This document shows, in pieces, positions 1 to 50,260 of a stretch of 50,260 nucleotides of DNA. Below the pieces are notes generated by a model. The model did not search any database and was not told where the DNA came from. It saw only the letters and a program-made list of their open reading frames with translations. Positions within the stretch are counted from its first letter, which is position 1. Every line of letters begins with the position of its first letter. The stretch comes from an uncultured Emergencia sp. GTDB taxonomy: Bacteria > Bacillota > Clostridia > Peptostreptococcales > Anaerovoracaceae. Both the position numbers and the translations under genes were made by a program. The DNA lies in the NCBI GenBank assembly GCA_904420065.1, contig CAJFTU010000056.1, forward strand, positions 1 through 50,260, written 5' to 3'.

Positions 1-106
1 GAACCTCAAAAATCGGCTCTGCCCCAAGTAACTAATGACATATCTTATATCAGTTTTTTCAGTTTACACAAAACTTGAAACGCTCTCGTTAAAACTCCCT
101 TTTTAT

Positions 107-541
107 TTAGAATGGGTCAGAATAGGCTGTTCGCTTATATTCAATTCCGTCATCGTATTTATCCGTGCTTACACATTTCACTCGATATACAACCCCTTTT
201 TTCACTGTCCATTCATCGTAAGTTAATACACCAGTTCTATTACTACCTCGATAATAGTGTGCGCTGCCGCCTACATCGGTAGCGGTTACCCAGCCGCTGT
301 TGGTCTTTTTTTGCAATACAATGGCAACAACATAATCGTCAGCGGTACCTGTAAATTGAACATGAACGGATGCAGAAGCTTTAGTATTACTGTCTCTATT
401 TGTACCAAAAATTATTGCAACAGTACTATACGTACTCACGCCTCCATTTTCACCCGTACCGTCATCGGCAAAGCTGAATGCAGCCGTTGCACTGATGGAC
501 AGGACCAAAACCAAAAATAAACTCAGGATTTTCTTCTTCAT
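107..541 (-). CDS. Small secreted protein of unknown function
   Basis: I do not recognise a family. The 144-residue product begins with Met-Lys-Lys-Lys and a hydrophobic stretch of about 18 residues ending in a plausible Ala-Phe-Ser-Phe-Ala cleavage region near residues 21-25, so it is probably exported. The mature part is about 115 residues, rich in Thr, Ser, Val and Tyr, with no cysteines apart from one near the C terminus, and reads like a small beta-rich domain. The start at 541 is preceded by a GGAAGG-type ribosome site 5-8 bases away; the longer frame up to 694 has no such site and an implausible N terminus. It is alone on its strand. No gene is seen downstream inside the window. Confidence 0.7.
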   Translation of the reverse strand: MKKKILSLFLVLVLSISATAAFSFADDGTGENGGVSTYSTVAIIFGTNRDSNTKASASVHVQFTGTADDYVVAIVLQKKTNSGWVTATDVGGSAHYYRGSNRTGVLTYDEWTVKKGVVYRVKCVSTDKYDDGIEYKRTAYSDPF

Positions 542-864
542 ACTTTCTTCCTTTCCGTAAAGCGAAAAAACCACGGATTGTGCCGGCAACGATAATGTCC
601 GGGCTTTCCGCCTGATAAAAATAAAATTTATAGAGGACAACAGAATACACTGTCCTCTCTTTTTCGGCAATGAAGGTGTTCGCTGCGCGGACAAAATGTC
701 GTAATATCAAACAAAATCCGTCTGCCGGCCGAAGTTTTCCTTCAGACCCTGCGGCAGAGCGGACAATGGATAGTACAACGGAAGAAAACGTGATATAATG
801 TTGGAAAAAGCTGCAGTCGCAGGCAGCAAATACCGGCAGAGCCCGGCGCGGAGGATAGAAAAAC
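542..864. other. Intergenic region between divergent genes
   Basis: This 323-base stretch separates the minus-strand secreted protein from the plus-strand isomerase-like gene. It holds an 8-bp inverted repeat, AGAGGACA at 632-639 and TGTCCTCT at 651-658, followed on the plus strand by CTTTTT, which would read as a weak terminator for plus-strand transcripts. On the minus strand the same repeat lies where a promoter or 5' leader of the secreted gene would be. I see no convincing coding frame and no riboswitch class I can name. Confidence 0.4.
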
Positions 865-1953
865 ATGAAAATAGAGAAGTATGGATTAGAAGAACTGATT
901 ACCGAGGAACTGAAAGGAAAAACAGGCGAAGCCCTTGACCGCCTTTGGGAGGAACCGTGGGTCAAAGCCGCCATGGACAAATCGGACCGCAGAAGAGAGG
1001 CCTTTATTCAGGAGACAGCGCAGAGATTCAGAGCAAACAGCGACATCATCGTCATCGTTGCCGACGGAGCGCTGGCCGGATTGATCGACGCGGCGGTTTC
1101 CGCACTGCCGGCGGAGGACGGGCCGAAAGTCAGAGTCTTCGGCAGCACGCTGTCGCCGCTGGAGTACGGCGAAATTCTGACAGAGCTTCAGGAGGCGGAT
1201 TTTTCTCTGATCGCCGTATCTGAAGGAGAAGAATCCGTACCGCTCAGAGGGGCTTACACCTGTTTGAAACAGCTTCTTCTTTCAAAGTATGGACCGGAGG
1301 GAGCCGGCGGGAGGATTATCGCCGTTGCCGGAAAGGAAAGCCGGCTGTTGGCCATGGAGGCCGCGGATAACGATTATCCGGCGATTCCTCAGCCGGACGG
1401 CGTATCTGCCGCATATGCCGCCAATACGGAAGGGGTTCTTCTTCCTTTGGAAGCAGGAGGAGCGGATATCGGCCGCTATCTGGACGGATTTTACGATATG
1501 TTGGCTTCGCCTTTCTGGGATCTGGACGGAGCCGACTACGGAATTGCCCGGGCAGCGTACAGTCTGCGCGGGAGGAGTGTCGAAGAAATTCAGATCTGGC
1601 AGAAGCAGCTCCGTTCCTTTGGATCCTGGCAGGAGCTTGCGGCAGAACAGAGGCAGGTAAAGACGGTCAGAATGCCTGTCGAGAAGATTCTTTCGTCAGA
1701 AGAGAACTTCAGAACGACTATCCTGATCGAAGAGGATGAAGAAGACATCATGATGCCGTATTTTGAGGGTTGCAATCAAGACGGATCGCTGAACATGCTG
1801 CTGAAGGAAACGGCGGAAAGAGAATTTGCAGAGGAAGACCGGGACCCGAAGATCAAGCTGTCCGTAGAGCAGATGGACGCCTATGCTCTGGGTCAGCTGC
1901 TGGCCTTTGCACAGCTTTCCAACGGGATCACCGAGTATCTGCTGAAAGCGTAG
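865..1953 (+). CDS. Divergent glucose-6-phosphate isomerase-like SIS protein
   Basis: The 362-residue protein has a sugar-isomerase (SIS) style alternation of helices and strands, with a first core strand near residues 60-65 (Ile-Ile-Val-Ile-Val-Ala-Asp). Its end (Tyr-Ala-Leu-Gly-Gln-Leu-Leu-Ala-Phe then Gly-Ile-Thr-Glu-Tyr-Leu-Leu) resembles the closing helix of bacterial phosphoglucose isomerases. It is about 90 residues shorter than the usual ~450 of that family, and I cannot place the usual glutamate and histidine active-site motifs with confidence. It may therefore be a diverged isomerase, a regulator that binds sugar phosphate, or another SIS family member. The ATG follows a GGAGG-containing site (gcggaggatagaaaaac). 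It is transcribed alone ahead of hbd, from which it is separated by a hairpin and a promoter. Confidence 0.55.
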   Translation: MKIEKYGLEELITEELKGKTGEALDRLWEEPWVKAAMDKSDRRREAFIQETAQRFRANSDIIVIVADGALAGLIDAAVSALPAEDGPKVRVFGSTLSPLEYGEILTELQEADFSLIAVSEGEESVPLRGAYTCLKQLLLSKYGPEGAGGRIIAVAGKESRLLAMEAADNDYPAIPQPDGVSAAYAANTEGVLLPLEAGGADIGRYLDGFYDMLASPFWDLDGADYGIARAAYSLRGRSVEEIQIWQKQLRSFGSWQELAAEQRQVKTVRMPVEKILSSEENFRTTILIEEDEEDIMMPYFEGCNQDGSLNMLLKETAEREFAEEDRDPKIKLSVEQMDAYALGQLLAFAQLSNGITEYLLKA

Positions 1954-2001
1954 AGAAATTTCCCTTTGCTCCAAAGGAATTTAATACGGCATAGAGAAGA
2001 C

Positions 2002-2040
2002 AGAGACTGTTTCGGCCGACTGAGCTGAAGCAGTCTCTCT
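2002..2040 (+). terminator. Hairpin downstream of the isomerase-like gene
   Basis: AGAGACTG at 2002-2009 pairs with CAGTCTCT at 2031-2038, and the loop-proximal bases can extend the stem. Only a short T-rich tail (CTTAT) follows, so this is a possible weak terminator. Confidence 0.4.
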
Positions 2041-2126
2041 TATGGGGAAAATCGGAGGACGAGGACAGGGCGGCTTACAAAGAAGATAGAAAAAAGGAAT
2101 TGTCTTATAAATCGCATATTTGGGTA

Positions 2127-2154
2127 TTTACTTTATTTTTTTATGTGTTATAAT
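2127..2154 (+). promoter_or_regulatory. Candidate promoter of hbd
   Basis: A perfect TATAAT lies at 2149-2154. A weak -35 (TTTACT, 2127-2132) sits 16 bases upstream. The AT-rich leader runs on to an AGGAGG ribosome site just before the hbd ATG. Confidence 0.5.
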
Positions 2155-2230
2155 GAGTGTATCGGAAAAAGTTAATTTTTTAACAAAATCAGTTTTAAAA
2201 TTAACGCCAATATAGTAGGAGGTTATCAAG

Positions 2231-3079
2231 ATGAAGAAAATTGGTGTATTAGGAACAGGCACAATGGGTGCCGGAATTATTCAGATTCTTGCCCAGAACG
2301 GCTACGAAGTAGTGATGAGAGCAAGAAGAGAGACTTCCGTAGAGAAGGGCCTCGCCACGGTCGAAAAGAATCTGGACAGGATGATCAAGAAAGAAAAGAT
2401 CACCGAAGACGATAAAAAAGAAATCATGGGCAGAATCCAGGGTTCTACTGATATCAACATCATCAAGGACGCAGATCTGATTATCGAAGCGGCTACAGAA
2501 GACATGGAGGCAAAGAAAGCCCTGTTTGCGGAACTGGATCAGCTGGTAAAACCGGAAGCGATCATCGCAACCAATACCTCCTCACTGTCCATCACCGAAA
2601 TTGCCGCAGCGACAGGCAGACCGGACAAAGTAATCGGTATGCACTTCTTCAATCCTGTTCCGGCAATGAAGCTGGTAGAGATCATTCAGGGTCTTACTAC
2701 ATCCGACGAGACTAAGGCCGCTATCGTTGAGCTGGCTGAAAAGCTGGGAAAAACTCCGGTAGAAGTTGCAGAAGCTCCGGGATTCGTTGTAAACAGAATT
2801 CTGGTTCCTATGATCAACGAAGCCGTAGGTATCCTTGCTGACGGCGTGGCTGACGCAAAGGGCATCGATACGGCCATGAAGCTGGGCGCAAACCATCCGA
2901 TGGGGCCTCTTGAACTGGGCGATCTGATCGGTTTGGATGTATGCCTTGCCATCATGAACACACTCTATACCGAATACGGCGATCCGAAGTACAGACCGCA
3001 CGTACTCCTGAAGAAGATGGTAAGAGCAGGCAAGCTGGGAAGAAAAACCGGCATCGGCTTCTACGATTATACAAAATAA
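2231..3079 (+). CDS. hbd: 3-hydroxybutyryl-CoA dehydrogenase
   Basis: This cytosolic enzyme reduces acetoacetyl-CoA to 3-hydroxybutyryl-CoA with NAD(P)H in the butyrate/butanol branch, and works in reverse in beta-oxidation-like routes. The 282-residue length is typical of the clostridial enzyme. The N-terminal Rossmann motif Gly-Thr-Gly-Thr-Met-Gly is at residues 8-13. The catalytic His138 sits in the hallmark Gly-Met-His-Phe-Phe-Asn-Pro-Val-Pro segment, with Asn117-Thr-Ser-Ser upstream. The C-terminal dimerisation domain begins near residue 185 and includes the Asn-His-Pro-Met-Gly-Pro motif. The ATG has an AGGAGG site 7 bases upstream. Unlike in many clostridia, crt, bcd, etf and thl are not adjacent; the gene stands alone between its own promoter and terminator. 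Confidence 0.95.
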
Positions 3080-3157
3080 GCAAAACAGGGGCTTACATAT
3101 CAGAGGCGTCATAGACGCCGGGCGGCCTGACCGCCTTTTGAAACAGACAGAACCTTC

Positions 3158-3186
3158 ACTGCCGGCAGATTACCGGCAGTTTTTTT
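3158..3186 (+). terminator. Intrinsic terminator of hbd
   Basis: ACTGCCGG (3158-3165) pairs with CCGGCAGT (3173-3180), directly followed by TTTTTT. Two smaller hairpins lie just upstream: GGCGTC-ATA-GACGCC at 3105-3119 and GGCGG-N5-CCGCC at 3121-3135. Confidence 0.85.
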
Positions 3187-3278
3187 CTGCCTGCCCCTTG
3201 ACCTTTGCGGCGAACAGATGTATCGTATGTTCATACGGCAGAGTACGGCCAAGCGAACAAAACGAAGGAGGTAGGAAA

Positions 3279-3794
3279 ATGCTGAATAAAAAAGTCGGAG
3301 ACTTGCTGAATATACAGGTGAACAAGGAATTCTATTCTGCTTACCTTTACCTGGATTTTGCTAATTTTTACAAGAACAGAGGTCTGGACGGCTACGCCAA
3401 CTGGTATCAGATTCAGGCCAAAGAGGAGATGGATCACGCTCTTCTGATGATACAGTATCTCCAGAACAACGATTACGAAGTCGTCCTCGAAGCTATCGAG
3501 AAACCGGACAAGAAACTGGAAAATTTCGACGATCCTCTGAAGGAAGGCCTTGAACACGAGCGCTACGTAACCAGCCTGATTCACGAAATCTATGGGGCGG
3601 CCCAGGAGAACAAGGACTATCGGACGGTGAAATTCCTCGACTGGTTTGTGGACGAACAGGGTGAAGAGGAAAAGAACGCTTCGGACATGATCACCAAGTA
3701 TCAGCTCTTCGGACACGATCCAAAGGGGCTTTACGCTCTGGACAGCGAATACAAGGCACGTGTATACAGCGCTCCTTCACTGGTTTTAGACTGA
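3279..3794 (+). CDS. ftn: Ferritin (non-haem iron storage)
   Basis: The protein is a four-helix-bundle ferritin subunit of 171 residues, the usual length of the bacterial FtnA type. It oxidises Fe(II) and stores the mineral inside a 24-subunit cytosolic shell. The ferroxidase ligands are visible as Glu17 (Asn-Lys-Glu-Phe-Tyr-Ser), Glu50 and His53 (Lys-Glu-Glu-Met-Asp-His), with further acidic residues in Leu-Glu-His-Glu-Arg and Asp-Glu-Gln-Gly-Glu-Glu-Glu. The start at 3279 is chosen because GGAGG lies 5-10 bases upstream. A frame extending to 3138 would begin inside the hbd terminator. It is monocistronic with a terminator on each side. Iron storage fits an anaerobe exposed to oxygen or iron stress. 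Confidence 0.95.
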   Translation: MLNKKVGDLLNIQVNKEFYSAYLYLDFANFYKNRGLDGYANWYQIQAKEEMDHALLMIQYLQNNDYEVVLEAIEKPDKKLENFDDPLKEGLEHERYVTSLIHEIYGAAQENKDYRTVKFLDWFVDEQGEEEKNASDMITKYQLFGHDPKGLYALDSEYKARVYSAPSLVLD

Positions 3795-3820
3795 TTTTAG
3801 ATTGAAAATACCGGCCTGCA

Positions 3821-3853
3821 GCGTCCGCTCGTCTGTGCGCGGACGCGCTTTTA
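3821..3853 (+). terminator. Intrinsic terminator of ferritin
   Basis: GCGTCCGC (3821-3828) pairs perfectly with GCGGACGC (3839-3846) around a 10-base loop, followed by GCTTTTAT. Confidence 0.8.
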
Positions 3854-3915
3854 TATGGGGCGGTATTTCTCGTATTCGACAAAAAAACACCCTTCCTTTT
3901 TTAAAACCGATGTAT

Positions 3916-3987
3916 TATAATAAATCTGGATTTACTATCTGAAACTGTTATTTCTCAGGGGGCAGGCTTGTCCCCTTCTTGAGGTTT
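3916..3987 (+). promoter_or_regulatory. Promoter and structured leader of rho
   Basis: TATAAT lies at 3916-3921 without a good -35 (TTCCTT at 3893-3898, 17-base spacing). The transcript leader then contains a hairpin: CTCA (3954) with TGAG (3980), inside which GGGGG (3958-3962) pairs with CCCC (3972-3975), followed by GTTTTCC. Autoregulated leaders are common for rho in other bacteria; whether this hairpin has that role is an inference. Confidence 0.4.
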
Positions 3988-4058
3988 TCCGATAAAGACG
4001 CGACAAAAATTATAGATGGGAGAAAGGAACGGGCATTTTCCATGCCTGAAGACGAGGT

Positions 4059-5318
4059 ATGCCAAGAAAGAAAAAAGAAGAAGTCATTGAAACAGAAAAA
4101 GACGTAGAGGAATCAGACGCCGGGAGTTCCGCTGAGTCCGACGAGGAGGACGGAGACCAAAAGCCGGAGAAAGAGAAAAAAGAGTGTTTTAAAGAACAGG
4201 AGAGGCCGGAGGTTGAGGGAATCCTCGAGATTGCCGACGGCGGATTCGGCTTTCTGCGGTTCAATAATTTTCTGACCAGTGAGAAAGATGTTTACGTTTC
4301 TCCGACCCAGATCCGGCGATTCAATCTGAAGACCGGAGACAAGATCAGAGGAATTTCGCGCCTTCCCAATGAAGGGGAGCGTTTCGGCGCTCTGTTGTAC
4401 GTGCTTACCGTCAACGGAGACGAGCCGGGCGTATCCATGAGACGGCCCGACTTTGAAGATCTGACGCCGATCTTTCCGAGAGAAAAGCTGACCCTTGAGG
4501 ACAGTCCGGTGGATCTGTCCATGCGTCTGATTGATCTGATCGCGCCCATCGGCAAAGGCCAGAGAGGACTTATCGTTGCGCCGCCGAAGGCGGGCAAAAC
4601 GGTTCTTCTCAAAAAAATTGCCAACAGCATAGAAAAGAAGCATCCCGAAGTGGAGATGATCGTTCTTCTGGTCGATGAGCGTCCGGAGGAAGTGACCGAT
4701 ATGAAGCGCTCTTTAAACGGTGGCGAAGTGATTTACTCTACTTTTGACGAGCTTCCGCAGCATCACGTCAAAGTAGCCGAAATGGTGCTGGCCAGAGCTC
4801 AGCGCCTGGTGGAGCATGGCAAAGACGTCGTCATCCTTTTGGACAGCATCACCCGTCTGGCGAGAGCCTATAACCTGGTGGTTCCGTCTTCCGGAAGAAC
4901 ACTGTCCGGCGGTCTGGATCCGGGCGCGCTCCATAAACCGAAGAAGTTTTTCGGCGCAGCGAGAAATATCGAAGAAGGCGGAAGTATAACCATATTGGCT
5001 ACGGCCCTGATCGAAACGGGAAGCCGCATGGATGATGTTATATTTGAGGAGTTTAAGGGTACAGGTAATATGGAACTCCATTTGGACAGAAAGCTGTCCG
5101 AGAAGAGAATCTTCCCGGCGATCGATCTGAACAAGTCGGGAACCAGAAGGGAAGACCTTCTGATGAGTCAGGAAGAGCTGGAAGCGATCTGGGCGATGAG
5201 GCGGGCTATGGCCAACAGTTCAACTCAGGACGTGACCGAGACCATTATCGACAATCTGGCTCATACGAAGAACAACAGGGATTTTATACAGGTGATTAAA
5301 AAAGTATTTTTGCAATAA
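4059..5318 (+). CDS. rho: Transcription termination factor Rho
   Basis: The protein is a hexameric RNA-dependent ATPase that ends transcription at non-intrinsic sites. The 419 residues comprise a short, highly charged N-terminal tail (1-50, Lys/Glu-rich), an OB-fold RNA-binding domain (about 52-125) and the ATPase core. Visible motifs are Walker A Ala-Pro-Pro-Lys-Ala-Gly-Lys-Thr at 174-181, Asp-Glu-Arg-Pro-Glu-Glu at 206-211, Walker B Val-Ile-Leu-Leu-Asp-Ser at 258-263, and the Pro-Lys-Lys-Phe-Phe-Gly-Ala-Ala-Arg segment of the arginine finger/R loop. The start is unusual. GAGG is only one base from the ATG, and an in-frame stop lies at 4047-4049, so no longer form in this frame is possible. 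An overlapping small frame begins at 4042 in another register (see findings). It leads the translation-factor block. Confidence 0.97.
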
Positions 5319-5342
5319 GAACAGTAAGAGTAGGGGTTGAGT

Positions 5343-6392
5343 ATGGATTTAAGCAAAATATTTTTGAAAAATGCGTGTCCTACATCGATAGGCGGCCAGG
5401 CGGTTATGGAAGGAATTATGATGCGCGGGCCGGAGAGAATGGCGGTGGCCTGCCGGCTTCCTGACGGAACAATACACATGAAGACCCAGCCAAACAAGAA
5501 GATGGGAAAGTGGGCAAAAGTGCCTCTGCTGCGGGGCGTCGTGGCCTTCGTTTCTTCCCTCGTTGAGGGTACCAAAACGCTGATGTATTCCGCTGATGTC
5601 CTCGAAGCAAACTGGCCGGAGGAGGATCAGGAAGAACCGGGAAAATTTGAAACCTGGCTCAATACCAAATTCGGGGAAAAGGGCGCCTGGAATCTGATGA
5701 TTTATTTCTCCGTGGTTTTAGCCCTTCTCATGACCATCGGCATCTTTATCCTGCTGCCGACAGTGGCGGCAAACTGGCTGGATGCGTATATTCAGAGCGA
5801 TATCCTGCTTAATCTCCTTGAGGGAATATTTCGTATCGCCATCTTTATCATCTATATTGCGCTGATCAGCCGAATGTCCGATATCAAGACTGTATTTCAG
5901 TACCACGGAGCGGAGCACAAGACCATCCACTGCTTCGAAAACAACCTTGAGCTGACGCCGGCCAACGCGCAGCAGTTCTATACACTCCATCCGAGGTGCG
6001 GAACCAGCTTTCTGATGTTCGTCATGGTCATCAGTCTGATCCTGTTTTCTCTCCTTGGCTGGCCGAATCTGTTCTGGCGGATCGTTTCCCGTCTGCTGCT
6101 GATTCCCGTAGTCGCGGGCCTTTCCTACGAACTGCTCAAGTGGGCGGGCAGAAGCGACAACTGGTTGGTAAAAATTCTGAGTATGCCGGGATTGTATCTG
6201 CAGAAGCTGACCACCAATGAGCCTGACGATAAACAGCTGGAGGTGGCCATCGCTGCGATGAAGGCGGTGATGGTTCCTGTAGAAACCCCTTATTTTGAGG
6301 GAATCTGCGACCTGGACGGAAATCTGGTCGAAGCGAAGACCTTCGAGAGAAAGAGCAAGGCGGAGACCCGCAGGATGGCGGAGGAATCATGA
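5343..6392 (+). CDS. YqhQ-type DUF1385 membrane protein
   Basis: The protein is a conserved Firmicutes membrane protein of unassigned biochemical function (DUF1385), 349 residues. The family hallmarks are present: an N-terminal Gly-Gly-Gln-Ala-Val-Met-Glu-Gly-Ile-Met-Met-Arg segment, and a central Tyr-His-Gly-Ala-Glu-His-Lys-Thr-Ile-His with a downstream His-Pro-Arg-Cys-Gly-Thr-Ser, which look like a metal-binding or catalytic centre. Three or four hydrophobic helices lie in the middle (about residues 115-145, 155-180, 215-245). ATG at 5343 is chosen because AGGGG lies 6 bases upstream; the TTG at 5337 would touch that site. It sits 24 bases after rho and overlaps prmC by 4 bases (ATGA), so it is co-transcribed and probably translationally coupled with prmC. 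Confidence 0.85.
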   Translation: MDLSKIFLKNACPTSIGGQAVMEGIMMRGPERMAVACRLPDGTIHMKTQPNKKMGKWAKVPLLRGVVAFVSSLVEGTKTLMYSADVLEANWPEEDQEEPGKFETWLNTKFGEKGAWNLMIYFSVVLALLMTIGIFILLPTVAANWLDAYIQSDILLNLLEGIFRIAIFIIYIALISRMSDIKTVFQYHGAEHKTIHCFENNLELTPANAQQFYTLHPRCGTSFLMFVMVISLILFSLLGWPNLFWRIVSRLLLIPVVAGLSYELLKWAGRSDNWLVKILSMPGLYLQKLTTNEPDDKQLEVAIAAMKAVMVPVETPYFEGICDLDGNLVEAKTFERKSKAETRRMAEES

Positions 6393-7306
6393 GTCTTTCA
6401 GTAAAAGAAATTTTAAATATCGGCAGACGGCAGCTGGAGGAGAGCGATATCGCCGACGCCGCTGTCGACTGCAAACTGCTCTATTGTTATCTGATGAATA
6501 TCAGTTCCGCTCAGCTGATTCTTGAGTATCAGAAAGTGCTTCCCGACAGCCTGTGCGATGAATACTTCAGCCTTCTGGATCGCCGCAGCTTGGGCGTGCC
6601 TCTGCAGTACATCACCGGAAGTCAGGAATTCATGGGACTGGATTTCATCGTCAACGAGCACGTACTGATACCCCGTCAGGATACGGAAACCATGGTTGAA
6701 GATGCGATTTCCGTGATCAGGGAGAATCAGCTTCGCGGTCAGGAGATGCCCATAAAGAAGAAAAGAGAATACGAGGTTTTGGATCTCTGCTGTGGAAGCG
6801 GAGCTATAGGGCTGTCCATCGCCAGTCTCTGTCCCAATACGAAGGTGGTCTGTTCGGATATCAGCCGAGACGCCCTCGACGTAGCCCGACGCAATGCGGA
6901 GAAACTTGGCGTGAGTAAAAAGGTCAGTTTCGAATGCGGCAATTTGCTGATGCCGTTTAAGGGTCGGTTTCGGAATCGAAAGTTCGATATGATCATCTCC
7001 AATCCGCCTTACATAAAGACCGGCGTAATTCCGACGCTGCAGCGGGAGGTTCGCGATTACGAGCCGATGGGCGCGCTGGATGGCGGCGCGGACGGGCTGG
7101 ACTTCTACCGAAACATCGCCGGCGACGCGCCGGACTGCCTGAAAAAAGACGGCGTGCTCTTTCTTGAGATCGGTTACGATCAGCGGGAGGCGGTTGAGGA
7201 ACTGATGGAAAAGACGGGGCGGTTGGATCACATCCGCGGGTTTAAGGATCTGGCGGGACTGGACCGGATCGTGACCGCGGTTCTGGCCGGAAAGAAAAAA
7301 GGATAG
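6389..7306 (+). CDS. prmC: Peptide chain release factor N5-glutamine methyltransferase
   Basis: The enzyme uses S-adenosylmethionine to methylate the glutamine of the GGQ motif in release factors such as RF1, whose gene prfA lies two genes downstream. The 305-residue protein has the N-terminal helical substrate domain (1-95, including Gln-Tyr-Ile-Thr-Gly near 73-77 and the Pro-Arg-Gln-Asp-Thr-Glu motif at 95-100). A Rossmann methyltransferase domain follows, with the SAM site Asp-Leu-Cys-Cys-Gly-Ser-Gly at 132-138 and the signature Asn-Pro-Pro-Tyr at 205-208. An insert of about 20 residues, rich in Lys (about 108-128), precedes the SAM site. It overlaps the DUF1385 gene by ATGA. Also known as hemK. 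Confidence 0.95.
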   Translation: MSLSVKEILNIGRRQLEESDIADAAVDCKLLYCYLMNISSAQLILEYQKVLPDSLCDEYFSLLDRRSLGVPLQYITGSQEFMGLDFIVNEHVLIPRQDTETMVEDAISVIRENQLRGQEMPIKKKREYEVLDLCCGSGAIGLSIASLCPNTKVVCSDISRDALDVARRNAEKLGVSKKVSFECGNLLMPFKGRFRNRKFDMIISNPPYIKTGVIPTLQREVRDYEPMGALDGGADGLDFYRNIAGDAPDCLKKDGVLFLEIGYDQREAVEELMEKTGRLDHIRGFKDLAGLDRIVTAVLAGKKKG

Positions 7307-7373
7307 AAAACGGATATCTGCCGCAGAGCCCGTTCTCTTCTTCTAAAAAATACAGAAAAGTTTCGGCAAAAAA

Positions 7374-7406
7374 ACACTTGTTTCCTTCAAACAAGTGTGA
7401 TATAGT
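7374..7406 (+). promoter_or_regulatory. rpmE promoter embedded in a palindrome
   Basis: TTGTTT (7378-7383), a 17-base spacer and TATAGT (7401-7406) form a good promoter. A perfect 10-bp inverted repeat, ACACTTGTTT (7374-7383) and AAACAAGTGT (7389-7398), covers the -35 and most of the spacer. It could be an operator. On the minus strand the same hairpin is followed by TTTTTTT and could terminate antisense transcripts. Confidence 0.6.
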
Positions 7407-7476
7407 ATAAAGGCTGCAATAGCTGCAGTAAATTTATGCACGGGCAATGACCTGAGCAGGAAAGAGGGTAGAAAGC

Positions 7477-7677
7477 ATGAAGGAAGGAATCCATCCTGAT
7501 TATAAGGAATGTAAAGTAACTTGCGCATGTGGTAATACTTTTGTTACAAGATCAACAAAAGAAGAATTGAGACTTGACGTTTGCTCAGCATGTCATCCGT
7601 TCTTCACCGGTCAGCAGAAGTTCGTCAACCGTGGCGGACGTGTTGAGAAGTTCAAGAACAAATATCACATTGACTAA
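7477..7677 (+). CDS. rpmE: 50S ribosomal protein L31 (zinc-binding type)
   Basis: The protein is a large-subunit ribosomal protein of 66 residues, the usual size. It carries the C+ zinc-binding set: Cys16, Cys18, Cys36 and Cys39 (Cys-Ala-Cys-Gly and Cys-Ser-Ala-Cys-His). The N terminus Met-Lys-Glu-Gly-Ile-His-Pro and the Phe-Phe-Thr-Gly-Gln-Gln segment are typical. No zinc-free paralogue lies in this window. The gene has its own promoter upstream and a long terminator downstream, so it is expressed independently inside the rho-prfA block. Confidence 0.97.
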
Positions 7678-7703
7678 TAATCGGAGAAAAAACGAATTTC
7701 GAT

Positions 7704-7769
7704 ATGCTCCTCTTTACAGTAAACGGTCGGCAGCGGTTGTTTATTGTAAAGAGGAGCATGTTTTAGTTT
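7704..7769 (+). terminator. Strong intrinsic terminator of rpmE
   Basis: ATGCTCCTCTTTACA (7704-7718) pairs perfectly with TGTAAAGAGGAGCAT (7745-7759). The stem can extend by six further pairs including one G-U, and GTTTTAGTTT follows. Confidence 0.9.
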
Positions 7770-7810
7770 AAAAAAAGTGTTAATTTCGGAAGAATCATCG
7801 GAGGGTCAGT

Positions 7811-8248
7811 ATGGAGTACAAGAATTTCGGCAGACAGATCGTTATCCGGTTGGATGAAGGCGATGAAATTGTCGCGGAGGTGATGGAGGTGTGCCGGAGA
7901 GAACAGGTTTCTGCGGCGCTGGTTCAGGGGATCGGCTTTACCGACGAGATGAAAATACGCATTTACGACAGAGACAGCGGTACGTTTTTGTTTCACACCG
8001 TAAAAGGGCCGATGGAAATCACTTCGCTGACCGGAAATATCGCCCGGGCCGACAACGGACTCTATGCCCATCTGCACATCATGGCGGCGGACAGGGAGAT
8101 GAATGTCAAAGGAGGACATCTGATTTCCTGCAGGATCGCTGCGGCAGGCGAGATCGTTCTGAATCTCTGCGACGGAGTCTTTTTTCGGGGCGCATCGGAC
8201 GATCAGCGGCTGGGACCGATCAGTTTTGAGGAAAAAGAAGACGGATAA
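7811..8248 (+). CDS. PPC (DUF296) domain protein
   Basis: The protein is a small, 145-residue single-domain protein of the plant/prokaryote conserved (PPC, DUF296) family. In plants this domain follows AT-hooks in DNA-binding proteins; the bacterial stand-alone proteins are trimeric and poorly understood. The recognisable core is Ala-Leu-Val-Gln-Gly-Ile-Gly near 36-42 and the histidine set His87-x-His89 plus His103 in Gly-Gly-His-Leu, which probably binds a metal. It has a GGAGG site before ATG 7811 and lies between the rpmE terminator and the prfA promoter. Its role here cannot be deduced from the neighbours. Confidence 0.85.
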   Translation: MEYKNFGRQIVIRLDEGDEIVAEVMEVCRREQVSAALVQGIGFTDEMKIRIYDRDSGTFLFHTVKGPMEITSLTGNIARADNGLYAHLHIMAADREMNVKGGHLISCRIAAAGEIVLNLCDGVFFRGASDDQRLGPISFEEKEDG

Positions 8249-8268
8249 GGCAAAGTATACAAATTTTT

Positions 8269-8297
8269 TTCACTTTTTTTACCCGTTATGGTACAAT
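8269..8297 (+). promoter_or_regulatory. Candidate promoter of prfA operon
   Basis: TTCACT (8269-8274) is separated by 17 bases from TACAAT (8292-8297). It lies 48 bases before the prfA ATG in an AT-rich stretch. Confidence 0.5.
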
Positions 8298-8344
8298 ATA
8301 CAATTAGATAGATTTGCAGATAATTAAATTTTGAGGAGATATAT

Positions 8345-9409
8345 ATGTTTGATAAACTGGATTTTATCGTCGAAAAGTACAGGGAGATGTCGCTGAAGGT
8401 GTCCGATCCCGAGGTGATAAACGATCAGCCCGTCTGGCAGAAATACATCAAAGAGATGGGTGAGATGGAGCCGATCGTAAAAAAATACGAGGAGTATAAA
8501 AAGGCAAAGACGGATCTGCAGGAAGCAAAGGATATCGTCGAGTTGGAATCCGACGAAGAGCTGCGGGATCTGGCCAAAATGGAAGTCAACGAGCTGGAGA
8601 CAAAGTTGGAGGAACTGGAGTCCGAGCTGAAGATTCTGCTTCTGCCAAAAGACCCCAACGACGAGAAAAACGTTATCCTTGAAGTCCGGGCGGGAACCGG
8701 CGGTGAGGAAGCGGCTCTGTTCGCTCAGGATCTCCTGCGGATGTACATGCGGTATGCAGAACGTCACCGTTGGAAGACCGAGCTGATGGACGTCAACGAT
8801 ACGGGAATCGGTGGAATAAAAGAAGCGGTTGTTCTGATCAAGGGTAAGGGCGCATATTCCCGTCTCAAGTACGAGAGCGGCGTTCACCGGGTACAGCGGG
8901 TGCCGGAGACCGAGTCTGCCGGCAGAGTACACACCTCGGCGGCGACCGTGGCCGTTCTCCCGGAGGTGGACGACGTAGAAGTGGATCTGAATCCCAACGA
9001 CGTCAGAGTTGACGTATACCGGGCTTCCGGTAACGGCGGCCAGTGCGTAAACACTACCGACTCGGCGGTAAGACTGACTCACCTGCCGACCGGCTTGGTG
9101 GTCACCTGTCAGGATGAAAAATCCCAGATAAAGAACAAGGAGAAAGCCTTCAAGGTTCTTCGTTCCAGACTCTATGACCTGAAAGTACAGGAACAGAACA
9201 AGGAGATTTCCGAAGCGCGTAAGAGCCAGGTCGGCTCCGGTGACAGAAGTGAGCGAATCCGTACCTACAATTTCCCTCAGGGAAGAGTTTCGGAGCACCG
9301 CATCGGTCTGACCCTTTACAAACTGAATTCGATTCTGGACGGAGAACTGGATGAGATCATAGACGGCCTGATCACCAACGATCAGGCGGAGAAAATGAAG
9401 AACTTCTAA
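8345..9409 (+). CDS. prfA: Peptide chain release factor 1
   Basis: RF1 reads UAA and UAG stop codons on the ribosome and triggers peptide release. The 354-residue length is normal. The stop-codon-reading tripeptide of the RF1 class (Pro-x-Thr) is Pro-Glu-Thr at 187-189. The catalytic Gly-Gly-Gln is at 231-233, followed by Cys-Val-Asn rather than the more common His-Val-Asn. The N-terminal coiled region (about 40-100) is very acidic and lysine-rich. The glutamine of GGQ is the expected substrate of PrmC encoded upstream. A GAGGAG site precedes the ATG. Confidence 0.97.
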
Positions 9410-9500
9410 GGTCGGACTTTGCCCCGTTTCGGCACAGAACATCTGCGGGGATCTTTTTCGGAGAAGTTTGCCGGAAGCGAAATTGAAAAGGACGATGACT

Positions 9501-10505
9501 ATGGAAACCAAGATATTGGGTACGACAACTGAAGAGATTGACCAGGCGGCGCAAATTCTGTCTGCCGGCGGACTTGTTGCCTTTCCCACGGAAACGGTAT
9601 ACGGCTTAGGCGCCGACGCGCTGAACGAGAAGGCGGTGGCAAAGGTGTACGCCGCCAAGGGAAGACCGTCGGATAATCCGATGATCGTCCACATATCGTC
9701 AAAGGACGATTTATCGATGTTGACCGTTGAAATCACAGAGGATATGGAAAAGCTGTCGGACAGATTCTGGCCCGGTCCGATGACGATGATTGTAAAAAGG
9801 CGGTCGATCGTACCCGATGTGACTACCGGCGGACTGGATACCGTAGGCGTGCGGATGCCCTCTGCGCCGGAAGCCCTTGAGCTGATTCGCAGAGCGGGAT
9901 GTCCTGTGGCGGCGCCCAGCGCAAATCTTTCGGGAAAACCCAGCCCGACCTGCAGCCGCCACGTGATCGACGATCTGAACGGGAGAATCGATGCCATTCT
10001 CTGCGGCGGTCAGTGCCAGGTAGGTATAGAATCGACGGTAATCGATATGACCGGTCCGCAGCCGATGATTCTGCGGCCGGGGATCATAACCCGGGAGGAC
10101 TTTGAGCGGGTTTTGGAAAAGCCGGTGCTTTTGGATCCTACGCTGAACCGGAGACCTGAAGAGGGAGCCGAAGAGAAACTGACGCCCAAGGCGCCGGGAA
10201 TGAAGTACAAGCATTACGCCCCCAAGGCGGAAATGATCGTCTTTGAAGGAGAAAGCCGGGCCGTAGAACAGGCCATCGAGGATGAAAAGAGAAAAAGAGA
10301 GACAGAGGGACAGAAGGTTTGCGTCATTCTATTTGTGGATAACGAGCAGGAAAACGCGGCTCACGACCTCTTCGCCCGGCTGCGGCAAGCCGATCAGAAC
10401 GGCGCCGATGTGATTTTGTCGGCGGCGCTGACCGAACGGGGAATCGGTTTTTCGGTCATGAATCGGATGCTGAAGTCGGCAGGATATAATATAAAAAAGG
10501 TATAG
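9501..10505 (+). CDS. L-threonylcarbamoyladenylate synthase (Sua5 type)
   Basis: The enzyme makes threonylcarbamoyl-AMP from threonine, bicarbonate and ATP for the t6A modification of tRNAs reading ANN codons. The 334-residue protein has the YrdC/TsaC catalytic domain (about 10-200), with Pro-Thr-Glu-Thr-Val-Tyr-Gly-Leu-Gly and the Lys-Gly-Arg-Pro-Ser-Asp-Asn-Pro motif. A linker with Ala-Pro-Gly-Met-Lys-Tyr-Lys-His-Tyr-Ala-Pro and the C-terminal Sua5 domain follow, which marks it as the long Sua5 form rather than short TsaC. ATG 9501 is chosen since AAAAGGA sits about 8 bases upstream; ATG 9495 and a frame start at 9468 are less well placed. It follows prfA by about 90 bases, as is common in Firmicutes. 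Confidence 0.93.
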   Translation: METKILGTTTEEIDQAAQILSAGGLVAFPTETVYGLGADALNEKAVAKVYAAKGRPSDNPMIVHISSKDDLSMLTVEITEDMEKLSDRFWPGPMTMIVKRRSIVPDVTTGGLDTVGVRMPSAPEALELIRRAGCPVAAPSANLSGKPSPTCSRHVIDDLNGRIDAILCGGQCQVGIESTVIDMTGPQPMILRPGIITREDFERVLEKPVLLDPTLNRRPEEGAEEKLTPKAPGMKYKHYAPKAEMIVFEGESRAVEQAIEDEKRKRETEGQKVCVILFVDNEQENAAHDLFARLRQADQNGADVILSAALTERGIGFSVMNRMLKSAGYNIKKV

Positions 10506-10567
10506 CGCTCTGCTGTCCGGGCCTGTGGAAACGGCGGCCCGGCGCATAGAAAAAGGAGATAGGAAAA

Positions 10568-10999
10568 ATGATCATTGCAGTAGCCAGCGACCATGGCGGA
10601 TTCGCGCTGAAGAATATCATCAAAGAACATCTGACAGAAAGGGGATATAAAGTAGTGGACCTGGGAACCGATTCCCAAGAGTCCGTGGATTATCCCGTCT
10701 ACGGAAAGGCATGCGCGGAGGAAGTGGCCGGCGGCAGAGCGGACCTGGGAATGGTCTTCTGCGGGACGGGCATAGGCATTTCCATCGCGGCCAATAAGGT
10801 GAAAGGTATACGGTGCGGTCTCTGTACGTCTGTGGAGATGGCTGAATTGACCAAAAAACACAACAACGCGAATATGCTCGCTCTCGGTGGCAGAACCACG
10901 GATCCGGAACTGGCCATAAAGATCACCGACGCCTGGCTGGATACCGAGTTTGAAGGCGGACGGCACAAGCGGCGCACCGATATGCTGGATGAGATGTAG
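10568..10999 (+). CDS. rpiB: Ribose-5-phosphate isomerase B
   Basis: The enzyme interconverts ribose 5-phosphate and ribulose 5-phosphate in the pentose phosphate pathway. The 143-residue protein shows the RpiB signatures: Ala-Ser-Asp-His-Gly-Gly-Phe near residues 6-12, and the active-site loop Cys-Gly-Thr-Gly-Ile-Gly-Ile-Ser near 66-73, followed by Ala-Asn-Lys. [11 protein letters not shown] lies near 99-109. An AAGGAGA site precedes the ATG. It is 17 bases from upp, so the two are co-transcribed, and ribose 5-phosphate feeds the PRPP used by the Upp enzyme. Confidence 0.96.
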
Positions 11000-11016
11000 C
11001 AGAAACGGAGGACCTC

Positions 11017-11646
11017 ATGGGAAAAGTATACGTATTCGATCATCCGCTGATCCAGCACAAAGTAGCACTGATGCGCAAAGCGGATACCAGCGTGAAGGAT
11101 TTTCGGGAGTTGGCAAGAGAAATCGCCATGCTGATGGCGTATGAAGCGACTCGAGATCTGCCTCTTGAAGAGGTGGAAATTGAAACGCCGATCTGCTCTA
11201 CAAAGGTCAATATGCTGAAGGGAGAAGATCTGGCCATCATACCCGTTCTGCGAGCGGGACTGGGTTTTGTGGACGGAATGCTCAGCCTGGTTCCCAATGC
11301 GAAAGTCGGACATATAGGCCTTTACCGGGATCCCGAAACCCACGAGCCGGTGGAGTACTACTGCAAGCTGCCTAAGGATATAGAGAAGCGGCAGATCTTT
11401 GTGGTCGATCCCATGCTGGCGACGGGAGGAAGCGCGTCGGCGGCCATCGATTTCATCAAGGAGCGAGGCGGAAGAAATATCACGTTTATGTGCCTGATCG
11501 CCGCGCCGGAGGGAATAGACGTGCTGCAGAAACGCCATCCGGATGTGGATATCTATATCGCGGCGAAGGACCAGCGCCTCAACGAGCACGCCTATATCGT
11601 GCCGGGACTGGGCGACGCCGGGGATCGGCTGTACGGAACCAAGTAA
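11017..11646 (+). CDS. upp: Uracil phosphoribosyltransferase
   Basis: The enzyme salvages uracil to UMP using PRPP. The 209-residue protein matches the family length. The N-terminal signature Asp-His-Pro-Leu-Ile-Gln-His-Lys is near residues 7-14. The PRPP-binding loop [10 protein letters not shown] lies near 129-138. The C-terminal uracil-binding [11 protein letters not shown] is complete. The gene follows rpiB closely with a GGAGG site and is followed by tyrS after 65 bases. Confidence 0.97.
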
Positions 11647-11711
11647 TTTGCGGGGTTGAGCCGCGTTACCTATACGACAGAGGGAAATTTTCAAAGAAAG
11701 AGGAAGAACAG

Positions 11712-13043
11712 ATGAAAAATTTTATACCGGACAATGTGAGTCAGCACGATAACGTTTTCGACGTGCTGAAAGAGAGAGGCTTTATTGAGCAGGTTACCGA
11801 TGAAGATGCGGTGAGAGAGATGCTCGGCAAGGAAAAGATCAAGTTTTATATCGGATTTGACCCTACGGCAGACTGCCTGCACGTTGGTCACTTCATGCAG
11901 GTCATCATCATGATGTACATGCAGAAGTACGGACATACGCCGGTAGTTCTTCTTGGCGGCGGAACCGGCATGGTCGGCGATCCTTCGGGACGTCAGGATA
12001 TGCGTAAAATGATGGATGTCGAGACTATCGACGGCAACTGCGCGGCGTTTAAAAAACTGTTCGATCGTTTTCTGGACTTCGACGACGAGTGGAAATACGA
12101 AGGAAACAACGGCGTTTACAGTCCGGGTCATCAGAACAGAGAGCCGATTCCGGGAAAGGCCATCAGCGTAAACAACGGGGCATGGCTGAGACCGTTAAAC
12201 TATGTAGAGTTCGTTCGCGAAGTAGGAACCTGCTTCAACGTAAACAACATGCTCCGGGCGGAATGCTTCAAGCAGAGGATGGAGCAGGGCGGCCTGTCTT
12301 TCTTTGAATTCAACTATATGCTGATGCAGGGTTATGACTTTACGGTAATGGCCCGTGATTTCGGCGTAAAGATGCAGTTTGGCGGAAACGATCAGTGGTC
12401 CAATATCATCGCGGGAAAAGATCTGGCCAGAAAATGGTGTAATATCAACGTGGAGGGCATGACCTTCGCCCTTTTGACCAACAGTGAAGGCCAGAAGATG
12501 GGTAAAACCCAGAAGGGAGCTCTCTGGCTTTCTCCGGAGCGCACTTCCCCGTACGAGTTTTTCCAGTACTGGAGAAATGTTGGCGACGCCGATGTGGAAA
12601 AGTGCCTGCGTATGCTGACCTTCCTGCCGATGGACGAAGTGAAGAGGCTTTCGTCCCTCGAGGGAGCAGAAATCAACAAGGCAAAGGAAATTCTGGCTTA
12701 CGAGGTTACGAAACTGGTACACGGCGAAGAAGAAGCGAAAAAAGCGCTCGAAGGCGCAAGAGCGGCCTTTGGCGGCGGCGGAGATTCCGCTAACATTCCG
12801 ACTACGGAAATGGTCGCTTCCGATTTTGCCGGCGAGGGAAAAGGTCTGGTTTCGCTGATTAAAGAGCTGGGCCTGGTATCCAGCAACGGCGAAGGTTTCC
12901 GCACTATCGAACAGGGAGGTCTTTCACTCAACGGCGAAAAGGTGACCAATCCGAAGCTGTACGTAACAGAAGAACTGTTTAAAGAAGGGGAACTGCTGAT
13001 TCAGAAGGGAAAAAAGAAGTTCCACAAGGTAGTTATCAAATAG
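11712..13043 (+). CDS. tyrS: Tyrosyl-tRNA synthetase
   Basis: The protein is a class I aminoacyl-tRNA synthetase of 443 residues that charges tRNA-Tyr. The HIGH-type motif is Cys-Leu-His-Val-Gly-His at 55-60. The tyrosine pocket contains [12 protein letters not shown]. The KMSKS loop is Lys-Met-Gly-Lys-Thr at 262-266. A C-terminal S4-like RNA-binding domain (about 370-443) ends in Lys-Lys-Phe-His-Lys-Val-Val. The start at 11712 has GAGGAAG upstream; the same frame runs back into upp but has no plausible start there. I see no T-box specifier leader in the 65-base gap. A terminator follows. Confidence 0.97.
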
Positions 13044-13062
13044 GGAGTCTTGAGCGGCTTTG

Positions 13063-13119
13063 TGAAAACGGCGGCGGTCTGCGCTTGGCAGGCAGCCGCT
13101 GTTTTCATGAAGCTTTTTC
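13063..13119 (+). terminator. Intrinsic terminator of tyrS
   Basis: A 13-bp stem pairs 13063-13075 (TGAAAACGGCGGC) with 13095-13107 (GCCGCTGTTTTCA, one G-U pair), followed after six bases by CTTTTTC. Confidence 0.7.
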
Positions 13120-13164
13120 GTCTTACGAATTTTCCGGGACTGCCGTCAGCATGACGGGTGTATC

Positions 13165-13470
13165 TGCCATATTGTGAAGTAAATTTTTGATTTCAGACAG
13201 CCGGAGACAGAAGTTATGCGTAAAAATGCCATACTGGTGTATTTTTTTCTTTATTTCAGACAGTTTTTTTCGTCTGCATAACGGGAAAATACAGATGTAC
13301 GAAAAAATATAGCGAATATGTTTTGCTTATATTGATAAAATGTAGAAAGTATTTGGCGATAACAGTGATTTCTCCGTCTGAAACTCTAAAAAAATTAAAG
13401 AATATGGCACATTTGTTCTTTTCTCCATTTTCTACTGTCTGAAATCAAAAAAAGGGGGGTTAGTATGGCA
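13165..13470. repeat. Dispersed inverted-module element, copy A
   Basis: A 306-bp intergenic element is built from four 36-37 bp modules. Each module is a left box close to TGCCATACTG, a 16-17 base T-rich spacer and a right box close to TTTCAGACRG. Forward modules are at 13165-13200 and 13227-13263. Inverted modules are at 13374-13409 and 13435-13470. The gaps are 26, 110 and 25 bases. Copy B at 28041-28347 has the same order and nearly the same spacing. The last inverted module contains an ATG (13465) that opens a long frame into the downstream ATPase gene, but that start lies inside the repeat and is unlikely to be used. Both ends read AT-CTGCC...GGCAG-AT, which may reflect terminal inverted repeats. 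No coding capacity is seen. Confidence 0.8.
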
Positions 13471-13659
13471 GATCTTAAATTTTTGGATGCAACTTCAGGA
13501 GATGAAGCGCCGGGTTGGAAAGACCGCAGGCATCTCTGGCAGTCTGCTAAAGGCAAAAGATCCATGACTCCCGTCCGCCGCCGCGCGCCGGCAAAATCCT
13601 TGTTTAATCTTGTAGAAATTTGTGGTAGAATAGAGCCATCAATAAAAGGAGAAGATGAA

Positions 13660-16014
13660 ATGTTGGGATTAACAAATCAGGAGGCAGAATCGAGACGTCG
13701 TCAGGGATTATCCAACGAGCAGGTCGACTCCTCCACCAGAACAGTAAAGCAGATCATCAAGGACAACGTATTCACTTACTTCAATTTGATTTTTACGGTA
13801 CTTGCCGTTTTACTCATTGCAGTCGGTTCGTTCAAGGACCTGTCTTTCATGCTCATCGTATTTGCCAATACGGGTATCGGAATTGCGCAGGAAGTGCGCT
13901 CCAAGCAGACGCTGGATAAGCTGAAGCTGCTGAAGATGCCCAAGGCCCATGTCATGCGGGATGGAAGGGAGACAACCGTCCCCGTAGAGGATCTCGTTCT
14001 TGACGATGTGATCATACTTACGGCGGGGAGCCAGATTCCGGCCGACGCCACCGTAGTAGAAGGGAGCATTCAGGCAAACGAAGCACTGATTACGGGAGAA
14101 TCGGATGAGATTACGAAGACAAAGGGATCGCAGCTTCTGTCGGGAAGCTTCGTGGTTTCCGGACGCTGCGCCGCAGTTTTGACTGCAGTAGGGCGGGAGT
14201 CCTACATATCCAAACTGACCATAGAAGCGACTAAGGATAAGCAAAACGAGCAGTCTGAGATGATCAAATCTCTGGACAAACTGGTAAAAGTGGTGGGAAT
14301 CATCATCATTCCCGTCGGAATCGTACTCTTCGTTCAGCAGTGCTTCATTCTTGAAGGCGGCTTTAGAGAAAGCGTAACCTCAATGGTAGCTGCGGTTTTG
14401 GGCATGATTCCCGAAGGACTGTATATGACCGCCAGCATCGCCATGGTGGTCAGCGCTATGCGGCTCGCCAAGCACGACGTACTGGTGCAGAACATGCGGT
14501 GTATAGAGACGCTGGCCCGCGTCAATGTACTTTGTGTGGACAAGACCGGGACCATAACCGAAAACGAAATGAAAGTCTCGGAGATGTATCAGGTATACGA
14601 CCGTATCGATCGGGAGGATCTGACCCGTTTGATCGGAGACCTGGCCAAGGCGCAGAGTCCGGACAATATCACCATGGCCGCACTGCAGGCTTATTTTACC
14701 GAAACCGCAGGAAGGGAGGCCAATACGGTCTGCCCGTTTTCTTCGAAATATAAATACTGCGGAGCCACCTATGAGGATGGAAATTTTGTCCTCGGCGCTC
14801 CTGAGTTTGTTCTGCGAGATGAATTTTACCGCTATGAAGAGCATATAACGGAAATCAGTGAGCAGGGTTACAGGGTTTTGGCTTTTGCCCGCACAGAAGA
14901 CGTTCCGGAAGGGCAGCCTCTGCAGGGTAGAGTACAGCTTCTTGCGCTGATCTACCTGACCAATCCTATTCGAAAATCGGCGAAAGAGACTTTCGAGTAC
15001 TTCGCGGAAAATGGCGTAGAGATCAAAGTTATCTCCGGCGATAATCCGGTTACGGTATCCAATGTCGCTATGGAGGCGGGTATCGCTGGAGCGGAAAAAT
15101 ACGTGGACGCACGGCAGCTGGTCAGCGAGAGAGCCATCTTCGAAGCCGTGGAGCGTTACACCGTCTTCGGCCGTGTAACGCCGGAGCAGAAGAGACTGTT
15201 TGTAAAAGCATTGAAGAAGCAGGGAAAGACCGTAGGAATGACCGGCGACGGCGTCAACGATATTCTGGCTTTGCGGGATGCCGACTGTTCGGTGGCTATG
15301 GCCTCGGGAAGTGAAGCGGCATCTAACGCCGCCCAACTGGTGCTGATGGATTCGGATTTTTCTAAGATGCCTTCGGTTGTCAGCGAAGGACGCAGAGTAG
15401 TCAACAATATCGAAAAGTCGGCCAGTTTGTTTTTGTCGAAAAATATTTTCTCCTTGCTGCTGGCTCTGTTTTCCATGATCAGCGTGCTGTCTTATCCGCT
15501 GAAACCGTCTCAGATCACATTGATCAGCCTGTTCACTATAGGAGCGCCTTCTTTCGTTCTCTCTCTTGAACCGAATAAGAACCGAATAAAAGGTTCCTTC
15601 TTTGGCAATGTGTTTAAGATGGCCGCGCCGGCGGGCATCACCACTTTTATCAGCGTCAGTTCGCTGGTCATTTTCGGACAGGTGTTCGAGATCGACAGCA
15701 ACTGCATTTCCACGTCGTGTACCGTTCTGGTAGGACTGGTCGGATTCATGATTCTGGCCAAGGTTGCCCAACCCCCGAACAAGCTGCACGTCACTCTGAT
15801 CGCGGTAATGCTTCTGGGTATGGCTTACTGCCTGTTCTTTGTGAAGGATTTCTTCGGCATTGAGCCGATTTCCACACAGGCCGCCATGCTGCTTGTAGTG
15901 TTCCTCATTGCTACAGAGGCGCTGTTCCGCTATATTTACAAGTTTACCAACCTCTGCGGCAAATTGCTGAGGAAGGTTCCCAGAAGGAAAAAAAGTAAAA
16001 AAGTCCGCGGCTGA
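13660..16014 (+). CDS. P-type cation-transporting ATPase (CtpE-like)
   Basis: The protein is a membrane ATPase of 784 residues in the HAD P-type superfamily, most like the CtpE/calcium-type group. It has an N-terminal cytosolic part, transmembrane pairs near 35-80 and 215-275, and an actuator domain with Thr-Gly-Glu-Ser. A Pro-Glu-Gly-Leu motif lies in the fourth helix, where the ion is bound. The phosphorylated Asp294 is in Asp-Lys-Thr-Gly-Thr, the hinge is Thr-Gly-Asp-Gly-Val-Asn-Asp, and five or six C-terminal helices follow. A basic tail of Arg/Lys ends the protein. No Cys-Pro-Cys motif or heavy-metal domain is present, so Ca2+ or Mn2+ is more likely than Cu or Zn; the ion is not proven. 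ATG 13660 is chosen for its AAAGGAG site 8 bases away. A 65-codon upstream extension begins inside repeat copy A and looks non-coding. Confidence 0.85.
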   Translation: MLGLTNQEAESRRRQGLSNEQVDSSTRTVKQIIKDNVFTYFNLIFTVLAVLLIAVGSFKDLSFMLIVFANTGIGIAQEVRSKQTLDKLKLLKMPKAHVMRDGRETTVPVEDLVLDDVIILTAGSQIPADATVVEGSIQANEALITGESDEITKTKGSQLLSGSFVVSGRCAAVLTAVGRESYISKLTIEATKDKQNEQSEMIKSLDKLVKVVGIIIIPVGIVLFVQQCFILEGGFRESVTSMVAAVLGMIPEGLYMTASIAMVVSAMRLAKHDVLVQNMRCIETLARVNVLCVDKTGTITENEMKVSEMYQVYDRIDREDLTRLIGDLAKAQSPDNITMAALQAYFTETAGREANTVCPFSSKYKYCGATYEDGNFVLGAPEFVLRDEFYRYEEHITEISEQGYRVLAFARTEDVPEGQPLQGRVQLLALIYLTNPIRKSAKETFEYFAENGVEIKVISGDNPVTVSNVAMEAGIAGAEKYVDARQLVSERAIFEAVERYTVFGRVTPEQKRLFVKALKKQGKTVGMTGDGVNDILALRDADCSVAMASGSEAASNAAQLVLMDSDFSKMPSVVSEGRRVVNNIEKSASLFLSKNIFSLLLALFSMISVLSYPLKPSQITLISLFTIGAPSFVLSLEPNKNRIKGSFFGNVFKMAAPAGITTFISVSSLVIFGQVFEIDSNCISTSCTVLVGLVGFMILAKVAQPPNKLHVTLIAVMLLGMAYCLFFVKDFFGIEPISTQAAMLLVVFLIATEALFRYIYKFTNLCGKLLRKVPRRKKSKKVRG

Positions 16015-16065
16015 TTTGAATGAAAATCGGCTGCCGTTTTTGCCGCGGCAGCGGCAGGCGGATAA

Positions 16066-16126
16066 AAAGAGCGGGCCTCGCGTATTCTCTCCTGCGGAAA
16101 GGAGATGCGAGGCCCGCTCTTTTGCG
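16066..16126 (+). terminator. Strong terminator after the P-type ATPase
   Basis: AAAGAGCGGGCCTCGC (16066-16081) pairs perfectly with GCGAGGCCCGCTCTTT (16107-16122). The stem continues with weaker pairs inside, and T residues follow. It is symmetrical enough to work in both directions. Confidence 0.9.
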
Positions 16127-16204
16127 GTTTTGCAAAACGCTTTTTACGGGAATTAAAATTGTATTAAAATACAAAAAATAAAGAATAATAGGTGAAAAAA
16201 TTAT

Positions 16205-16232
16205 TTGAAAAATACAAAATTAGTGGTACAAT
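16205..16232 (+). promoter_or_regulatory. Promoter of the first YitT gene
   Basis: TTGAAA (16205-16210), a 16-base spacer and TACAAT (16227-16232) lie 57 bases before the ATG. Confidence 0.55.
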
Positions 16233-16288
16233 ATCTCTGTCATAGTGTCATAGAATAAAGCCAGATTGTGAAACAGAGAGGAAGAACC

Positions 16289-17182
16289 ATGAAGAAAATC
16301 GTTTTGACTTATGCCGGAATTCTGTTCGGCCTTGCTTTGGCCGCTTTCGGTGTTGTGGCTTTTGTACTGCCCCACGGTATCATGATCGGAAGCGCTACGG
16401 GAATCGGCAGAATTGTACAGTATTTTTGCGGCGTTCCGGTATCCTATACCGTAGCGGCCGTAAACTGCCTTCTTTTCGCTCTCGGAGCTTTTGCGTTGGG
16501 AAAGAAATTTGCCCTTTCTATCATTGTCGGAACCTTCGCATACCCACTGTTCATGAATATCTTCGAGCGAATGGATGCGCTGGCCGACCTGACCGACGAT
16601 AAACTGCTTGCCGCACTTTTTGGCGGCGTTCTGGTCGGATTGGGGCTGGGGATTGTGATAAAGTGCGGAGCATCTACCGGCGGAACCGATGTCATCGCTA
16701 TCGTTTTGAACCGCAAGATGGGTATTCCCGTAGGACCGCCCATGTATCTGGTCGATTTTTCCATATTGATCTCTCAGGTCTTTTTTGCCGAGGGAGCTGA
16801 AGAAGTGCTGCTGGGAATCATGCTGACTTTTCTGTATTCTCTTGTGGCCGACAAAGTGGTAGTCGCCGGCGGCGGGGCGGTACAGCTGATGATTATCAGC
16901 GCAAAATATCAGGAGATCCGTCAGAAGCTGCAGGACATGGTAGTGGGTACAACCGTATTCTACGGTGAAACCGGCTATCTGGCCAATCCGCAGCATACTC
17001 TGCTGTGTATAATTTCCGGAAGAGAGCTGAACAAGATTCAGAACGAGATACTTGCCATCGATCCGGAGGCCTTTATGGTGATAAACAGCGTTAAAGAAGT
17101 GAAGGGCAGAGGTTTCTCCTTTGAGATTGGCAAAGCAAAACAGATCCGAGCGGAAAAGGCGGCATGCGCCCAGGAGAAATAA
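16289..17182 (+). CDS. YitT family membrane protein (DUF161/DUF2179), copy 1
   Basis: This 297-residue integral membrane protein has about five N-terminal hydrophobic helices (DUF161, residues 5-200) and a C-terminal soluble DUF2179 domain (about 205-285) with Gly-Arg-Glu-Leu-Asn-Lys-Ile-Gln and Val-Lys-Gly-Arg-Gly-Phe-Ser. The family is widespread in Firmicutes; its transport substrate is not established. Asn and Gly-rich motifs such as Gly-Ala-Ser-Thr-Gly-Gly-Thr-Asp lie between helices. ATG 16289 has GAGGAAG 6 bases upstream; the GTG at 16268 lacks a site. A second gene of almost identical plan follows at 17429. Between them are a perfect terminator and a separate promoter, so the copies are independently expressed. 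Confidence 0.88.
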   Translation: MKKIVLTYAGILFGLALAAFGVVAFVLPHGIMIGSATGIGRIVQYFCGVPVSYTVAAVNCLLFALGAFALGKKFALSIIVGTFAYPLFMNIFERMDALADLTDDKLLAALFGGVLVGLGLGIVIKCGASTGGTDVIAIVLNRKMGIPVGPPMYLVDFSILISQVFFAEGAEEVLLGIMLTFLYSLVADKVVVAGGGAVQLMIISAKYQEIRQKLQDMVVGTTVFYGETGYLANPQHTLLCIISGRELNKIQNEILAIDPEAFMVINSVKEVKGRGFSFEIGKAKQIRAEKAACAQEK

Positions 17183-17200
17183 CAATAAAACAATAAAACG

Positions 17201-17252
17201 ATGGCAAACGCGCAGGAAACGGATTTTCCGTACCTGCGCGTTTGCCATTTTC
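17201..17252 (+). terminator. Terminator between the two YitT genes
   Basis: ATGGCAAACGCGCAGG (17201-17216) pairs perfectly with CCTGCGCGTTTGCCAT (17233-17248), followed by TTTTC. Confidence 0.9.
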
Positions 17253-17342
17253 TTGGGGATTTAATCAGCGCCTGTTTCAACTTTATAGAGGTTGGCCCCT
17301 TCAGTGTACCGGGGCAATGAAGAATAAAATCAAAAAAGCGTA

Positions 17343-17371
17343 TTTAACAAATGGCGACGCTGTGGTAGAAT
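17343..17371 (+). promoter_or_regulatory. Promoter of the second YitT gene
   Basis: TTTAAC (17343-17348) lies 17 bases from TAGAAT (17366-17371), 58 bases before the ATG, a position equivalent to that of the first copy's promoter. Confidence 0.45.
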
Positions 17372-17428
17372 ATTCTCACTGCGCACTGCGTTAAAAATCC
17401 GAATTATTTAAAGAAAGGAGAACGAACG

Positions 17429-18322
17429 ATGAAGAAAGTAATTGTGAACTACGCAGCGATTCTATCAGGACTTGCTATAGCTGCTTTCGGCGTTGTCGCT
17501 TTTGTTTTGCCACAGGGAATTATGATCGGCGGAACGACAGGAATAGGAAGAATTTTGTACTATTTTTACGGCATTCCGGTGTCGTATACTGTCGGAGCGG
17601 TCAATATTATCCTGTTTTCGATCGGTGCATTTATTCTGGGGAAAAAATTTGCTCTTTCGGTTGTCGTCAGCACATTCGCATATCCTGCCTTTATCAATCT
17701 CTTTGAGCATATGGATTTTCTTGCGGAGATTTCTGATGACGGCCTCCTTTCTGCGATCTTCGGCGGTGTAATTGTCGGCTGCGGATTAGGCATTGTGATC
17801 AAGTTCGGAGCTTCTACCGGCGGAAGCGATATCATTGCGATCATACTCAATAGAAAATTCAATATTCCTGTTGGTCCGCCGATCTATATTATAGATTTTT
17901 CCATTTTAATTCTGCAGATATTTTTTGCCCGGGGAACAGAAGAGATCCTCTGGGGAATACTGCTGACCTTCCTGTATTCACTGGTTGCGGACAAGGTAGT
18001 CGTGGCCGGCGGAGGAGCGGTTCAGCTTGTAATCATCAGTAAAAAGTATGAACAGATTCGAAGACGACTGCAGGATATAGTCATCGGAACGACGGTTCTC
18101 TACGGTGAAAGCGGCTATCTGGCAGAACCGCAGCATACGCTGCTCTGCGTTATTTCGGGAAGAGAACTGAACCGGGTGCAGAATGAAATACTCACTATAG
18201 ATGCCGAAGCCTTCATCATCATAAATCAGGTGAAAGAGGTGAAAGGACGGGGCTTTTCCTTTGAAGTAGGTAAGGCGCAGCAGCTCCGAGCAGAAAAAGC
18301 GAGAAAAAAAGCGGACTTTTGA
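17429..18322 (+). CDS. YitT family membrane protein (DUF161/DUF2179), copy 2
   Basis: This is a 297-residue paralogue of the gene just upstream: same length, same helix pattern, and near-identical segments such as Leu-Tyr-Ser-Leu-Val-Ala-Asp-Lys-Val-Val-Val-Ala-Gly-Gly-Gly-Ala-Val-Gln. The DUF2179 domain again closes the protein. Its codon choice is more AT-leaning than copy 1 and many differences are conservative, so this is an older tandem duplication, not a recent one. An AAAGGAG site precedes the ATG. Its stop codon lies inside the terminator stem shared with the convergent yhhQ-like gene. Confidence 0.88.
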   Translation: MKKVIVNYAAILSGLAIAAFGVVAFVLPQGIMIGGTTGIGRILYYFYGIPVSYTVGAVNIILFSIGAFILGKKFALSVVVSTFAYPAFINLFEHMDFLAEISDDGLLSAIFGGVIVGCGLGIVIKFGASTGGSDIIAIILNRKFNIPVGPPIYIIDFSILILQIFFARGTEEILWGILLTFLYSLVADKVVVAGGGAVQLVIISKKYEQIRRRLQDIVIGTTVLYGESGYLAEPQHTLLCVISGRELNRVQNEILTIDAEAFIIINQVKEVKGRGFSFEVGKAQQLRAEKARKKADF

Positions 18323-18340
18323 TATTAAGTCCGCTTTTTT
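18305..18340. terminator. Bidirectional terminator between convergent genes
   Basis: AAAAAAGCGGACTT (18305-18318) and AAGTCCGCTTTTTT (18327-18340) give a stem with A residues before and T residues after, so it can serve both the YitT gene and the minus-strand yhhQ-like gene. It overlaps the YitT stop codon. Confidence 0.85.
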
Positions 18341-18374
18341 AACTGAGGCCGCAGGAAAATCGGAAAAAAGAGTT

Positions 18375-19082
18375 TTACTCTTCAGGTATCCGCCCCTTTT
18401 CTTTGAGCCGTCTTGCGATGTAAACTGCCGGCGTATCCAGCAGGCTGGTGACGATAAAGATGATGTAGCTGGACGCACAGATACTGAGCAGTGTAGGCAG
18501 GTCATAGGTCCCCCAGAAGGCGCCGAAGGTGAACAGAACAGTGTTCATCAGCTGTGAGAGCAGCGTGGCCGCGTTGTTCCTGATCCAGAGTCCCTTTCTG
18601 GAATCGCCGAAAATTTTGGTCGTGCGTTTCCATATCGCGTGGTAGGCGAATACGTCAAAGGCCTGTACGATCGCGTACACGCACAGACTGGTGATCATCA
18701 GCCTCGGCGTGTTGGAAAATACTTCTCTGATAGCCGGGGATGCCCAGTCTCCCGGGCTGGGTTGATACAGGAACCAGGACTGGCTGATGAGAAGAAACAG
18801 GATATTGACGGCAATGCCGATTTTCACCGCCTTATTGGCGGACTGACGGCCCGATGTTTCGCTGAGAATGTCGGTCACGAGAAAGGTAGAAGCGAAGAGG
18901 ACGTTTCCGAGGGTCTGTTCCAGACCGAACGCTTCGACCAGTATCAGCGCTTCGATATTGGCGCTGATCGCGGCGACGGCGGTCCACATATAGAGACCGG
19001 TTTTTCCAAAGAGGCGGAAGAAAATCACTACGCCGGAGTAGAGGAGGATCAGGGTGCAGCTAAGTACAATTTCGTTAGTCAA
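18375..19082 (-). CDS. YhhQ-type queuosine precursor transporter
   Basis: This 235-residue integral membrane protein of the vitamin-uptake-transporter/YhhQ family imports preQ0/preQ1, or queuine in some bacteria, for the tRNA modification queuosine. Six to seven hydrophobic helices are visible. Family features include the polar segment Thr-Asp-Ile-Leu-Ser-Glu in the third helix and Asp-Val-Phe-Ala-Tyr in the fifth. TTG at 19082 is chosen because GGGAGG lies 8 bases upstream; a GTG at 19091 abuts that site. The start overlaps the end of the radical SAM gene by 8 bases, so the two are one operon and probably coupled. The pairing with a queuine-lyase-like enzyme suggests queuine as the imported compound; this is an inference. 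Confidence 0.85.
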   Translation of the reverse strand: MTNEIVLSCTLILLYSGVVIFFRLFGKTGLYMWTAVAAISANIEALILVEAFGLEQTLGNVLFASTFLVTDILSETSGRQSANKAVKIGIAVNILFLLISQSWFLYQPSPGDWASPAIREVFSNTPRLMITSLCVYAIVQAFDVFAYHAIWKRTTKIFGDSRKGLWIRNNAATLLSQLMNTVLFTFGAFWGTYDLPTLLSICASSYIIFIVTSLLDTPAVYIARRLKEKGRIPEE

Positions 19083-19803
19083 GGCGCACACCTCCCACTC
19101 CGAAGTCGGTGTTGTTCATCAGAATGTCCACCCGGGGATTTTGTTCGTATCTGGGGAGAATTTCCTCAGCGAAAACCGCGATTACAGCCGGGTCGGGTTT
19201 GATCGGCGCAGAGTTTTCTTCCATGATATTTACGCATACCCGTTCAAAGAATTCAAGACCGGTGCGTATGTCTTCTTCCATCGAACTGCGGTTTTGGCCG
19301 GGAAGGCCGAAAAGCAGGCAGCATTCGTCGAAAAAGCGGGCGATTTCCGGCGCCTGCGCATCTCCCATTCCTTTGACCAGATAGGATTCCCTAAACAACG
19401 CATCGAAGGTTTCTACGCCTATTTTGAGCTTTACGGTGATTCCGAGAGCGGCAAATCTGCGGCGCAGCTCGTCTATGGCTTCCCGGTCCTGCCAGTGGCA
19501 TTCAAAGTGAACATGATCGATTCCGCAGCGCAGACAGGTCTTCCGTACGGCATCTATCGTACGGCTGTCCAGATCGGTAAAGCTGCCGGAATTGATGACC
19601 TCCAGCCTGCCGAATTTTCCGGTCACCTTGTCCAGCTGCAGCTTATTGAGCTGAAAATTGGCTTCCTCATCGGTGCTGAAATCCAGGTGGTAGTCGCAAA
19701 ACCGGCACCTGCGCCAACGGCATCCGCTGCCGCGGAGCAGGACGATTTCGCGAGGATTTTTTTCCGGAATGACGGAATAACGTATCATATCTTGTTTTTC
19801 CAT
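19075..19803 (-). CDS. Radical SAM protein, candidate queuine lyase (QueL-like)
   Basis: This 242-residue radical SAM protein has a non-standard cluster motif: Cys28, Cys33 and Cys36 form Cys-x4-Cys-x2-Cys instead of Cys-x3-Cys-x2-Cys. Conserved-looking barrel segments follow, including Asn-Ser-Gly-Ser-Phe-Thr-Asp (about 71-77), His-Phe-Glu-Cys-His-Trp and Lys-Ile-Gly-Val-Glu-Thr-Phe-Asp. The C-terminal part has Leu-Met-Asn-Asn-Thr-Asp-Phe-Gly-Val-Gly-Gly. It is followed by a YhhQ-type transporter and preceded by a long leader with a preQ1-like aptamer. Gut Clostridia are known to use a radical SAM queuine lyase to turn queuine into preQ1. The context fits that role; the assignment is inferred from context and family, not from a search. 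The ATG has AAGGAGA 6 bases upstream. Confidence 0.65.
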   Translation of the reverse strand: MEKQDMIRYSVIPEKNPREIVLLRGSGCRWRRCRFCDYHLDFSTDEEANFQLNKLQLDKVTGKFGRLEVINSGSFTDLDSRTIDAVRKTCLRCGIDHVHFECHWQDREAIDELRRRFAALGITVKLKIGVETFDALFRESYLVKGMGDAQAPEIARFFDECCLLFGLPGQNRSSMEEDIRTGLEFFERVCVNIMEENSAPIKPDPAVIAVFAEEILPRYEQNPRVDILMNNTDFGVGGVRLD

Positions 19804-19843
19804 AGAGTCTCCTTATCCCCGCGGCCATGCTGAATGATTCGGT

Positions 19844-19875
19844 AAAAGAAAACGCCCAGTACTCTATACTGCGCG
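19844..19875 (-). terminator. Attenuator terminator in the queuosine-salvage leader
   Basis: Read on the minus strand, CGC-G-CAGTA (19875-19867), loop TAGAG and TACTG-G-GCG (19861-19853) form an 8-bp stem with one G/G mismatch, followed by TTTTCTTTT (19852-19844). It lies about 40 bases before the start codon and downstream of the candidate aptamer, which is where a transcription-attenuating riboswitch would have its expression platform. Confidence 0.6.
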
Positions 19876-19934
19876 CCAAAACAGATATTCCTTCTCTCCT
19901 GCCGCATAAAGGAACAGGAAAGCGGAATATCGGG

Positions 19935-19975
19935 TCCGTAGTTTTGTTTTCAGACAGGATGGTCGCGAACTGTCT
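19935..19975 (-). promoter_or_regulatory. Candidate preQ1-I-like riboswitch aptamer
   Basis: On the minus strand the leader begins with stem AGACAG (19975-19970), a 12-base loop UUCGCGACCAUC (19969-19958), CUGUCU (19957-19952) and an A-rich tail GAAAACAAAACUACGGA (19951-19935). This is the layout of a preQ1-I H-type pseudoknot: one short stem, a loop with a UCGC and an ACC element, and a 3' tail with AACAAAAC. The tail's CGGA can pair with the loop's UUCG to form the second helix. It starts about 12 bases after the predicted transcription start of the queuosine-salvage operon. The match to the family consensus is by eye. Confidence 0.5.
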
Positions 19976-19993
19976 TATGATTTTGTCTTCGTT

Positions 19994-20022
19994 ACTATAG
20001 CATACGGGAGACGGCTTGTCAA
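19994..20022 (-). promoter_or_regulatory. Promoter of the queuosine-salvage operon
   Basis: On the minus strand TTGACA (20022-20017), a 17-base spacer and TATAGT (19999-19994) form a near-consensus promoter. It leaves a leader of about 184 bases before the radical SAM start codon. An 11-bp inverted repeat (ACGGGAGACGG at 20004-20014, CCGTCTCCCGT at 20034-20044) brackets the -35. It may instead be the terminator stem of the upstream amidohydrolase gene, though a T-run is missing. Confidence 0.75.
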
Positions 20023-20051
20023 AGCAAAAGTCTCCGTCTCCCGTGAAATTC

Positions 20052-21278
20052 TCAGTTAATTGCCTTTTTTATCTCTCCGCCGAGCATGACCAATCGGATG
20101 TGGTCTGCACAGGTCAGGCAGTTGATGTCTTCAAGCGGATTACCGTCTGCGATGACGATATCCGCCAGCTTACCCTGTTCGAGCGAACCGGTTTCATGAC
20201 TGCGCATCAGAAGGTGGGCGGCATTAATCGTGCCGGCCTTGATTGCCTCCATATTAGTCATGCCGGCTCTCGTCATTGCTTCAAACTCTCGGCCGTTTTC
20301 CAGATAAGGCGTGTTGGGGCTGTTGGAAAAGTCGGTTCCGAGAGCGATGCGGATTCCGGCCTTCCTCGCCATTTCGATAGTCTTTATATTGGCTTCGGCA
20401 CAGAACCTGGCTTTTTTTGCCTGGTAGTCGGGAAGTCCCGGCATATCGGCCACACCTAAGGAAACGGTCAGCGTGGTGACCAGGGTCGCATCCTTTTCTT
20501 TCATCAGATCTATTTCGCGCTGTGTCAGATATACGCCGTGTTCGATGCAGGCAACACCGGCCTGAAGAGCCGCATAAGCGCCTTCATATCCGCTGCAATG
20601 GGCGCAGACGTAGCTGTGATGCCGTTTCGTCTCATCGACGATGGCTTTCATCTCTTCCGGCGAGAACTGGACGTCATCCATGCGGTCGACGGGAGAGGAC
20701 ACACCGCCTGTCGCGCAGATTTTGATGAACCCTGCTCCGGCCCGGAATTGCTCTCTCACTGCTTGTATGCAGTCGTCGGGACCGTCGGTCAGACGGCAGA
20801 GGTGATCGCTCTGATTAAACGCTTCCTTGGTCATATAAGGGGAAAGATCGATGTGGCCGGAGGTGATTCCCAAAATTTTTCCACCGGGCAGAATTCTCGG
20901 TCCCCGTAGGATCCCACGGTCTATGGCTCTGGAAAGATAGAGGCCGTTTTCCGACATGTCCCGGATTCCGGTGAAACCGGCGTCAAGAAGGAGACCGCAC
21001 TGATATGCACTGCCCAGAAGTTGATCGCCGAAAAATTTACCTCCGGCAAAGGAACCGGCGTTTTCTTCTCCGCAGAGATGGGCGTGGCAGTCGATGAATC
21101 CGGGCATAATCGTGCCTCTGCCGGCATTGTAGACGATAGCGTCTTCTGATTTTAAAGAAAATCCGTCGGCGTGGCCGGCATAGGCGATACGGTCTCCTTC
21201 TACGGCGACCAGGCCGTTTTCTACAGGTTCATTCGATACGGCGTCGATAAGACGCCCTTTGAGTATATAGCTGATCAT
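20052..21278 (-). CDS. Amidohydrolase family metallohydrolase (prolidase/imidazolonepropionase-like)
   Basis: This 408-residue enzyme of the metal-dependent amidohydrolase superfamily is probably cytosolic. Ligands are visible: His65-x-His67 (Asp-Cys-His-Ala-His), Lys187 (Phe-Ile-Lys-Ile) as the candidate carbamylated bridge, His227 (Cys-Ala-His-Cys), His247 (Ile-Glu-His-Gly) and Asp316 (Gly-Thr-Asp-Phe). The pattern resembles the Xaa-Pro or Xaa-Arg dipeptidase-like and imidazolonepropionase-like subgroups; the substrate is unknown. ATG 21278 is chosen for its AAGGAAGG site 7 bases away, not the ATG at 21344, which lies close behind the promoter. It is divergent from an M1-like peptidase, and its promoter shares an operator half-site with the nearby transporter, so a peptide or amide catabolic role is plausible. 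Confidence 0.85.
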   Translation of the reverse strand: MISYILKGRLIDAVSNEPVENGLVAVEGDRIAYAGHADGFSLKSEDAIVYNAGRGTIMPGFIDCHAHLCGEENAGSFAGGKFFGDQLLGSAYQCGLLLDAGFTGIRDMSENGLYLSRAIDRGILRGPRILPGGKILGITSGHIDLSPYMTKEAFNQSDHLCRLTDGPDDCIQAVREQFRAGAGFIKICATGGVSSPVDRMDDVQFSPEEMKAIVDETKRHHSYVCAHCSGYEGAYAALQAGVACIEHGVYLTQREIDLMKEKDATLVTTLTVSLGVADMPGLPDYQAKKARFCAEANIKTIEMARKAGIRIALGTDFSNSPNTPYLENGREFEAMTRAGMTNMEAIKAGTINAAHLLMRSHETGSLEQGKLADIVIADGNPLEDINCLTCADHIRLVMLGGEIKKAIN

Positions 21279-21323
21279 AACGAAGCCTTCCTTTCCCTGT
21301 TCTAAAGTGCAGTGTTCAATCTC

Positions 21324-21353
21324 ATTATAGCTAAAAATAAACAAAATGTCAAT
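21324..21353 (-). promoter_or_regulatory. Consensus promoter and operator half-site of the amidohydrolase
   Basis: On the minus strand there is a perfect TTGACA (21352-21347), a 17-base spacer and a perfect TATAAT (21329-21324). Overlapping the -35 is the half-site AAAATGTCAAT (plus strand 21343-21353). The same half-site occurs at the transporter promoter near 22970. Confidence 0.85.
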
Positions 21354-21359
21354 TTAACA

Positions 21360-21388
21360 TTGACAATAATGGAAATATTGTGTATATT
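21360..21388 (+). promoter_or_regulatory. Divergent promoter of the peptidase gene
   Basis: TTGACA (21360-21365), a 17-base spacer and TATATT (21383-21388). Its -35 faces the amidohydrolase -35 across only 7 bases, giving the dyad TGTCAAT-TTAAC-ATTGACA, a likely site for one regulator controlling both directions. Confidence 0.8.
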
Positions 21389-21434
21389 TAAGAAAACGCC
21401 AATGAAGACGTGAATAAAGAAGAGAGGGATACAT

Positions 21435-22853
21435 ATGGAATCACTGAAAAATTTAAGGATTCGGATGGCACCGTGGATTGACGAAGACTACCGTTTTCAG
21501 TACGGAGACGTTTCGATTACTTTGGAAGATGCCGGACTTGCGGAAGGAGACCGGGTGGCGGATCTCTGGAAGATGGTAGCCGGCGTTCCCGGCTGTCAGT
21601 TTGATGACAGAGGATTGACGGCAGAGGATAAGAACGGGACGCTTCCGCTGACGAGCGGCACGGAAAAGGATCCTACCGGATTTGAAAAGACCGTATGGCG
21701 CGCAAAGAGAAAGACCGAAGGAGATTTGACGATCTCTTATCGTTTCCTGCCGAGAGACGTGAGCGGAATCGACCGTTGTCACCCACTGTTTGACTGCATA
21801 CAGGAGGAAAACGGCGCCTTGATCTGTGGGGTGACGGCTCTCGCCGCAGTGGAGCCGGGCCGGTATCACATTTTCTTTTCATGGGATAAATCGCACATGC
21901 CTGCGGACGCAGATGCTGCCGCCATCAGAGGAAGCGGAGATTTTGACTTCGTCGGAACGCCGGAAGACTACACTTTTTCGCTGTACATTGCGGGAAAATA
22001 TCGGTGCGCGCAGGACGAAACCGGCAGATACAGGGTTTACTATCTGGATCCCCTCCTTCCTGATGAGACGGAAGAAAAAATCAGAGAACAGATTCCGCCT
22101 CTGCTGAAGGCCATGTGCCGCTTTTTCCGGGATGAGGATATGCGTTACAGCATCTTCTTTCGGAAAGAGCCTTTTACCATATCCAACAGCGGAACGGCTT
22201 TTGACGGAGGATTTGCCTTCGGCTACAGCGATTCCATGCCGCTGATCATGGAAGAAGCCCTGAACACCCTTGCCCACGAGATCGTCCACAACTGGTGCCG
22301 CTTGGAGACGGTTTCCGGAGAGGAAAATTGGTATTCCGAGGGAACAGCGGAGTTCTACAGCGTGGAAATCCCTCTGCGGGCCGGCCTTGTCGATGCAAAG
22401 CAGGCGGCCGGCTGGATTACCGAAAAATGCGTCAACTATTACAACAATCCCCATCAGAATCTGTCCGGACTGGAAGCCTTTCAGCGGGCGTGGGAATCCA
22501 ATGAGATTCAACGGGTGCCTTACGGCCGGGGATTTGTGTATCTGGCCCATGTGGATGATCTGCTGAAGCAGACGGGCCGAGGGCTGTCTCTGGACGACCT
22601 GGTTCTGGAAATCGAGCGGCGCAGGAGAGCAGGAGAAGCCTATGGTGCAGCTGTATGGGAAGAACTGATCGAAAGAGAGCTGGGAGAAGAAGCTGTAGAA
22701 GAGTTTCGGCAGGTCATGGCCGGACAGAAATTGATCGAGCCGTCCGACCAATGGTTTGACGGAAGATTTACATTTTCCCATGGTACGTTCAGCGATGTGA
22801 AGAGAGGGACGGCGGAGAACGCACTGATCTGGAGAGAGAAAGGTGAGTTTTAA
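21435..22853 (+). CDS. M1-like zinc metallopeptidase
   Basis: The 472-residue protein has a gluzincin active site: His281-Glu282-Ile-Val-His285, followed by Asn-Trp, with the third ligand Glu302 in Ser-Glu-Gly-Thr-Ala-Glu. The spacing between the second histidine and that glutamate is 16 residues, two fewer than in classical M1 aminopeptidases, so it belongs to a divergent branch. The N-terminal half (1-200) is beta-rich, like the M1 saddle domain. No signal peptide is present, so it is likely cytosolic. The start has GAGAGGG upstream. It is divergent from an amidohydrolase and upstream of a transporter with a matching operator, suggesting use of peptides or peptide-like compounds. Confidence 0.8.
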   Translation: MESLKNLRIRMAPWIDEDYRFQYGDVSITLEDAGLAEGDRVADLWKMVAGVPGCQFDDRGLTAEDKNGTLPLTSGTEKDPTGFEKTVWRAKRKTEGDLTISYRFLPRDVSGIDRCHPLFDCIQEENGALICGVTALAAVEPGRYHIFFSWDKSHMPADADAAAIRGSGDFDFVGTPEDYTFSLYIAGKYRCAQDETGRYRVYYLDPLLPDETEEKIREQIPPLLKAMCRFFRDEDMRYSIFFRKEPFTISNSGTAFDGGFAFGYSDSMPLIMEEALNTLAHEIVHNWCRLETVSGEENWYSEGTAEFYSVEIPLRAGLVDAKQAAGWITEKCVNYYNNPHQNLSGLEAFQRAWESNEIQRVPYGRGFVYLAHVDDLLKQTGRGLSLDDLVLEIERRRRAGEAYGAAVWEELIERELGEEAVEEFRQVMAGQKLIEPSDQWFDGRFTFSHGTFSDVKRGTAENALIWREKGEF

Positions 22854-22951
22854 ACAAAATGTCTATTTTTCCGCAGCAGCGTTGGCAGTTTCTGACCTTC
22901 TCTCTGCGGAGACGCAGATTCTTGGAAGTTGTGAGAAAAATTAAAATTGAT

Positions 22952-22997
22952 AAAATGTTAAATAAAAATTGACATTTTGTTCATCGAAGCGTATAAT
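22952..22997 (+). promoter_or_regulatory. Promoter and operator of the split transporter
   Basis: Perfect TTGACA (22969-22974), a 17-base spacer and perfect TATAAT (22992-22997). An imperfect dyad (AAAATGTTAAAT at 22952-22963, ATTGACATTTT at 22968-22978) covers the -35. The stretch TTGACATTTTGTT is identical to the minus-strand sequence at the amidohydrolase promoter. Confidence 0.85.
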
Positions 22998-23027
22998 TAA
23001 ACAAAAAGTAGAAAGGAACGGAAAGAA

Positions 23028-23840
23028 ATGTCAACTAACAATGACCGCAAATTGCCTATGCGGGTAAAATTGGGATATCCTCTGATGAATGTGGCGCCTA
23101 CGCTGCAGATGTTGATTCAGATGTATTTCCTGCTGATGTTCTACACCAATTACCTGGGAATCAGTGGAACAGCAGCCGCTATTATCGTCATGATCGCCCG
23201 TATCTGGGACTTTATTAACGATCCGATCATGGGAATTATCCTTGAAAAGAGCAGGCGGCCGAAAAAATGTATTTTCTTCATAAGGTGTGCTATCGTGCCG
23301 GTGGCGATTTTTATCGTATTGTGCTACACAGCGCCTCATCTGTCCTACAACCTGAAAGTCGTATGGGCGGCGGTCACCTTTATCTGCCTGGGCATGTCCC
23401 AGACGGTATTCAGCATTTCCAAAGATTCCCTGCGGCCAAAACTGACCTCCAACAACGTGGAACGGGCGAAGCTGAATACCTACGACAGTATTTTCAATAC
23501 CATCGTCAATGCGGCCGTACCGGCAATCACCATGCCTCTTGTAGGCTGGCTGTCCGGATTTGGTGAAGCATCGGCATTTACCAAGATTGCTGCAATCTAT
23601 GCGGTCGTCTACATGATCGTGGGCTTTGTGGGAGTTTATCTCTGCGCGCCGTTTGACGTTGAGGAAGAAGAGGAGCTGCGGGAGCGGAAGCTCGCTGAAG
23701 GCAAGCGAGATGATCAAAGCGCTGCTGACCAACAAGCCGGCTCTGTGTGTTATTCTGGTACAGGTGGTCAAGATGCTGTTTTCCTCCATCGGCGGCAGCG
23801 TGATGATCTACTTCTGCACATACAATCTGGGCGATCCTAA
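23028..23840 (+). CDS. GPH/MFS-type symporter, N-terminal half (frameshifted)
   Basis: The first about 220 residues form the N-terminal six helices of a cation symporter of the GPH (glycoside-pentoside-hexuronide) type in the major facilitator superfamily. Typical motifs are Lys-Leu-Gly-Tyr-Pro near residue 14, Ala-Arg-Ile-Trp-Asp-Phe-Ile-Asn-Asp-Pro-Ile-Met-Gly (the sodium/melibiose-site region), and Leu-Arg-Pro-Lys-Leu-Thr. After an acidic linker the frame leaves the family near base 23695 and continues with about 45 unrelated residues to a stop at 23840. The C-terminal half continues in the next register from 23710. It has a strong promoter and a GAAAGGAA site. Either one base is inserted (mutation or assembly error) or the transporter is made as two chains. 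Confidence 0.75.
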   Translation: MSTNNDRKLPMRVKLGYPLMNVAPTLQMLIQMYFLLMFYTNYLGISGTAAAIIVMIARIWDFINDPIMGIILEKSRRPKKCIFFIRCAIVPVAIFIVLCYTAPHLSYNLKVVWAAVTFICLGMSQTVFSISKDSLRPKLTSNNVERAKLNTYDSIFNTIVNAAVPAITMPLVGWLSGFGEASAFTKIAAIYAVVYMIVGFVGVYLCAPFDVEEEEELRERKLAEGKRDDQSAADQQAGSVCYSGTGGQDAVFLHRRQRDDLLLHIQSGRS

Positions 23841-24411
23841 CGTTATGTCCATTTCCTCGACCATATCTACGTTTACCGGACTGATCCCGGTACTGCTCCT
23901 GGTGCCGCTGTACAAGAAGTTCGGCAACGCGGGAACAGCCATGCTGGGCAGCGTTATCGCAGGCGGCGGTTTTCTGGTCATGTTTGTCACCGGCTGCCCT
24001 ACGGGCACGACCTATATCGTTTGGAACGTAATCGGCGGTATAGGCATCACGATGGCATCGGCAGCGCTTCCGCAGGTAACGATGGACTGTATCGATTACA
24101 ACGAGTGGAAGACCGGGCACAAGAATACCAGCGTAATCATGAGCGCTTACGGAATCGGAACCAAGATCGGTTTGGCCTTCGGCACGTCCATCGCCGGACT
24201 GGTCATCGGCGCGGTAGAGTTTGATCCGAATGCAGCGGTACAGCCTGAGCCTGTATTAAACGCATTTTTCCATCTGTCCGTCACCATACAGATGTTCGAC
24301 TATGTGGCGATATTCCTTCTGATGCTGTTTGTATACCGCATCGAAAAGAAACTGCCGGAAATGAGAAAAGAAGTTGAAGCGAGAAAGAACGAACTGCAGG
24401 CAGGAGCCTGA
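23710..24411 (+). CDS. GPH/MFS-type symporter, C-terminal half (frameshifted)
   Basis: These 233 residues correspond to helices 7-12 of the same symporter, beginning Met-Ile-Lys-Ala-Leu-Leu-Thr-Asn-Lys-Pro, the usual start of the second half in this family. Asp-Tyr-Asn-Glu-Trp-Lys-Thr-Gly and the glycine-rich Gly-Thr-Lys-Ile-Gly-Leu-Ala-Phe-Gly motifs are intact, and nothing in this half looks degraded. The ATG at 23710 has GAAGG about 8 bases upstream inside the first half, so separate translation with coupling is conceivable. Otherwise the pair is one gene broken by a +1 frameshift in the linker between helices 6 and 7. A terminator follows at once. Confidence 0.7.
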   Translation: MIKALLTNKPALCVILVQVVKMLFSSIGGSVMIYFCTYNLGDPNVMSISSTISTFTGLIPVLLLVPLYKKFGNAGTAMLGSVIAGGGFLVMFVTGCPTGTTYIVWNVIGGIGITMASAALPQVTMDCIDYNEWKTGHKNTSVIMSAYGIGTKIGLAFGTSIAGLVIGAVEFDPNAAVQPEPVLNAFFHLSVTIQMFDYVAIFLLMLFVYRIEKKLPEMRKEVEARKNELQAGA

Positions 24412-24418
24412 TAAGGAG

Positions 24419-24444
24419 AGAAGCGGCGATGCCGCTTCTTTTTT
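24419..24444 (+). terminator. Intrinsic terminator after the transporter
   Basis: AGAAGCGGC (24419-24427), loop GAT, GCCGCTTCT (24431-24439), then TTTTT. Confidence 0.9.
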
Positions 24445-24480
24445 ACGCCGTTTTAAAGCTGTCGATAAAGCAAAAAACAG

Positions 24481-24509
24481 TTGCATTTTCAGGGAAATCG
24501 CTGTATAAT
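24481..24509 (+). promoter_or_regulatory. Promoter of rplM-rpsI
   Basis: TTGCAT (24481-24486), a 17-base spacer and perfect TATAAT (24504-24509). The predicted transcript starts near 24516, leaving a leader of about 180 bases. Confidence 0.8.
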
Positions 24510-24510
24510 A

Positions 24511-24575
24511 TCCCTGCATTGCGTTTACGCAATCGAAAGTTGCAGGGTAGGACCCTTGTCCGGCAGCTCTGCAAG
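24511..24575 (+). ncRNA. Structured leader of rplM with competing stems
   Basis: CCCTGCA (24512-24518) can pair with TGCAGGG (24541-24547), enclosing the perfect hairpin ATTGCG-TTTA-CGCAAT (24518-24533). The same downstream strand can instead pair forward: TTGCAG (24540-24545) with CTGCAA (24569-24574), enclosing GGG/CCC (24545-24555). Two mutually exclusive folds suggest a regulatory leader, in line with the L13 leader elements known in Firmicutes. Which protein or signal switches it is inferred only. Confidence 0.5.
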
Positions 24576-24697
24576 CTAAAGTTATATTTTAGTTATGCCG
24601 AAGACGATTGAGGCGTCAGCGTCAATTCCAGTAGGCAGAACCGAAAGCGATCGCAGGTTCAAGGTACTGCGATCTCAGTAGGTAGAAAGGAAAAGTC

Positions 24698-25126
24698 ATG
24701 AAATCGTACATTGCAAAACCTGCAGAAGTCGAACGCAAATGGTACGTCGTCGATGCAGAAGGCAAGACTCTCGGCAGACTGGCTTCGGAAGTTGCTTCCG
24801 TACTGAGAGGAAAGAACAAGCCGACTTATACCCCGCACGTAGACTGCGGCGACTACGTTATCGTCATCAATGCGGAGAAGGTAGAAGTAACCGGCAAAAA
24901 GAGAAAAGAAAAGATCTACAAGAGACATACCGGCTATCCTGGCGGACTCAGAGAGGAGACCTTTGAGAAGCTGCAGGCAAGAAAGCCGGAAGAAATCATC
25001 AAACATGCGGTAAAAGGCATGCTTCCTGACGGAAAGCTGGGAAGACAGATGTTCAAGAAGTTAAAAGTTTATGCGGGACCTGAGCACGCGCACGCTGCCC
25101 AGAAGCCGGAAACTTTGGAAATTTAG
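24698..25126 (+). CDS. rplM: 50S ribosomal protein L13
   Basis: The protein is a large-subunit protein of 142 residues, an early assembly protein binding 23S rRNA. It shows the family features Trp-Tyr-Val-Val-Asp-Ala near 16-21, Leu-Gly-Arg-Leu-Ala-Ser-Glu-Val-Ala, the [10 protein letters not shown] motif and the C-terminal Tyr-Ala-Gly-Pro-Glu-His-Ala-His. The ATG has an AGAAAGGA site. It is co-transcribed with rpsI 19 bases downstream, the conserved bacterial pair, behind a structured leader. Confidence 0.98.
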
Positions 25127-25145
25127 GGAAAGGGAGGAATAACAC

Positions 25146-25541
25146 ATGGCAAAATTACAATACCAAGGAACCGGTAGAAGAAAATCTTCCGTTGCCAGAG
25201 TCAGATTAATCCCTGGAACTGGAAAAATTACCGTAAACAAGAAGGATCTGAACGACTATTTCGGTATGGAGATCCTGAGAAGAGAAGTCAGAGTACCGTT
25301 TGAGGTAGCCGGCTGCGAAGGCAAATTCGATGTGATCGCTACAGTAAGAGGCGGCGGTTTCACCGGACAGGCCGGCGCGCTGAGACATGGCGTAGCCAGA
25401 GCTCTGTGCCAGGCAGACCGCGACGCTTACAGAGCGCCGCTGAAGACGGCAGGATTCCTGACCAGAGACCCGAGAATGAAGGAAAGAAAGAAGTACGGTC
25501 TGAAAAAGGCCAGAAGAGCTTCCCAGTTCTCCAAGCGTTAA
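25146..25541 (+). CDS. rpsI: 30S ribosomal protein S9
   Basis: The protein is a small-subunit protein of 131 residues whose C-terminal tail reaches the P-site tRNA. It begins [14 protein letters not shown] and ends with the basic tail [12 protein letters not shown], both hallmarks of S9. An AGGGAGGAA site precedes the ATG. It forms the standard rplM-rpsI operon and is followed by a terminator. Confidence 0.98.
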
Positions 25542-25578
25542 TCGAAGCCAATATCGGCAAAAGCTTCATATGTCTGCA

Positions 25579-25617
25579 AAACCTCCCGAAACCAAATGGG
25601 TTTACGGGAGGTTTTTT
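25579..25617. terminator. Terminator between rpsI and the LysR gene
   Basis: AAACCTCCCG (25579-25588) pairs with CGGGAGGTTT (25605-25614), and T residues continue to 25617. The A-run before the stem gives it some activity for the convergent minus-strand gene as well. Confidence 0.88.
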
Positions 25618-25648
25618 GGTTGCGTACGCGGAGAAAAGCAGTCTGACT

Positions 25649-26539
25649 TTATTTGACGGCCTTTTCCACCGCATGGAGAAACTGAAGGACTGTAGGCGAA
25701 GGGTCAGGAGAGTGAAGCAGGCCGAAAGGAATGGTGTAATCCCAGTCGACCGGGAGAATTTTCAGAAGAGGGTGAACGTAGCGCCAGTTTTCAACAGCCA
25801 TCAGAACACAGTTGTTGTTTTCGCACTGATTAAAGGCGCCTACGTCGTAGAAATCGAAATCGATAATATGGATCTGAGGGTGGTTTTTCCAGAGATTGTC
25901 CCGCAGCATATCCACGTAGCGGCTCCAGTCCCGGCGCATCAGCATCAGATTTTCACCGTACAGATCCTGTACGGACAGCGTTTCCTTTTGGGCGAGCCGG
26001 TGGTGAACGGATACGGCGCAGCAGATTGGTTCACGGGAGATTTCCAGTCCCTCGCATTGACGCAGCTTCAGCATGGTCTCATCGAAAACTCCGGCCACCA
26101 CGTCGATGTTCTGACCCAGGTTGGCCAGGATCTCCCGGGCATTTTCCGGCGTATTGTCGAAGGGAACGAGCTGAAACTTGGTGTTGGGACAGTATTTTTG
26201 CAGCTTGGGCCACAGATCGACCAGAACCTGAGCGGGAGTCATAGGGGAGGTACCGATGCGGATCACGTCGGCGCTGTCCTGCATGGCGTTTTTTGCCCGC
26301 GTCACCGAGTCCTTGCAGTACTGGATAATATATTTGGCGTCCTGGTACAGGGACTTGCCTGCTTCGGTCAGAATCAGTCCGCGGTGGGTGCGGACGAAGA
26401 GCTGCAGATTCAGATTGTCTTCGAGCAGATTGATCTGCTTGATTACGGCAGGCGGAGAAATATACAGCTTTTCTGCCGCTTTGTTGAAACTTCCCGCATC
26501 CGCGACACAGAGAAAGGTTTCCAGTTGGGGGTTGTACAT
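25649..26539 (-). CDS. LysR-family transcriptional regulator
   Basis: This 296-residue one-component regulator has an N-terminal winged helix-turn-helix at about residues 1-65 (Phe-Asn-Lys-Ala-Ala-Glu-Lys-Leu-Tyr-Ile-Ser-Pro-Pro-Ala-Val) followed by Leu-Phe-Val-Arg-Thr. A two-lobed effector domain (about 90-290) then carries Ile-Arg-Ile-Gly-Thr-Ser. It is divergent from an aldo/keto reductase gene with 225 bases between them, the usual arrangement for a LysR protein and its target. The ATG has an AGGAGGGA site. The effector is unknown. Confidence 0.9.
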   Translation of the reverse strand: MYNPQLETFLCVADAGSFNKAAEKLYISPPAVIKQINLLEDNLNLQLFVRTHRGLILTEAGKSLYQDAKYIIQYCKDSVTRAKNAMQDSADVIRIGTSPMTPAQVLVDLWPKLQKYCPNTKFQLVPFDNTPENAREILANLGQNIDVVAGVFDETMLKLRQCEGLEISREPICCAVSVHHRLAQKETLSVQDLYGENLMLMRRDWSRYVDMLRDNLWKNHPQIHIIDFDFYDVGAFNQCENNNCVLMAVENWRYVHPLLKILPVDWDYTIPFGLLHSPDPSPTVLQFLHAVEKAVK

Positions 26540-26705
26540 GAGAATATCCCTCCTTTCGGTTTATCGAAAATGTCGTATTGTTGTCTGAATGATCAGTTTT
26601 TATTTTACTTATCTTTCTTTCCGTTGTCAAACCGGTCCGCGTCTCATTTCTCTTTTGATTCCCGTGTATGTTTGAAAAGCATTGCCGGTCATGTATATAA
26701 AGTAT

Positions 26706-26734
26706 TTGCCGTCTGTTTTTCGACAGATTATAAT
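26706..26734 (+). promoter_or_regulatory. Promoter of the aldo/keto reductase
   Basis: TTGCCG (26706-26711), a 17-base spacer and perfect TATAAT (26729-26734). The spacer holds a small dyad TCTGT-N6-ACAGA that could be bound by the divergent LysR protein. Confidence 0.65.
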
Positions 26735-26764
26735 AAACGAAGAAAAGAAAAGGAGCGATGAAAG

Positions 26765-27898
26765 ATGATTTATAAAGATTTTCAGGGGATAAAGCTTTCC
26801 GCGCTGGGTATGGGCGCGATGCGTCTTCCGGTGATCGACCAGGATGACGCAAAAGTGGATCAGGAGACCACAGAAAAAATGGTGGACTACGCCATGGCGC
26901 ATGGCGTTAACTATTACGACACGGCTTGGGGATATCACGGCGGTCACTCCGAAATCGCTATGGGAAAAGCGCTGAGCCGGTATCCGAGAGAGAACTTCTA
27001 TTTGGCCGATAAATTCCCCGGCTACGATCTGTCCAACATGGATAAAGTGGAGGAAATCTTCGAGGAACAGCTGAAAAAGTGCGGCGTAGAGTATTTCGAC
27101 TTCTATCTCTTTCACAATGTCTGTGAAATGAATATCGATGAATATCTGAACGAGAGTCACGGCATATTCGATTATTTGATGAAGCAGAAGGAAAACGGCA
27201 GAATTCGCCACCTGGGCTTTTCTGCTCACGGAAGTTACGAGGTGATGGAACGTTTTCTGAAGAAATACGGGGAGCACATGGAGTTCTGTCAGATTCAGCT
27301 CAACTATATGGACTGGTCCTTCCAGGACGCCAAAGCAAAGATGGAACTGCTGAAAGAATATCATCTTCCAGTATGGGTCATGGAACCTCTTCGCGGCGGT
27401 CAGCTGGCATCTCTGTCCGAAGACGCCGAAAAGAAGCTGAAAGCGCTTCGTCCGCAGGAGACGACGCCGGCATGGGCTTTCCGCTTCCTGCAGTCTCTGC
27501 CTGAGGTGGTGGTTACCCTTTCCGGCATGTCCAACGAGAAGCAGATGGAGGAAAACATCGAGACCTATCAGGAAGAAAAGCCGCTGAACGAAGAAGAGAT
27601 GGCTGCTCTTCAGGCCATAGCGGATGAGATTATCGGGAAACACGCTCTTCCGTGTACAGCGTGCCACTACTGTGTAAGTCACTGTCCACAGGGACTGGAT
27701 ATTCCGCAGCTGCTTTCGCTGTACAACGAGCATATCGTTACGGGCGGCGGATTTATTGCGCCGATGGCGATGATGGCTATTCCTGAAGACAAGCGACCTT
27801 CGGCGTGCGTCGGCTGCAGAAGCTGCGAAGCGGTATGTCCGCAGCAGATTAAAATTTCCGAAGCTCTGGCGGATTTTACAGACAAGCTGAACGGCTGA
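26765..27898 (+). CDS. Aldo/keto reductase with C-terminal ferredoxin-like domain
   Basis: This 377-residue protein has an N-terminal aldo/keto reductase barrel (about 1-280), with Gly-Met-Gly-Ala-Met-Arg-Leu-Pro, Asp-Thr-Ala-Trp-Gly-Tyr (catalytic Asp and Tyr), Lys79-region Ala-Asp-Lys-Phe-Pro and His in Leu-Phe-His-Asn. A C-terminal domain has two cysteine clusters: Cys-x2-Cys-x2-Cys-x3-Cys-Pro near residues 297-307 and again near 345-360, typical of [4Fe-4S] binding. This fusion class is common in anaerobic Firmicutes; its physiological substrate and electron donor are unknown. It is divergent from a LysR regulator, which probably controls it, and ends in its own terminator. Confidence 0.92.
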   Translation: MIYKDFQGIKLSALGMGAMRLPVIDQDDAKVDQETTEKMVDYAMAHGVNYYDTAWGYHGGHSEIAMGKALSRYPRENFYLADKFPGYDLSNMDKVEEIFEEQLKKCGVEYFDFYLFHNVCEMNIDEYLNESHGIFDYLMKQKENGRIRHLGFSAHGSYEVMERFLKKYGEHMEFCQIQLNYMDWSFQDAKAKMELLKEYHLPVWVMEPLRGGQLASLSEDAEKKLKALRPQETTPAWAFRFLQSLPEVVVTLSGMSNEKQMEENIETYQEEKPLNEEEMAALQAIADEIIGKHALPCTACHYCVSHCPQGLDIPQLLSLYNEHIVTGGGFIAPMAMMAIPEDKRPSACVGCRSCEAVCPQQIKISEALADFTDKLNG

Positions 27899-27933
27899 TC
27901 AGAATGGAATAATAGACACGTTAAAGAAAAGAG

Positions 27934-27981
27934 GAGCGCAGCTCGAGCATCGATAAGAGATGATCGGGCTGCGTTCTTTTT
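27934..27981 (+). terminator. Terminator of the aldo/keto reductase gene
   Basis: A long imperfect stem begins at GAGCGCAGC (about 27934-27942), closes at GGGCTGCGTTC (about 27966-27976) and has CTTTTTG after it. Confidence 0.7.
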
Positions 27982-28040
27982 GCATAGGAAGCCATATACA
28001 GTGCATCTCTGCCGGGCTCCCGTCTCTTTCTCTTCCGATC

Positions 28041-28347
28041 TGCCATACTGTATGGAAAAAAGGCCGTTTCAGACGGCAAGAATGTGATCTTCTGCTGAAA
28101 AGTGCCATACTGGGCAGAATTTTTTTCATTTCAGACGGATATTTTCCGGTCTGTCGCGTTGGATTTATGGGGAAATCGTCTACAGGTATGACTTGAGATG
28201 TACTAAAGGTAACCTAACGGGAATCGCGCTTGGATCGTCAGACAAAAAAGCGTCTGAAATAAAGATTTCCTTGTACAGTATGGCAGATTTTTTGTTTTAC
28301 CTCTATTTCGGCCGTCTGAAATCAAAGAAAAAACAAAGAGTATGGCG
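28041..28347. repeat. Dispersed inverted-module element, copy B
   Basis: This 307-bp element has the same plan as copy A at 13165-13470. Forward modules are at 28041-28076 and 28103-28138, inverted modules at 28250-28285 and 28312-28347. Every module has a box near TGCCATACTG, exactly 16 variable bases, and a box near TTTCAGACGG. The gaps between modules are 26, 111 and 26 bases. The short inter-module segments are also recognisably related to copy A, while the 111-base centre has diverged strongly. It lies between the aldo/keto reductase terminator and the promoter of the DUF1638 operon. No open frame of note is present. Confidence 0.8.
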
Positions 28348-28461
28348 GATTTCGTTTTTTGAAGCGCTTTCTCTGTCGTCGGGCCTTTTGGAAAAGGAAA
28401 CGCAGATACCCGCCGGCTATTGAAAATCGCTTTGCAGCGGCCGCTCGTTCGAGAGGTGTGG

Positions 28462-28499
28462 TTGACATGAGTAATAAATGTAACTATAATAGTTACATT
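28462..28499 (+). promoter_or_regulatory. Consensus promoter with perfect palindromic operator
   Basis: Perfect TTGACA (28462-28467), a 17-base spacer and perfect TATAAT (28485-28490). Centred on the -10 is the perfect dyad AATGTAACTA (28477-28486), TAA, TAGTTACATT (28490-28499). An operator over the -10 implies repression. The obvious candidate is the Rrf2-family protein encoded second in the operon. Confidence 0.85.
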
Positions 28500-28523
28500 A
28501 GTATACGGAAAGGAGTCAGTCTG

Positions 28524-29183
28524 TTGGGGAAGGTTATCATGGCGTGCGGATCGCTGAAGCGACACATCGACGCAGCGCAGAAAAAGGAAGGGACCGCTTA
28601 TCCGGTTATCGAGATGGACAGCAGGCTTCATGCAGAGCCAAAAGATATGCGCGAAGCCCTCTTTGCAAAGATGGAGCAGCTGCCGGAAGATGCCGATACA
28701 GTTTTGCTGGCCATGGGGTTGTGCGGAGGTTCGGTTTCCGAGCGTCCTCTTCCGGTAAGGCTGGTCATGCCCAGGGTCGACGATTGCATCACCCTGCTGA
28801 TGCACACCGACAATATGTGGCATCCCAATCTGAAGGAGTGCGGCCATCTCTACTTGACAGATACCGTTGACGGCGTGTTCTCTGTGGAGAATATCCGCAG
28901 CAATCTGGTCGAGCGGTATGGAGAGGAAAAGGGACTGAGGATCTTCGGCGTCTGGTTCGACTCTTACCGCAGCGTGGATATCATCGATACCGGTGTTTAC
29001 GACTGCCGCAGTCCGGATTATACCGCAGCAGCGCAAAGGAGCGCGGAGCTGATCGATTGCCCTGTCTGTTATGTGGAGGGCAGCAATATACTGCTGGAAA
29101 AGCTAGTGTCAGGCCGCTGGGACGGTCAGTTTCTCGTCGCAGAAAAAGGCCGTGTGCTGAGAGAGGAGGATTTTATCCTGTGA
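28524..29183 (+). CDS. DUF1638 family protein
   Basis: This 219-residue protein of the DUF1638 family has no established reaction; relatives often occur near corrinoid methyltransferase or metal-cofactor genes. It shows the family features Ala-Cys-Gly-Ser-Leu near residues 7-11, a Gly-Leu-Cys-Gly-Gly loop, and Pro-Arg-Val-Asp-Asp-Cys-Ile-Thr-Leu-Leu, so three conserved-looking cysteines could hold a metal or cluster. TTG 28524 is chosen because AAAGGAG lies 8 bases upstream; ATG 28467 would overlap the promoter. It overlaps the next gene by 4 bases (GTGA), so it is tightly coupled with the Rrf2-ferredoxin fusion, suggesting a redox-controlled function. Confidence 0.85.
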   Translation: MGKVIMACGSLKRHIDAAQKKEGTAYPVIEMDSRLHAEPKDMREALFAKMEQLPEDADTVLLAMGLCGGSVSERPLPVRLVMPRVDDCITLLMHTDNMWHPNLKECGHLYLTDTVDGVFSVENIRSNLVERYGEEKGLRIFGVWFDSYRSVDIIDTGVYDCRSPDYTAAAQRSAELIDCPVCYVEGSNILLEKLVSGRWDGQFLVAEKGRVLREEDFIL

Positions 29184-30457
29184 GTATCAATACCCGATTT
29201 CCCGTGGCAGTTCATGCGCTGGCCCTTATCGCTCTGAATCGAAACGGAGAACGTCCGTCCACATCCGAACTGATCGCCAAAAGCGCAGGGACCAATCCCG
29301 TGGTCATCCGCAGGATATTGTCCCAGCTGAAGCAGGCGGGACTATTGGAAAGCGGACCGGGAAAACCGGAAACCAAGTTAAAGAAAGCAGCGGAGGAGAT
29401 TTCACTGGGTGAAATTTATCGGGCGGTGCAGGACAGAGAGGATCTCTTTTCGGTCCATCCCAATCCCTCGCAGCAGTGCTGGATCGGTCACAACATCCAC
29501 AGCACTCTGGAGGGGCCTTTGAGACGGGCGCAAAGCGCGATGGAGGCTGAACTGGATGCCGTCAGCCTGCAGGATGTTGCGGAGGATCTGCTTTACAGAG
29601 CCGGGGTGGATCGAGACGCAAAAAAGACAGACAACCCGGCCGCTGCGGGAGAGATCAAAAGTAAAATATCAGGAGGAAGAAAAATGAAAAAAGTGACAGC
29701 TGTGTATTTCAGCCCTACGGGCGGAACAGAACGCTATGTGAAAGCCATCGCGGAAAAACTGGCAGAAGAAGTGGAGATCATCGATTTGACAAAACCGGAA
29801 ACACGCAGTCGGAGCTACAGATTCGGCCCCGATGACCTGGTGATATTCGGCGCTCCGGTATACGCGGGCAGATTACCGATAATCGAGGGCGGTATCTTTG
29901 ACCGCATAGAAGGCGAAAACACACCGGCCGTATTCACGGTCAGCTATGGCAACAGAGAGTTTGACGACGCTTTGCTGGAAGAAATGGACATCTGCCAGAA
30001 ACACGGATTTAGAGGAATTGCGGCTTCCGGCTGGATCGCGCCCCATACCTTTTTTGACAGCGTCGCGGCGGATCGTCCCGACGAGAAGGATCTGCAAGCG
30101 GTTGAGACGTTTGCCGATAAGGTGAAGGGAATTTTGGAAAGAGAAGAACAGGGCAGCCTGACTGTACCGGGGAACCGCCCTTACAAAGAGGCCAAGCGAA
30201 TAGTTTATGCGCCCGAGGCAGAGGAAGCTTGTGTAAAATGCGGATTCTGTGCGACGGTCTGTCCTGTCGGAGCCATAGACGGACAGCATCCGGAAAAGTC
30301 CGATCCGAAGAAGTGCATTTCCTGTTTGGCCTGTGTAAAAAAGTGTCCCCGTGAGGCGAGGATCGCCAGAGATCCGGGGCTGACTGCAATTCGGCAGAAG
30401 CTGGAACCGGTTTTGGCCTCGGCGCGTAAAGAACCGCAGGTGTTTTTTGCCGAATAA
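29180..30457 (+). CDS. Rrf2 regulator fused to flavodoxin-ferredoxin (EFR1-type) protein
   Basis: One uninterrupted frame of 425 residues. Residues 1-142 form an Rrf2-family DNA-binding domain with a winged helix around 25-55 (Pro-Ser-Thr-Ser-Glu-Leu-Ile-Ala then Val-Val-Ile-Arg-Arg-Ile-Leu) and a single sensor-region cysteine, Cys100. A linker of about 25 residues leads to Met169. From there comes a flavodoxin-like domain (Tyr-Phe-Ser-Pro-Thr-Gly-Gly-Thr-Glu) and then two [4Fe-4S] motifs of ferredoxin type, Cys-x2-Cys-x2-Cys-x3-Cys-Pro each. The start is GTG 29180, overlapping the DUF1638 stop. A perfect AGGAGG precedes Met169, so the short form could also be made. Rrf2 proteins are usually stand-alone at about 140-150 residues. 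The fusion suggests a repressor coupled to its own redox carrier, or a lost stop codon. Confidence 0.8.
   Translation: MSINTRFPVAVHALALIALNRNGERPSTSELIAKSAGTNPVVIRRILSQLKQAGLLESGPGKPETKLKKAAEEISLGEIYRAVQDREDLFSVHPNPSQQCWIGHNIHSTLEGPLRRAQSAMEAELDAVSLQDVAEDLLYRAGVDRDAKKTDNPAAAGEIKSKISGGRKMKKVTAVYFSPTGGTERYVKAIAEKLAEEVEIIDLTKPETRSRSYRFGPDDLVIFGAPVYAGRLPIIEGGIFDRIEGENTPAVFTVSYGNREFDDALLEEMDICQKHGFRGIAASGWIAPHTFFDSVAADRPDEKDLQAVETFADKVKGILEREEQGSLTVPGNRPYKEAKRIVYAPEAEEACVKCGFCATVCPVGAIDGQHPEKSDPKKCISCLACVKKCPREARIARDPGLTAIRQKLEPVLASARKEPQVFFAE
29684..30457 (+). CDS. EFR1-type flavodoxin-ferredoxin, internal-start form
   Basis: This is an alternative product in the same frame as the fusion, starting at ATG 29684 with AGGAGG (29671-29676) seven bases upstream, the strongest ribosome site of the operon. 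The 257 residues make a complete stand-alone EFR1-type protein: flavodoxin-like fold with the phosphate-binding Ser-Pro-Thr-Gly-Gly-Thr loop at 10-15, then ferredoxin cysteines 183, 186, 189, 193 and 211, 214, 217, 221. Such proteins are common in anaerobes and presumably carry electrons between flavin and Fe-S centres. That this length is typical of the family supports independent translation. Confidence 0.6.
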   Translation: MKKVTAVYFSPTGGTERYVKAIAEKLAEEVEIIDLTKPETRSRSYRFGPDDLVIFGAPVYAGRLPIIEGGIFDRIEGENTPAVFTVSYGNREFDDALLEEMDICQKHGFRGIAASGWIAPHTFFDSVAADRPDEKDLQAVETFADKVKGILEREEQGSLTVPGNRPYKEAKRIVYAPEAEEACVKCGFCATVCPVGAIDGQHPEKSDPKKCISCLACVKKCPREARIARDPGLTAIRQKLEPVLASARKEPQVFFAE

Positions 30458-30563
30458 AGGAGCGGGCATGGTAAAATACAAAAATAAACCATATTTTTTT
30501 GTGAATACTCTCGAAAAAAGAGAGAAATAGTAGTAAAATTACTTTTCGGTAAAAACAGAACAG

Positions 30564-30599
30564 CTGCCGGCGCGGTCATCCAGCGCCGGCAGTTCTTTG
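30564..30599 (+). terminator. Terminator of the DUF1638 operon
   Basis: CTGCCGGCGC (30564-30573) pairs perfectly with GCGCCGGCAG (30583-30592), followed by TTCTTTG, a weak T tract. A smaller hairpin CTCTC/GAGAG lies near 30511-30527. Confidence 0.65.
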
Positions 30600-30648
30600 C
30601 GAAAATTTACGCCTTTCGACGGAAGGCGGCGGTGTTTTGGAGAAAGAT

Positions 30649-32028
30649 ATGGAAGAAGAGAAAAAATCTTTTGAAATCGACATGGTCAGAGGGCCGGTAT
30701 TGAAAAAAATGCTGTTGTTTTCTCTGCCCCTGATGTGTTCCAGTATTCTGCAGCTTTTGTTTAACGCGGCGGATATCATCGTCGTAGGCCGCTTCGCCGG
30801 AGACAACTCTCTTGCGGCGGTAGGTTCCAACTCGGCTTTGATCACCCTGATGACCAATCTGTTCATCGGATTTTCTGTAGGCGCCAATGTAACGGTAGCT
30901 CGTTTCTACGGAGCGAGAAAGCAAAAGGATTTGAAGGAAACGGTGCATACCGCCATGATGCTCAGCGTGGTAGGCGGTGTTCTCCTTACGGTGATCGGGC
31001 AAATCGGAGCACGACAGATTTTAATCTGGATGGAAGCGCCGACAGAGGTTCTGGATCTGGCAACATTGTATCTGCGGGTATATTTTCTGGGCATGACAGG
31101 AATGATGATCTATAATTTCGGCAGCGCTCTCCTGCGGGCTGTGGGAGATACGAGGCGTCCTCTCTATTTTCTTGCCTTTTCCGGAGCGGTAAACATCGGT
31201 CTGAATCTGTTCTTCGTCATTTCCCTGAAGATGGATGTGGCCGGCGTAGGAGCGGCTACGGCGATTTCCCAGTGGCTTTCCGCAGGCTTGATCGTCAGAT
31301 GCCTGCTGCGGGAAAAAACAGGTATACATCTGGTGCTGCGGGATTTGCGAATCTACAAGGATAAATTGATCGCTATTGTGAGAATCGGTCTTCCTGCAGG
31401 GGTTCAGGGGATGATTTTCTCGCTGACCAACGTTTTGGTTCAGGCTTCGGTCAATTCCTTCGGCGCCGTAATTGTGGCGGGAAATTCGGCGGCGGCAAAT
31501 ATCGAGAGCTTCATTTATTTTGCGATGAACGCCTTTTATCAGGCGACCATATCTTTTACCAGTCAGAATGTGGGAGCCAGGCGCATTAAGCGGGTTGACA
31601 AGATTCTCACCAGAGGGGAACTCTGCGTGCTGGCCGTGGGAGTTACTCTGGGCCTTCTGGCTGTCGTGTTCGGCCCGCAGCTTTTGGGCATCTATACTAC
31701 CAGTGAGGAAGTCATCGATGCGGGAATGCACAGACTTCGCATTATCGCATTGACTTACGCCCTCTGTGGCGCTATGGACGTAATGGTGGGCTCTCTGCGG
31801 GGAATGGGCTGTTCACTGACGCCTATGCTGGTTTCGCTGATTGGCGTATGCGGTCTTCGGATCATCTGGATTACGACAATCTTTCAGATTCCTCGTTTCC
31901 ACACCATTAACATGCTCTTTTATACCTACCCGATTACTTGGATTATCACGTTATCGGCTCATATTGTCACCTTCCTGATCGTCAGAAAGAGACTAAGAGA
32001 GCGAGCTGTGGCAAGGCTGCTCGATTAA
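30649..32028 (+). CDS. MATE family efflux transporter
   Basis: This 459-residue integral membrane protein has twelve hydrophobic helices in two related halves, of the multidrug and toxin extrusion (MATE) family, driven by Na+ or H+. The N-terminal part has Met-Leu-Leu-Phe-Ser-Leu-Pro-Leu-Met and Asp-Ile-Ile-Val-Val-Gly-Arg-Phe, and the second half starts near residue 245 with Ile-Gly-Leu-Pro-Ala-Gly-Val-Gln-Gly. The substrate cannot be told from sequence. ATG 30649 has GGAG 7 bases upstream; a TTG at 30637 is the less likely start. It is transcribed alone. Confidence 0.9.
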   Translation: MEEEKKSFEIDMVRGPVLKKMLLFSLPLMCSSILQLLFNAADIIVVGRFAGDNSLAAVGSNSALITLMTNLFIGFSVGANVTVARFYGARKQKDLKETVHTAMMLSVVGGVLLTVIGQIGARQILIWMEAPTEVLDLATLYLRVYFLGMTGMMIYNFGSALLRAVGDTRRPLYFLAFSGAVNIGLNLFFVISLKMDVAGVGAATAISQWLSAGLIVRCLLREKTGIHLVLRDLRIYKDKLIAIVRIGLPAGVQGMIFSLTNVLVQASVNSFGAVIVAGNSAAANIESFIYFAMNAFYQATISFTSQNVGARRIKRVDKILTRGELCVLAVGVTLGLLAVVFGPQLLGIYTTSEEVIDAGMHRLRIIALTYALCGAMDVMVGSLRGMGCSLTPMLVSLIGVCGLRIIWITTIFQIPRFHTINMLFYTYPITWIITLSAHIVTFLIVRKRLRERAVARLLD

Positions 32029-32052
32029 ATTGCATACAATAAACAATTTTGC

Positions 32053-32081
32053 TTGTGTGGACTGAGGGGATGTGATATACT
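32053..32081 (+). promoter_or_regulatory. Promoter of the AGCS symporter gene
   Basis: TTGTGT (32053-32058), a 17-base spacer and TATACT (32076-32081). The 115-base leader that follows has a small GCGCC-TTA-GGCGC hairpin; I looked for a glycine riboswitch there and did not find one. Confidence 0.55.
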
Positions 32082-32198
32082 GGACGAGAATTTTGCCTTT
32101 TCGGCCTTTTGCGTACGCGCCTTAGGCGCAGAGGAAACAGACGTTTTATTTGAGGGCCTGGGTGCAGACCACAGAATACAAGAGGAGAGAACGAGGTA

Positions 32199-33605
32199 AT
32201 GAAACAGTTTATCGCAGAGTTTACGTCCGTATCGGGCGTGTTTAATGATTGGATTTACAGCAATGTGCTGTTTTGGGTACTGATCGCTGCCGGAGTATTT
32301 TTTTCCGTTAGAACCGGCTTTGCACAGATCAGGATGTTTCCGGAGGGAATCCGGGTATTGACGGAGAAAAGCCACAAGGGCGGCATTTCGTCTTTTCAGG
32401 CGCTGATGATCGCCACGGCCTCCCGAGTGGGAACGGGCAATATCGCAGGCGTGGCCACGGCCATTGTTTCCGGCGGCCCGGGAGCGGTCTTCTGGATGTG
32501 GATCATGGCGGTGATCGGCGCTGCTTCCGCTTTTGTGGAGTCTACGCTGGCGCAGATCTACAAGCAGCGCGACGGAGATATCTATAAAGGCGGACCGGCT
32601 TACTACATCGAGAGGGCCATGAAGGCCAGGTGGCTGGGCGTTGTCTTTGCCGTATTGCTGATTCTGACTTTTGCCTTTGGTTTTAACGGACTGCAGGCTT
32701 ATAATATCGCTTCTGCCCTGGAGCATTATGCAGGAGATAATTACCAGACGGCGGCGCTGATTACCGGGGTTGTTCTGGCGGTGATCTCTGCGGCGCTGTT
32801 CTTCGGCGGTGCGCAGAAGATCAGTCTGGTATCGTCGATCTTGGTGCCGATCATGGCGGGAATTTACATCCTGATCGGTTTGATCATCACTTTTGCGCAT
32901 ATCGGCAATCTTCCGGAAATCTTCGCCGAAATCTTCCGCGACGCTTTTGATTTTCAGGCCATATCCGGAGGTTTCGCCGGCTCCTGTGTCGTTTGGGGAA
33001 TCAAGCGGGGCCTGTTCAGCAACGAGGCGGGTATGGGTTCGGCGCCTAACGCGGCGGCAGCTGCCGACGTCAGCCATCCGGTAAAGCAGGGTATGGTTCA
33101 GGTTATTTCCGTGTTTATCGATACGATCATCATCTGTTCCACCACGGTGTTCATCATCCTTTGCACCGATCAGTTCACCTATGGGGGAGACCTCAACGGA
33201 ATTCCGCTGGTGCAGAAGTCGGTACAGTCCATGTTCGGCGAGATCGGTGTGGGCATCATTACCGTTTCGGTGGCGCTGTTCGCTTTCACGTCCCTGATCG
33301 GGAACTACTTCTACGCCGAGTTTAACGTGAAGTTTATCAGCGGAAACAAGATTTTTATGACGGTGTTCCGCATCCTTGCGGTGATTATGGTGTTTATCGG
33401 CGCGAATTCCAATCTTCAGTTGGCCTGGAACATGGCGGATATCCTTATGGCGGGAATGGCTCTGGTCAATATCATTTCCCTGTTCTGCCTCAGCGGTATT
33501 GCGGTTCGGGCGTTGGACGACTATGTCCGCCAGAAGAAGCAGGGGAAAAATCCGGTCTTCCGGGCGGCGGATATCGGATTGGACAATACGGACGTTTGGA
33601 AGTAG
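32199..33605 (+). CDS. Sodium:alanine/glycine symporter (AGCS family)
   Basis: This 468-residue membrane symporter takes up alanine or glycine with Na+. About 10-11 helices are visible. The family signature Gly-Leu-Phe-Ser-Asn-Glu-Ala-Gly-Met-Gly-Ser-Ala-Pro-Asn-Ala-Ala-Ala is near residues 270-287. An early Gly-Thr-Gly-Asn-Ile-Ala-Gly-Val motif lies near residue 84, and Gly-Gly-Pro-Ala-Tyr-Tyr-Ile near 130. A GAGGAGA site is upstream of the ATG. It is monocistronic, with a promoter and a perfect terminator, and supplies amino acids in an organism that probably ferments them. Confidence 0.93.
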   Translation: MKQFIAEFTSVSGVFNDWIYSNVLFWVLIAAGVFFSVRTGFAQIRMFPEGIRVLTEKSHKGGISSFQALMIATASRVGTGNIAGVATAIVSGGPGAVFWMWIMAVIGAASAFVESTLAQIYKQRDGDIYKGGPAYYIERAMKARWLGVVFAVLLILTFAFGFNGLQAYNIASALEHYAGDNYQTAALITGVVLAVISAALFFGGAQKISLVSSILVPIMAGIYILIGLIITFAHIGNLPEIFAEIFRDAFDFQAISGGFAGSCVVWGIKRGLFSNEAGMGSAPNAAAAADVSHPVKQGMVQVISVFIDTIIICSTTVFIILCTDQFTYGGDLNGIPLVQKSVQSMFGEIGVGIITVSVALFAFTSLIGNYFYAEFNVKFISGNKIFMTVFRILAVIMVFIGANSNLQLAWNMADILMAGMALVNIISLFCLSGIAVRALDDYVRQKKQGKNPVFRAADIGLDNTDVWK

Positions 33606-33653
33606 AGGGAATTTCATAGGAATCATGGCGGGAGAAAAATTGCCTGCCGAGAA

Positions 33654-33703
33654 GGAAGCGCCGCAGGCTCGTCAACGGAGCCTGCGGCGCTTCCGCTGTT
33701 TTT
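33654..33703 (+). terminator. Terminator of the AGCS gene
   Basis: A perfect 17-bp stem (33654-33670 with 33678-33694, beginning GGAAGCGCCGC) around a 7-base loop, followed by GCTGTTTTT. Confidence 0.92.
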
Positions 33704-33855
33704 AGATCAACCCGCTTGGAGCGGAACCGCTTTCGGATTTCATCTTTAGCGAAGTGGCCGAGTGGCGGAACAAAAAAGTAAGCGATGGCAGCAATGAGCC
33801 TATACCACTCGTTTTTCGCCTCCGAACCGGCTCCGGGCCCATGGAGAAATTCGTC

Positions 33856-33883
33856 TTGAAAGATATTTTCCCTCGTATATAAT
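33856..33883 (+). promoter_or_regulatory. Promoter of the EamA gene
   Basis: TTGAAA (33856-33861), a 16-base spacer and TATAAT (33878-33883). The ATG at 33889 falls at the expected transcription start, which argues against it as a start codon. Confidence 0.65.
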
Positions 33884-33927
33884 AAATAATGGAGAAAATC
33901 GCGTTTAATCATCGGGAGGTATGTGTT

Positions 33928-35025
33928 TTGAATAGAAAATACGGTTATATCTGCATTTTAATCACTACTCTTTTGTTCAGTTCCATGGAAGTAGCCAGCA
34001 AATTCATCGCGGACGATTTTCATCCGATCCAGATCACCTTTACCCGCTTCTTTATTGCCGGACTGATTCTGCTTCCCATGGCGGCCGGGGCCCTGCGAAG
34101 GAGAGGATTGAAACTGGAAAAGGGAGACTGCCTGAAGATGGCGGCTCTGGGCTTCTTAGGCGTTTTTTTCAGTATGACTTTTTATCAGCTGTCCATTCTA
34201 TACATCGACGCTTCTGCCGTAGCGGTGTTGTTTAGCTGCAATCCGCTGTTCGTCACCGTCTTTGCGGTTACGCTCATTGGGGAAAAGGCGGGAACGAAAA
34301 AAATCGCCGCTATTATCGTCGAATTGATCGGTATCGTGTGCATCGTGCAGCCGTGGAATATTCAGCTGAGTCTGTTGGGGATCGCCTTCGTGCTTATCTC
34401 GGCGGCCTCCTTTGCTCTGTACGGCGTGCTGGGAAAGAAACAGTGCGCAAAAATGGGAGGAATTGTGGTCACCTGCGGCAGCTTTCTTTTCGGCAGCGTG
34501 GAAATGATGGCGGTTTCCGCCCTGACTAAAATTCCGGCTGCAGCTGCCTTCATGAGCGGTCACGGTTTTTCATCTTTTGCCGATATTCCGTTTTTTTCCG
34601 GCTATACGGCGGAAAATTTTCTCGACATGGCCTACCTCTGCCTGATCTGTACCAGCGTAGGCTATGCCTGCTATTTCCTCGCAATGGAGCAGGTCAGCGC
34701 TCAGACCGTCTCTCTGGTATTCTTTTTCAAGCCGGTTTTGGCGCCGATTATGGCGTCCCTGATTTTGGGAGAAAGTATTCCTGTGGCTATGATCGCGGGC
34801 ATCGCGCTGATTTTGGGCAGTTCCCTGCTTTCCATGGCCGAAGAGAGGCAGGAAAGCAAAGCTGCAGTATTGATAGAGTCAGAGCCTGACGGAAATATGG
34901 CTAACATCGGGATAAAGAAGGCGGAAAAATTTGTGGAAACTGTGGAACAAGAGGCTGAAGAACTGGCCGAAGAGCTTCGTGAGAGCGAAGTGGTTCTGGC
35001 GGTGTCTGAAACAGAAAGAACCTGA
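33928..35025 (+). CDS. EamA/DMT family transporter
   Basis: This 365-residue drug/metabolite-type transporter has ten hydrophobic helices in two EamA repeats (about 5-140 and 150-305). An unusually acidic C-terminal tail of about 60 residues, rich in Glu and Ser, follows. TTG 33928 is preferred because GGGAGG lies 8 bases upstream; ATG 33889 overlaps the promoter. It is followed 43 bases later by an isochorismatase-type hydrolase and then the thiamine salvage genes, so it could carry a thiamine precursor or an unrelated metabolite; the sequence does not decide. Confidence 0.85.
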   Translation: MNRKYGYICILITTLLFSSMEVASKFIADDFHPIQITFTRFFIAGLILLPMAAGALRRRGLKLEKGDCLKMAALGFLGVFFSMTFYQLSILYIDASAVAVLFSCNPLFVTVFAVTLIGEKAGTKKIAAIIVELIGIVCIVQPWNIQLSLLGIAFVLISAASFALYGVLGKKQCAKMGGIVVTCGSFLFGSVEMMAVSALTKIPAAAAFMSGHGFSSFADIPFFSGYTAENFLDMAYLCLICTSVGYACYFLAMEQVSAQTVSLVFFFKPVLAPIMASLILGESIPVAMIAGIALILGSSLLSMAEERQESKAAVLIESEPDGNMANIGIKKAEKFVETVEQEAEELAEELRESEVVLAVSETERT

Positions 35026-35068
35026 AATTCTGAAACAGCGACAGGAAGCAAATAGGAGGTATAAGAAA

Positions 35069-35647
35069 ATGTCGGAGAAACAACAAAAGAGCGCCCTTCT
35101 TGTCATCGATATGCAGAAGGCCTTTGTCGAGCCGGGTGCCGCCCACTGCATCAAAGGCGCCAAAGCTACAGTGCCTTACTGTGCTGAGGAAATCGAGAAA
35201 GCCCGCCGGGCGGGAATTCCCGTTTTTTGGATAAAGCGGCAGTATCGTCAGGATGGAAGTGACGTGGAATTTACCCGGCGCCAGTCGTGGCTGGACGGAG
35301 GGCGGACCATGGCTCCCGGCTCAAAGGGAATCAACAGTGAGGAGCTGGCCGAGGGTCTGGTTCAACAACCGGAGGATTACGAGATCATTAAACCACGGTG
35401 GAGCGCTTTCTTTCAGACCAAACTGGATCTGGTGCTCCGCAGGCTGGGTGTGGATACGGTGATTCTGATCGGAACCACGACGCCCAACTGTATACGGACA
35501 ACCTGTTACGACGCTATCGCTTTGGATTATCGCACCGTAATCATCGAAAGGTGCTGTTCCTCCCAGAACGAGGAGATACAGAGAGTGAATATGGAGGATA
35601 TGGAGCGGATAGGCGCAGTCATCGTCCGGCAGCATACAGAGGGATGA
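35069..35647 (+). CDS. Isochorismatase-family cysteine hydrolase
   Basis: This 192-residue hydrolase has the nicotinamidase/isochorismatase fold. The triad is visible: Asp14 (Val-Ile-Asp-Met-Gln), Lys108 (Ile-Ile-Lys-Pro-Arg) and Cys141 (Thr-Thr-Pro-Asn-Cys-Ile-Arg-Thr-Thr). These enzymes cleave amides or vinyl ethers in the cytosol; the substrate here is unknown. The ATG has AGGAGG ten bases upstream, and the long frame before it is a shadow of the EamA gene. It lies between EamA and thiM and may share their transcript. Confidence 0.88.
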   Translation: MSEKQQKSALLVIDMQKAFVEPGAAHCIKGAKATVPYCAEEIEKARRAGIPVFWIKRQYRQDGSDVEFTRRQSWLDGGRTMAPGSKGINSEELAEGLVQQPEDYEIIKPRWSAFFQTKLDLVLRRLGVDTVILIGTTTPNCIRTTCYDAIALDYRTVIIERCCSSQNEEIQRVNMEDMERIGAVIVRQHTEG

Positions 35648-35654
35648 GCATCCG

Positions 35655-35688
35655 AAGCTGGGAGGAAAGGCTGAAAGGCAGCTTTTTT
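35655..35688 (+). terminator. Possible weak terminator before thiM
   Basis: AAGCTG (35655-35660) with CAGCTT (35679-35684), or a shorter GCTG-AAAGG-CAGC, followed by TTTTTT. It sits between the hydrolase and thiM and could partly separate the thiamine genes. Confidence 0.45.
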
Positions 35689-35714
35689 GTGCCGGCAGCA
35701 AGGAGGAAGAAATT

Positions 35715-36539
35715 ATGCTGAAAGATAAATTGGACAATTTGAGAAAAAACGGAGCATTGATTCACAACATCACCAATTACGTGACGGTCAACGACGTGGC
35801 CAACGCTCTGCTGGCCTGTGGAGGCAGCCCGATCATGGCCGATGACGAGGAAGAGGCGCCGGAGATTACGGCGATCTGCGGAGGACTGAATATCAATATC
35901 GGCACGCTGAATAAGCGAACCATTCCTGCCATGTATGCTGCCGGCCGGAAGGCCAATGAGCTGGGACACAGGGTTCTCTTGGATCCGGTAGGATCGGGCG
36001 CCAGCCGTCTGCGGACCGAAACGGCCAGAGGCCTGATCCGGGAGATTCGCTTTGATGTAATACGGGGAAATATTTCGGAGATAAAGGCTCTCGCCGTGGG
36101 AACGGAAACGACAAAAGGAGTCGACGCCGATGTGGCTGACGCCGTTACCGAAGACAATCTGAGCGAAGCGGTGGAGTTTGTGAAAAGCTTTGCCAGAAGA
36201 GAGGGCTGCGTTGCCGCGGTCACAGGAGCTATAGATTTGGTTTCCGACGGGCAAAGGTGCTTTGTCATACGTAACGGAAGGCCGGAAATGGGCAGAATTA
36301 CCGGAACCGGCTGTCAGCTTTCGGCTGTGATGACGGCCTTTATTACGGCCAACAGGCGCGAGGAAGTCCTCGAATCGGCCGCCGCTGCGGTCTGCGCCAT
36401 GGGACTGGCGGGAGAAATCGGGTTTTTCCGCCTGTCTCCGGGAGAGGGAAATGCGACTTACCGGAATCGGATCATCGACGCTCTCTATCACATGGATGGG
36501 GATCAGTTGGAGAAAGGAGCCAGATATGAAATTCGATAA
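35715..36539 (+). CDS. thiM: Hydroxyethylthiazole kinase
   Basis: The enzyme phosphorylates 4-methyl-5-(2-hydroxyethyl)thiazole, the salvage entry for the thiazole half of thiamine. The 274-residue, ribokinase-like protein shows Asn-Tyr-Val-Thr-Val-Asn-Asp-Val-Ala-Asn near 21-30, Pro-Ile-Met-Ala-Asp near 38-42, Leu-Asp-Pro-Val-Gly, and the C-terminal active-site motif Gly-Thr-Gly-Cys-Gln-Leu near 196-201. An AAGGAGGAA site precedes the ATG. It overlaps thiE by 14 bases, opening the operon thiM-thiE-HAD-thiD-MFS. I see no TPP riboswitch in front of it. Confidence 0.95.
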   Translation: MLKDKLDNLRKNGALIHNITNYVTVNDVANALLACGGSPIMADDEEEAPEITAICGGLNINIGTLNKRTIPAMYAAGRKANELGHRVLLDPVGSGASRLRTETARGLIREIRFDVIRGNISEIKALAVGTETTKGVDADVADAVTEDNLSEAVEFVKSFARREGCVAAVTGAIDLVSDGQRCFVIRNGRPEMGRITGTGCQLSAVMTAFITANRREEVLESAAAAVCAMGLAGEIGFFRLSPGEGNATYRNRIIDALYHMDGDQLEKGARYEIR

Positions 36540-37167
36540 AAGGGATCTTTTGCTTTACGCGGTGACGGACCGGCGCTGGACCGGCGAAGAGACGCTGTAC
36601 ACTCAGGTGGAGAAAGCCCTTACGGGCGGAGCGACTTTTGTGCAGCTGCGGGAGAAGAACCTGTCCGAGACCGAGGTTCTCGAGGAAGCCCGAGAAATTC
36701 AGGCGCTCTGCAGAAAATACGGCGTGCCTTTCGTCATTGACGACGACGTGGAACTTGCGGTAAAAATAGGCGCCGACGGCGTGCATGTGGGGCAGAGCGA
36801 TCTGGGAGCGGCCGAGGCGCGCAAAAGGATCGGCCCGGATAAGATATTAGGCGTTTCTGCGCAGACGATAGAACAGGCCCGTCAGGCAGAAGCGCAGGGG
36901 GCGGATTATCTGGGCGTCGGAGCAGTCTTTTCTACCGGATCTAAGGACGACGCGGTGGAAGTGGATCACCAGGAGGCTGAGGCGATCTGCCGCGGGGTTT
37001 CCATACCGGCGGTGGCTATCGGCGGCATTACTGCGGAAAACGCCGGAAAACTTGCGGGGAGAGGCTTTGCCGGTATCGCGGTTATCAGTTCCCTGTTCGG
37101 CGCCGAAGATATTGAAGAAGCGGCGCGGCGTCTCAGAAAGGCTTCTGAGGAAATGGTGAAAAAATGA
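36526..37167 (+). CDS. thiE: Thiamine-phosphate synthase
   Basis: The enzyme joins HMP-pyrophosphate (from ThiD) with thiazole phosphate (from ThiM) to give thiamine phosphate. The 213-residue TIM barrel has Gln-Leu-Arg-Glu-Lys-Asn near 37-42, Asp-Asp-Asp-Val-Glu-Leu-Ala, Gly-Val-His-Val-Gly-Gln-Ser-Asp, Gly-Val-Gly-Ala-Val-Phe-Ser-Thr-Gly-Ser-Lys and the phosphate loop Ala-Ile-Gly-Gly-Ile. ATG 36526 has GAAAGGAG upstream. It overlaps thiM and, by ATGA, the following HAD gene. Confidence 0.96.
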   Translation: MKFDKRDLLLYAVTDRRWTGEETLYTQVEKALTGGATFVQLREKNLSETEVLEEAREIQALCRKYGVPFVIDDDVELAVKIGADGVHVGQSDLGAAEARKRIGPDKILGVSAQTIEQARQAEAQGADYLGVGAVFSTGSKDDAVEVDHQEAEAICRGVSIPAVAIGGITAENAGKLAGRGFAGIAVISSLFGAEDIEEAARRLRKASEEMVKK

Positions 37168-37835
37168 TCAGAGGAGCGATTTTTGATGTTGACGGCACCC
37201 TATTAGATACTATGCCTGTGTGGACCGACGCCGGAGCCCGCTATCTGGCGTCCCTCGGAATAGAAGCAGAAGAGGGACTTGGCGCGAAGCTTTTTTCCAT
37301 GACGGTGGATATGGGCGCGGTGTATCTGAAGGAAAATTATCCCCTTTCCCAGTCCCTTTCCGAAATAAAAAAGGGGATCAACGGAGCGGTGGAGAACTAT
37401 TATTTTACGGAAGCCGATTTTAAACCGGGGGCGCGGGAACTGCTGGATCAGATGAAGGAAGCGGGCATACGGATGTCCGTGGCTACCTCCACAGATAAAT
37501 ACTGCATTCTCGCGGCTTTTGAGCGTTTGGACTGCGCGTCCTATTTCGATGTCATTTTGACCTGCGGGGAAGTGGGCGCCAGCAAGTCTAACCCGAAGAT
37601 ATTCTATGAAGCGATAAAAGCGATGAACACGCCGGTGGAGGAGACCTGGCTCTTTGAAGACGGCCTGTATTCCATCAAGACGGCCAAAGCGGAAGGCTTT
37701 AAGATTGTAGGTGTATACGATTCAGTCAGCGAGGCGGATCAGGAGGAAATCAGGATCTGGTCGGACATCTATGTCCGGGATCTCAGCCGATTGTCGGTTC
37801 AGTCCGGCTTTCTCACCGGAGGCGCCGACTGGTGA
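37164..37835 (+). CDS. HAD-family phosphatase in the thiamine operon
   Basis: This 223-residue haloacid-dehalogenase hydrolase is of the beta-phosphoglucomutase-like subgroup. The nucleophile motif Asp-Val-Asp-Gly-Thr-Leu-Leu-Asp is at residues 8-15, the Thr-Ser motif at Ala-Thr-Ser-Thr, Lys-Ser-Asn-Pro-Lys as motif III and Phe-Glu-Asp-Gly as motif IV, with a helical cap between. It overlaps thiE by ATGA and precedes thiD, so a role in thiamine metabolism is likely, for example dephosphorylating thiamine phosphate or clearing pyrimidine phosphates. The exact substrate is inferred from position only. Confidence 0.85.
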   Translation: MIRGAIFDVDGTLLDTMPVWTDAGARYLASLGIEAEEGLGAKLFSMTVDMGAVYLKENYPLSQSLSEIKKGINGAVENYYFTEADFKPGARELLDQMKEAGIRMSVATSTDKYCILAAFERLDCASYFDVILTCGEVGASKSNPKIFYEAIKAMNTPVEETWLFEDGLYSIKTAKAEGFKIVGVYDSVSEADQEEIRIWSDIYVRDLSRLSVQSGFLTGGADW

Positions 37836-37919
37836 GACCGGTTTGGGAAAACGTATTGATCCGGATCGAGGGGAAGTTTGTTAAAGAATTACATTTTCAG
37901 ATTTGACGAGGAGAAGAGC

Positions 37920-38735
37920 ATGAAGAGAAGAACTGCGTTAACTATTGCCGGAAGCGATTCCAGCGGCGGAGCGGGAATCCAGGCGGATATCAAGACCATG
38001 ATCGTAAACGGTGTATATGCCATGAGCGCTGTGACGGCGCTGACGGCACAGAATACTATGGGTGTAACCGCCGTCGAAGAGTCGACGCCGGAATTTCTCG
38101 CAGCACAGATCGACGCCGTTTTTACCGATATTCGTCCTGACGCCGTGAAAATCGGCATGGTCTCCTCCGGTGCGCTGATCAGGGTAATTGCGGCAAAGCT
38201 GGCGGAATACAAAGCGGAAAATATCGTCGTAGATCCGGTGATGGTGGCGACCAGCGGAGCGAAACTGATTTCTGAAGAGGGCATAGAGGCCCTGTCCACT
38301 TTCCTTCTGCCTGCGGCTGCGGTGATCACGCCCAACATTCCGGAGGCGCAAATACTGGCTTCTATGGAAATAACCACTCCTGACGATATGGAAAAGGCTG
38401 CCGGCAGAATTTATGACAAGTACGGCTGCAGCGTGCTCTGCAAGGGGGGACATCAGCTTAATGACGCCAACGACCTCCTCTACGACGGAAAATCTATGCG
38501 CTGGTTCAGAGGAAAGAGAATCGATAATCCAAACACCCATGGAACCGGCTGCACGCTTTCCAGCGCCATCGCTGCCAATCTGGCCAAAGGGGCGGATCTG
38601 CCTCAGGCTGTGGAGCGGGCCAAAGAATACGTGTCCGGCGCGCTGGCGGCAATGCTGGATTTGGGCAGAGGAAGCGGTCCCATGGATCACGGTTTTCCTC
38701 TCGATTCGGTGAATACGGAGGCGTCTGATCGATGA
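37920..38735 (+). CDS. thiD: Hydroxymethylpyrimidine/phosphomethylpyrimidine kinase
   Basis: The enzyme phosphorylates HMP and HMP-phosphate to HMP-pyrophosphate for ThiE. The 271-residue ribokinase-fold protein has the N-terminal Ile-Ala-Gly-Ser-Asp-Ser-Ser-Gly-Gly-Ala-Gly-Ile-Gln-Ala-Asp motif, Val-Asp-Pro-Val-Met near 101-105, Thr-Pro-Asn-Ile-Pro-Glu and the C-terminal Asn-Thr-His-Gly-Thr-Gly-Cys-Thr-Leu-Ser. ATG 37920 has GAGGAG 7 bases upstream; a TTG at 37878 is in the same frame but poorly placed. It overlaps the following transporter gene by ATGA. Confidence 0.96.
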   Translation: MKRRTALTIAGSDSSGGAGIQADIKTMIVNGVYAMSAVTALTAQNTMGVTAVEESTPEFLAAQIDAVFTDIRPDAVKIGMVSSGALIRVIAAKLAEYKAENIVVDPVMVATSGAKLISEEGIEALSTFLLPAAAVITPNIPEAQILASMEITTPDDMEKAAGRIYDKYGCSVLCKGGHQLNDANDLLYDGKSMRWFRGKRIDNPNTHGTGCTLSSAIAANLAKGADLPQAVERAKEYVSGALAAMLDLGRGSGPMDHGFPLDSVNTEASDR

Positions 38736-39937
38736 AGAAGCTGCTGAATTTCGATTATGCCTGCATACAGGGAACCTATTGGATGCTCTACGGAATTTTG
38801 AGCAGTTTCGCTTCGGTATTCCTTCTTTCCCGAGGATATTCCAATTCGGAAATCGGCGTTATCCTGGCTGCGGCCAACGTAGCGGCAGTGGTTCTGCAGC
38901 CCCTCGCAGCGGATCTGGCCGACCGTTCGGGCCGAGTGTCTCTGATCGGAATTACTCAATGGATGACCGTTATGATGATGGTGATGACCATCGGTCTCTT
39001 CACCTTTCAAAAAAAGTCGCTGGCTCTGTCGGCGATCTTTGTCCTTTTGATCGCATGGCACACCATACTGCAGCCTCTGGTTAACTCTCTGAACTTCAGG
39101 CTGCAGGAGTGCGGCGTTCATATCAACTTCGGGATGGCCCGAAGTCTGGGATCTCTGGCCTACTCTATCCTTATGGCGGTTCTGGGTACAGTTGTGGAAA
39201 ATCACGGAACCGGAGTTTTGCCTGTAACCGGGGAAATCGTCATGGTCATGCTTCTGATCAGTCTCTTCGTGACAAAGCGCCAGTATGACAAAGCTCACCG
39301 GGAAAATCTAAAGGAAGTTCAATCCCGCGGCGAACCGGAAGAAGACGGAGAGATCAACCTGATCAGCTTCGTCCGGCGAAACAAGGTCTTTTTTATTGTC
39401 AATATCGGCGTTGTCGGTCTGTACTTCAGCAATTCCGTGCTGAACAACTATATGATGCAGATCGTCAGCGATGTGGGCGGAAACAGTGAGGACATGGGAA
39501 GAATACTGTCCCTGATGGCATTTTTGGAAATTCCGACCATGTTCTGTTTCGACGCCCTGCGCAGGAGGTTCTCCTGTCAGCTGATGCTGAAGGCGGCGGC
39601 GGCAGGATTTACCGTGAAGATCGCTCTGTGCTGGGCGGCTCAGTCGGTAGCCATGATCTTCGCAGCGCACCTTTTTCAGCTCGTGTCCTTCGCGCTGTTC
39701 CTGCCGGCGATGGTCCACTTTATCGACGAGATCATGAGCCGGGGAGAAGCGGTTAAAGGGCAGGCCCTGTTTACCACCATGATCACCGTCACTACGGTGT
39801 TTTCCAGCCTGGTGGGCGGAGTGATCCTGGATATGAGCGGGGCAAAGATGCTGACGCTGACAGCCACATTGGTTACGGCTGTCGGGGCGGTAATCATTTT
39901 TCTCTCCGTTGACCGGGTGAAAACTTCCCGATCTTGA
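38732..39937 (+). CDS. MFS transporter at the end of the thiamine operon
   Basis: This 401-residue major facilitator protein has twelve predicted helices and a charged central loop (about 190-210). The N-terminal half resembles the LacY/nucleoside-symporter-like MFS_1 subgroup (Tyr-Trp-Met-Leu-Tyr-Gly, then Gly-Tyr-Ser-Asn-Ser-Glu-Ile-Gly). Its start overlaps thiD by four bases, so it is almost certainly co-regulated with the salvage genes. Uptake of HMP, thiazole or thiamine is a reasonable inference; no sequence motif proves it. No clear terminator follows. Confidence 0.82.
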   Translation: MKKLLNFDYACIQGTYWMLYGILSSFASVFLLSRGYSNSEIGVILAAANVAAVVLQPLAADLADRSGRVSLIGITQWMTVMMMVMTIGLFTFQKKSLALSAIFVLLIAWHTILQPLVNSLNFRLQECGVHINFGMARSLGSLAYSILMAVLGTVVENHGTGVLPVTGEIVMVMLLISLFVTKRQYDKAHRENLKEVQSRGEPEEDGEINLISFVRRNKVFFIVNIGVVGLYFSNSVLNNYMMQIVSDVGGNSEDMGRILSLMAFLEIPTMFCFDALRRRFSCQLMLKAAAAGFTVKIALCWAAQSVAMIFAAHLFQLVSFALFLPAMVHFIDEIMSRGEAVKGQALFTTMITVTTVFSSLVGGVILDMSGAKMLTLTATLVTAVGAVIIFLSVDRVKTSRS

Positions 39938-40122
39938 AAATGCAGAAACGAAACGGGTTTTCAATCCGGTCCGTACGGCGGGAAGCAGCTGGTTTACAGA
40001 GTTAAACGGCTATAGTGTTTCCGTCTGTCTTCCTTTACAAATCTAAGAAATTGACTATTTGATATTTATTTTAAATAGATTAAAATAAAATGAGGAAAGT
40101 TTTTCATAAGGGAGGAGACATA

Positions 40123-41508
40123 ATGAGCATAAAAGATCAATTGACAGCAATGGGAATGAAGCAGGTTATCTCTTACGTAGATAAGGATCCGGACAAGAAT
40201 ATTATGAAGATCTGCGATTGGCTGCTGAAACACGATATCGGCGGAGATTCACTGACTCCTCAGGTAAGAGTGATCAAACACTATATGGAAGACCAAAACA
40301 GCAACTGGTATAAACTGGCAAAGAGCCTGTGGACTGACTGCGATGAGGGAATCCGGAGAAAGCTCTTTGAAAACTTTATCATAAATGCCGGCATGCTTGG
40401 TCCGAAGAAACAGCTGAAGGTAAAGCAGGAGCACAAGTGCAACGTTCCGTGGGCTATCCTTTTGGATCCGACCAGCGCCTGCAATCTCCACTGTACGGGC
40501 TGTTGGGCCGCCGATTATGGAAACCGGCTCAACCTGACCTTCGACGAACTGGACAGTATCATCACCCAGGGCAAGGAGATGGGGACGTATATGTATATCT
40601 ATACGGGCGGAGAACCTCTCGTGCGCAAAGATGATATCATTAAACTCTGTGAGAAGCACAGCGACTGCGCGTTTCTTTCTTTTACCAACGCTACACTCAT
40701 CGACGAGGCTTTTGCCGACGAGATGCTGAGAGTAAAGAATTTCGTTCCCGCCATCAGCGTAGAGGGGTTTGAAGAGGCTACCGACGACCGGAGAGGTAAG
40801 GGAACGTTCAACGCAGTAATCAAAGCGATGAAGATCCTGAAGGAAAAGAAGCTTCCGTTCGGCGTTTCCTGCTGCTACACCAGTAAGAACGCAGAAGTTA
40901 TCGGCAGCGAGGAATTCGTGGATTATCTGATAGAACTGGGCGCTAAATTTGCCTGGATCTTCACCTATATGCCGGTCGGCAAAAATGCGGTAACCGATCT
41001 GCTGGCGACGGCAGAGCAGAGAAAGTTCATGTATGACCAGGTTCGCGAGTTCAGAAGGACAAAACCGATTTTCCTGATGGACTTCTGGAACGACGGCGAA
41101 TACGTAGGCGGCTGTATCGCAGGAGGAAGATCCTATCTGCATATCAACGCCAACGGAGATGTAGAGCCTTGCGCTTTTATTCACTATTCCGATTCCAATA
41201 TCAGAGAAAAGACGCTGTTAGAGGCGTATACGTCGCCGATGTTCATGGAATATCACAACAATCAGCCGTTTAACGACAATATGCTGCGGCCGTGTCCGCT
41301 TCTGGACAACGCCGGAAAGCTGGCGGAAATGGTCCACCGCAGCGGCGCGCACAGTACGGATGTAGAGTCTCCGGAGGATGTCGACGAGCTCTGTGCAAAG
41401 TGCAGAAACACGGCGGAAAAATGGGCTCCGGTAGCCGATCAGATCTGGAAGGAGCATCCGCATCACGTCTATGCCGGACCGAGAACAAAGGAAAACGATC
41501 AGGCGTAA
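40123..41508 (+). CDS. Radical SAM protein of unknown function
   Basis: This 461-residue protein has a canonical radical SAM motif Cys120-x3-Cys124-x2-Cys127 in Ser-Ala-Cys-Asn-Leu-His-Cys-Thr-Gly-Cys-Trp, followed by the SAM-binding Tyr-Thr-Gly-Gly-Glu-Pro. The N-terminal 105 residues form a helical region. The C-terminal part has further cysteines (Gly-Gly-Cys-Ile-Ala-Gly, Glu-Pro-Cys-Ala-Phe, Arg-Pro-Cys-Pro, Leu-Cys-Ala-Lys-Cys), consistent with extra cluster binding of a SPASM-like or related kind. Close relatives are, from memory, common in Clostridia but without known substrate. The ATG has GGGAGGAG 6 bases upstream. It is transcribed alone, from an AT-rich region (TTGACT at 40051) whose -10 I cannot fix. 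Confidence 0.85.
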   Translation: MSIKDQLTAMGMKQVISYVDKDPDKNIMKICDWLLKHDIGGDSLTPQVRVIKHYMEDQNSNWYKLAKSLWTDCDEGIRRKLFENFIINAGMLGPKKQLKVKQEHKCNVPWAILLDPTSACNLHCTGCWAADYGNRLNLTFDELDSIITQGKEMGTYMYIYTGGEPLVRKDDIIKLCEKHSDCAFLSFTNATLIDEAFADEMLRVKNFVPAISVEGFEEATDDRRGKGTFNAVIKAMKILKEKKLPFGVSCCYTSKNAEVIGSEEFVDYLIELGAKFAWIFTYMPVGKNAVTDLLATAEQRKFMYDQVREFRRTKPIFLMDFWNDGEYVGGCIAGGRSYLHINANGDVEPCAFIHYSDSNIREKTLLEAYTSPMFMEYHNNQPFNDNMLRPCPLLDNAGKLAEMVHRSGAHSTDVESPEDVDELCAKCRNTAEKWAPVADQIWKEHPHHVYAGPRTKENDQA

Positions 41509-41571
41509 AGGCTGCAAAACACGGGAAGCCGCAGGGGTTTTCCGCTGTATGACATATAACGAAACAGACAG

Positions 41572-41622
41572 GGAACTTCCCGTTTCACGAATGGATCGTA
41601 GAACGCGGGGGTTCCTTTTTTT
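41572..41622 (+). terminator. Terminator after the radical SAM gene
   Basis: GGAAC (41572-41576) and GTTCC (41611-41615) close a stem that also contains CCCG/CGGG, followed by TTTTTTT. Confidence 0.75.
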
Positions 41623-41723
41623 CGTCATGCCGCGGGAAGATTTAACATAGACTTGATAGAAAAGAAAATCCGTATGTGGAATAATGAAAAAAACAAAGAT
41701 CGTAAGAGAAGAAGGGATGACTG

Positions 41724-43094
41724 ATGAGAAAGACCTATGTTTTGGATACAAACGTGTTGATTCAGGCGCCGGATGCCGTTTTTCAGTTTGAAGACAACGA
41801 TCTGATCATTCCGCTGACCGTACTGGAGGAGTTGGACGGAATGAAAAAGGCGGATGGAGAAAAGGGAGTGAATGCCCGGGCCGCCGTCCGTGTGCTGGAG
41901 CAGTTGAGACAGAAAGGGGATCTGGTGGAAGGCGTGTCTCTCCGTTCTGGAGGAACGCTGCGGGTAGAGCCAAATTGCGTTGGCATTCAACTGCCGGAGG
42001 AACTGCCCGAGGATAAAAAAGACAATCGAATCCTCCGTGTATGCAAAGCGTTGAGCCAGGAAAAGAAAAGCGTGATTCTGGTTACAAAGGATATCGTCCT
42101 CCGGGTAAAGGCTTCGATAATCGGCGTGCAGGCTGAGGATTTTGAAAGCGAGCAGGTGGCGGAAGGCGTTCAGCAGTATACGGGAAGGATCATCTGCTAC
42201 GCGCCGGAGGAGGAGTTCAAGGGATTTTCCAAAAAAGGCATGCCGAAAGAAGTCCTCTACCAGGTCGATCAGGCGGGAAACGTCTCCGCACCCTGGCTCT
42301 ATGAAAATCAGTTTGTCACCATAAAAGCGGATCAGTCGAGAAAGAAAACCCAGCTTGGTAGAATCTGCGGCGATAAAGTCGTGCCGCTGGAATACAGAAA
42401 AGCAAAGCCTTACGGGGTAGAACCGAGGAATGCGGGACAGTACTTTCTGCAGGAAGCGCTGATGGCTCCCAGTGAGAAGATCCCACTGGTCATCGTCAAA
42501 GGCATGGCCGGTACCGCCAAGACGTTCTATTCCCTGGCTGTGGGCCTGGAAAAAACCCTCAACAGCGACACCATGGAGTACCGTCGGATTCTGATCAGCA
42601 GGCCCAATTCCCAGTTCGATGATGAGATCGGGTTTCTGCCCGGAGACGAACAGGATAAGATCGCGCCGCTGATGCGTCCGGTGATCGACAATCTGGAACA
42701 GCTGATCGATTCGGATGAAAAAGAGAGATATAAAAACGAGACAGAACTCAGGAGCAAGGTGGAAGAGGTGTTTGACCGCGGGCTGATCCAGGCTGAGGCA
42801 TTGAACTTCATTCGCGGACGATCCATCGTCAAGACATACCTGATTATCGACGAAGCGCAGAATACAACGCCGAATCAGATAAAGGGAATCATTACCAGAG
42901 CGGGAAAGGGAACGAAGATCGTTCTTCTTGGTGATCCGTTCCAGATCGACAGGCCTTTTCTCGATGAGCGGACCAACGGCCTCAGCTATGCATCGGAACA
43001 CATGAAAGGCAGCAGGTTCTGTTGTCAGATTACCATGCTGCCTGAGGAATGCGAGCGTTCGGAGCTGGCTACCGACGCCATCGAAAGGCTGTAG
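41724..43094 (+). CDS. PhoH family ATPase with N-terminal PIN domain
   Basis: This 456-residue protein has an N-terminal PIN nuclease domain (about 1-135: Val-Leu-Asp-Thr-Asn-Val-Leu at 6-12, then Glu-Glu-Leu-Asp and Thr-Lys-Asp with the acidic residues). A C-terminal PhoH P-loop ATPase follows, with Walker A Gly-Met-Ala-Gly-Thr-Ala-Lys-Thr at 260-267 and Walker B Leu-Ile-Ile-Asp-Glu-Ala-Gln-Asn near 372. PIN-PhoH proteins (PhoH2/YlaK type) are thought to be RNA helicase-nucleases. Usually they are single genes, as here. The ATG has AAGGGATGA upstream. It converges on the LUD gene with only 25 bases between. Confidence 0.92.
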   Translation: MRKTYVLDTNVLIQAPDAVFQFEDNDLIIPLTVLEELDGMKKADGEKGVNARAAVRVLEQLRQKGDLVEGVSLRSGGTLRVEPNCVGIQLPEELPEDKKDNRILRVCKALSQEKKSVILVTKDIVLRVKASIIGVQAEDFESEQVAEGVQQYTGRIICYAPEEEFKGFSKKGMPKEVLYQVDQAGNVSAPWLYENQFVTIKADQSRKKTQLGRICGDKVVPLEYRKAKPYGVEPRNAGQYFLQEALMAPSEKIPLVIVKGMAGTAKTFYSLAVGLEKTLNSDTMEYRRILISRPNSQFDDEIGFLPGDEQDKIAPLMRPVIDNLEQLIDSDEKERYKNETELRSKVEEVFDRGLIQAEALNFIRGRSIVKTYLIIDEAQNTTPNQIKGIITRAGKGTKIVLLGDPFQIDRPFLDERTNGLSYASEHMKGSRFCCQITMLPEECERSELATDAIERL

Positions 43095-43119
43095 CTGTTT
43101 TCGGCAGAAGGGAAGGGAA

Positions 43120-43722
43120 TTAATACCCTAACTCCTCTTCAATCAGCACCACTTCCATGTCGCAGGACATCATTTTGCGGTAGTGGATTACCATTGCGCC
43201 GCAGATTCTCTCTTCGCTTCGGCAATCGAAGCAGCGGCTGCCGTCCTCTGCGCAGGGCGTGGCTGCAGACAGCCTTCTGGCGTTGAGGGGAGCGGCGGTG
43301 TTGCGGGCCCGATTCACGGCGGAGGACAGATCCGGGCAGACCTTGTTGGAGCCTGCGACAAAATAGACTTTTTTGTGACCGAACAGGCTGGAGGCCAGAC
43401 GGTTGCCGTTTCCGTCGATGTTGACCATTTCTCCGCTTTCACTGAGGGCGTTCACCGATGTGAGATAGACCTCTGTGTGAGCAGCGTCTTTTCTCACCTG
43501 GGCATCGCTGCACCCGTCAGGACGCCAGTGCCAGAATACCTGATTGTGAGCCGAGAGGCTATCATATATTCCCATCTCCTCGAGGGTCTTTGAACCGCCC
43601 ATACCGACAGTAGTATTGTCGATCTGCCTGTTCAAATAGAGACAGGCCTCCTCGGCTGTGTGAAACAGAGAAACAAGATAGCCGTTATCTCTCAGCGCTT
43701 TTGCCGTTTTGTTCAGATCCAT
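43120..43722 (-). CDS. LUD domain protein
   Basis: This 200-residue stand-alone LUD-domain protein is of the type related to lactate-utilisation protein LutC. The family features are Gly-Met-Gly-Gly-Ser-Lys-Thr-Leu-Glu-Glu-Met near residues 38-48, Ser-Val-Asn-Ala-Leu-Ser-Glu-Ser-Gly-Glu-Met-Val-Asn-Ile-Asp-Gly-Asn-Gly-Asn-Arg and Val-Ala-Gly-Ser-Asn-Lys-Val. Cysteines cluster near the C terminus (Cys-Ala-Glu-Asp-Gly-Ser-Arg-Cys-Phe-Asp-Cys), possibly binding a metal. No lutA or lutB is adjacent. ATG 43722 has GGGAGG 9 bases upstream; the ATG at 43746 does not. It overlaps the upstream membrane-protein gene by 38 bases. Confidence 0.9.
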   Translation of the reverse strand: MDLNKTAKALRDNGYLVSLFHTAEEACLYLNRQIDNTTVGMGGSKTLEEMGIYDSLSAHNQVFWHWRPDGCSDAQVRKDAAHTEVYLTSVNALSESGEMVNIDGNGNRLASSLFGHKKVYFVAGSNKVCPDLSSAVNRARNTAAPLNARRLSAATPCAEDGSRCFDCRSEERICGAMVIHYRKMMSCDMEVVLIEEELGY

Positions 43723-44272
43723 ATTTTTTCGCCTCCCTGACAACATAGGTTATATCGATTATATCGCAGATAAAGAACAGCAGCAGAAAAATGTGCCCGG
43801 CCGCCTTCAGCCGGGACATATGTCCATCCTTTACCAGGCGCAGCACAAGAGCTATACCGTACAGCGAGGAAGAGGACAGAACCAGGTAATACCAGGCCAG
43901 CGGCAGAAGAAACATCGGCAGAGCCGGAATAAAGGCTACATAGCTGATCGATGCAATAAACGCTGCGAAGAGCATGGCGATATATAGGGTGAAGTAGAGG
44001 ATGAGATAAGGTCTCGCGGTGATTTTGGCTTCTTCGGCCCGCTCCCACAGGACGTCGATCTTCTGACAGCGATAGATCTCTGCCATTTCCGGAAGGCTGA
44101 AGATGATCGACGCTAAATAGAGCGCCGAAGTAATAAAGGCCAGAAAGCACAGAATCAGTACGGCAACATCTGTTACTGGCGTGCTCTGGTGAGAAACCAG
44201 CACGGTGATCATAATCAGCAGATGAATGAAAAGATTCAAATAGAGACAGCACTTCTGCAGTTTTTTTCGCAT
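43685..44272 (-). CDS. Predicted membrane protein of unknown function
   Basis: I do not recognise a family. The 195 residues contain about five strongly hydrophobic segments (near 8-27, 32-58, 90-112, 115-138 and 158-175) and a basic C-terminal tail. The start has AAAGGAG 9 bases upstream. Its last 38 bases overlap the LUD gene in another register, and it lies 37 bases from the EcsC-like gene, so the three are probably one operon. Confidence 0.7.
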   Translation of the reverse strand: MRKKLQKCCLYLNLFIHLLIMITVLVSHQSTPVTDVAVLILCFLAFITSALYLASIIFSLPEMAEIYRCQKIDVLWERAEEAKITARPYLILYFTLYIAMLFAAFIASISYVAFIPALPMFLLPLAWYYLVLSSSSLYGIALVLRLVKDGHMSRLKAAGHIFLLLFFICDIIDITYVVREAKKYGSEQNGKSAER

Positions 44273-44309
44273 TTATCGGGACTCCTTTCTCTGTCGCGGA
44301 GGAAAAACT

Positions 44310-45110
44310 TCAGCAGGCATCATCGGGGCGACGGGCGCCTGACGTATCGACGAGAAAGCGGCGATGATACTTCAGTTTAGCATACCGCAGGACTTTCTGC
44401 AGATAGACGGTGTTGTATGCGCCGCCGACGGCGCCGACGATGGGTATCCCCTGAAGAAATTTCAAGTACAGCAGTTCGCCGGACATGGTTGCGGAAGTTT
44501 GGTCGATCTGGACGGACTGACTGTATTCCATTGGAAGAGAGGGTTCTTCGATGAACTCGTTAATCTTCCTGTCTCCTTCTATGAGGCAGCGTCCGTGGGA
44601 CAGAGAGGTTTCGATGACCTTCAGGATGAAGTATTTTTCTTCGGGCGTATCGTAGGTATATCCCCAATTGAGAGCAATTTCGTAGACGCTTTTCAGCAGA
44701 ACGCCTACAAAGATGGGGATGTCGGGCAGTCCTATACCCAGAGCGCCCAGGCCTATGCCTTCGACTCCGGACAGCAGCAGATTTTTTGCGCTGACAGTAT
44801 TGGACTGCCGTCGAAAAGCGCCCAGCGTTTTTTTGTTCTCGCGAAGCTCTGCGCTGTAGGCGTTGATCTTAAACTGGTGTTCAAGATCTTCCTTTTTATA
44901 TGTCTTTTCGATGATGCCCGTGCCTTTCTCGAAGATCAGGTTAAAGGCTTTGGAAAAAGCGGCGTCGAGAGTGCTTTGGAGCTGCTGAGGTACTTTGTCT
45001 GCGAGCAGACGGCCAAGATAAGTCTCGTTTTGCCGGCTGCCTTTGGAGACGAAATTTCTTTCCTCTGCGAGCAGGCGTTCCCATTCTCTTTCCCGGGGAC
45101 TTTTTCGCAT
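44310..45110 (-). CDS. EcsC family protein
   Basis: This 266-residue protein of the EcsC family takes its name from the Bacillus ecs locus, but its function is unknown. The characteristic glycine-rich core is Gly-Val-Glu-Gly-Ile-Gly-Leu-Gly-Ala-Leu-Gly-Ile-Gly-Leu-Pro-Asp-Ile-Pro (about 115-132). Next comes Tyr-Glu-Ile-Ala and the C-terminal Pro-Ile-Val-Gly-Ala-Val-Gly-Gly, which may contact membranes. The first 40 residues are highly charged. It is the first gene of the minus-strand group and shares its upstream region with the response regulator gene. Confidence 0.85.
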   Translation of the reverse strand: MRKSPREREWERLLAEERNFVSKGSRQNETYLGRLLADKVPQQLQSTLDAAFSKAFNLIFEKGTGIIEKTYKKEDLEHQFKINAYSAELRENKKTLGAFRRQSNTVSAKNLLLSGVEGIGLGALGIGLPDIPIFVGVLLKSVYEIALNWGYTYDTPEEKYFILKVIETSLSHGRCLIEGDRKINEFIEEPSLPMEYSQSVQIDQTSATMSGELLYLKFLQGIPIVGAVGGAYNTVYLQKVLRYAKLKYHRRFLVDTSGARRPDDAC

Positions 45111-45239
45111 ACTTTGGGTATCCTTTCTCTCCCAGAGACGGCAGACCGGATAAATCGCCGGTGTGCGCGCCTTTCCCTGAGAGGGTAAATTATGTAACTT
45201 TATTTTACCATTAAAACGATGAAAAGAGTATTAATTTTT

Positions 45240-45332
45240 CTTAAATTTCCTCTCTGGACAGACGGTAGAGGAAATCTTAAAAATTCTTAAATCGACCGGA
45301 TTCTATATATTTTTTTGCAGAAAAGTTATAAA
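45240..45332 (+). promoter_or_regulatory. Promoter region of the two-component system with CTTAAA repeats
   Basis: CTTAAA occurs at 45240-45245, 45276-45281 and 45286-45291; the last two are exactly one helical turn apart. A -10 TATAAA (45327-45332) lacks a good -35, so an activator just upstream is plausible. Tandem repeats of this period are typical of OmpR/PhoB-class sites, so the response regulator encoded here may bind them. An 8-bp dyad (TTTCCTCT/AGAGGAAA) lies between the first and second repeats. Confidence 0.5.
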
Positions 45333-45367
45333 ATGGTACGTGCAGAAGGGAAAAGAAAGGAATTTTT

Positions 45368-46066
45368 ATGGATAACAACAAGATATTGATAGTCGATGAC
45401 GATCCGAATATCCGGGAAGTTGTGTCGGTTCTGCTGGGCAGCGAAGGGTACGCTGTCGACCAGGCGGAAGGCGGCGACGAGGCTCTGGAGAAGGTATATG
45501 CGGATAGGTCCATCGACCTGGTTATTTTAGATATCATGATGCCCGGCCTTTCGGGTGTGGAAGTATGCACCAGAATCAGGGAGAAGTCTCCGGTACCGGT
45601 GCTGTTCCTGACGGCGAAATCACAGGATCAGGACAAGGTGGAAGCTTATACGGAGGGTGGAGACGATTACCTGGTCAAGCCTTTTTCTCAGACCGAGCTG
45701 TTGATGAAGGTGAAGTCGCTGATCAGAAGATACAAAGAGTATCAGGGGAAAACGCCGGTAAAATCGGTACCGACCATCGGAGGCAACATTTCCATTGATA
45801 ACAAAACCAGAGCGGCGATGAAGGGAGACAAAAAAATTCCGCTCACCGACAAGGAGTACGATATCCTGCAGTTTTTTATGGAGCACAAGGGAGAAATCGT
45901 CGAGAACAAGGATCTCTACGAGGGCGTCTGGGGAGAAAAATACCTGCCGTCCGCCGGAAATACCATTATGGTTCACGTTCTGAACCTGAGAAAAAAGTTG
46001 GAAGAGGATGCCAACAATCCGAAAATCATCAAGACCGTCTGGGGAAAGGGGTATAAGGTTGAGTAA
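45368..46066 (+). CDS. OmpR/PhoB-family response regulator
   Basis: This 232-residue regulator has a receiver domain (1-120; acidic pair Asp10-Asp11, phosphoacceptor Asp55 in Leu-Asp-Ile-Met-Met-Pro-Gly, Lys in Val-Lys-Pro-Phe) and a winged-helix DNA-binding domain (about 135-232; Leu-Thr-Asp-Lys-Glu-Tyr-Asp-Ile-Leu, and Val-Trp-Gly-Lys-Gly-Tyr-Lys at the end). It is paired with the sensor kinase that overlaps its 3' end by 8 bases. An AAAGGAAT site precedes the ATG. The signal is unknown. Confidence 0.95.
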   Translation: MDNNKILIVDDDPNIREVVSVLLGSEGYAVDQAEGGDEALEKVYADRSIDLVILDIMMPGLSGVEVCTRIREKSPVPVLFLTAKSQDQDKVEAYTEGGDDYLVKPFSQTELLMKVKSLIRRYKEYQGKTPVKSVPTIGGNISIDNKTRAAMKGDKKIPLTDKEYDILQFFMEHKGEIVENKDLYEGVWGEKYLPSAGNTIMVHVLNLRKKLEEDANNPKIIKTVWGKGYKVE

Positions 46067-47513
46067 GCGGAGAAAACAGAAGTTCATCTCACTCAACTTC
46101 AAGATGACTATCGTGGTGCTGATCGGTATCGCTTTGGCTCTCGGAATGTACCTGTTCTGTTCCTGGTTTACCGGATATGTGACACAGATCAGATACCTCA
46201 GCGACGAGGCGGTCAGTCAGAACGTGGGCGAGGCCTACGACAGTCTGGAGCGGTTTATACGCAGAGGAAACGTTAAGGCTACCGATTCCAAAGCGCTTAC
46301 CAGGTGGATCAAGGATCAGGATTACACCTATTTTTTCGTCTACGATAACTACAAGACAATTTTCGAGGCCGGTTGGTGGGTCAATGCGGATTCAGCTGCG
46401 CCTGACTCAGCGCTGAAAAATGAAGAGTCTACCCTGTACGAAAACGTATACACCGATGAACGTCATCGGATCGACGAGGAGACTTTCACCACCGATGTTA
46501 ACAACCGGATTATCGAGTTTGCTGACGGAAAATATTACGTGTTCATCGATGTGTACAAGGAACAGCACTGGCAGGATATCATGGAACTGGTAACGTTGAT
46601 CCTGTGTTTCCTGACGCTTCTCATCACCATATTGCTTTATAACGGCAGTACGCTGAAACGAGTGGGACGACTGGCGGCAGAGGTCAGACAGGTCAGCGAC
46701 GGCAAGCTGGACAATACCATCCATGCCATACACAACGATGAGATCGGCATGCTGGCCGCCAGCGTTGACGATATGAGAAATTCGATCATCCAGAAACATC
46801 AGAATGAAAAAGAGGCGTGGGATGCCAATACGCAGCTGATCACCGCCATGTCTCACGATATACGGACGCCGCTGACATCTATGATCGGTTATCTGGATAT
46901 TATAGAAGGCAAGAAGTACGACAGTGAGGAGCAGATGGAGAAATACATCCACTCCTGCCGCGAAAAAGCTTTTCAGCTGAAGGATTTGTCCGATCAGCTT
47001 TTCCGGTATTTTCTGGTATTCGGCAATCACGAAAGTGAAAAGGAACTGGAAAGTCTCGACGCCAGCATACTGTTTCAGCAGCTCTTGGCGGAGCACAGTG
47101 CGGAAATCATCAGTTACGGATATAAAGTGGATCTTTTGTTTACCATACCGACTGTAAACGTGCGGACCGATATCTCCAATCTGAAGAGGCTTTTTGACAA
47201 TATCTTTTCCAACATCATGAAATACGCCACGAAGAAGAAACCTGTGAGCATCAGAGCAGAGTTTGACGGCGAGGGAATAGAGATCGAGATCAGAAACGGA
47301 ATCTGGGAGCAGTCCAGAAAGGTGGAAAGCACGCACATCGGCATGAAAACCTGTCAGCGGATCTGCGAGGATCTGAAAGGAGAGTTTTCTTATGAAGAAG
47401 TGGGCGACGATTTTGTAGTAGACATATGGTTCCCGGCAGTGCCTGCAGAGGAAGAACCGGAGAGCGAGACTGCAGACGACGGGAATCCGATCTCAGAAGA
47501 GCATCAGAACTGA
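46059..47513 (+). CDS. HAMP-domain sensor histidine kinase
   Basis: This 484-residue membrane kinase has a first helix at about 17-37, an extracytoplasmic sensor of about 130 residues and a second helix at 172-195. A HAMP linker (about 195-250) and a dimerisation domain with phospho-His266 in Met-Ser-His-Asp-Ile-Arg-Thr-Pro-Leu follow, then an ATPase domain. The N box is Asp-Asn-Ile-Phe-Ser-Asn. The usual Asp-x-Gly-x-Gly of the G1 box is not seen (Arg-Asn-Gly-Ile instead), and the G2 region reads His-Ile-Gly-Met-Lys-Thr-Cys. Relatives with this layout occur in Clostridia. TTG 46059 is chosen for its overlap with the regulator stop and the AAAGGGG site. Confidence 0.92.
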   Translation: MSKRRKQKFISLNFKMTIVVLIGIALALGMYLFCSWFTGYVTQIRYLSDEAVSQNVGEAYDSLERFIRRGNVKATDSKALTRWIKDQDYTYFFVYDNYKTIFEAGWWVNADSAAPDSALKNEESTLYENVYTDERHRIDEETFTTDVNNRIIEFADGKYYVFIDVYKEQHWQDIMELVTLILCFLTLLITILLYNGSTLKRVGRLAAEVRQVSDGKLDNTIHAIHNDEIGMLAASVDDMRNSIIQKHQNEKEAWDANTQLITAMSHDIRTPLTSMIGYLDIIEGKKYDSEEQMEKYIHSCREKAFQLKDLSDQLFRYFLVFGNHESEKELESLDASILFQQLLAEHSAEIISYGYKVDLLFTIPTVNVRTDISNLKRLFDNIFSNIMKYATKKKPVSIRAEFDGEGIEIEIRNGIWEQSRKVESTHIGMKTCQRICEDLKGEFSYEEVGDDFVVDIWFPAVPAEEEPESETADDGNPISEEHQN

Positions 47514-47523
47514 GAATGAAAAA

Positions 47524-47567
47524 ACTGACAGGGGAATCCCGGAGGGATTTTCCCTGTCAGTCCAGTT
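47524..47567. terminator. Bidirectional terminator between kinase and CDF genes
   Basis: ACTGACAGGG (47524-47533) pairs with CCCTGTCAGT (47552-47561), with further inner pairs, AAAA before and TTTTAT a few bases after. It overlaps the last codons of the convergent CDF gene. Confidence 0.8.
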
Positions 47568-48732
47568 TTATATAGGAACGATCAAAATTAATGACGACAA
47601 AGTAGCGGCTGTTCAGCCGCTTTACCGCGTCCTCAAAGAGCTTCCTGACTTCGTCATCGGAGGCCTTGCATTCCGGTGAAACAGCGACGTCGAAAATGAC
47701 GTTGGTATGAGTGGGGCCTTTTACAATACGCAGATCGTGTATGTTGGAGACGCCTTCTATACCGGCTGCGGTCTTTTCTGCCAGATCAGTCATCTGACGC
47801 ACCAGGGGATCGTTGATTCGTATGGGGTCCAGATGGCAGGTGATCTGGATACACAGCTTTTCGGCCAGTTCCCGTTCGATATTATCGACCATGTCGTGGC
47901 TTTCCATCAGGTCGCCGTCGGCGTCGACTTCCACGTGAAGTGAAGCGAATATCTTTCCGGGACCGTAGTTGTGAACCACCAGATCGTGAATGCCCAGGAC
48001 GCCTTCATAGGACAGCGTCATATCTCTGATCGCATCGACCAGCTGCGGATCAGGCGCCTCACCAAGAAGGGGACTGGCCGTTTCCTTGATCAGGCTGATA
48101 CCGGACCAGAGGATGAAGAGGGCGACAAGGCAGCCGACATAGCCGTCGATCTGAAGCGAGAAAAATCTGTCGACGAGAATGCCCGCCAATACGGCCGACG
48201 TGGCGATGACGTCGTTGCGGCTGTCGGCGCCGGTTGCGGCCAAAGTCAGAGAGTCGATCTTCTTTCCTATGTGAATGTTGAACAGGGCCTGCCAGATTTT
48301 TACCGCGATGGACAGGATCAGAACTGCCGCCATCGTCCAGCTGAACTCTACCGGAGAAGGATGGATGATCTTGTCTACGGAGGATTTGATCAGTTCGACG
48401 CCGACGAGAACGATCAGCATAGAGACGATCATTCCCGATATGTATTCGATCCGCGCGTGTCCGTAAGGATGCTCTTTATCTTCCGGCAGGGAGGCCAGCT
48501 TGAAACCGGCAAGGGTGACTACGGAGGAAGAGGCGTCTGTCAGGTTGTTGATGCTGTCGGCGATGATCGAGATGCTGCCGCCGAGAATCCCGACCAGAAT
48601 TTTGGCGATGCAGAGCAGTGTATTGGAAACGATGCCGACAATACCGGCGAATTTTCCGTAACGTTGGCGAACGTCTGCGTCTTTGGTATTCTGATAGTCC
48701 TTGATGAAAATTTTACACAGAAAATCGTTCAT
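47557..48732 (-). CDS. Cation diffusion facilitator family metal exporter
   Basis: This 391-residue CDF protein exports divalent metals such as Zn2+, Mn2+ or Fe2+ in exchange for protons. It has six helices in the first 220 residues, with Asp-Ser-Ile-Asn-Asn-Leu-Thr-Asp-Ala in helix 2 and Ala-Asp-Ser-Arg-Asn-Asp in helix 5, where the metal site lies. A cytosolic ferredoxin-like domain follows (about 225-310), and an extra C-terminal extension of about 80 residues looks like a second copy of that fold. ATG 48732 has GGAGG 5 bases upstream. It follows the TSCPD gene by 17 bases, so both share a transcript. Confidence 0.92.
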   Translation of the reverse strand: MNDFLCKIFIKDYQNTKDADVRQRYGKFAGIVGIVSNTLLCIAKILVGILGGSISIIADSINNLTDASSSVVTLAGFKLASLPEDKEHPYGHARIEYISGMIVSMLIVLVGVELIKSSVDKIIHPSPVEFSWTMAAVLILSIAVKIWQALFNIHIGKKIDSLTLAATGADSRNDVIATSAVLAGILVDRFFSLQIDGYVGCLVALFILWSGISLIKETASPLLGEAPDPQLVDAIRDMTLSYEGVLGIHDLVVHNYGPGKIFASLHVEVDADGDLMESHDMVDNIERELAEKLCIQITCHLDPIRINDPLVRQMTDLAEKTAAGIEGVSNIHDLRIVKGPTHTNVIFDVAVSPECKASDDEVRKLFEDAVKRLNSRYFVVINFDRSYIKLD

Positions 48733-48749
48733 TTCTACCTCCGGCCCAG

Positions 48750-49019
48750 TTATTCTGCCGATTGGGATTCGGCGTTTTTCATGGCCTCTTCCAAGGCTCT
48801 GACCAGCTGATCCGGGCACGAGGTGGATTTAAAACCGCACTTTATTCCCGAAAGTTTATCTCTGATCTCTTCGTAGGTCAGACCGGAAACCAAGGCGCTG
48901 ATTCCCTGAAGATTTCCGTTGCAGCCTCCGTGGAAAACGGCATTTTTCAGCGTATTTCCTTCCATTTCCACGTCGATGCAGACCGAACAGGTGCCTTTTG
49001 TCTTGTATCGGTAAACCAT
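48750..49019 (-). CDS. TSCPD domain protein (TIGR03905 type)
   Basis: This 89-residue protein consists only of a TSCPD domain, named for the C-terminal Thr-Ser-Cys-Pro-Asp motif (residues 67-71 here); a Cys-Asn-Gly-Asn segment near 33-36 and Cys-Gly-Phe-Lys near 61-64 are also present. The domain occurs at the end of some class II ribonucleotide reductases, and stand-alone versions like this are of unknown function. The cysteines may bind zinc. GGAG precedes the start, and the CDF exporter gene follows in the same operon. Confidence 0.85.
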   Translation of the reverse strand: MVYRYKTKGTCSVCIDVEMEGNTLKNAVFHGGCNGNLQGISALVSGLTYEEIRDKLSGIKCGFKSTSCPDQLVRALEEAMKNAESQSAE

Positions 49020-49105
49020 AGTGTCATGTCTCCTTTCTATAATCTATATTAAGGCAATACATGTAAGTATAACACAAAAAAACAGACAGATGAACAAAAA
49101 AATAA

Positions 49106-49135
49106 TTGAATTGAGAATGGAGACAGGTGTATAAT
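49106..49135 (+). promoter_or_regulatory. Promoter of the TIM-barrel gene
   Basis: TTGAAT (49106-49111), an 18-base spacer and perfect TATAAT (49130-49135), 61 bases before the ATG. Confidence 0.65.
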
Positions 49136-49196
49136 TATTTAGCTCAATTTTTAGAAATAAACTGAATTTTATGATAAATACAAAGGAGGGTTTCAG

Positions 49197-49931
49197 ATGG
49201 AAGAAAGGGATATTCCAAGAATTACCGGGACTCTGAGAGCGAAGAGCCTGCAGATTCCGGAGGTGATTTGGCAGACTAAAGGAATAGTTATCATGGGGCG
49301 GAGAATTAAATCGGTAGTGTTTACAACGGATATTGCGATAATCAGAAACTGCAACGCGGATGCGGTTTTGGCAGTATACCCGTTTACGCCTCAGCAGATT
49401 ATATCGGATACCATCATCAATGCCTCATCGGTACCGGTGCTTGTAGGCGTGGGAGGTGGAACGACGAAGGGGTTCAGGTCTGCGATTATCGCAAAAGATG
49501 CAGAGGCACAGGGGGCTTTCGGCGTTGTAGTCAATTCGCCGATGAGCAACGACAATATCGCATTGATCAAGAAGGTCATCGACATTCCGATCATCGCTAC
49601 GGTGGTCAACGGCAGTACCGATATTGACAAACGGATAAATGCCGGAGTCTCGATTCTCAATGTATCCGCCGCGTCAAAAACGCCTCAGCTTGTTCGGGAA
49701 ATTCGGGCAGAGTATCCGAAGGTTCCGATTATCGCCACTGGGGGACCCAGCGACGAGACGATTCTTGAAACGATCCGCGCGGGAGCCAATACCATCAGTT
49801 ACACTCCGCCGTCGACAGCGGAAGTTTTCAAAGATATGATGGAAAATTACCGGGCTGCGGCCGAGGCCGGGGAACATTCGGGCCCGCAGGAGGGCGACGC
49901 AGCGCTGATCAATATGCTGGAACTGATTTAG
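49197..49931 (+). CDS. TIM-barrel protein of unknown function
   Basis: This 244-residue protein reads as a phosphate-binding beta/alpha barrel: repeated strand-loop patterns such as Val-Pro-Val-Leu-Val-Gly-Val-Gly-Gly-Gly near residue 80 and Pro-Ile-Ile-Ala-Thr-Gly-Gly-Pro near 179 resemble ThiG-, IMP-dehydrogenase- or DHDPS-like barrels. I cannot identify catalytic residues or a substrate. The first 40 residues (Arg-Ile-Thr-Gly-Thr-Leu-Arg-Ala-Lys) precede the barrel. It has an AAGGAGGG site, its own promoter and its own terminator. Confidence 0.75.
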   Translation: MEERDIPRITGTLRAKSLQIPEVIWQTKGIVIMGRRIKSVVFTTDIAIIRNCNADAVLAVYPFTPQQIISDTIINASSVPVLVGVGGGTTKGFRSAIIAKDAEAQGAFGVVVNSPMSNDNIALIKKVIDIPIIATVVNGSTDIDKRINAGVSILNVSAASKTPQLVREIRAEYPKVPIIATGGPSDETILETIRAGANTISYTPPSTAEVFKDMMENYRAAAEAGEHSGPQEGDAALINMLELI

Positions 49932-49941
49932 AAGTATCGGA

Positions 49942-49985
49942 GTTAGAGGCTGAAGTTCGGGTTCGGGTATCAGCCTTTAACTTTT
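49942..49985 (+). terminator. Terminator of the TIM-barrel gene
   Basis: A 12-bp stem (49942-49953, GTTAGAGGCTGA, with 49970-49981, TCAGCCTTTAAC, one G-U pair) followed by TTTTG. Confidence 0.8.
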
Positions 49986-50042
49986 GTTTAGCCATAGAGA
50001 AAAAACTTTTTGCCTATTCTTTGAAAGAAGTGAAAAAAGTGC

Positions 50043-50071
50043 TTGCAATATAAGTCGGGTTATTATATAAT
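50043..50071 (+). promoter_or_regulatory. Promoter of tRNA-Lys
   Basis: TTGCAA (50043-50048), a 17-base spacer and perfect TATAAT (50066-50071), 46 bases before the tRNA. Confidence 0.8.
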
Positions 50072-50116
50072 CATATTTGCAGTCCAGAAGAGAGATTGCT
50101 TAAGAGAATAAGACGA

Positions 50117-50192
50117 GCACCATTAGCTCAGCTGGTAGAGCACCTGACTCTTAATCAGGGTGTCCAGGGTTCGAGCCCCTGATGGTGTACCA
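50117..50192 (+). tRNA. tRNA-Lys (anticodon CUU)
   Basis: This 76-base cloverleaf has an encoded CCA (50190-50192). The acceptor stem is GCACCAT with ATGGTGT (first pair G-U), the D arm includes AGCTCAGCTGGTAGAGC, and the anticodon stem CCTGA/TCAGG encloses loop CTCTTAA with anticodon CTT. The T arm contains GGTTCGAGCC. It reads AAG lysine codons. It has its own promoter and a terminator directly downstream. Confidence 0.96.
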
Positions 50193-50196
50193 ATGA

Positions 50197-50229
50197 AGAG
50201 ATATCGCAAGTGAGCGATATCTCTTTTTT
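50197..50229 (+). terminator. Terminator of tRNA-Lys
   Basis: AGAGATATCGC (50197-50207) pairs perfectly with GCGATATCTCT (50214-50224) around a 6-base loop, followed by T residues. Confidence 0.92.
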
Positions 50230-50260
50230 ACTTTTATTCCATAGGGGGGCTCGAACCCGA

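Follow-up and report, generated by a model that had tools for sequence, protein, structure and literature searches.

In plasmid P1, parS is a single site whose A and B boxes are read by two parts of one protein, with arms that flank a bend, and in bacterial chromosomes matS is a short single site that is conserved across related species. A two-part DNA-binding domain that includes an AT-hook contacts the ends of Sleeping Beauty and other Tc1-type transposons, and a tetramer pairs them (as outlined in PMC7827188); the movement of REPINs is attributed to a single-copy gene located elsewhere (as summarized in PMC3116915).

The window analyzed here, by which we mean the whole stretch of 50,260 nucleotides on contig CAJFTU010000056.1 of an uncultured Emergencia sp. 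(GenBank GCA_904420065.1), carries two elements with four bipartite sites each. A first-pass annotation of this DNA had described them as copies A and B of one inverted two-box layout, and both are present as described, in position and in geometry alike (Table 1).

Table 1. Coordinates of elements A and B, their modules and adjoining features in the window
Feature	Position	Strand	Remarks
Element A	13165..13470	.	four modules forward-forward-reverse-reverse, 306 bp
A module F1	13165..13200	+	TGCCATATTG-N16-TTTCAGACAG
A module F2	13227..13263	+	17-base spacer
A module R1	13374..13409	-	
A module R2	13435..13470	-	start of listed ORF 13465-16014 falls within
Element B	28041..28347	.	four modules, 307 bp, subfamily I member
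B module F1	28041..28076	+	
B module F2	28103..28138	+	
B module R1	28250..28285	-	
B module R2	28312..28347	-	
B two-fold axis site	28186..28203	.	counterpart, by alignment, of a palindrome (best form GTATAACTTAAGATATAC) in other subfamily I copies
Terminator-like hairpin upstream of B	27935..27982	+	flank alignment read by eye

Eighteen elements in the window's genome

The window's genome (G000; 2.41 Mb) contains 72 modules of the form GCCATAY..N..TTTCAGACRG, arranged in 18 elements of four modules each, two forward ones followed by two reverse ones. A first pattern search returned 39 exact modules, and a relaxed scan of the DNA around these gave the 18 elements. Spacers are 16 bases long in 69 modules and 17 bases long in the other three. 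The 18 copies are 296-338 bp in length and intergenic by mechanical ORF calls; short, non-coding and dispersed in several copies, they share these traits with MITEs. A profile built from the 69 ungapped modules gave 76 matches in the whole assembly, namely the 72 modules (E <= 0.013) and four from E 0.48 onward, at chance level, and this search detected no solitary, decayed, fragmentary or fossil modules in the genome. Within the window, the two-box pattern matched seven of the eight A and B modules, missing the one that starts CGCCATA, and 100 shuffles gave 0 matches. The initial proposal thus withstood the search, with 18 four-module elements in the genome and boxes that do not behave like random intergenic sequence.

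Ten of the 18 copies, B included, can be aligned end to end and are referred to as subfamily I, while any pair that includes one of the remaining eight shows 44-61% identity across the element plus its 25-bp flanks. No clear link was seen between element orientation and GC skew. The P-type ATPase ORF 13465-16014, as listed, begins within element A; since homology starts near residue 44-65 in most congeners and an in-frame ATG is found at 13660, the true start of the ATPase is probably downstream of the element. Flank similarity among subfamily I copies seemingly reaches left to the hairpin upstream of B, so that this hairpin is possibly part of the repeated unit. Similar terminator-like hairpins (GCGCCGC..AATCATC) occur upstream of several subfamily I elements, and in congener G006 a like hairpin follows tyrS at a place where there is no element.

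Binding-site motif and its conservation

The motif logo was drawn from 69 of the 72 modules, those with a 17-base spacer being left out. In these aligned modules GCCATA and TCAGAC are invariant, module position 8 is C or T without exception, positions 18-19 are always A/T, and position 20 is A/T in 68 of 69, with a single C. Ahead of the box, A stands at -2 in 66 of the 69 modules and T at -1 in 48; because AT also precedes the inner modules, the AT outside the outer boxes is part of the binding motif. One of the three modules with a 17-base spacer deviates (GTCATA). From the conserved module positions, we read three putative contact regions of one bipartite site. Box B in reverse (GCCGTCTGAAA) matches the DNA uptake sequence core of Neisseria, probably by coincidence.

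All 48 core columns are invariant in the 10 copies of subfamily I, and the non-core columns differ by 37% on average (28-43%), with the copies nearly equidistant. Neutral expectation, on a star tree with equal rates assumed, is ~104 changes in 480 core bases; six further columns had entered the core set of this calculation by accident, and the true 48 were taken from the alignment. Outside the boxes, 2532 transitions were counted vs 1521 transversions. That the boxes are kept in copies that look old, with ~37% divergence and no detectable target duplications, argues for constraint acting in place once the copies had inserted. Purifying selection in place is the simplest account of this box survival, and it would mean a live function.

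An imperfect 18-20-bp palindrome lies at most 1 base from the two-fold axis in seven subfamily I copies. It is 5 bp off axis in C28a, a copy whose gap is 11 bp shorter, and falls below the listing threshold in B and C39; at the B axis the palindrome is weak (GTATGACTTGAGATGTAC, 5/9 pairs, counted by hand). Over all 18 elements, the central palindrome scored 4.8 vs 4.2 in shuffles (95th percentile 6) and is not a general property of the family.

Geometry and helical phasing

Successive A boxes are offset by 62/62 in 14 elements, by 61/61 in C11, C40a and C40b, and by 62/61 in A. The F2-to-R1 gaps in the window's genome are 100, 109 (2), 110 (3), 111 (8), 120, 121, 142 and 143 bp, and the resulting classes (100/109-111/120-121/142-143) are separated by steps of about one helical turn, apart from 1-2 bp. 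In the related family of congener G005, described below, modules F2 and R1 start 164 or 165 bp apart in seven of 11 elements and 175 bp apart in the other four; in two further elements, mutually alike, the distances are 81 and 82. For the five class offsets of the two genomes, the summed deviation from whole turns is 2.6 bp (p 0.0003 vs uniform phases), a value that applies to classes chosen after the data were seen and to 12 G005 elements, with L280 (81 bp) and two carrying IS inserts left out. Short transposons also display helical-phase effects, so phasing alone cannot separate mobile ends from a host complex.

A sister family in congener G005

About 15 elements with the same four-module architecture and other box sequences were found in G005. 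The pattern search gave 43 matches there vs 17 for the reversed control, and the G005 elements therefore rest on the ordered four-module grouping and not on the raw count. In an alignment of 11 of these elements, box A occupies all four places in 11/11, with one substitution in 2 of the 44 boxes. Two pairs of copies share 93% identity across 377 and 387 bp and have flanks that are unrelated, which marks out a discrete movable unit of ~380 bp; movement as a discrete unit, as in MITEs, is thus seen in G005. The units have tips of CACGGCAAACGCATGAAA or near it at both ends, 27-30 bp outside the outer modules. The ends AT-CTGCC..GGCAG-AT suggested by the first-pass annotation are accordingly not the unit ends in G005, where the tips lie ~28 bp further out than the outer box. 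As read by eye, target duplications of 10 bp flank three of the 11 elements (ATATTTATGG, AGACAAAGCG and TTACA(A/G)AAGA, the last with one mismatch), and the other elements have none. We read the discrete units, tips and duplications as traces of transposition. The C7 element of G005, which has a box A near that of the window (GCCATGTT) and a box B near that of G005 (ACWTGCGC), ties the two families together. Tip similarity between the two genomes is clear at one end in G000 only, that of C33.

Target duplications and candidate transposases

Among the 18 elements of the window's genome, no target duplications were found above the cross-pair background. Two bases are held in common one position outside both ends in 13 of the 18, a match that comes from the motif's own AT. 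No gene lies between the module pairs, and no partner transposon with the same ends was found in this genome; among the G005 modules found at up to 3 mismatches, there was likewise no partner with the same ends. The MITE-like character proposed at first is supported by G005, with its discrete units, terminal repeats and duplications. In G000 the signs of movement are indirect, namely the lack of such a module at the A locus of three congeners and on the rplQ side in nine. Of the transposase families searched for in G000, PF00872 and PF01609 gave 0 genes and PF00665 gave one (rve), which as a single match with no modules nearby was rejected as the partner. Draft assemblies can lose multi-copy IS, so a missing partner in G000 is no proof of absence. 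IS4-type (PF01609) genes were also rejected as partner, as no tips in common were seen at the 13 of their 18 loci that were compared.

G005 carries four copies of an IS256-type element, two inside four-module elements, a third 20 bp beyond an outer module and the fourth on the outer edge of the C7 element (sites C4, C7 and C8; L235, L231, L238, L239). This IS is an invader of the G005 elements, not their source or partner. That all four copies lie inside four-module elements or no more than about 20 bp away suggests a target preference; REPs are also known IS targets (reported in PMC8450116 and PMC3116915).

Distribution across other genomes

In a one-mismatch search of 349 family genomes, the window's own genome gave 68 matches, and exactly 68 of the modules in its 18 elements fit that pattern; 30 other genomes had one or two matches, vs 21 genomes for the reversed control. 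Among 391 class genomes, four others had a single weak match, under a stricter filter that caught 16 of the 72 own modules, so that weak relatives could be missed. Outside the own genome, the 348 family and 390 class genomes yielded nothing beyond isolated matches, one or two per genome. The exact two-module pattern gave 0 matches in IMG/VR, a collection that may leave out the own genome. The two-module pattern gave 2 matches, in unrelated phyla, in a species-genome collection from which the own genome may be absent; with one full-score module per locus and no four-module group above the control, both were taken as chance. Element B had no match among plasmids and phages.

A scan based on geometry only, and thus blind to box sequence, was run on stretches of congeners at a cutoff of S >= 38. 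Matches in real vs reversed control sequence were 19 vs 2 in the own stretches, 6 vs 1 in G005, 1 vs 0 in G006, 4 vs 3 in G007, 3 vs 1 in G008, 2 vs 4 in G009, 0 vs 2 in G010, 1 vs 1 in G011 and 0 vs 0 in G002, as well as in G160 (same family) and G049 (same order). Three of the six G005 matches sit in one direct-repeat array. Judged by numbers alone, the scan is convincing in no genome but the own one; the case for G005 depends on its two top matches and their copies. Groups of at least four modules at 61-63 bp, mostly palindromic, were seen by eye in G006, G008 (three kinds), G011 and G007. Such groups of at least four bipartite modules, mostly palindromic, lie at L226:7244, L229:13725 and L224:5394 (G008), L271:4221 (G011), L175:18195 (G006) and L140:6895 (G009, the weakest), and the half-sites of the G008, G011, G006 and G009 groups include GCACCAT, TGACCG, TGACAC, GTTGTGCA, CGGACT and TTTTCGG.

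Genomic setting

Family-supported genes flank 12 of the 18 loci on both sides, and of these six are convergent, five co-directional and one divergent. Element C33 lies 210 bp from a contig end. The neighboring genes are read as tyrS, thrS, radA, hisD and rpoA-rplQ, as well as transporters and further genes. Both genes that flank element A are retained in G006, G005 and G002, where no module with the window's boxes is present, and on the rplQ side, at the C11 locus, nine readable congener loci are likewise without such a module. In the place of element A in G002, the intergenic region between tyrS and the ATPase (L076:650-1459), several GAGTATAAA..TTTATACTC repeats occur, with a geometry score not above the control. 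G007 has a tandem array beside rplQ; its arrays, at L213:6677-7100 and on L122 downstream of rplQ, are made of ~63-66 bp units whose ends are palindromic (TTGAGCAAA..TTTGCTCAA) and have a period equal to that of the window's modules.

Two parS-like sites, one exact and one with a mismatch, were found ~1.8 kb apart in the window's genome (C46:57619 and 59395); they fall between elements C46a and C46b, about 30 and 46 kb away. The canonical 16-bp parS is absent from the elements themselves, the four places with at most 2 mismatches, of which these two are the best, all being elsewhere.

Discussion

We consider it probable that these are miniature, non-coding, MITE-like elements with two tandem bipartite sites per end, served by a transposase in trans or by its domesticated descendant. 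Each end carries two tandem ~39-bp sites, composed of GCCATAY, an A/T contact (WWW) and TTTCAGACRG and set 61-62 bp apart, and the two ends face each other over a gap near whole helical turns. A DNA-binding protein, putatively the transposase or its descendant, would occupy all four sites and bring the two ends together via a short loop. The anatomy, the four-site composition of all 18 copies, the invariant boxes, the phase steps and the parallel family in G005, with its movable units and target duplications, are observed, whereas the identity and activity of the protein and its continued binding to the window's copies are inferences. It is chiefly the G005 family that makes a mobile-type origin the best reading. 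The window's copies look old and immobile and may still be bound in place. Counting against this reading are the failure to find an autonomous partner, the lack of target duplications above background in G000, tips that clearly resemble those of G005 at a single G000 end, and the invariant boxes on long terminal branches, which differ from what is expected of dead MITEs.

It is extremely unlikely that the inverted halves form a structured RNA or a cruciform. RNAalifold does draw long-range stems from the boxes, with at least one two-sided change in 13 of 59 and 8 of 52 pairs, but these stems are largely due to the conserved inverted boxes, covariation contributes little to the energy (-1.17 and -0.39 kcal/mol) and Rfam has no match at the elements. 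The reading was rejected on the comparison of spacers and linkers of the two halves, which match within elements little or no better than between them (.288/.280 for the first spacer,.345/.351, and.424/.385 for the second spacer, p.054), so that pairing is not conserved. The first-spacer values, together with the helical steps, support the earlier preference for protein-DNA recognition over RNA pairing. A single motif common to many loci could also be expected of the regulatory elements of one transcription factor's regulon, a reading that we find very unlikely and rejected on the neighboring genes, since those examined have no common function and six of the 12 resolved loci lie between convergent genes. 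That the elements are the ends of an IS256-type transposon is refuted as stated and retains next to no probability: two G005 elements do hold a 409-aa Transposase_mut gene between their FF and RR modules, but the IS has its own boundaries and its own 8-9 bp duplications at different positions in or beside four elements, its copies share 99.6-99.9% identity, unlike the arms around them, and G000 has no PF00872 gene.

The strong constraint on the boxes in place, the phase-locked, two-fold symmetric layout, the lack of solitary or decayed modules and the frequent position at gene 3' ends beside unrelated housekeeping genes would all suit sites of chromosome organization or segregation, at which a multi-contact host protein gathers the 72 sites of the 18 loci for looping or anchoring, like MatP at matS. 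We nevertheless regard this as unlikely, because the elements occur in one species among 349 family genomes, the sister family in G005 has dispersed recently, with target duplications, and canonical parS sites are present separately. It is possible, and we put it forward tentatively, that former mobile elements are now used by the host. A resident, perhaps domesticated protein on all 72 sites would then pair the halves over the phase-locked loop, anchoring or insulating at gene ends, and its specificity would change by species while the phased four-site architecture stays.

Between the two sister species the recognition boxes differ and the geometry stays the same. Where boxes are preserved in diverged copies with no visible transposase, the question arises whether dead mobile elements are being kept as protein-binding sites. 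No account of such elements was found in a limited literature search by title and abstract opening.

Compared with known systems, the elements resemble P1 parS in having two box types and differ from it in occupying 18 chromosomal loci, with canonical parS present separately. Like matS, the site of MatP, they are dispersed chromosomal sites for what would be one binding protein (as described in PMC4738335), but there are four sites per locus and they were found in one species. With REPINs and RAYTs they share species-specific inverted site pairs that are extragenic and targeted by IS (in the account of PMC3116915). REPINs are there described as doublets with predicted hairpins, accompanied by singlets read as remnants (PMC3116915), whereas here the spacers do not pair, so the inverted pair is not one able to form a hairpin, no singlet is found and 10-bp duplications occur in G005. 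Bacterial MITEs, such as the Tn3-derived TIMEs, are similarly short, non-coding and dispersed, with inverted ends and movement in trans (as presented in PMC4133298); unlike them, the present elements have no partner transposon that we found, and their boxes are invariant in diverged copies. From Tc1-type transposons they differ in lacking a TA duplication (it is 10 bp in G005, and the common two-base match in G000 is the motif's AT) and in being about 300-390 bp long with no gene. They are like the IR/DR ends of Sleeping Beauty and the Tc1 type in having two direct repeats per terminal inverted repeat, four sites in all (as outlined in PMC7827188), and represent a class of bacterial elements whose end sites are doubled and phase-locked, in a design akin to those ends.
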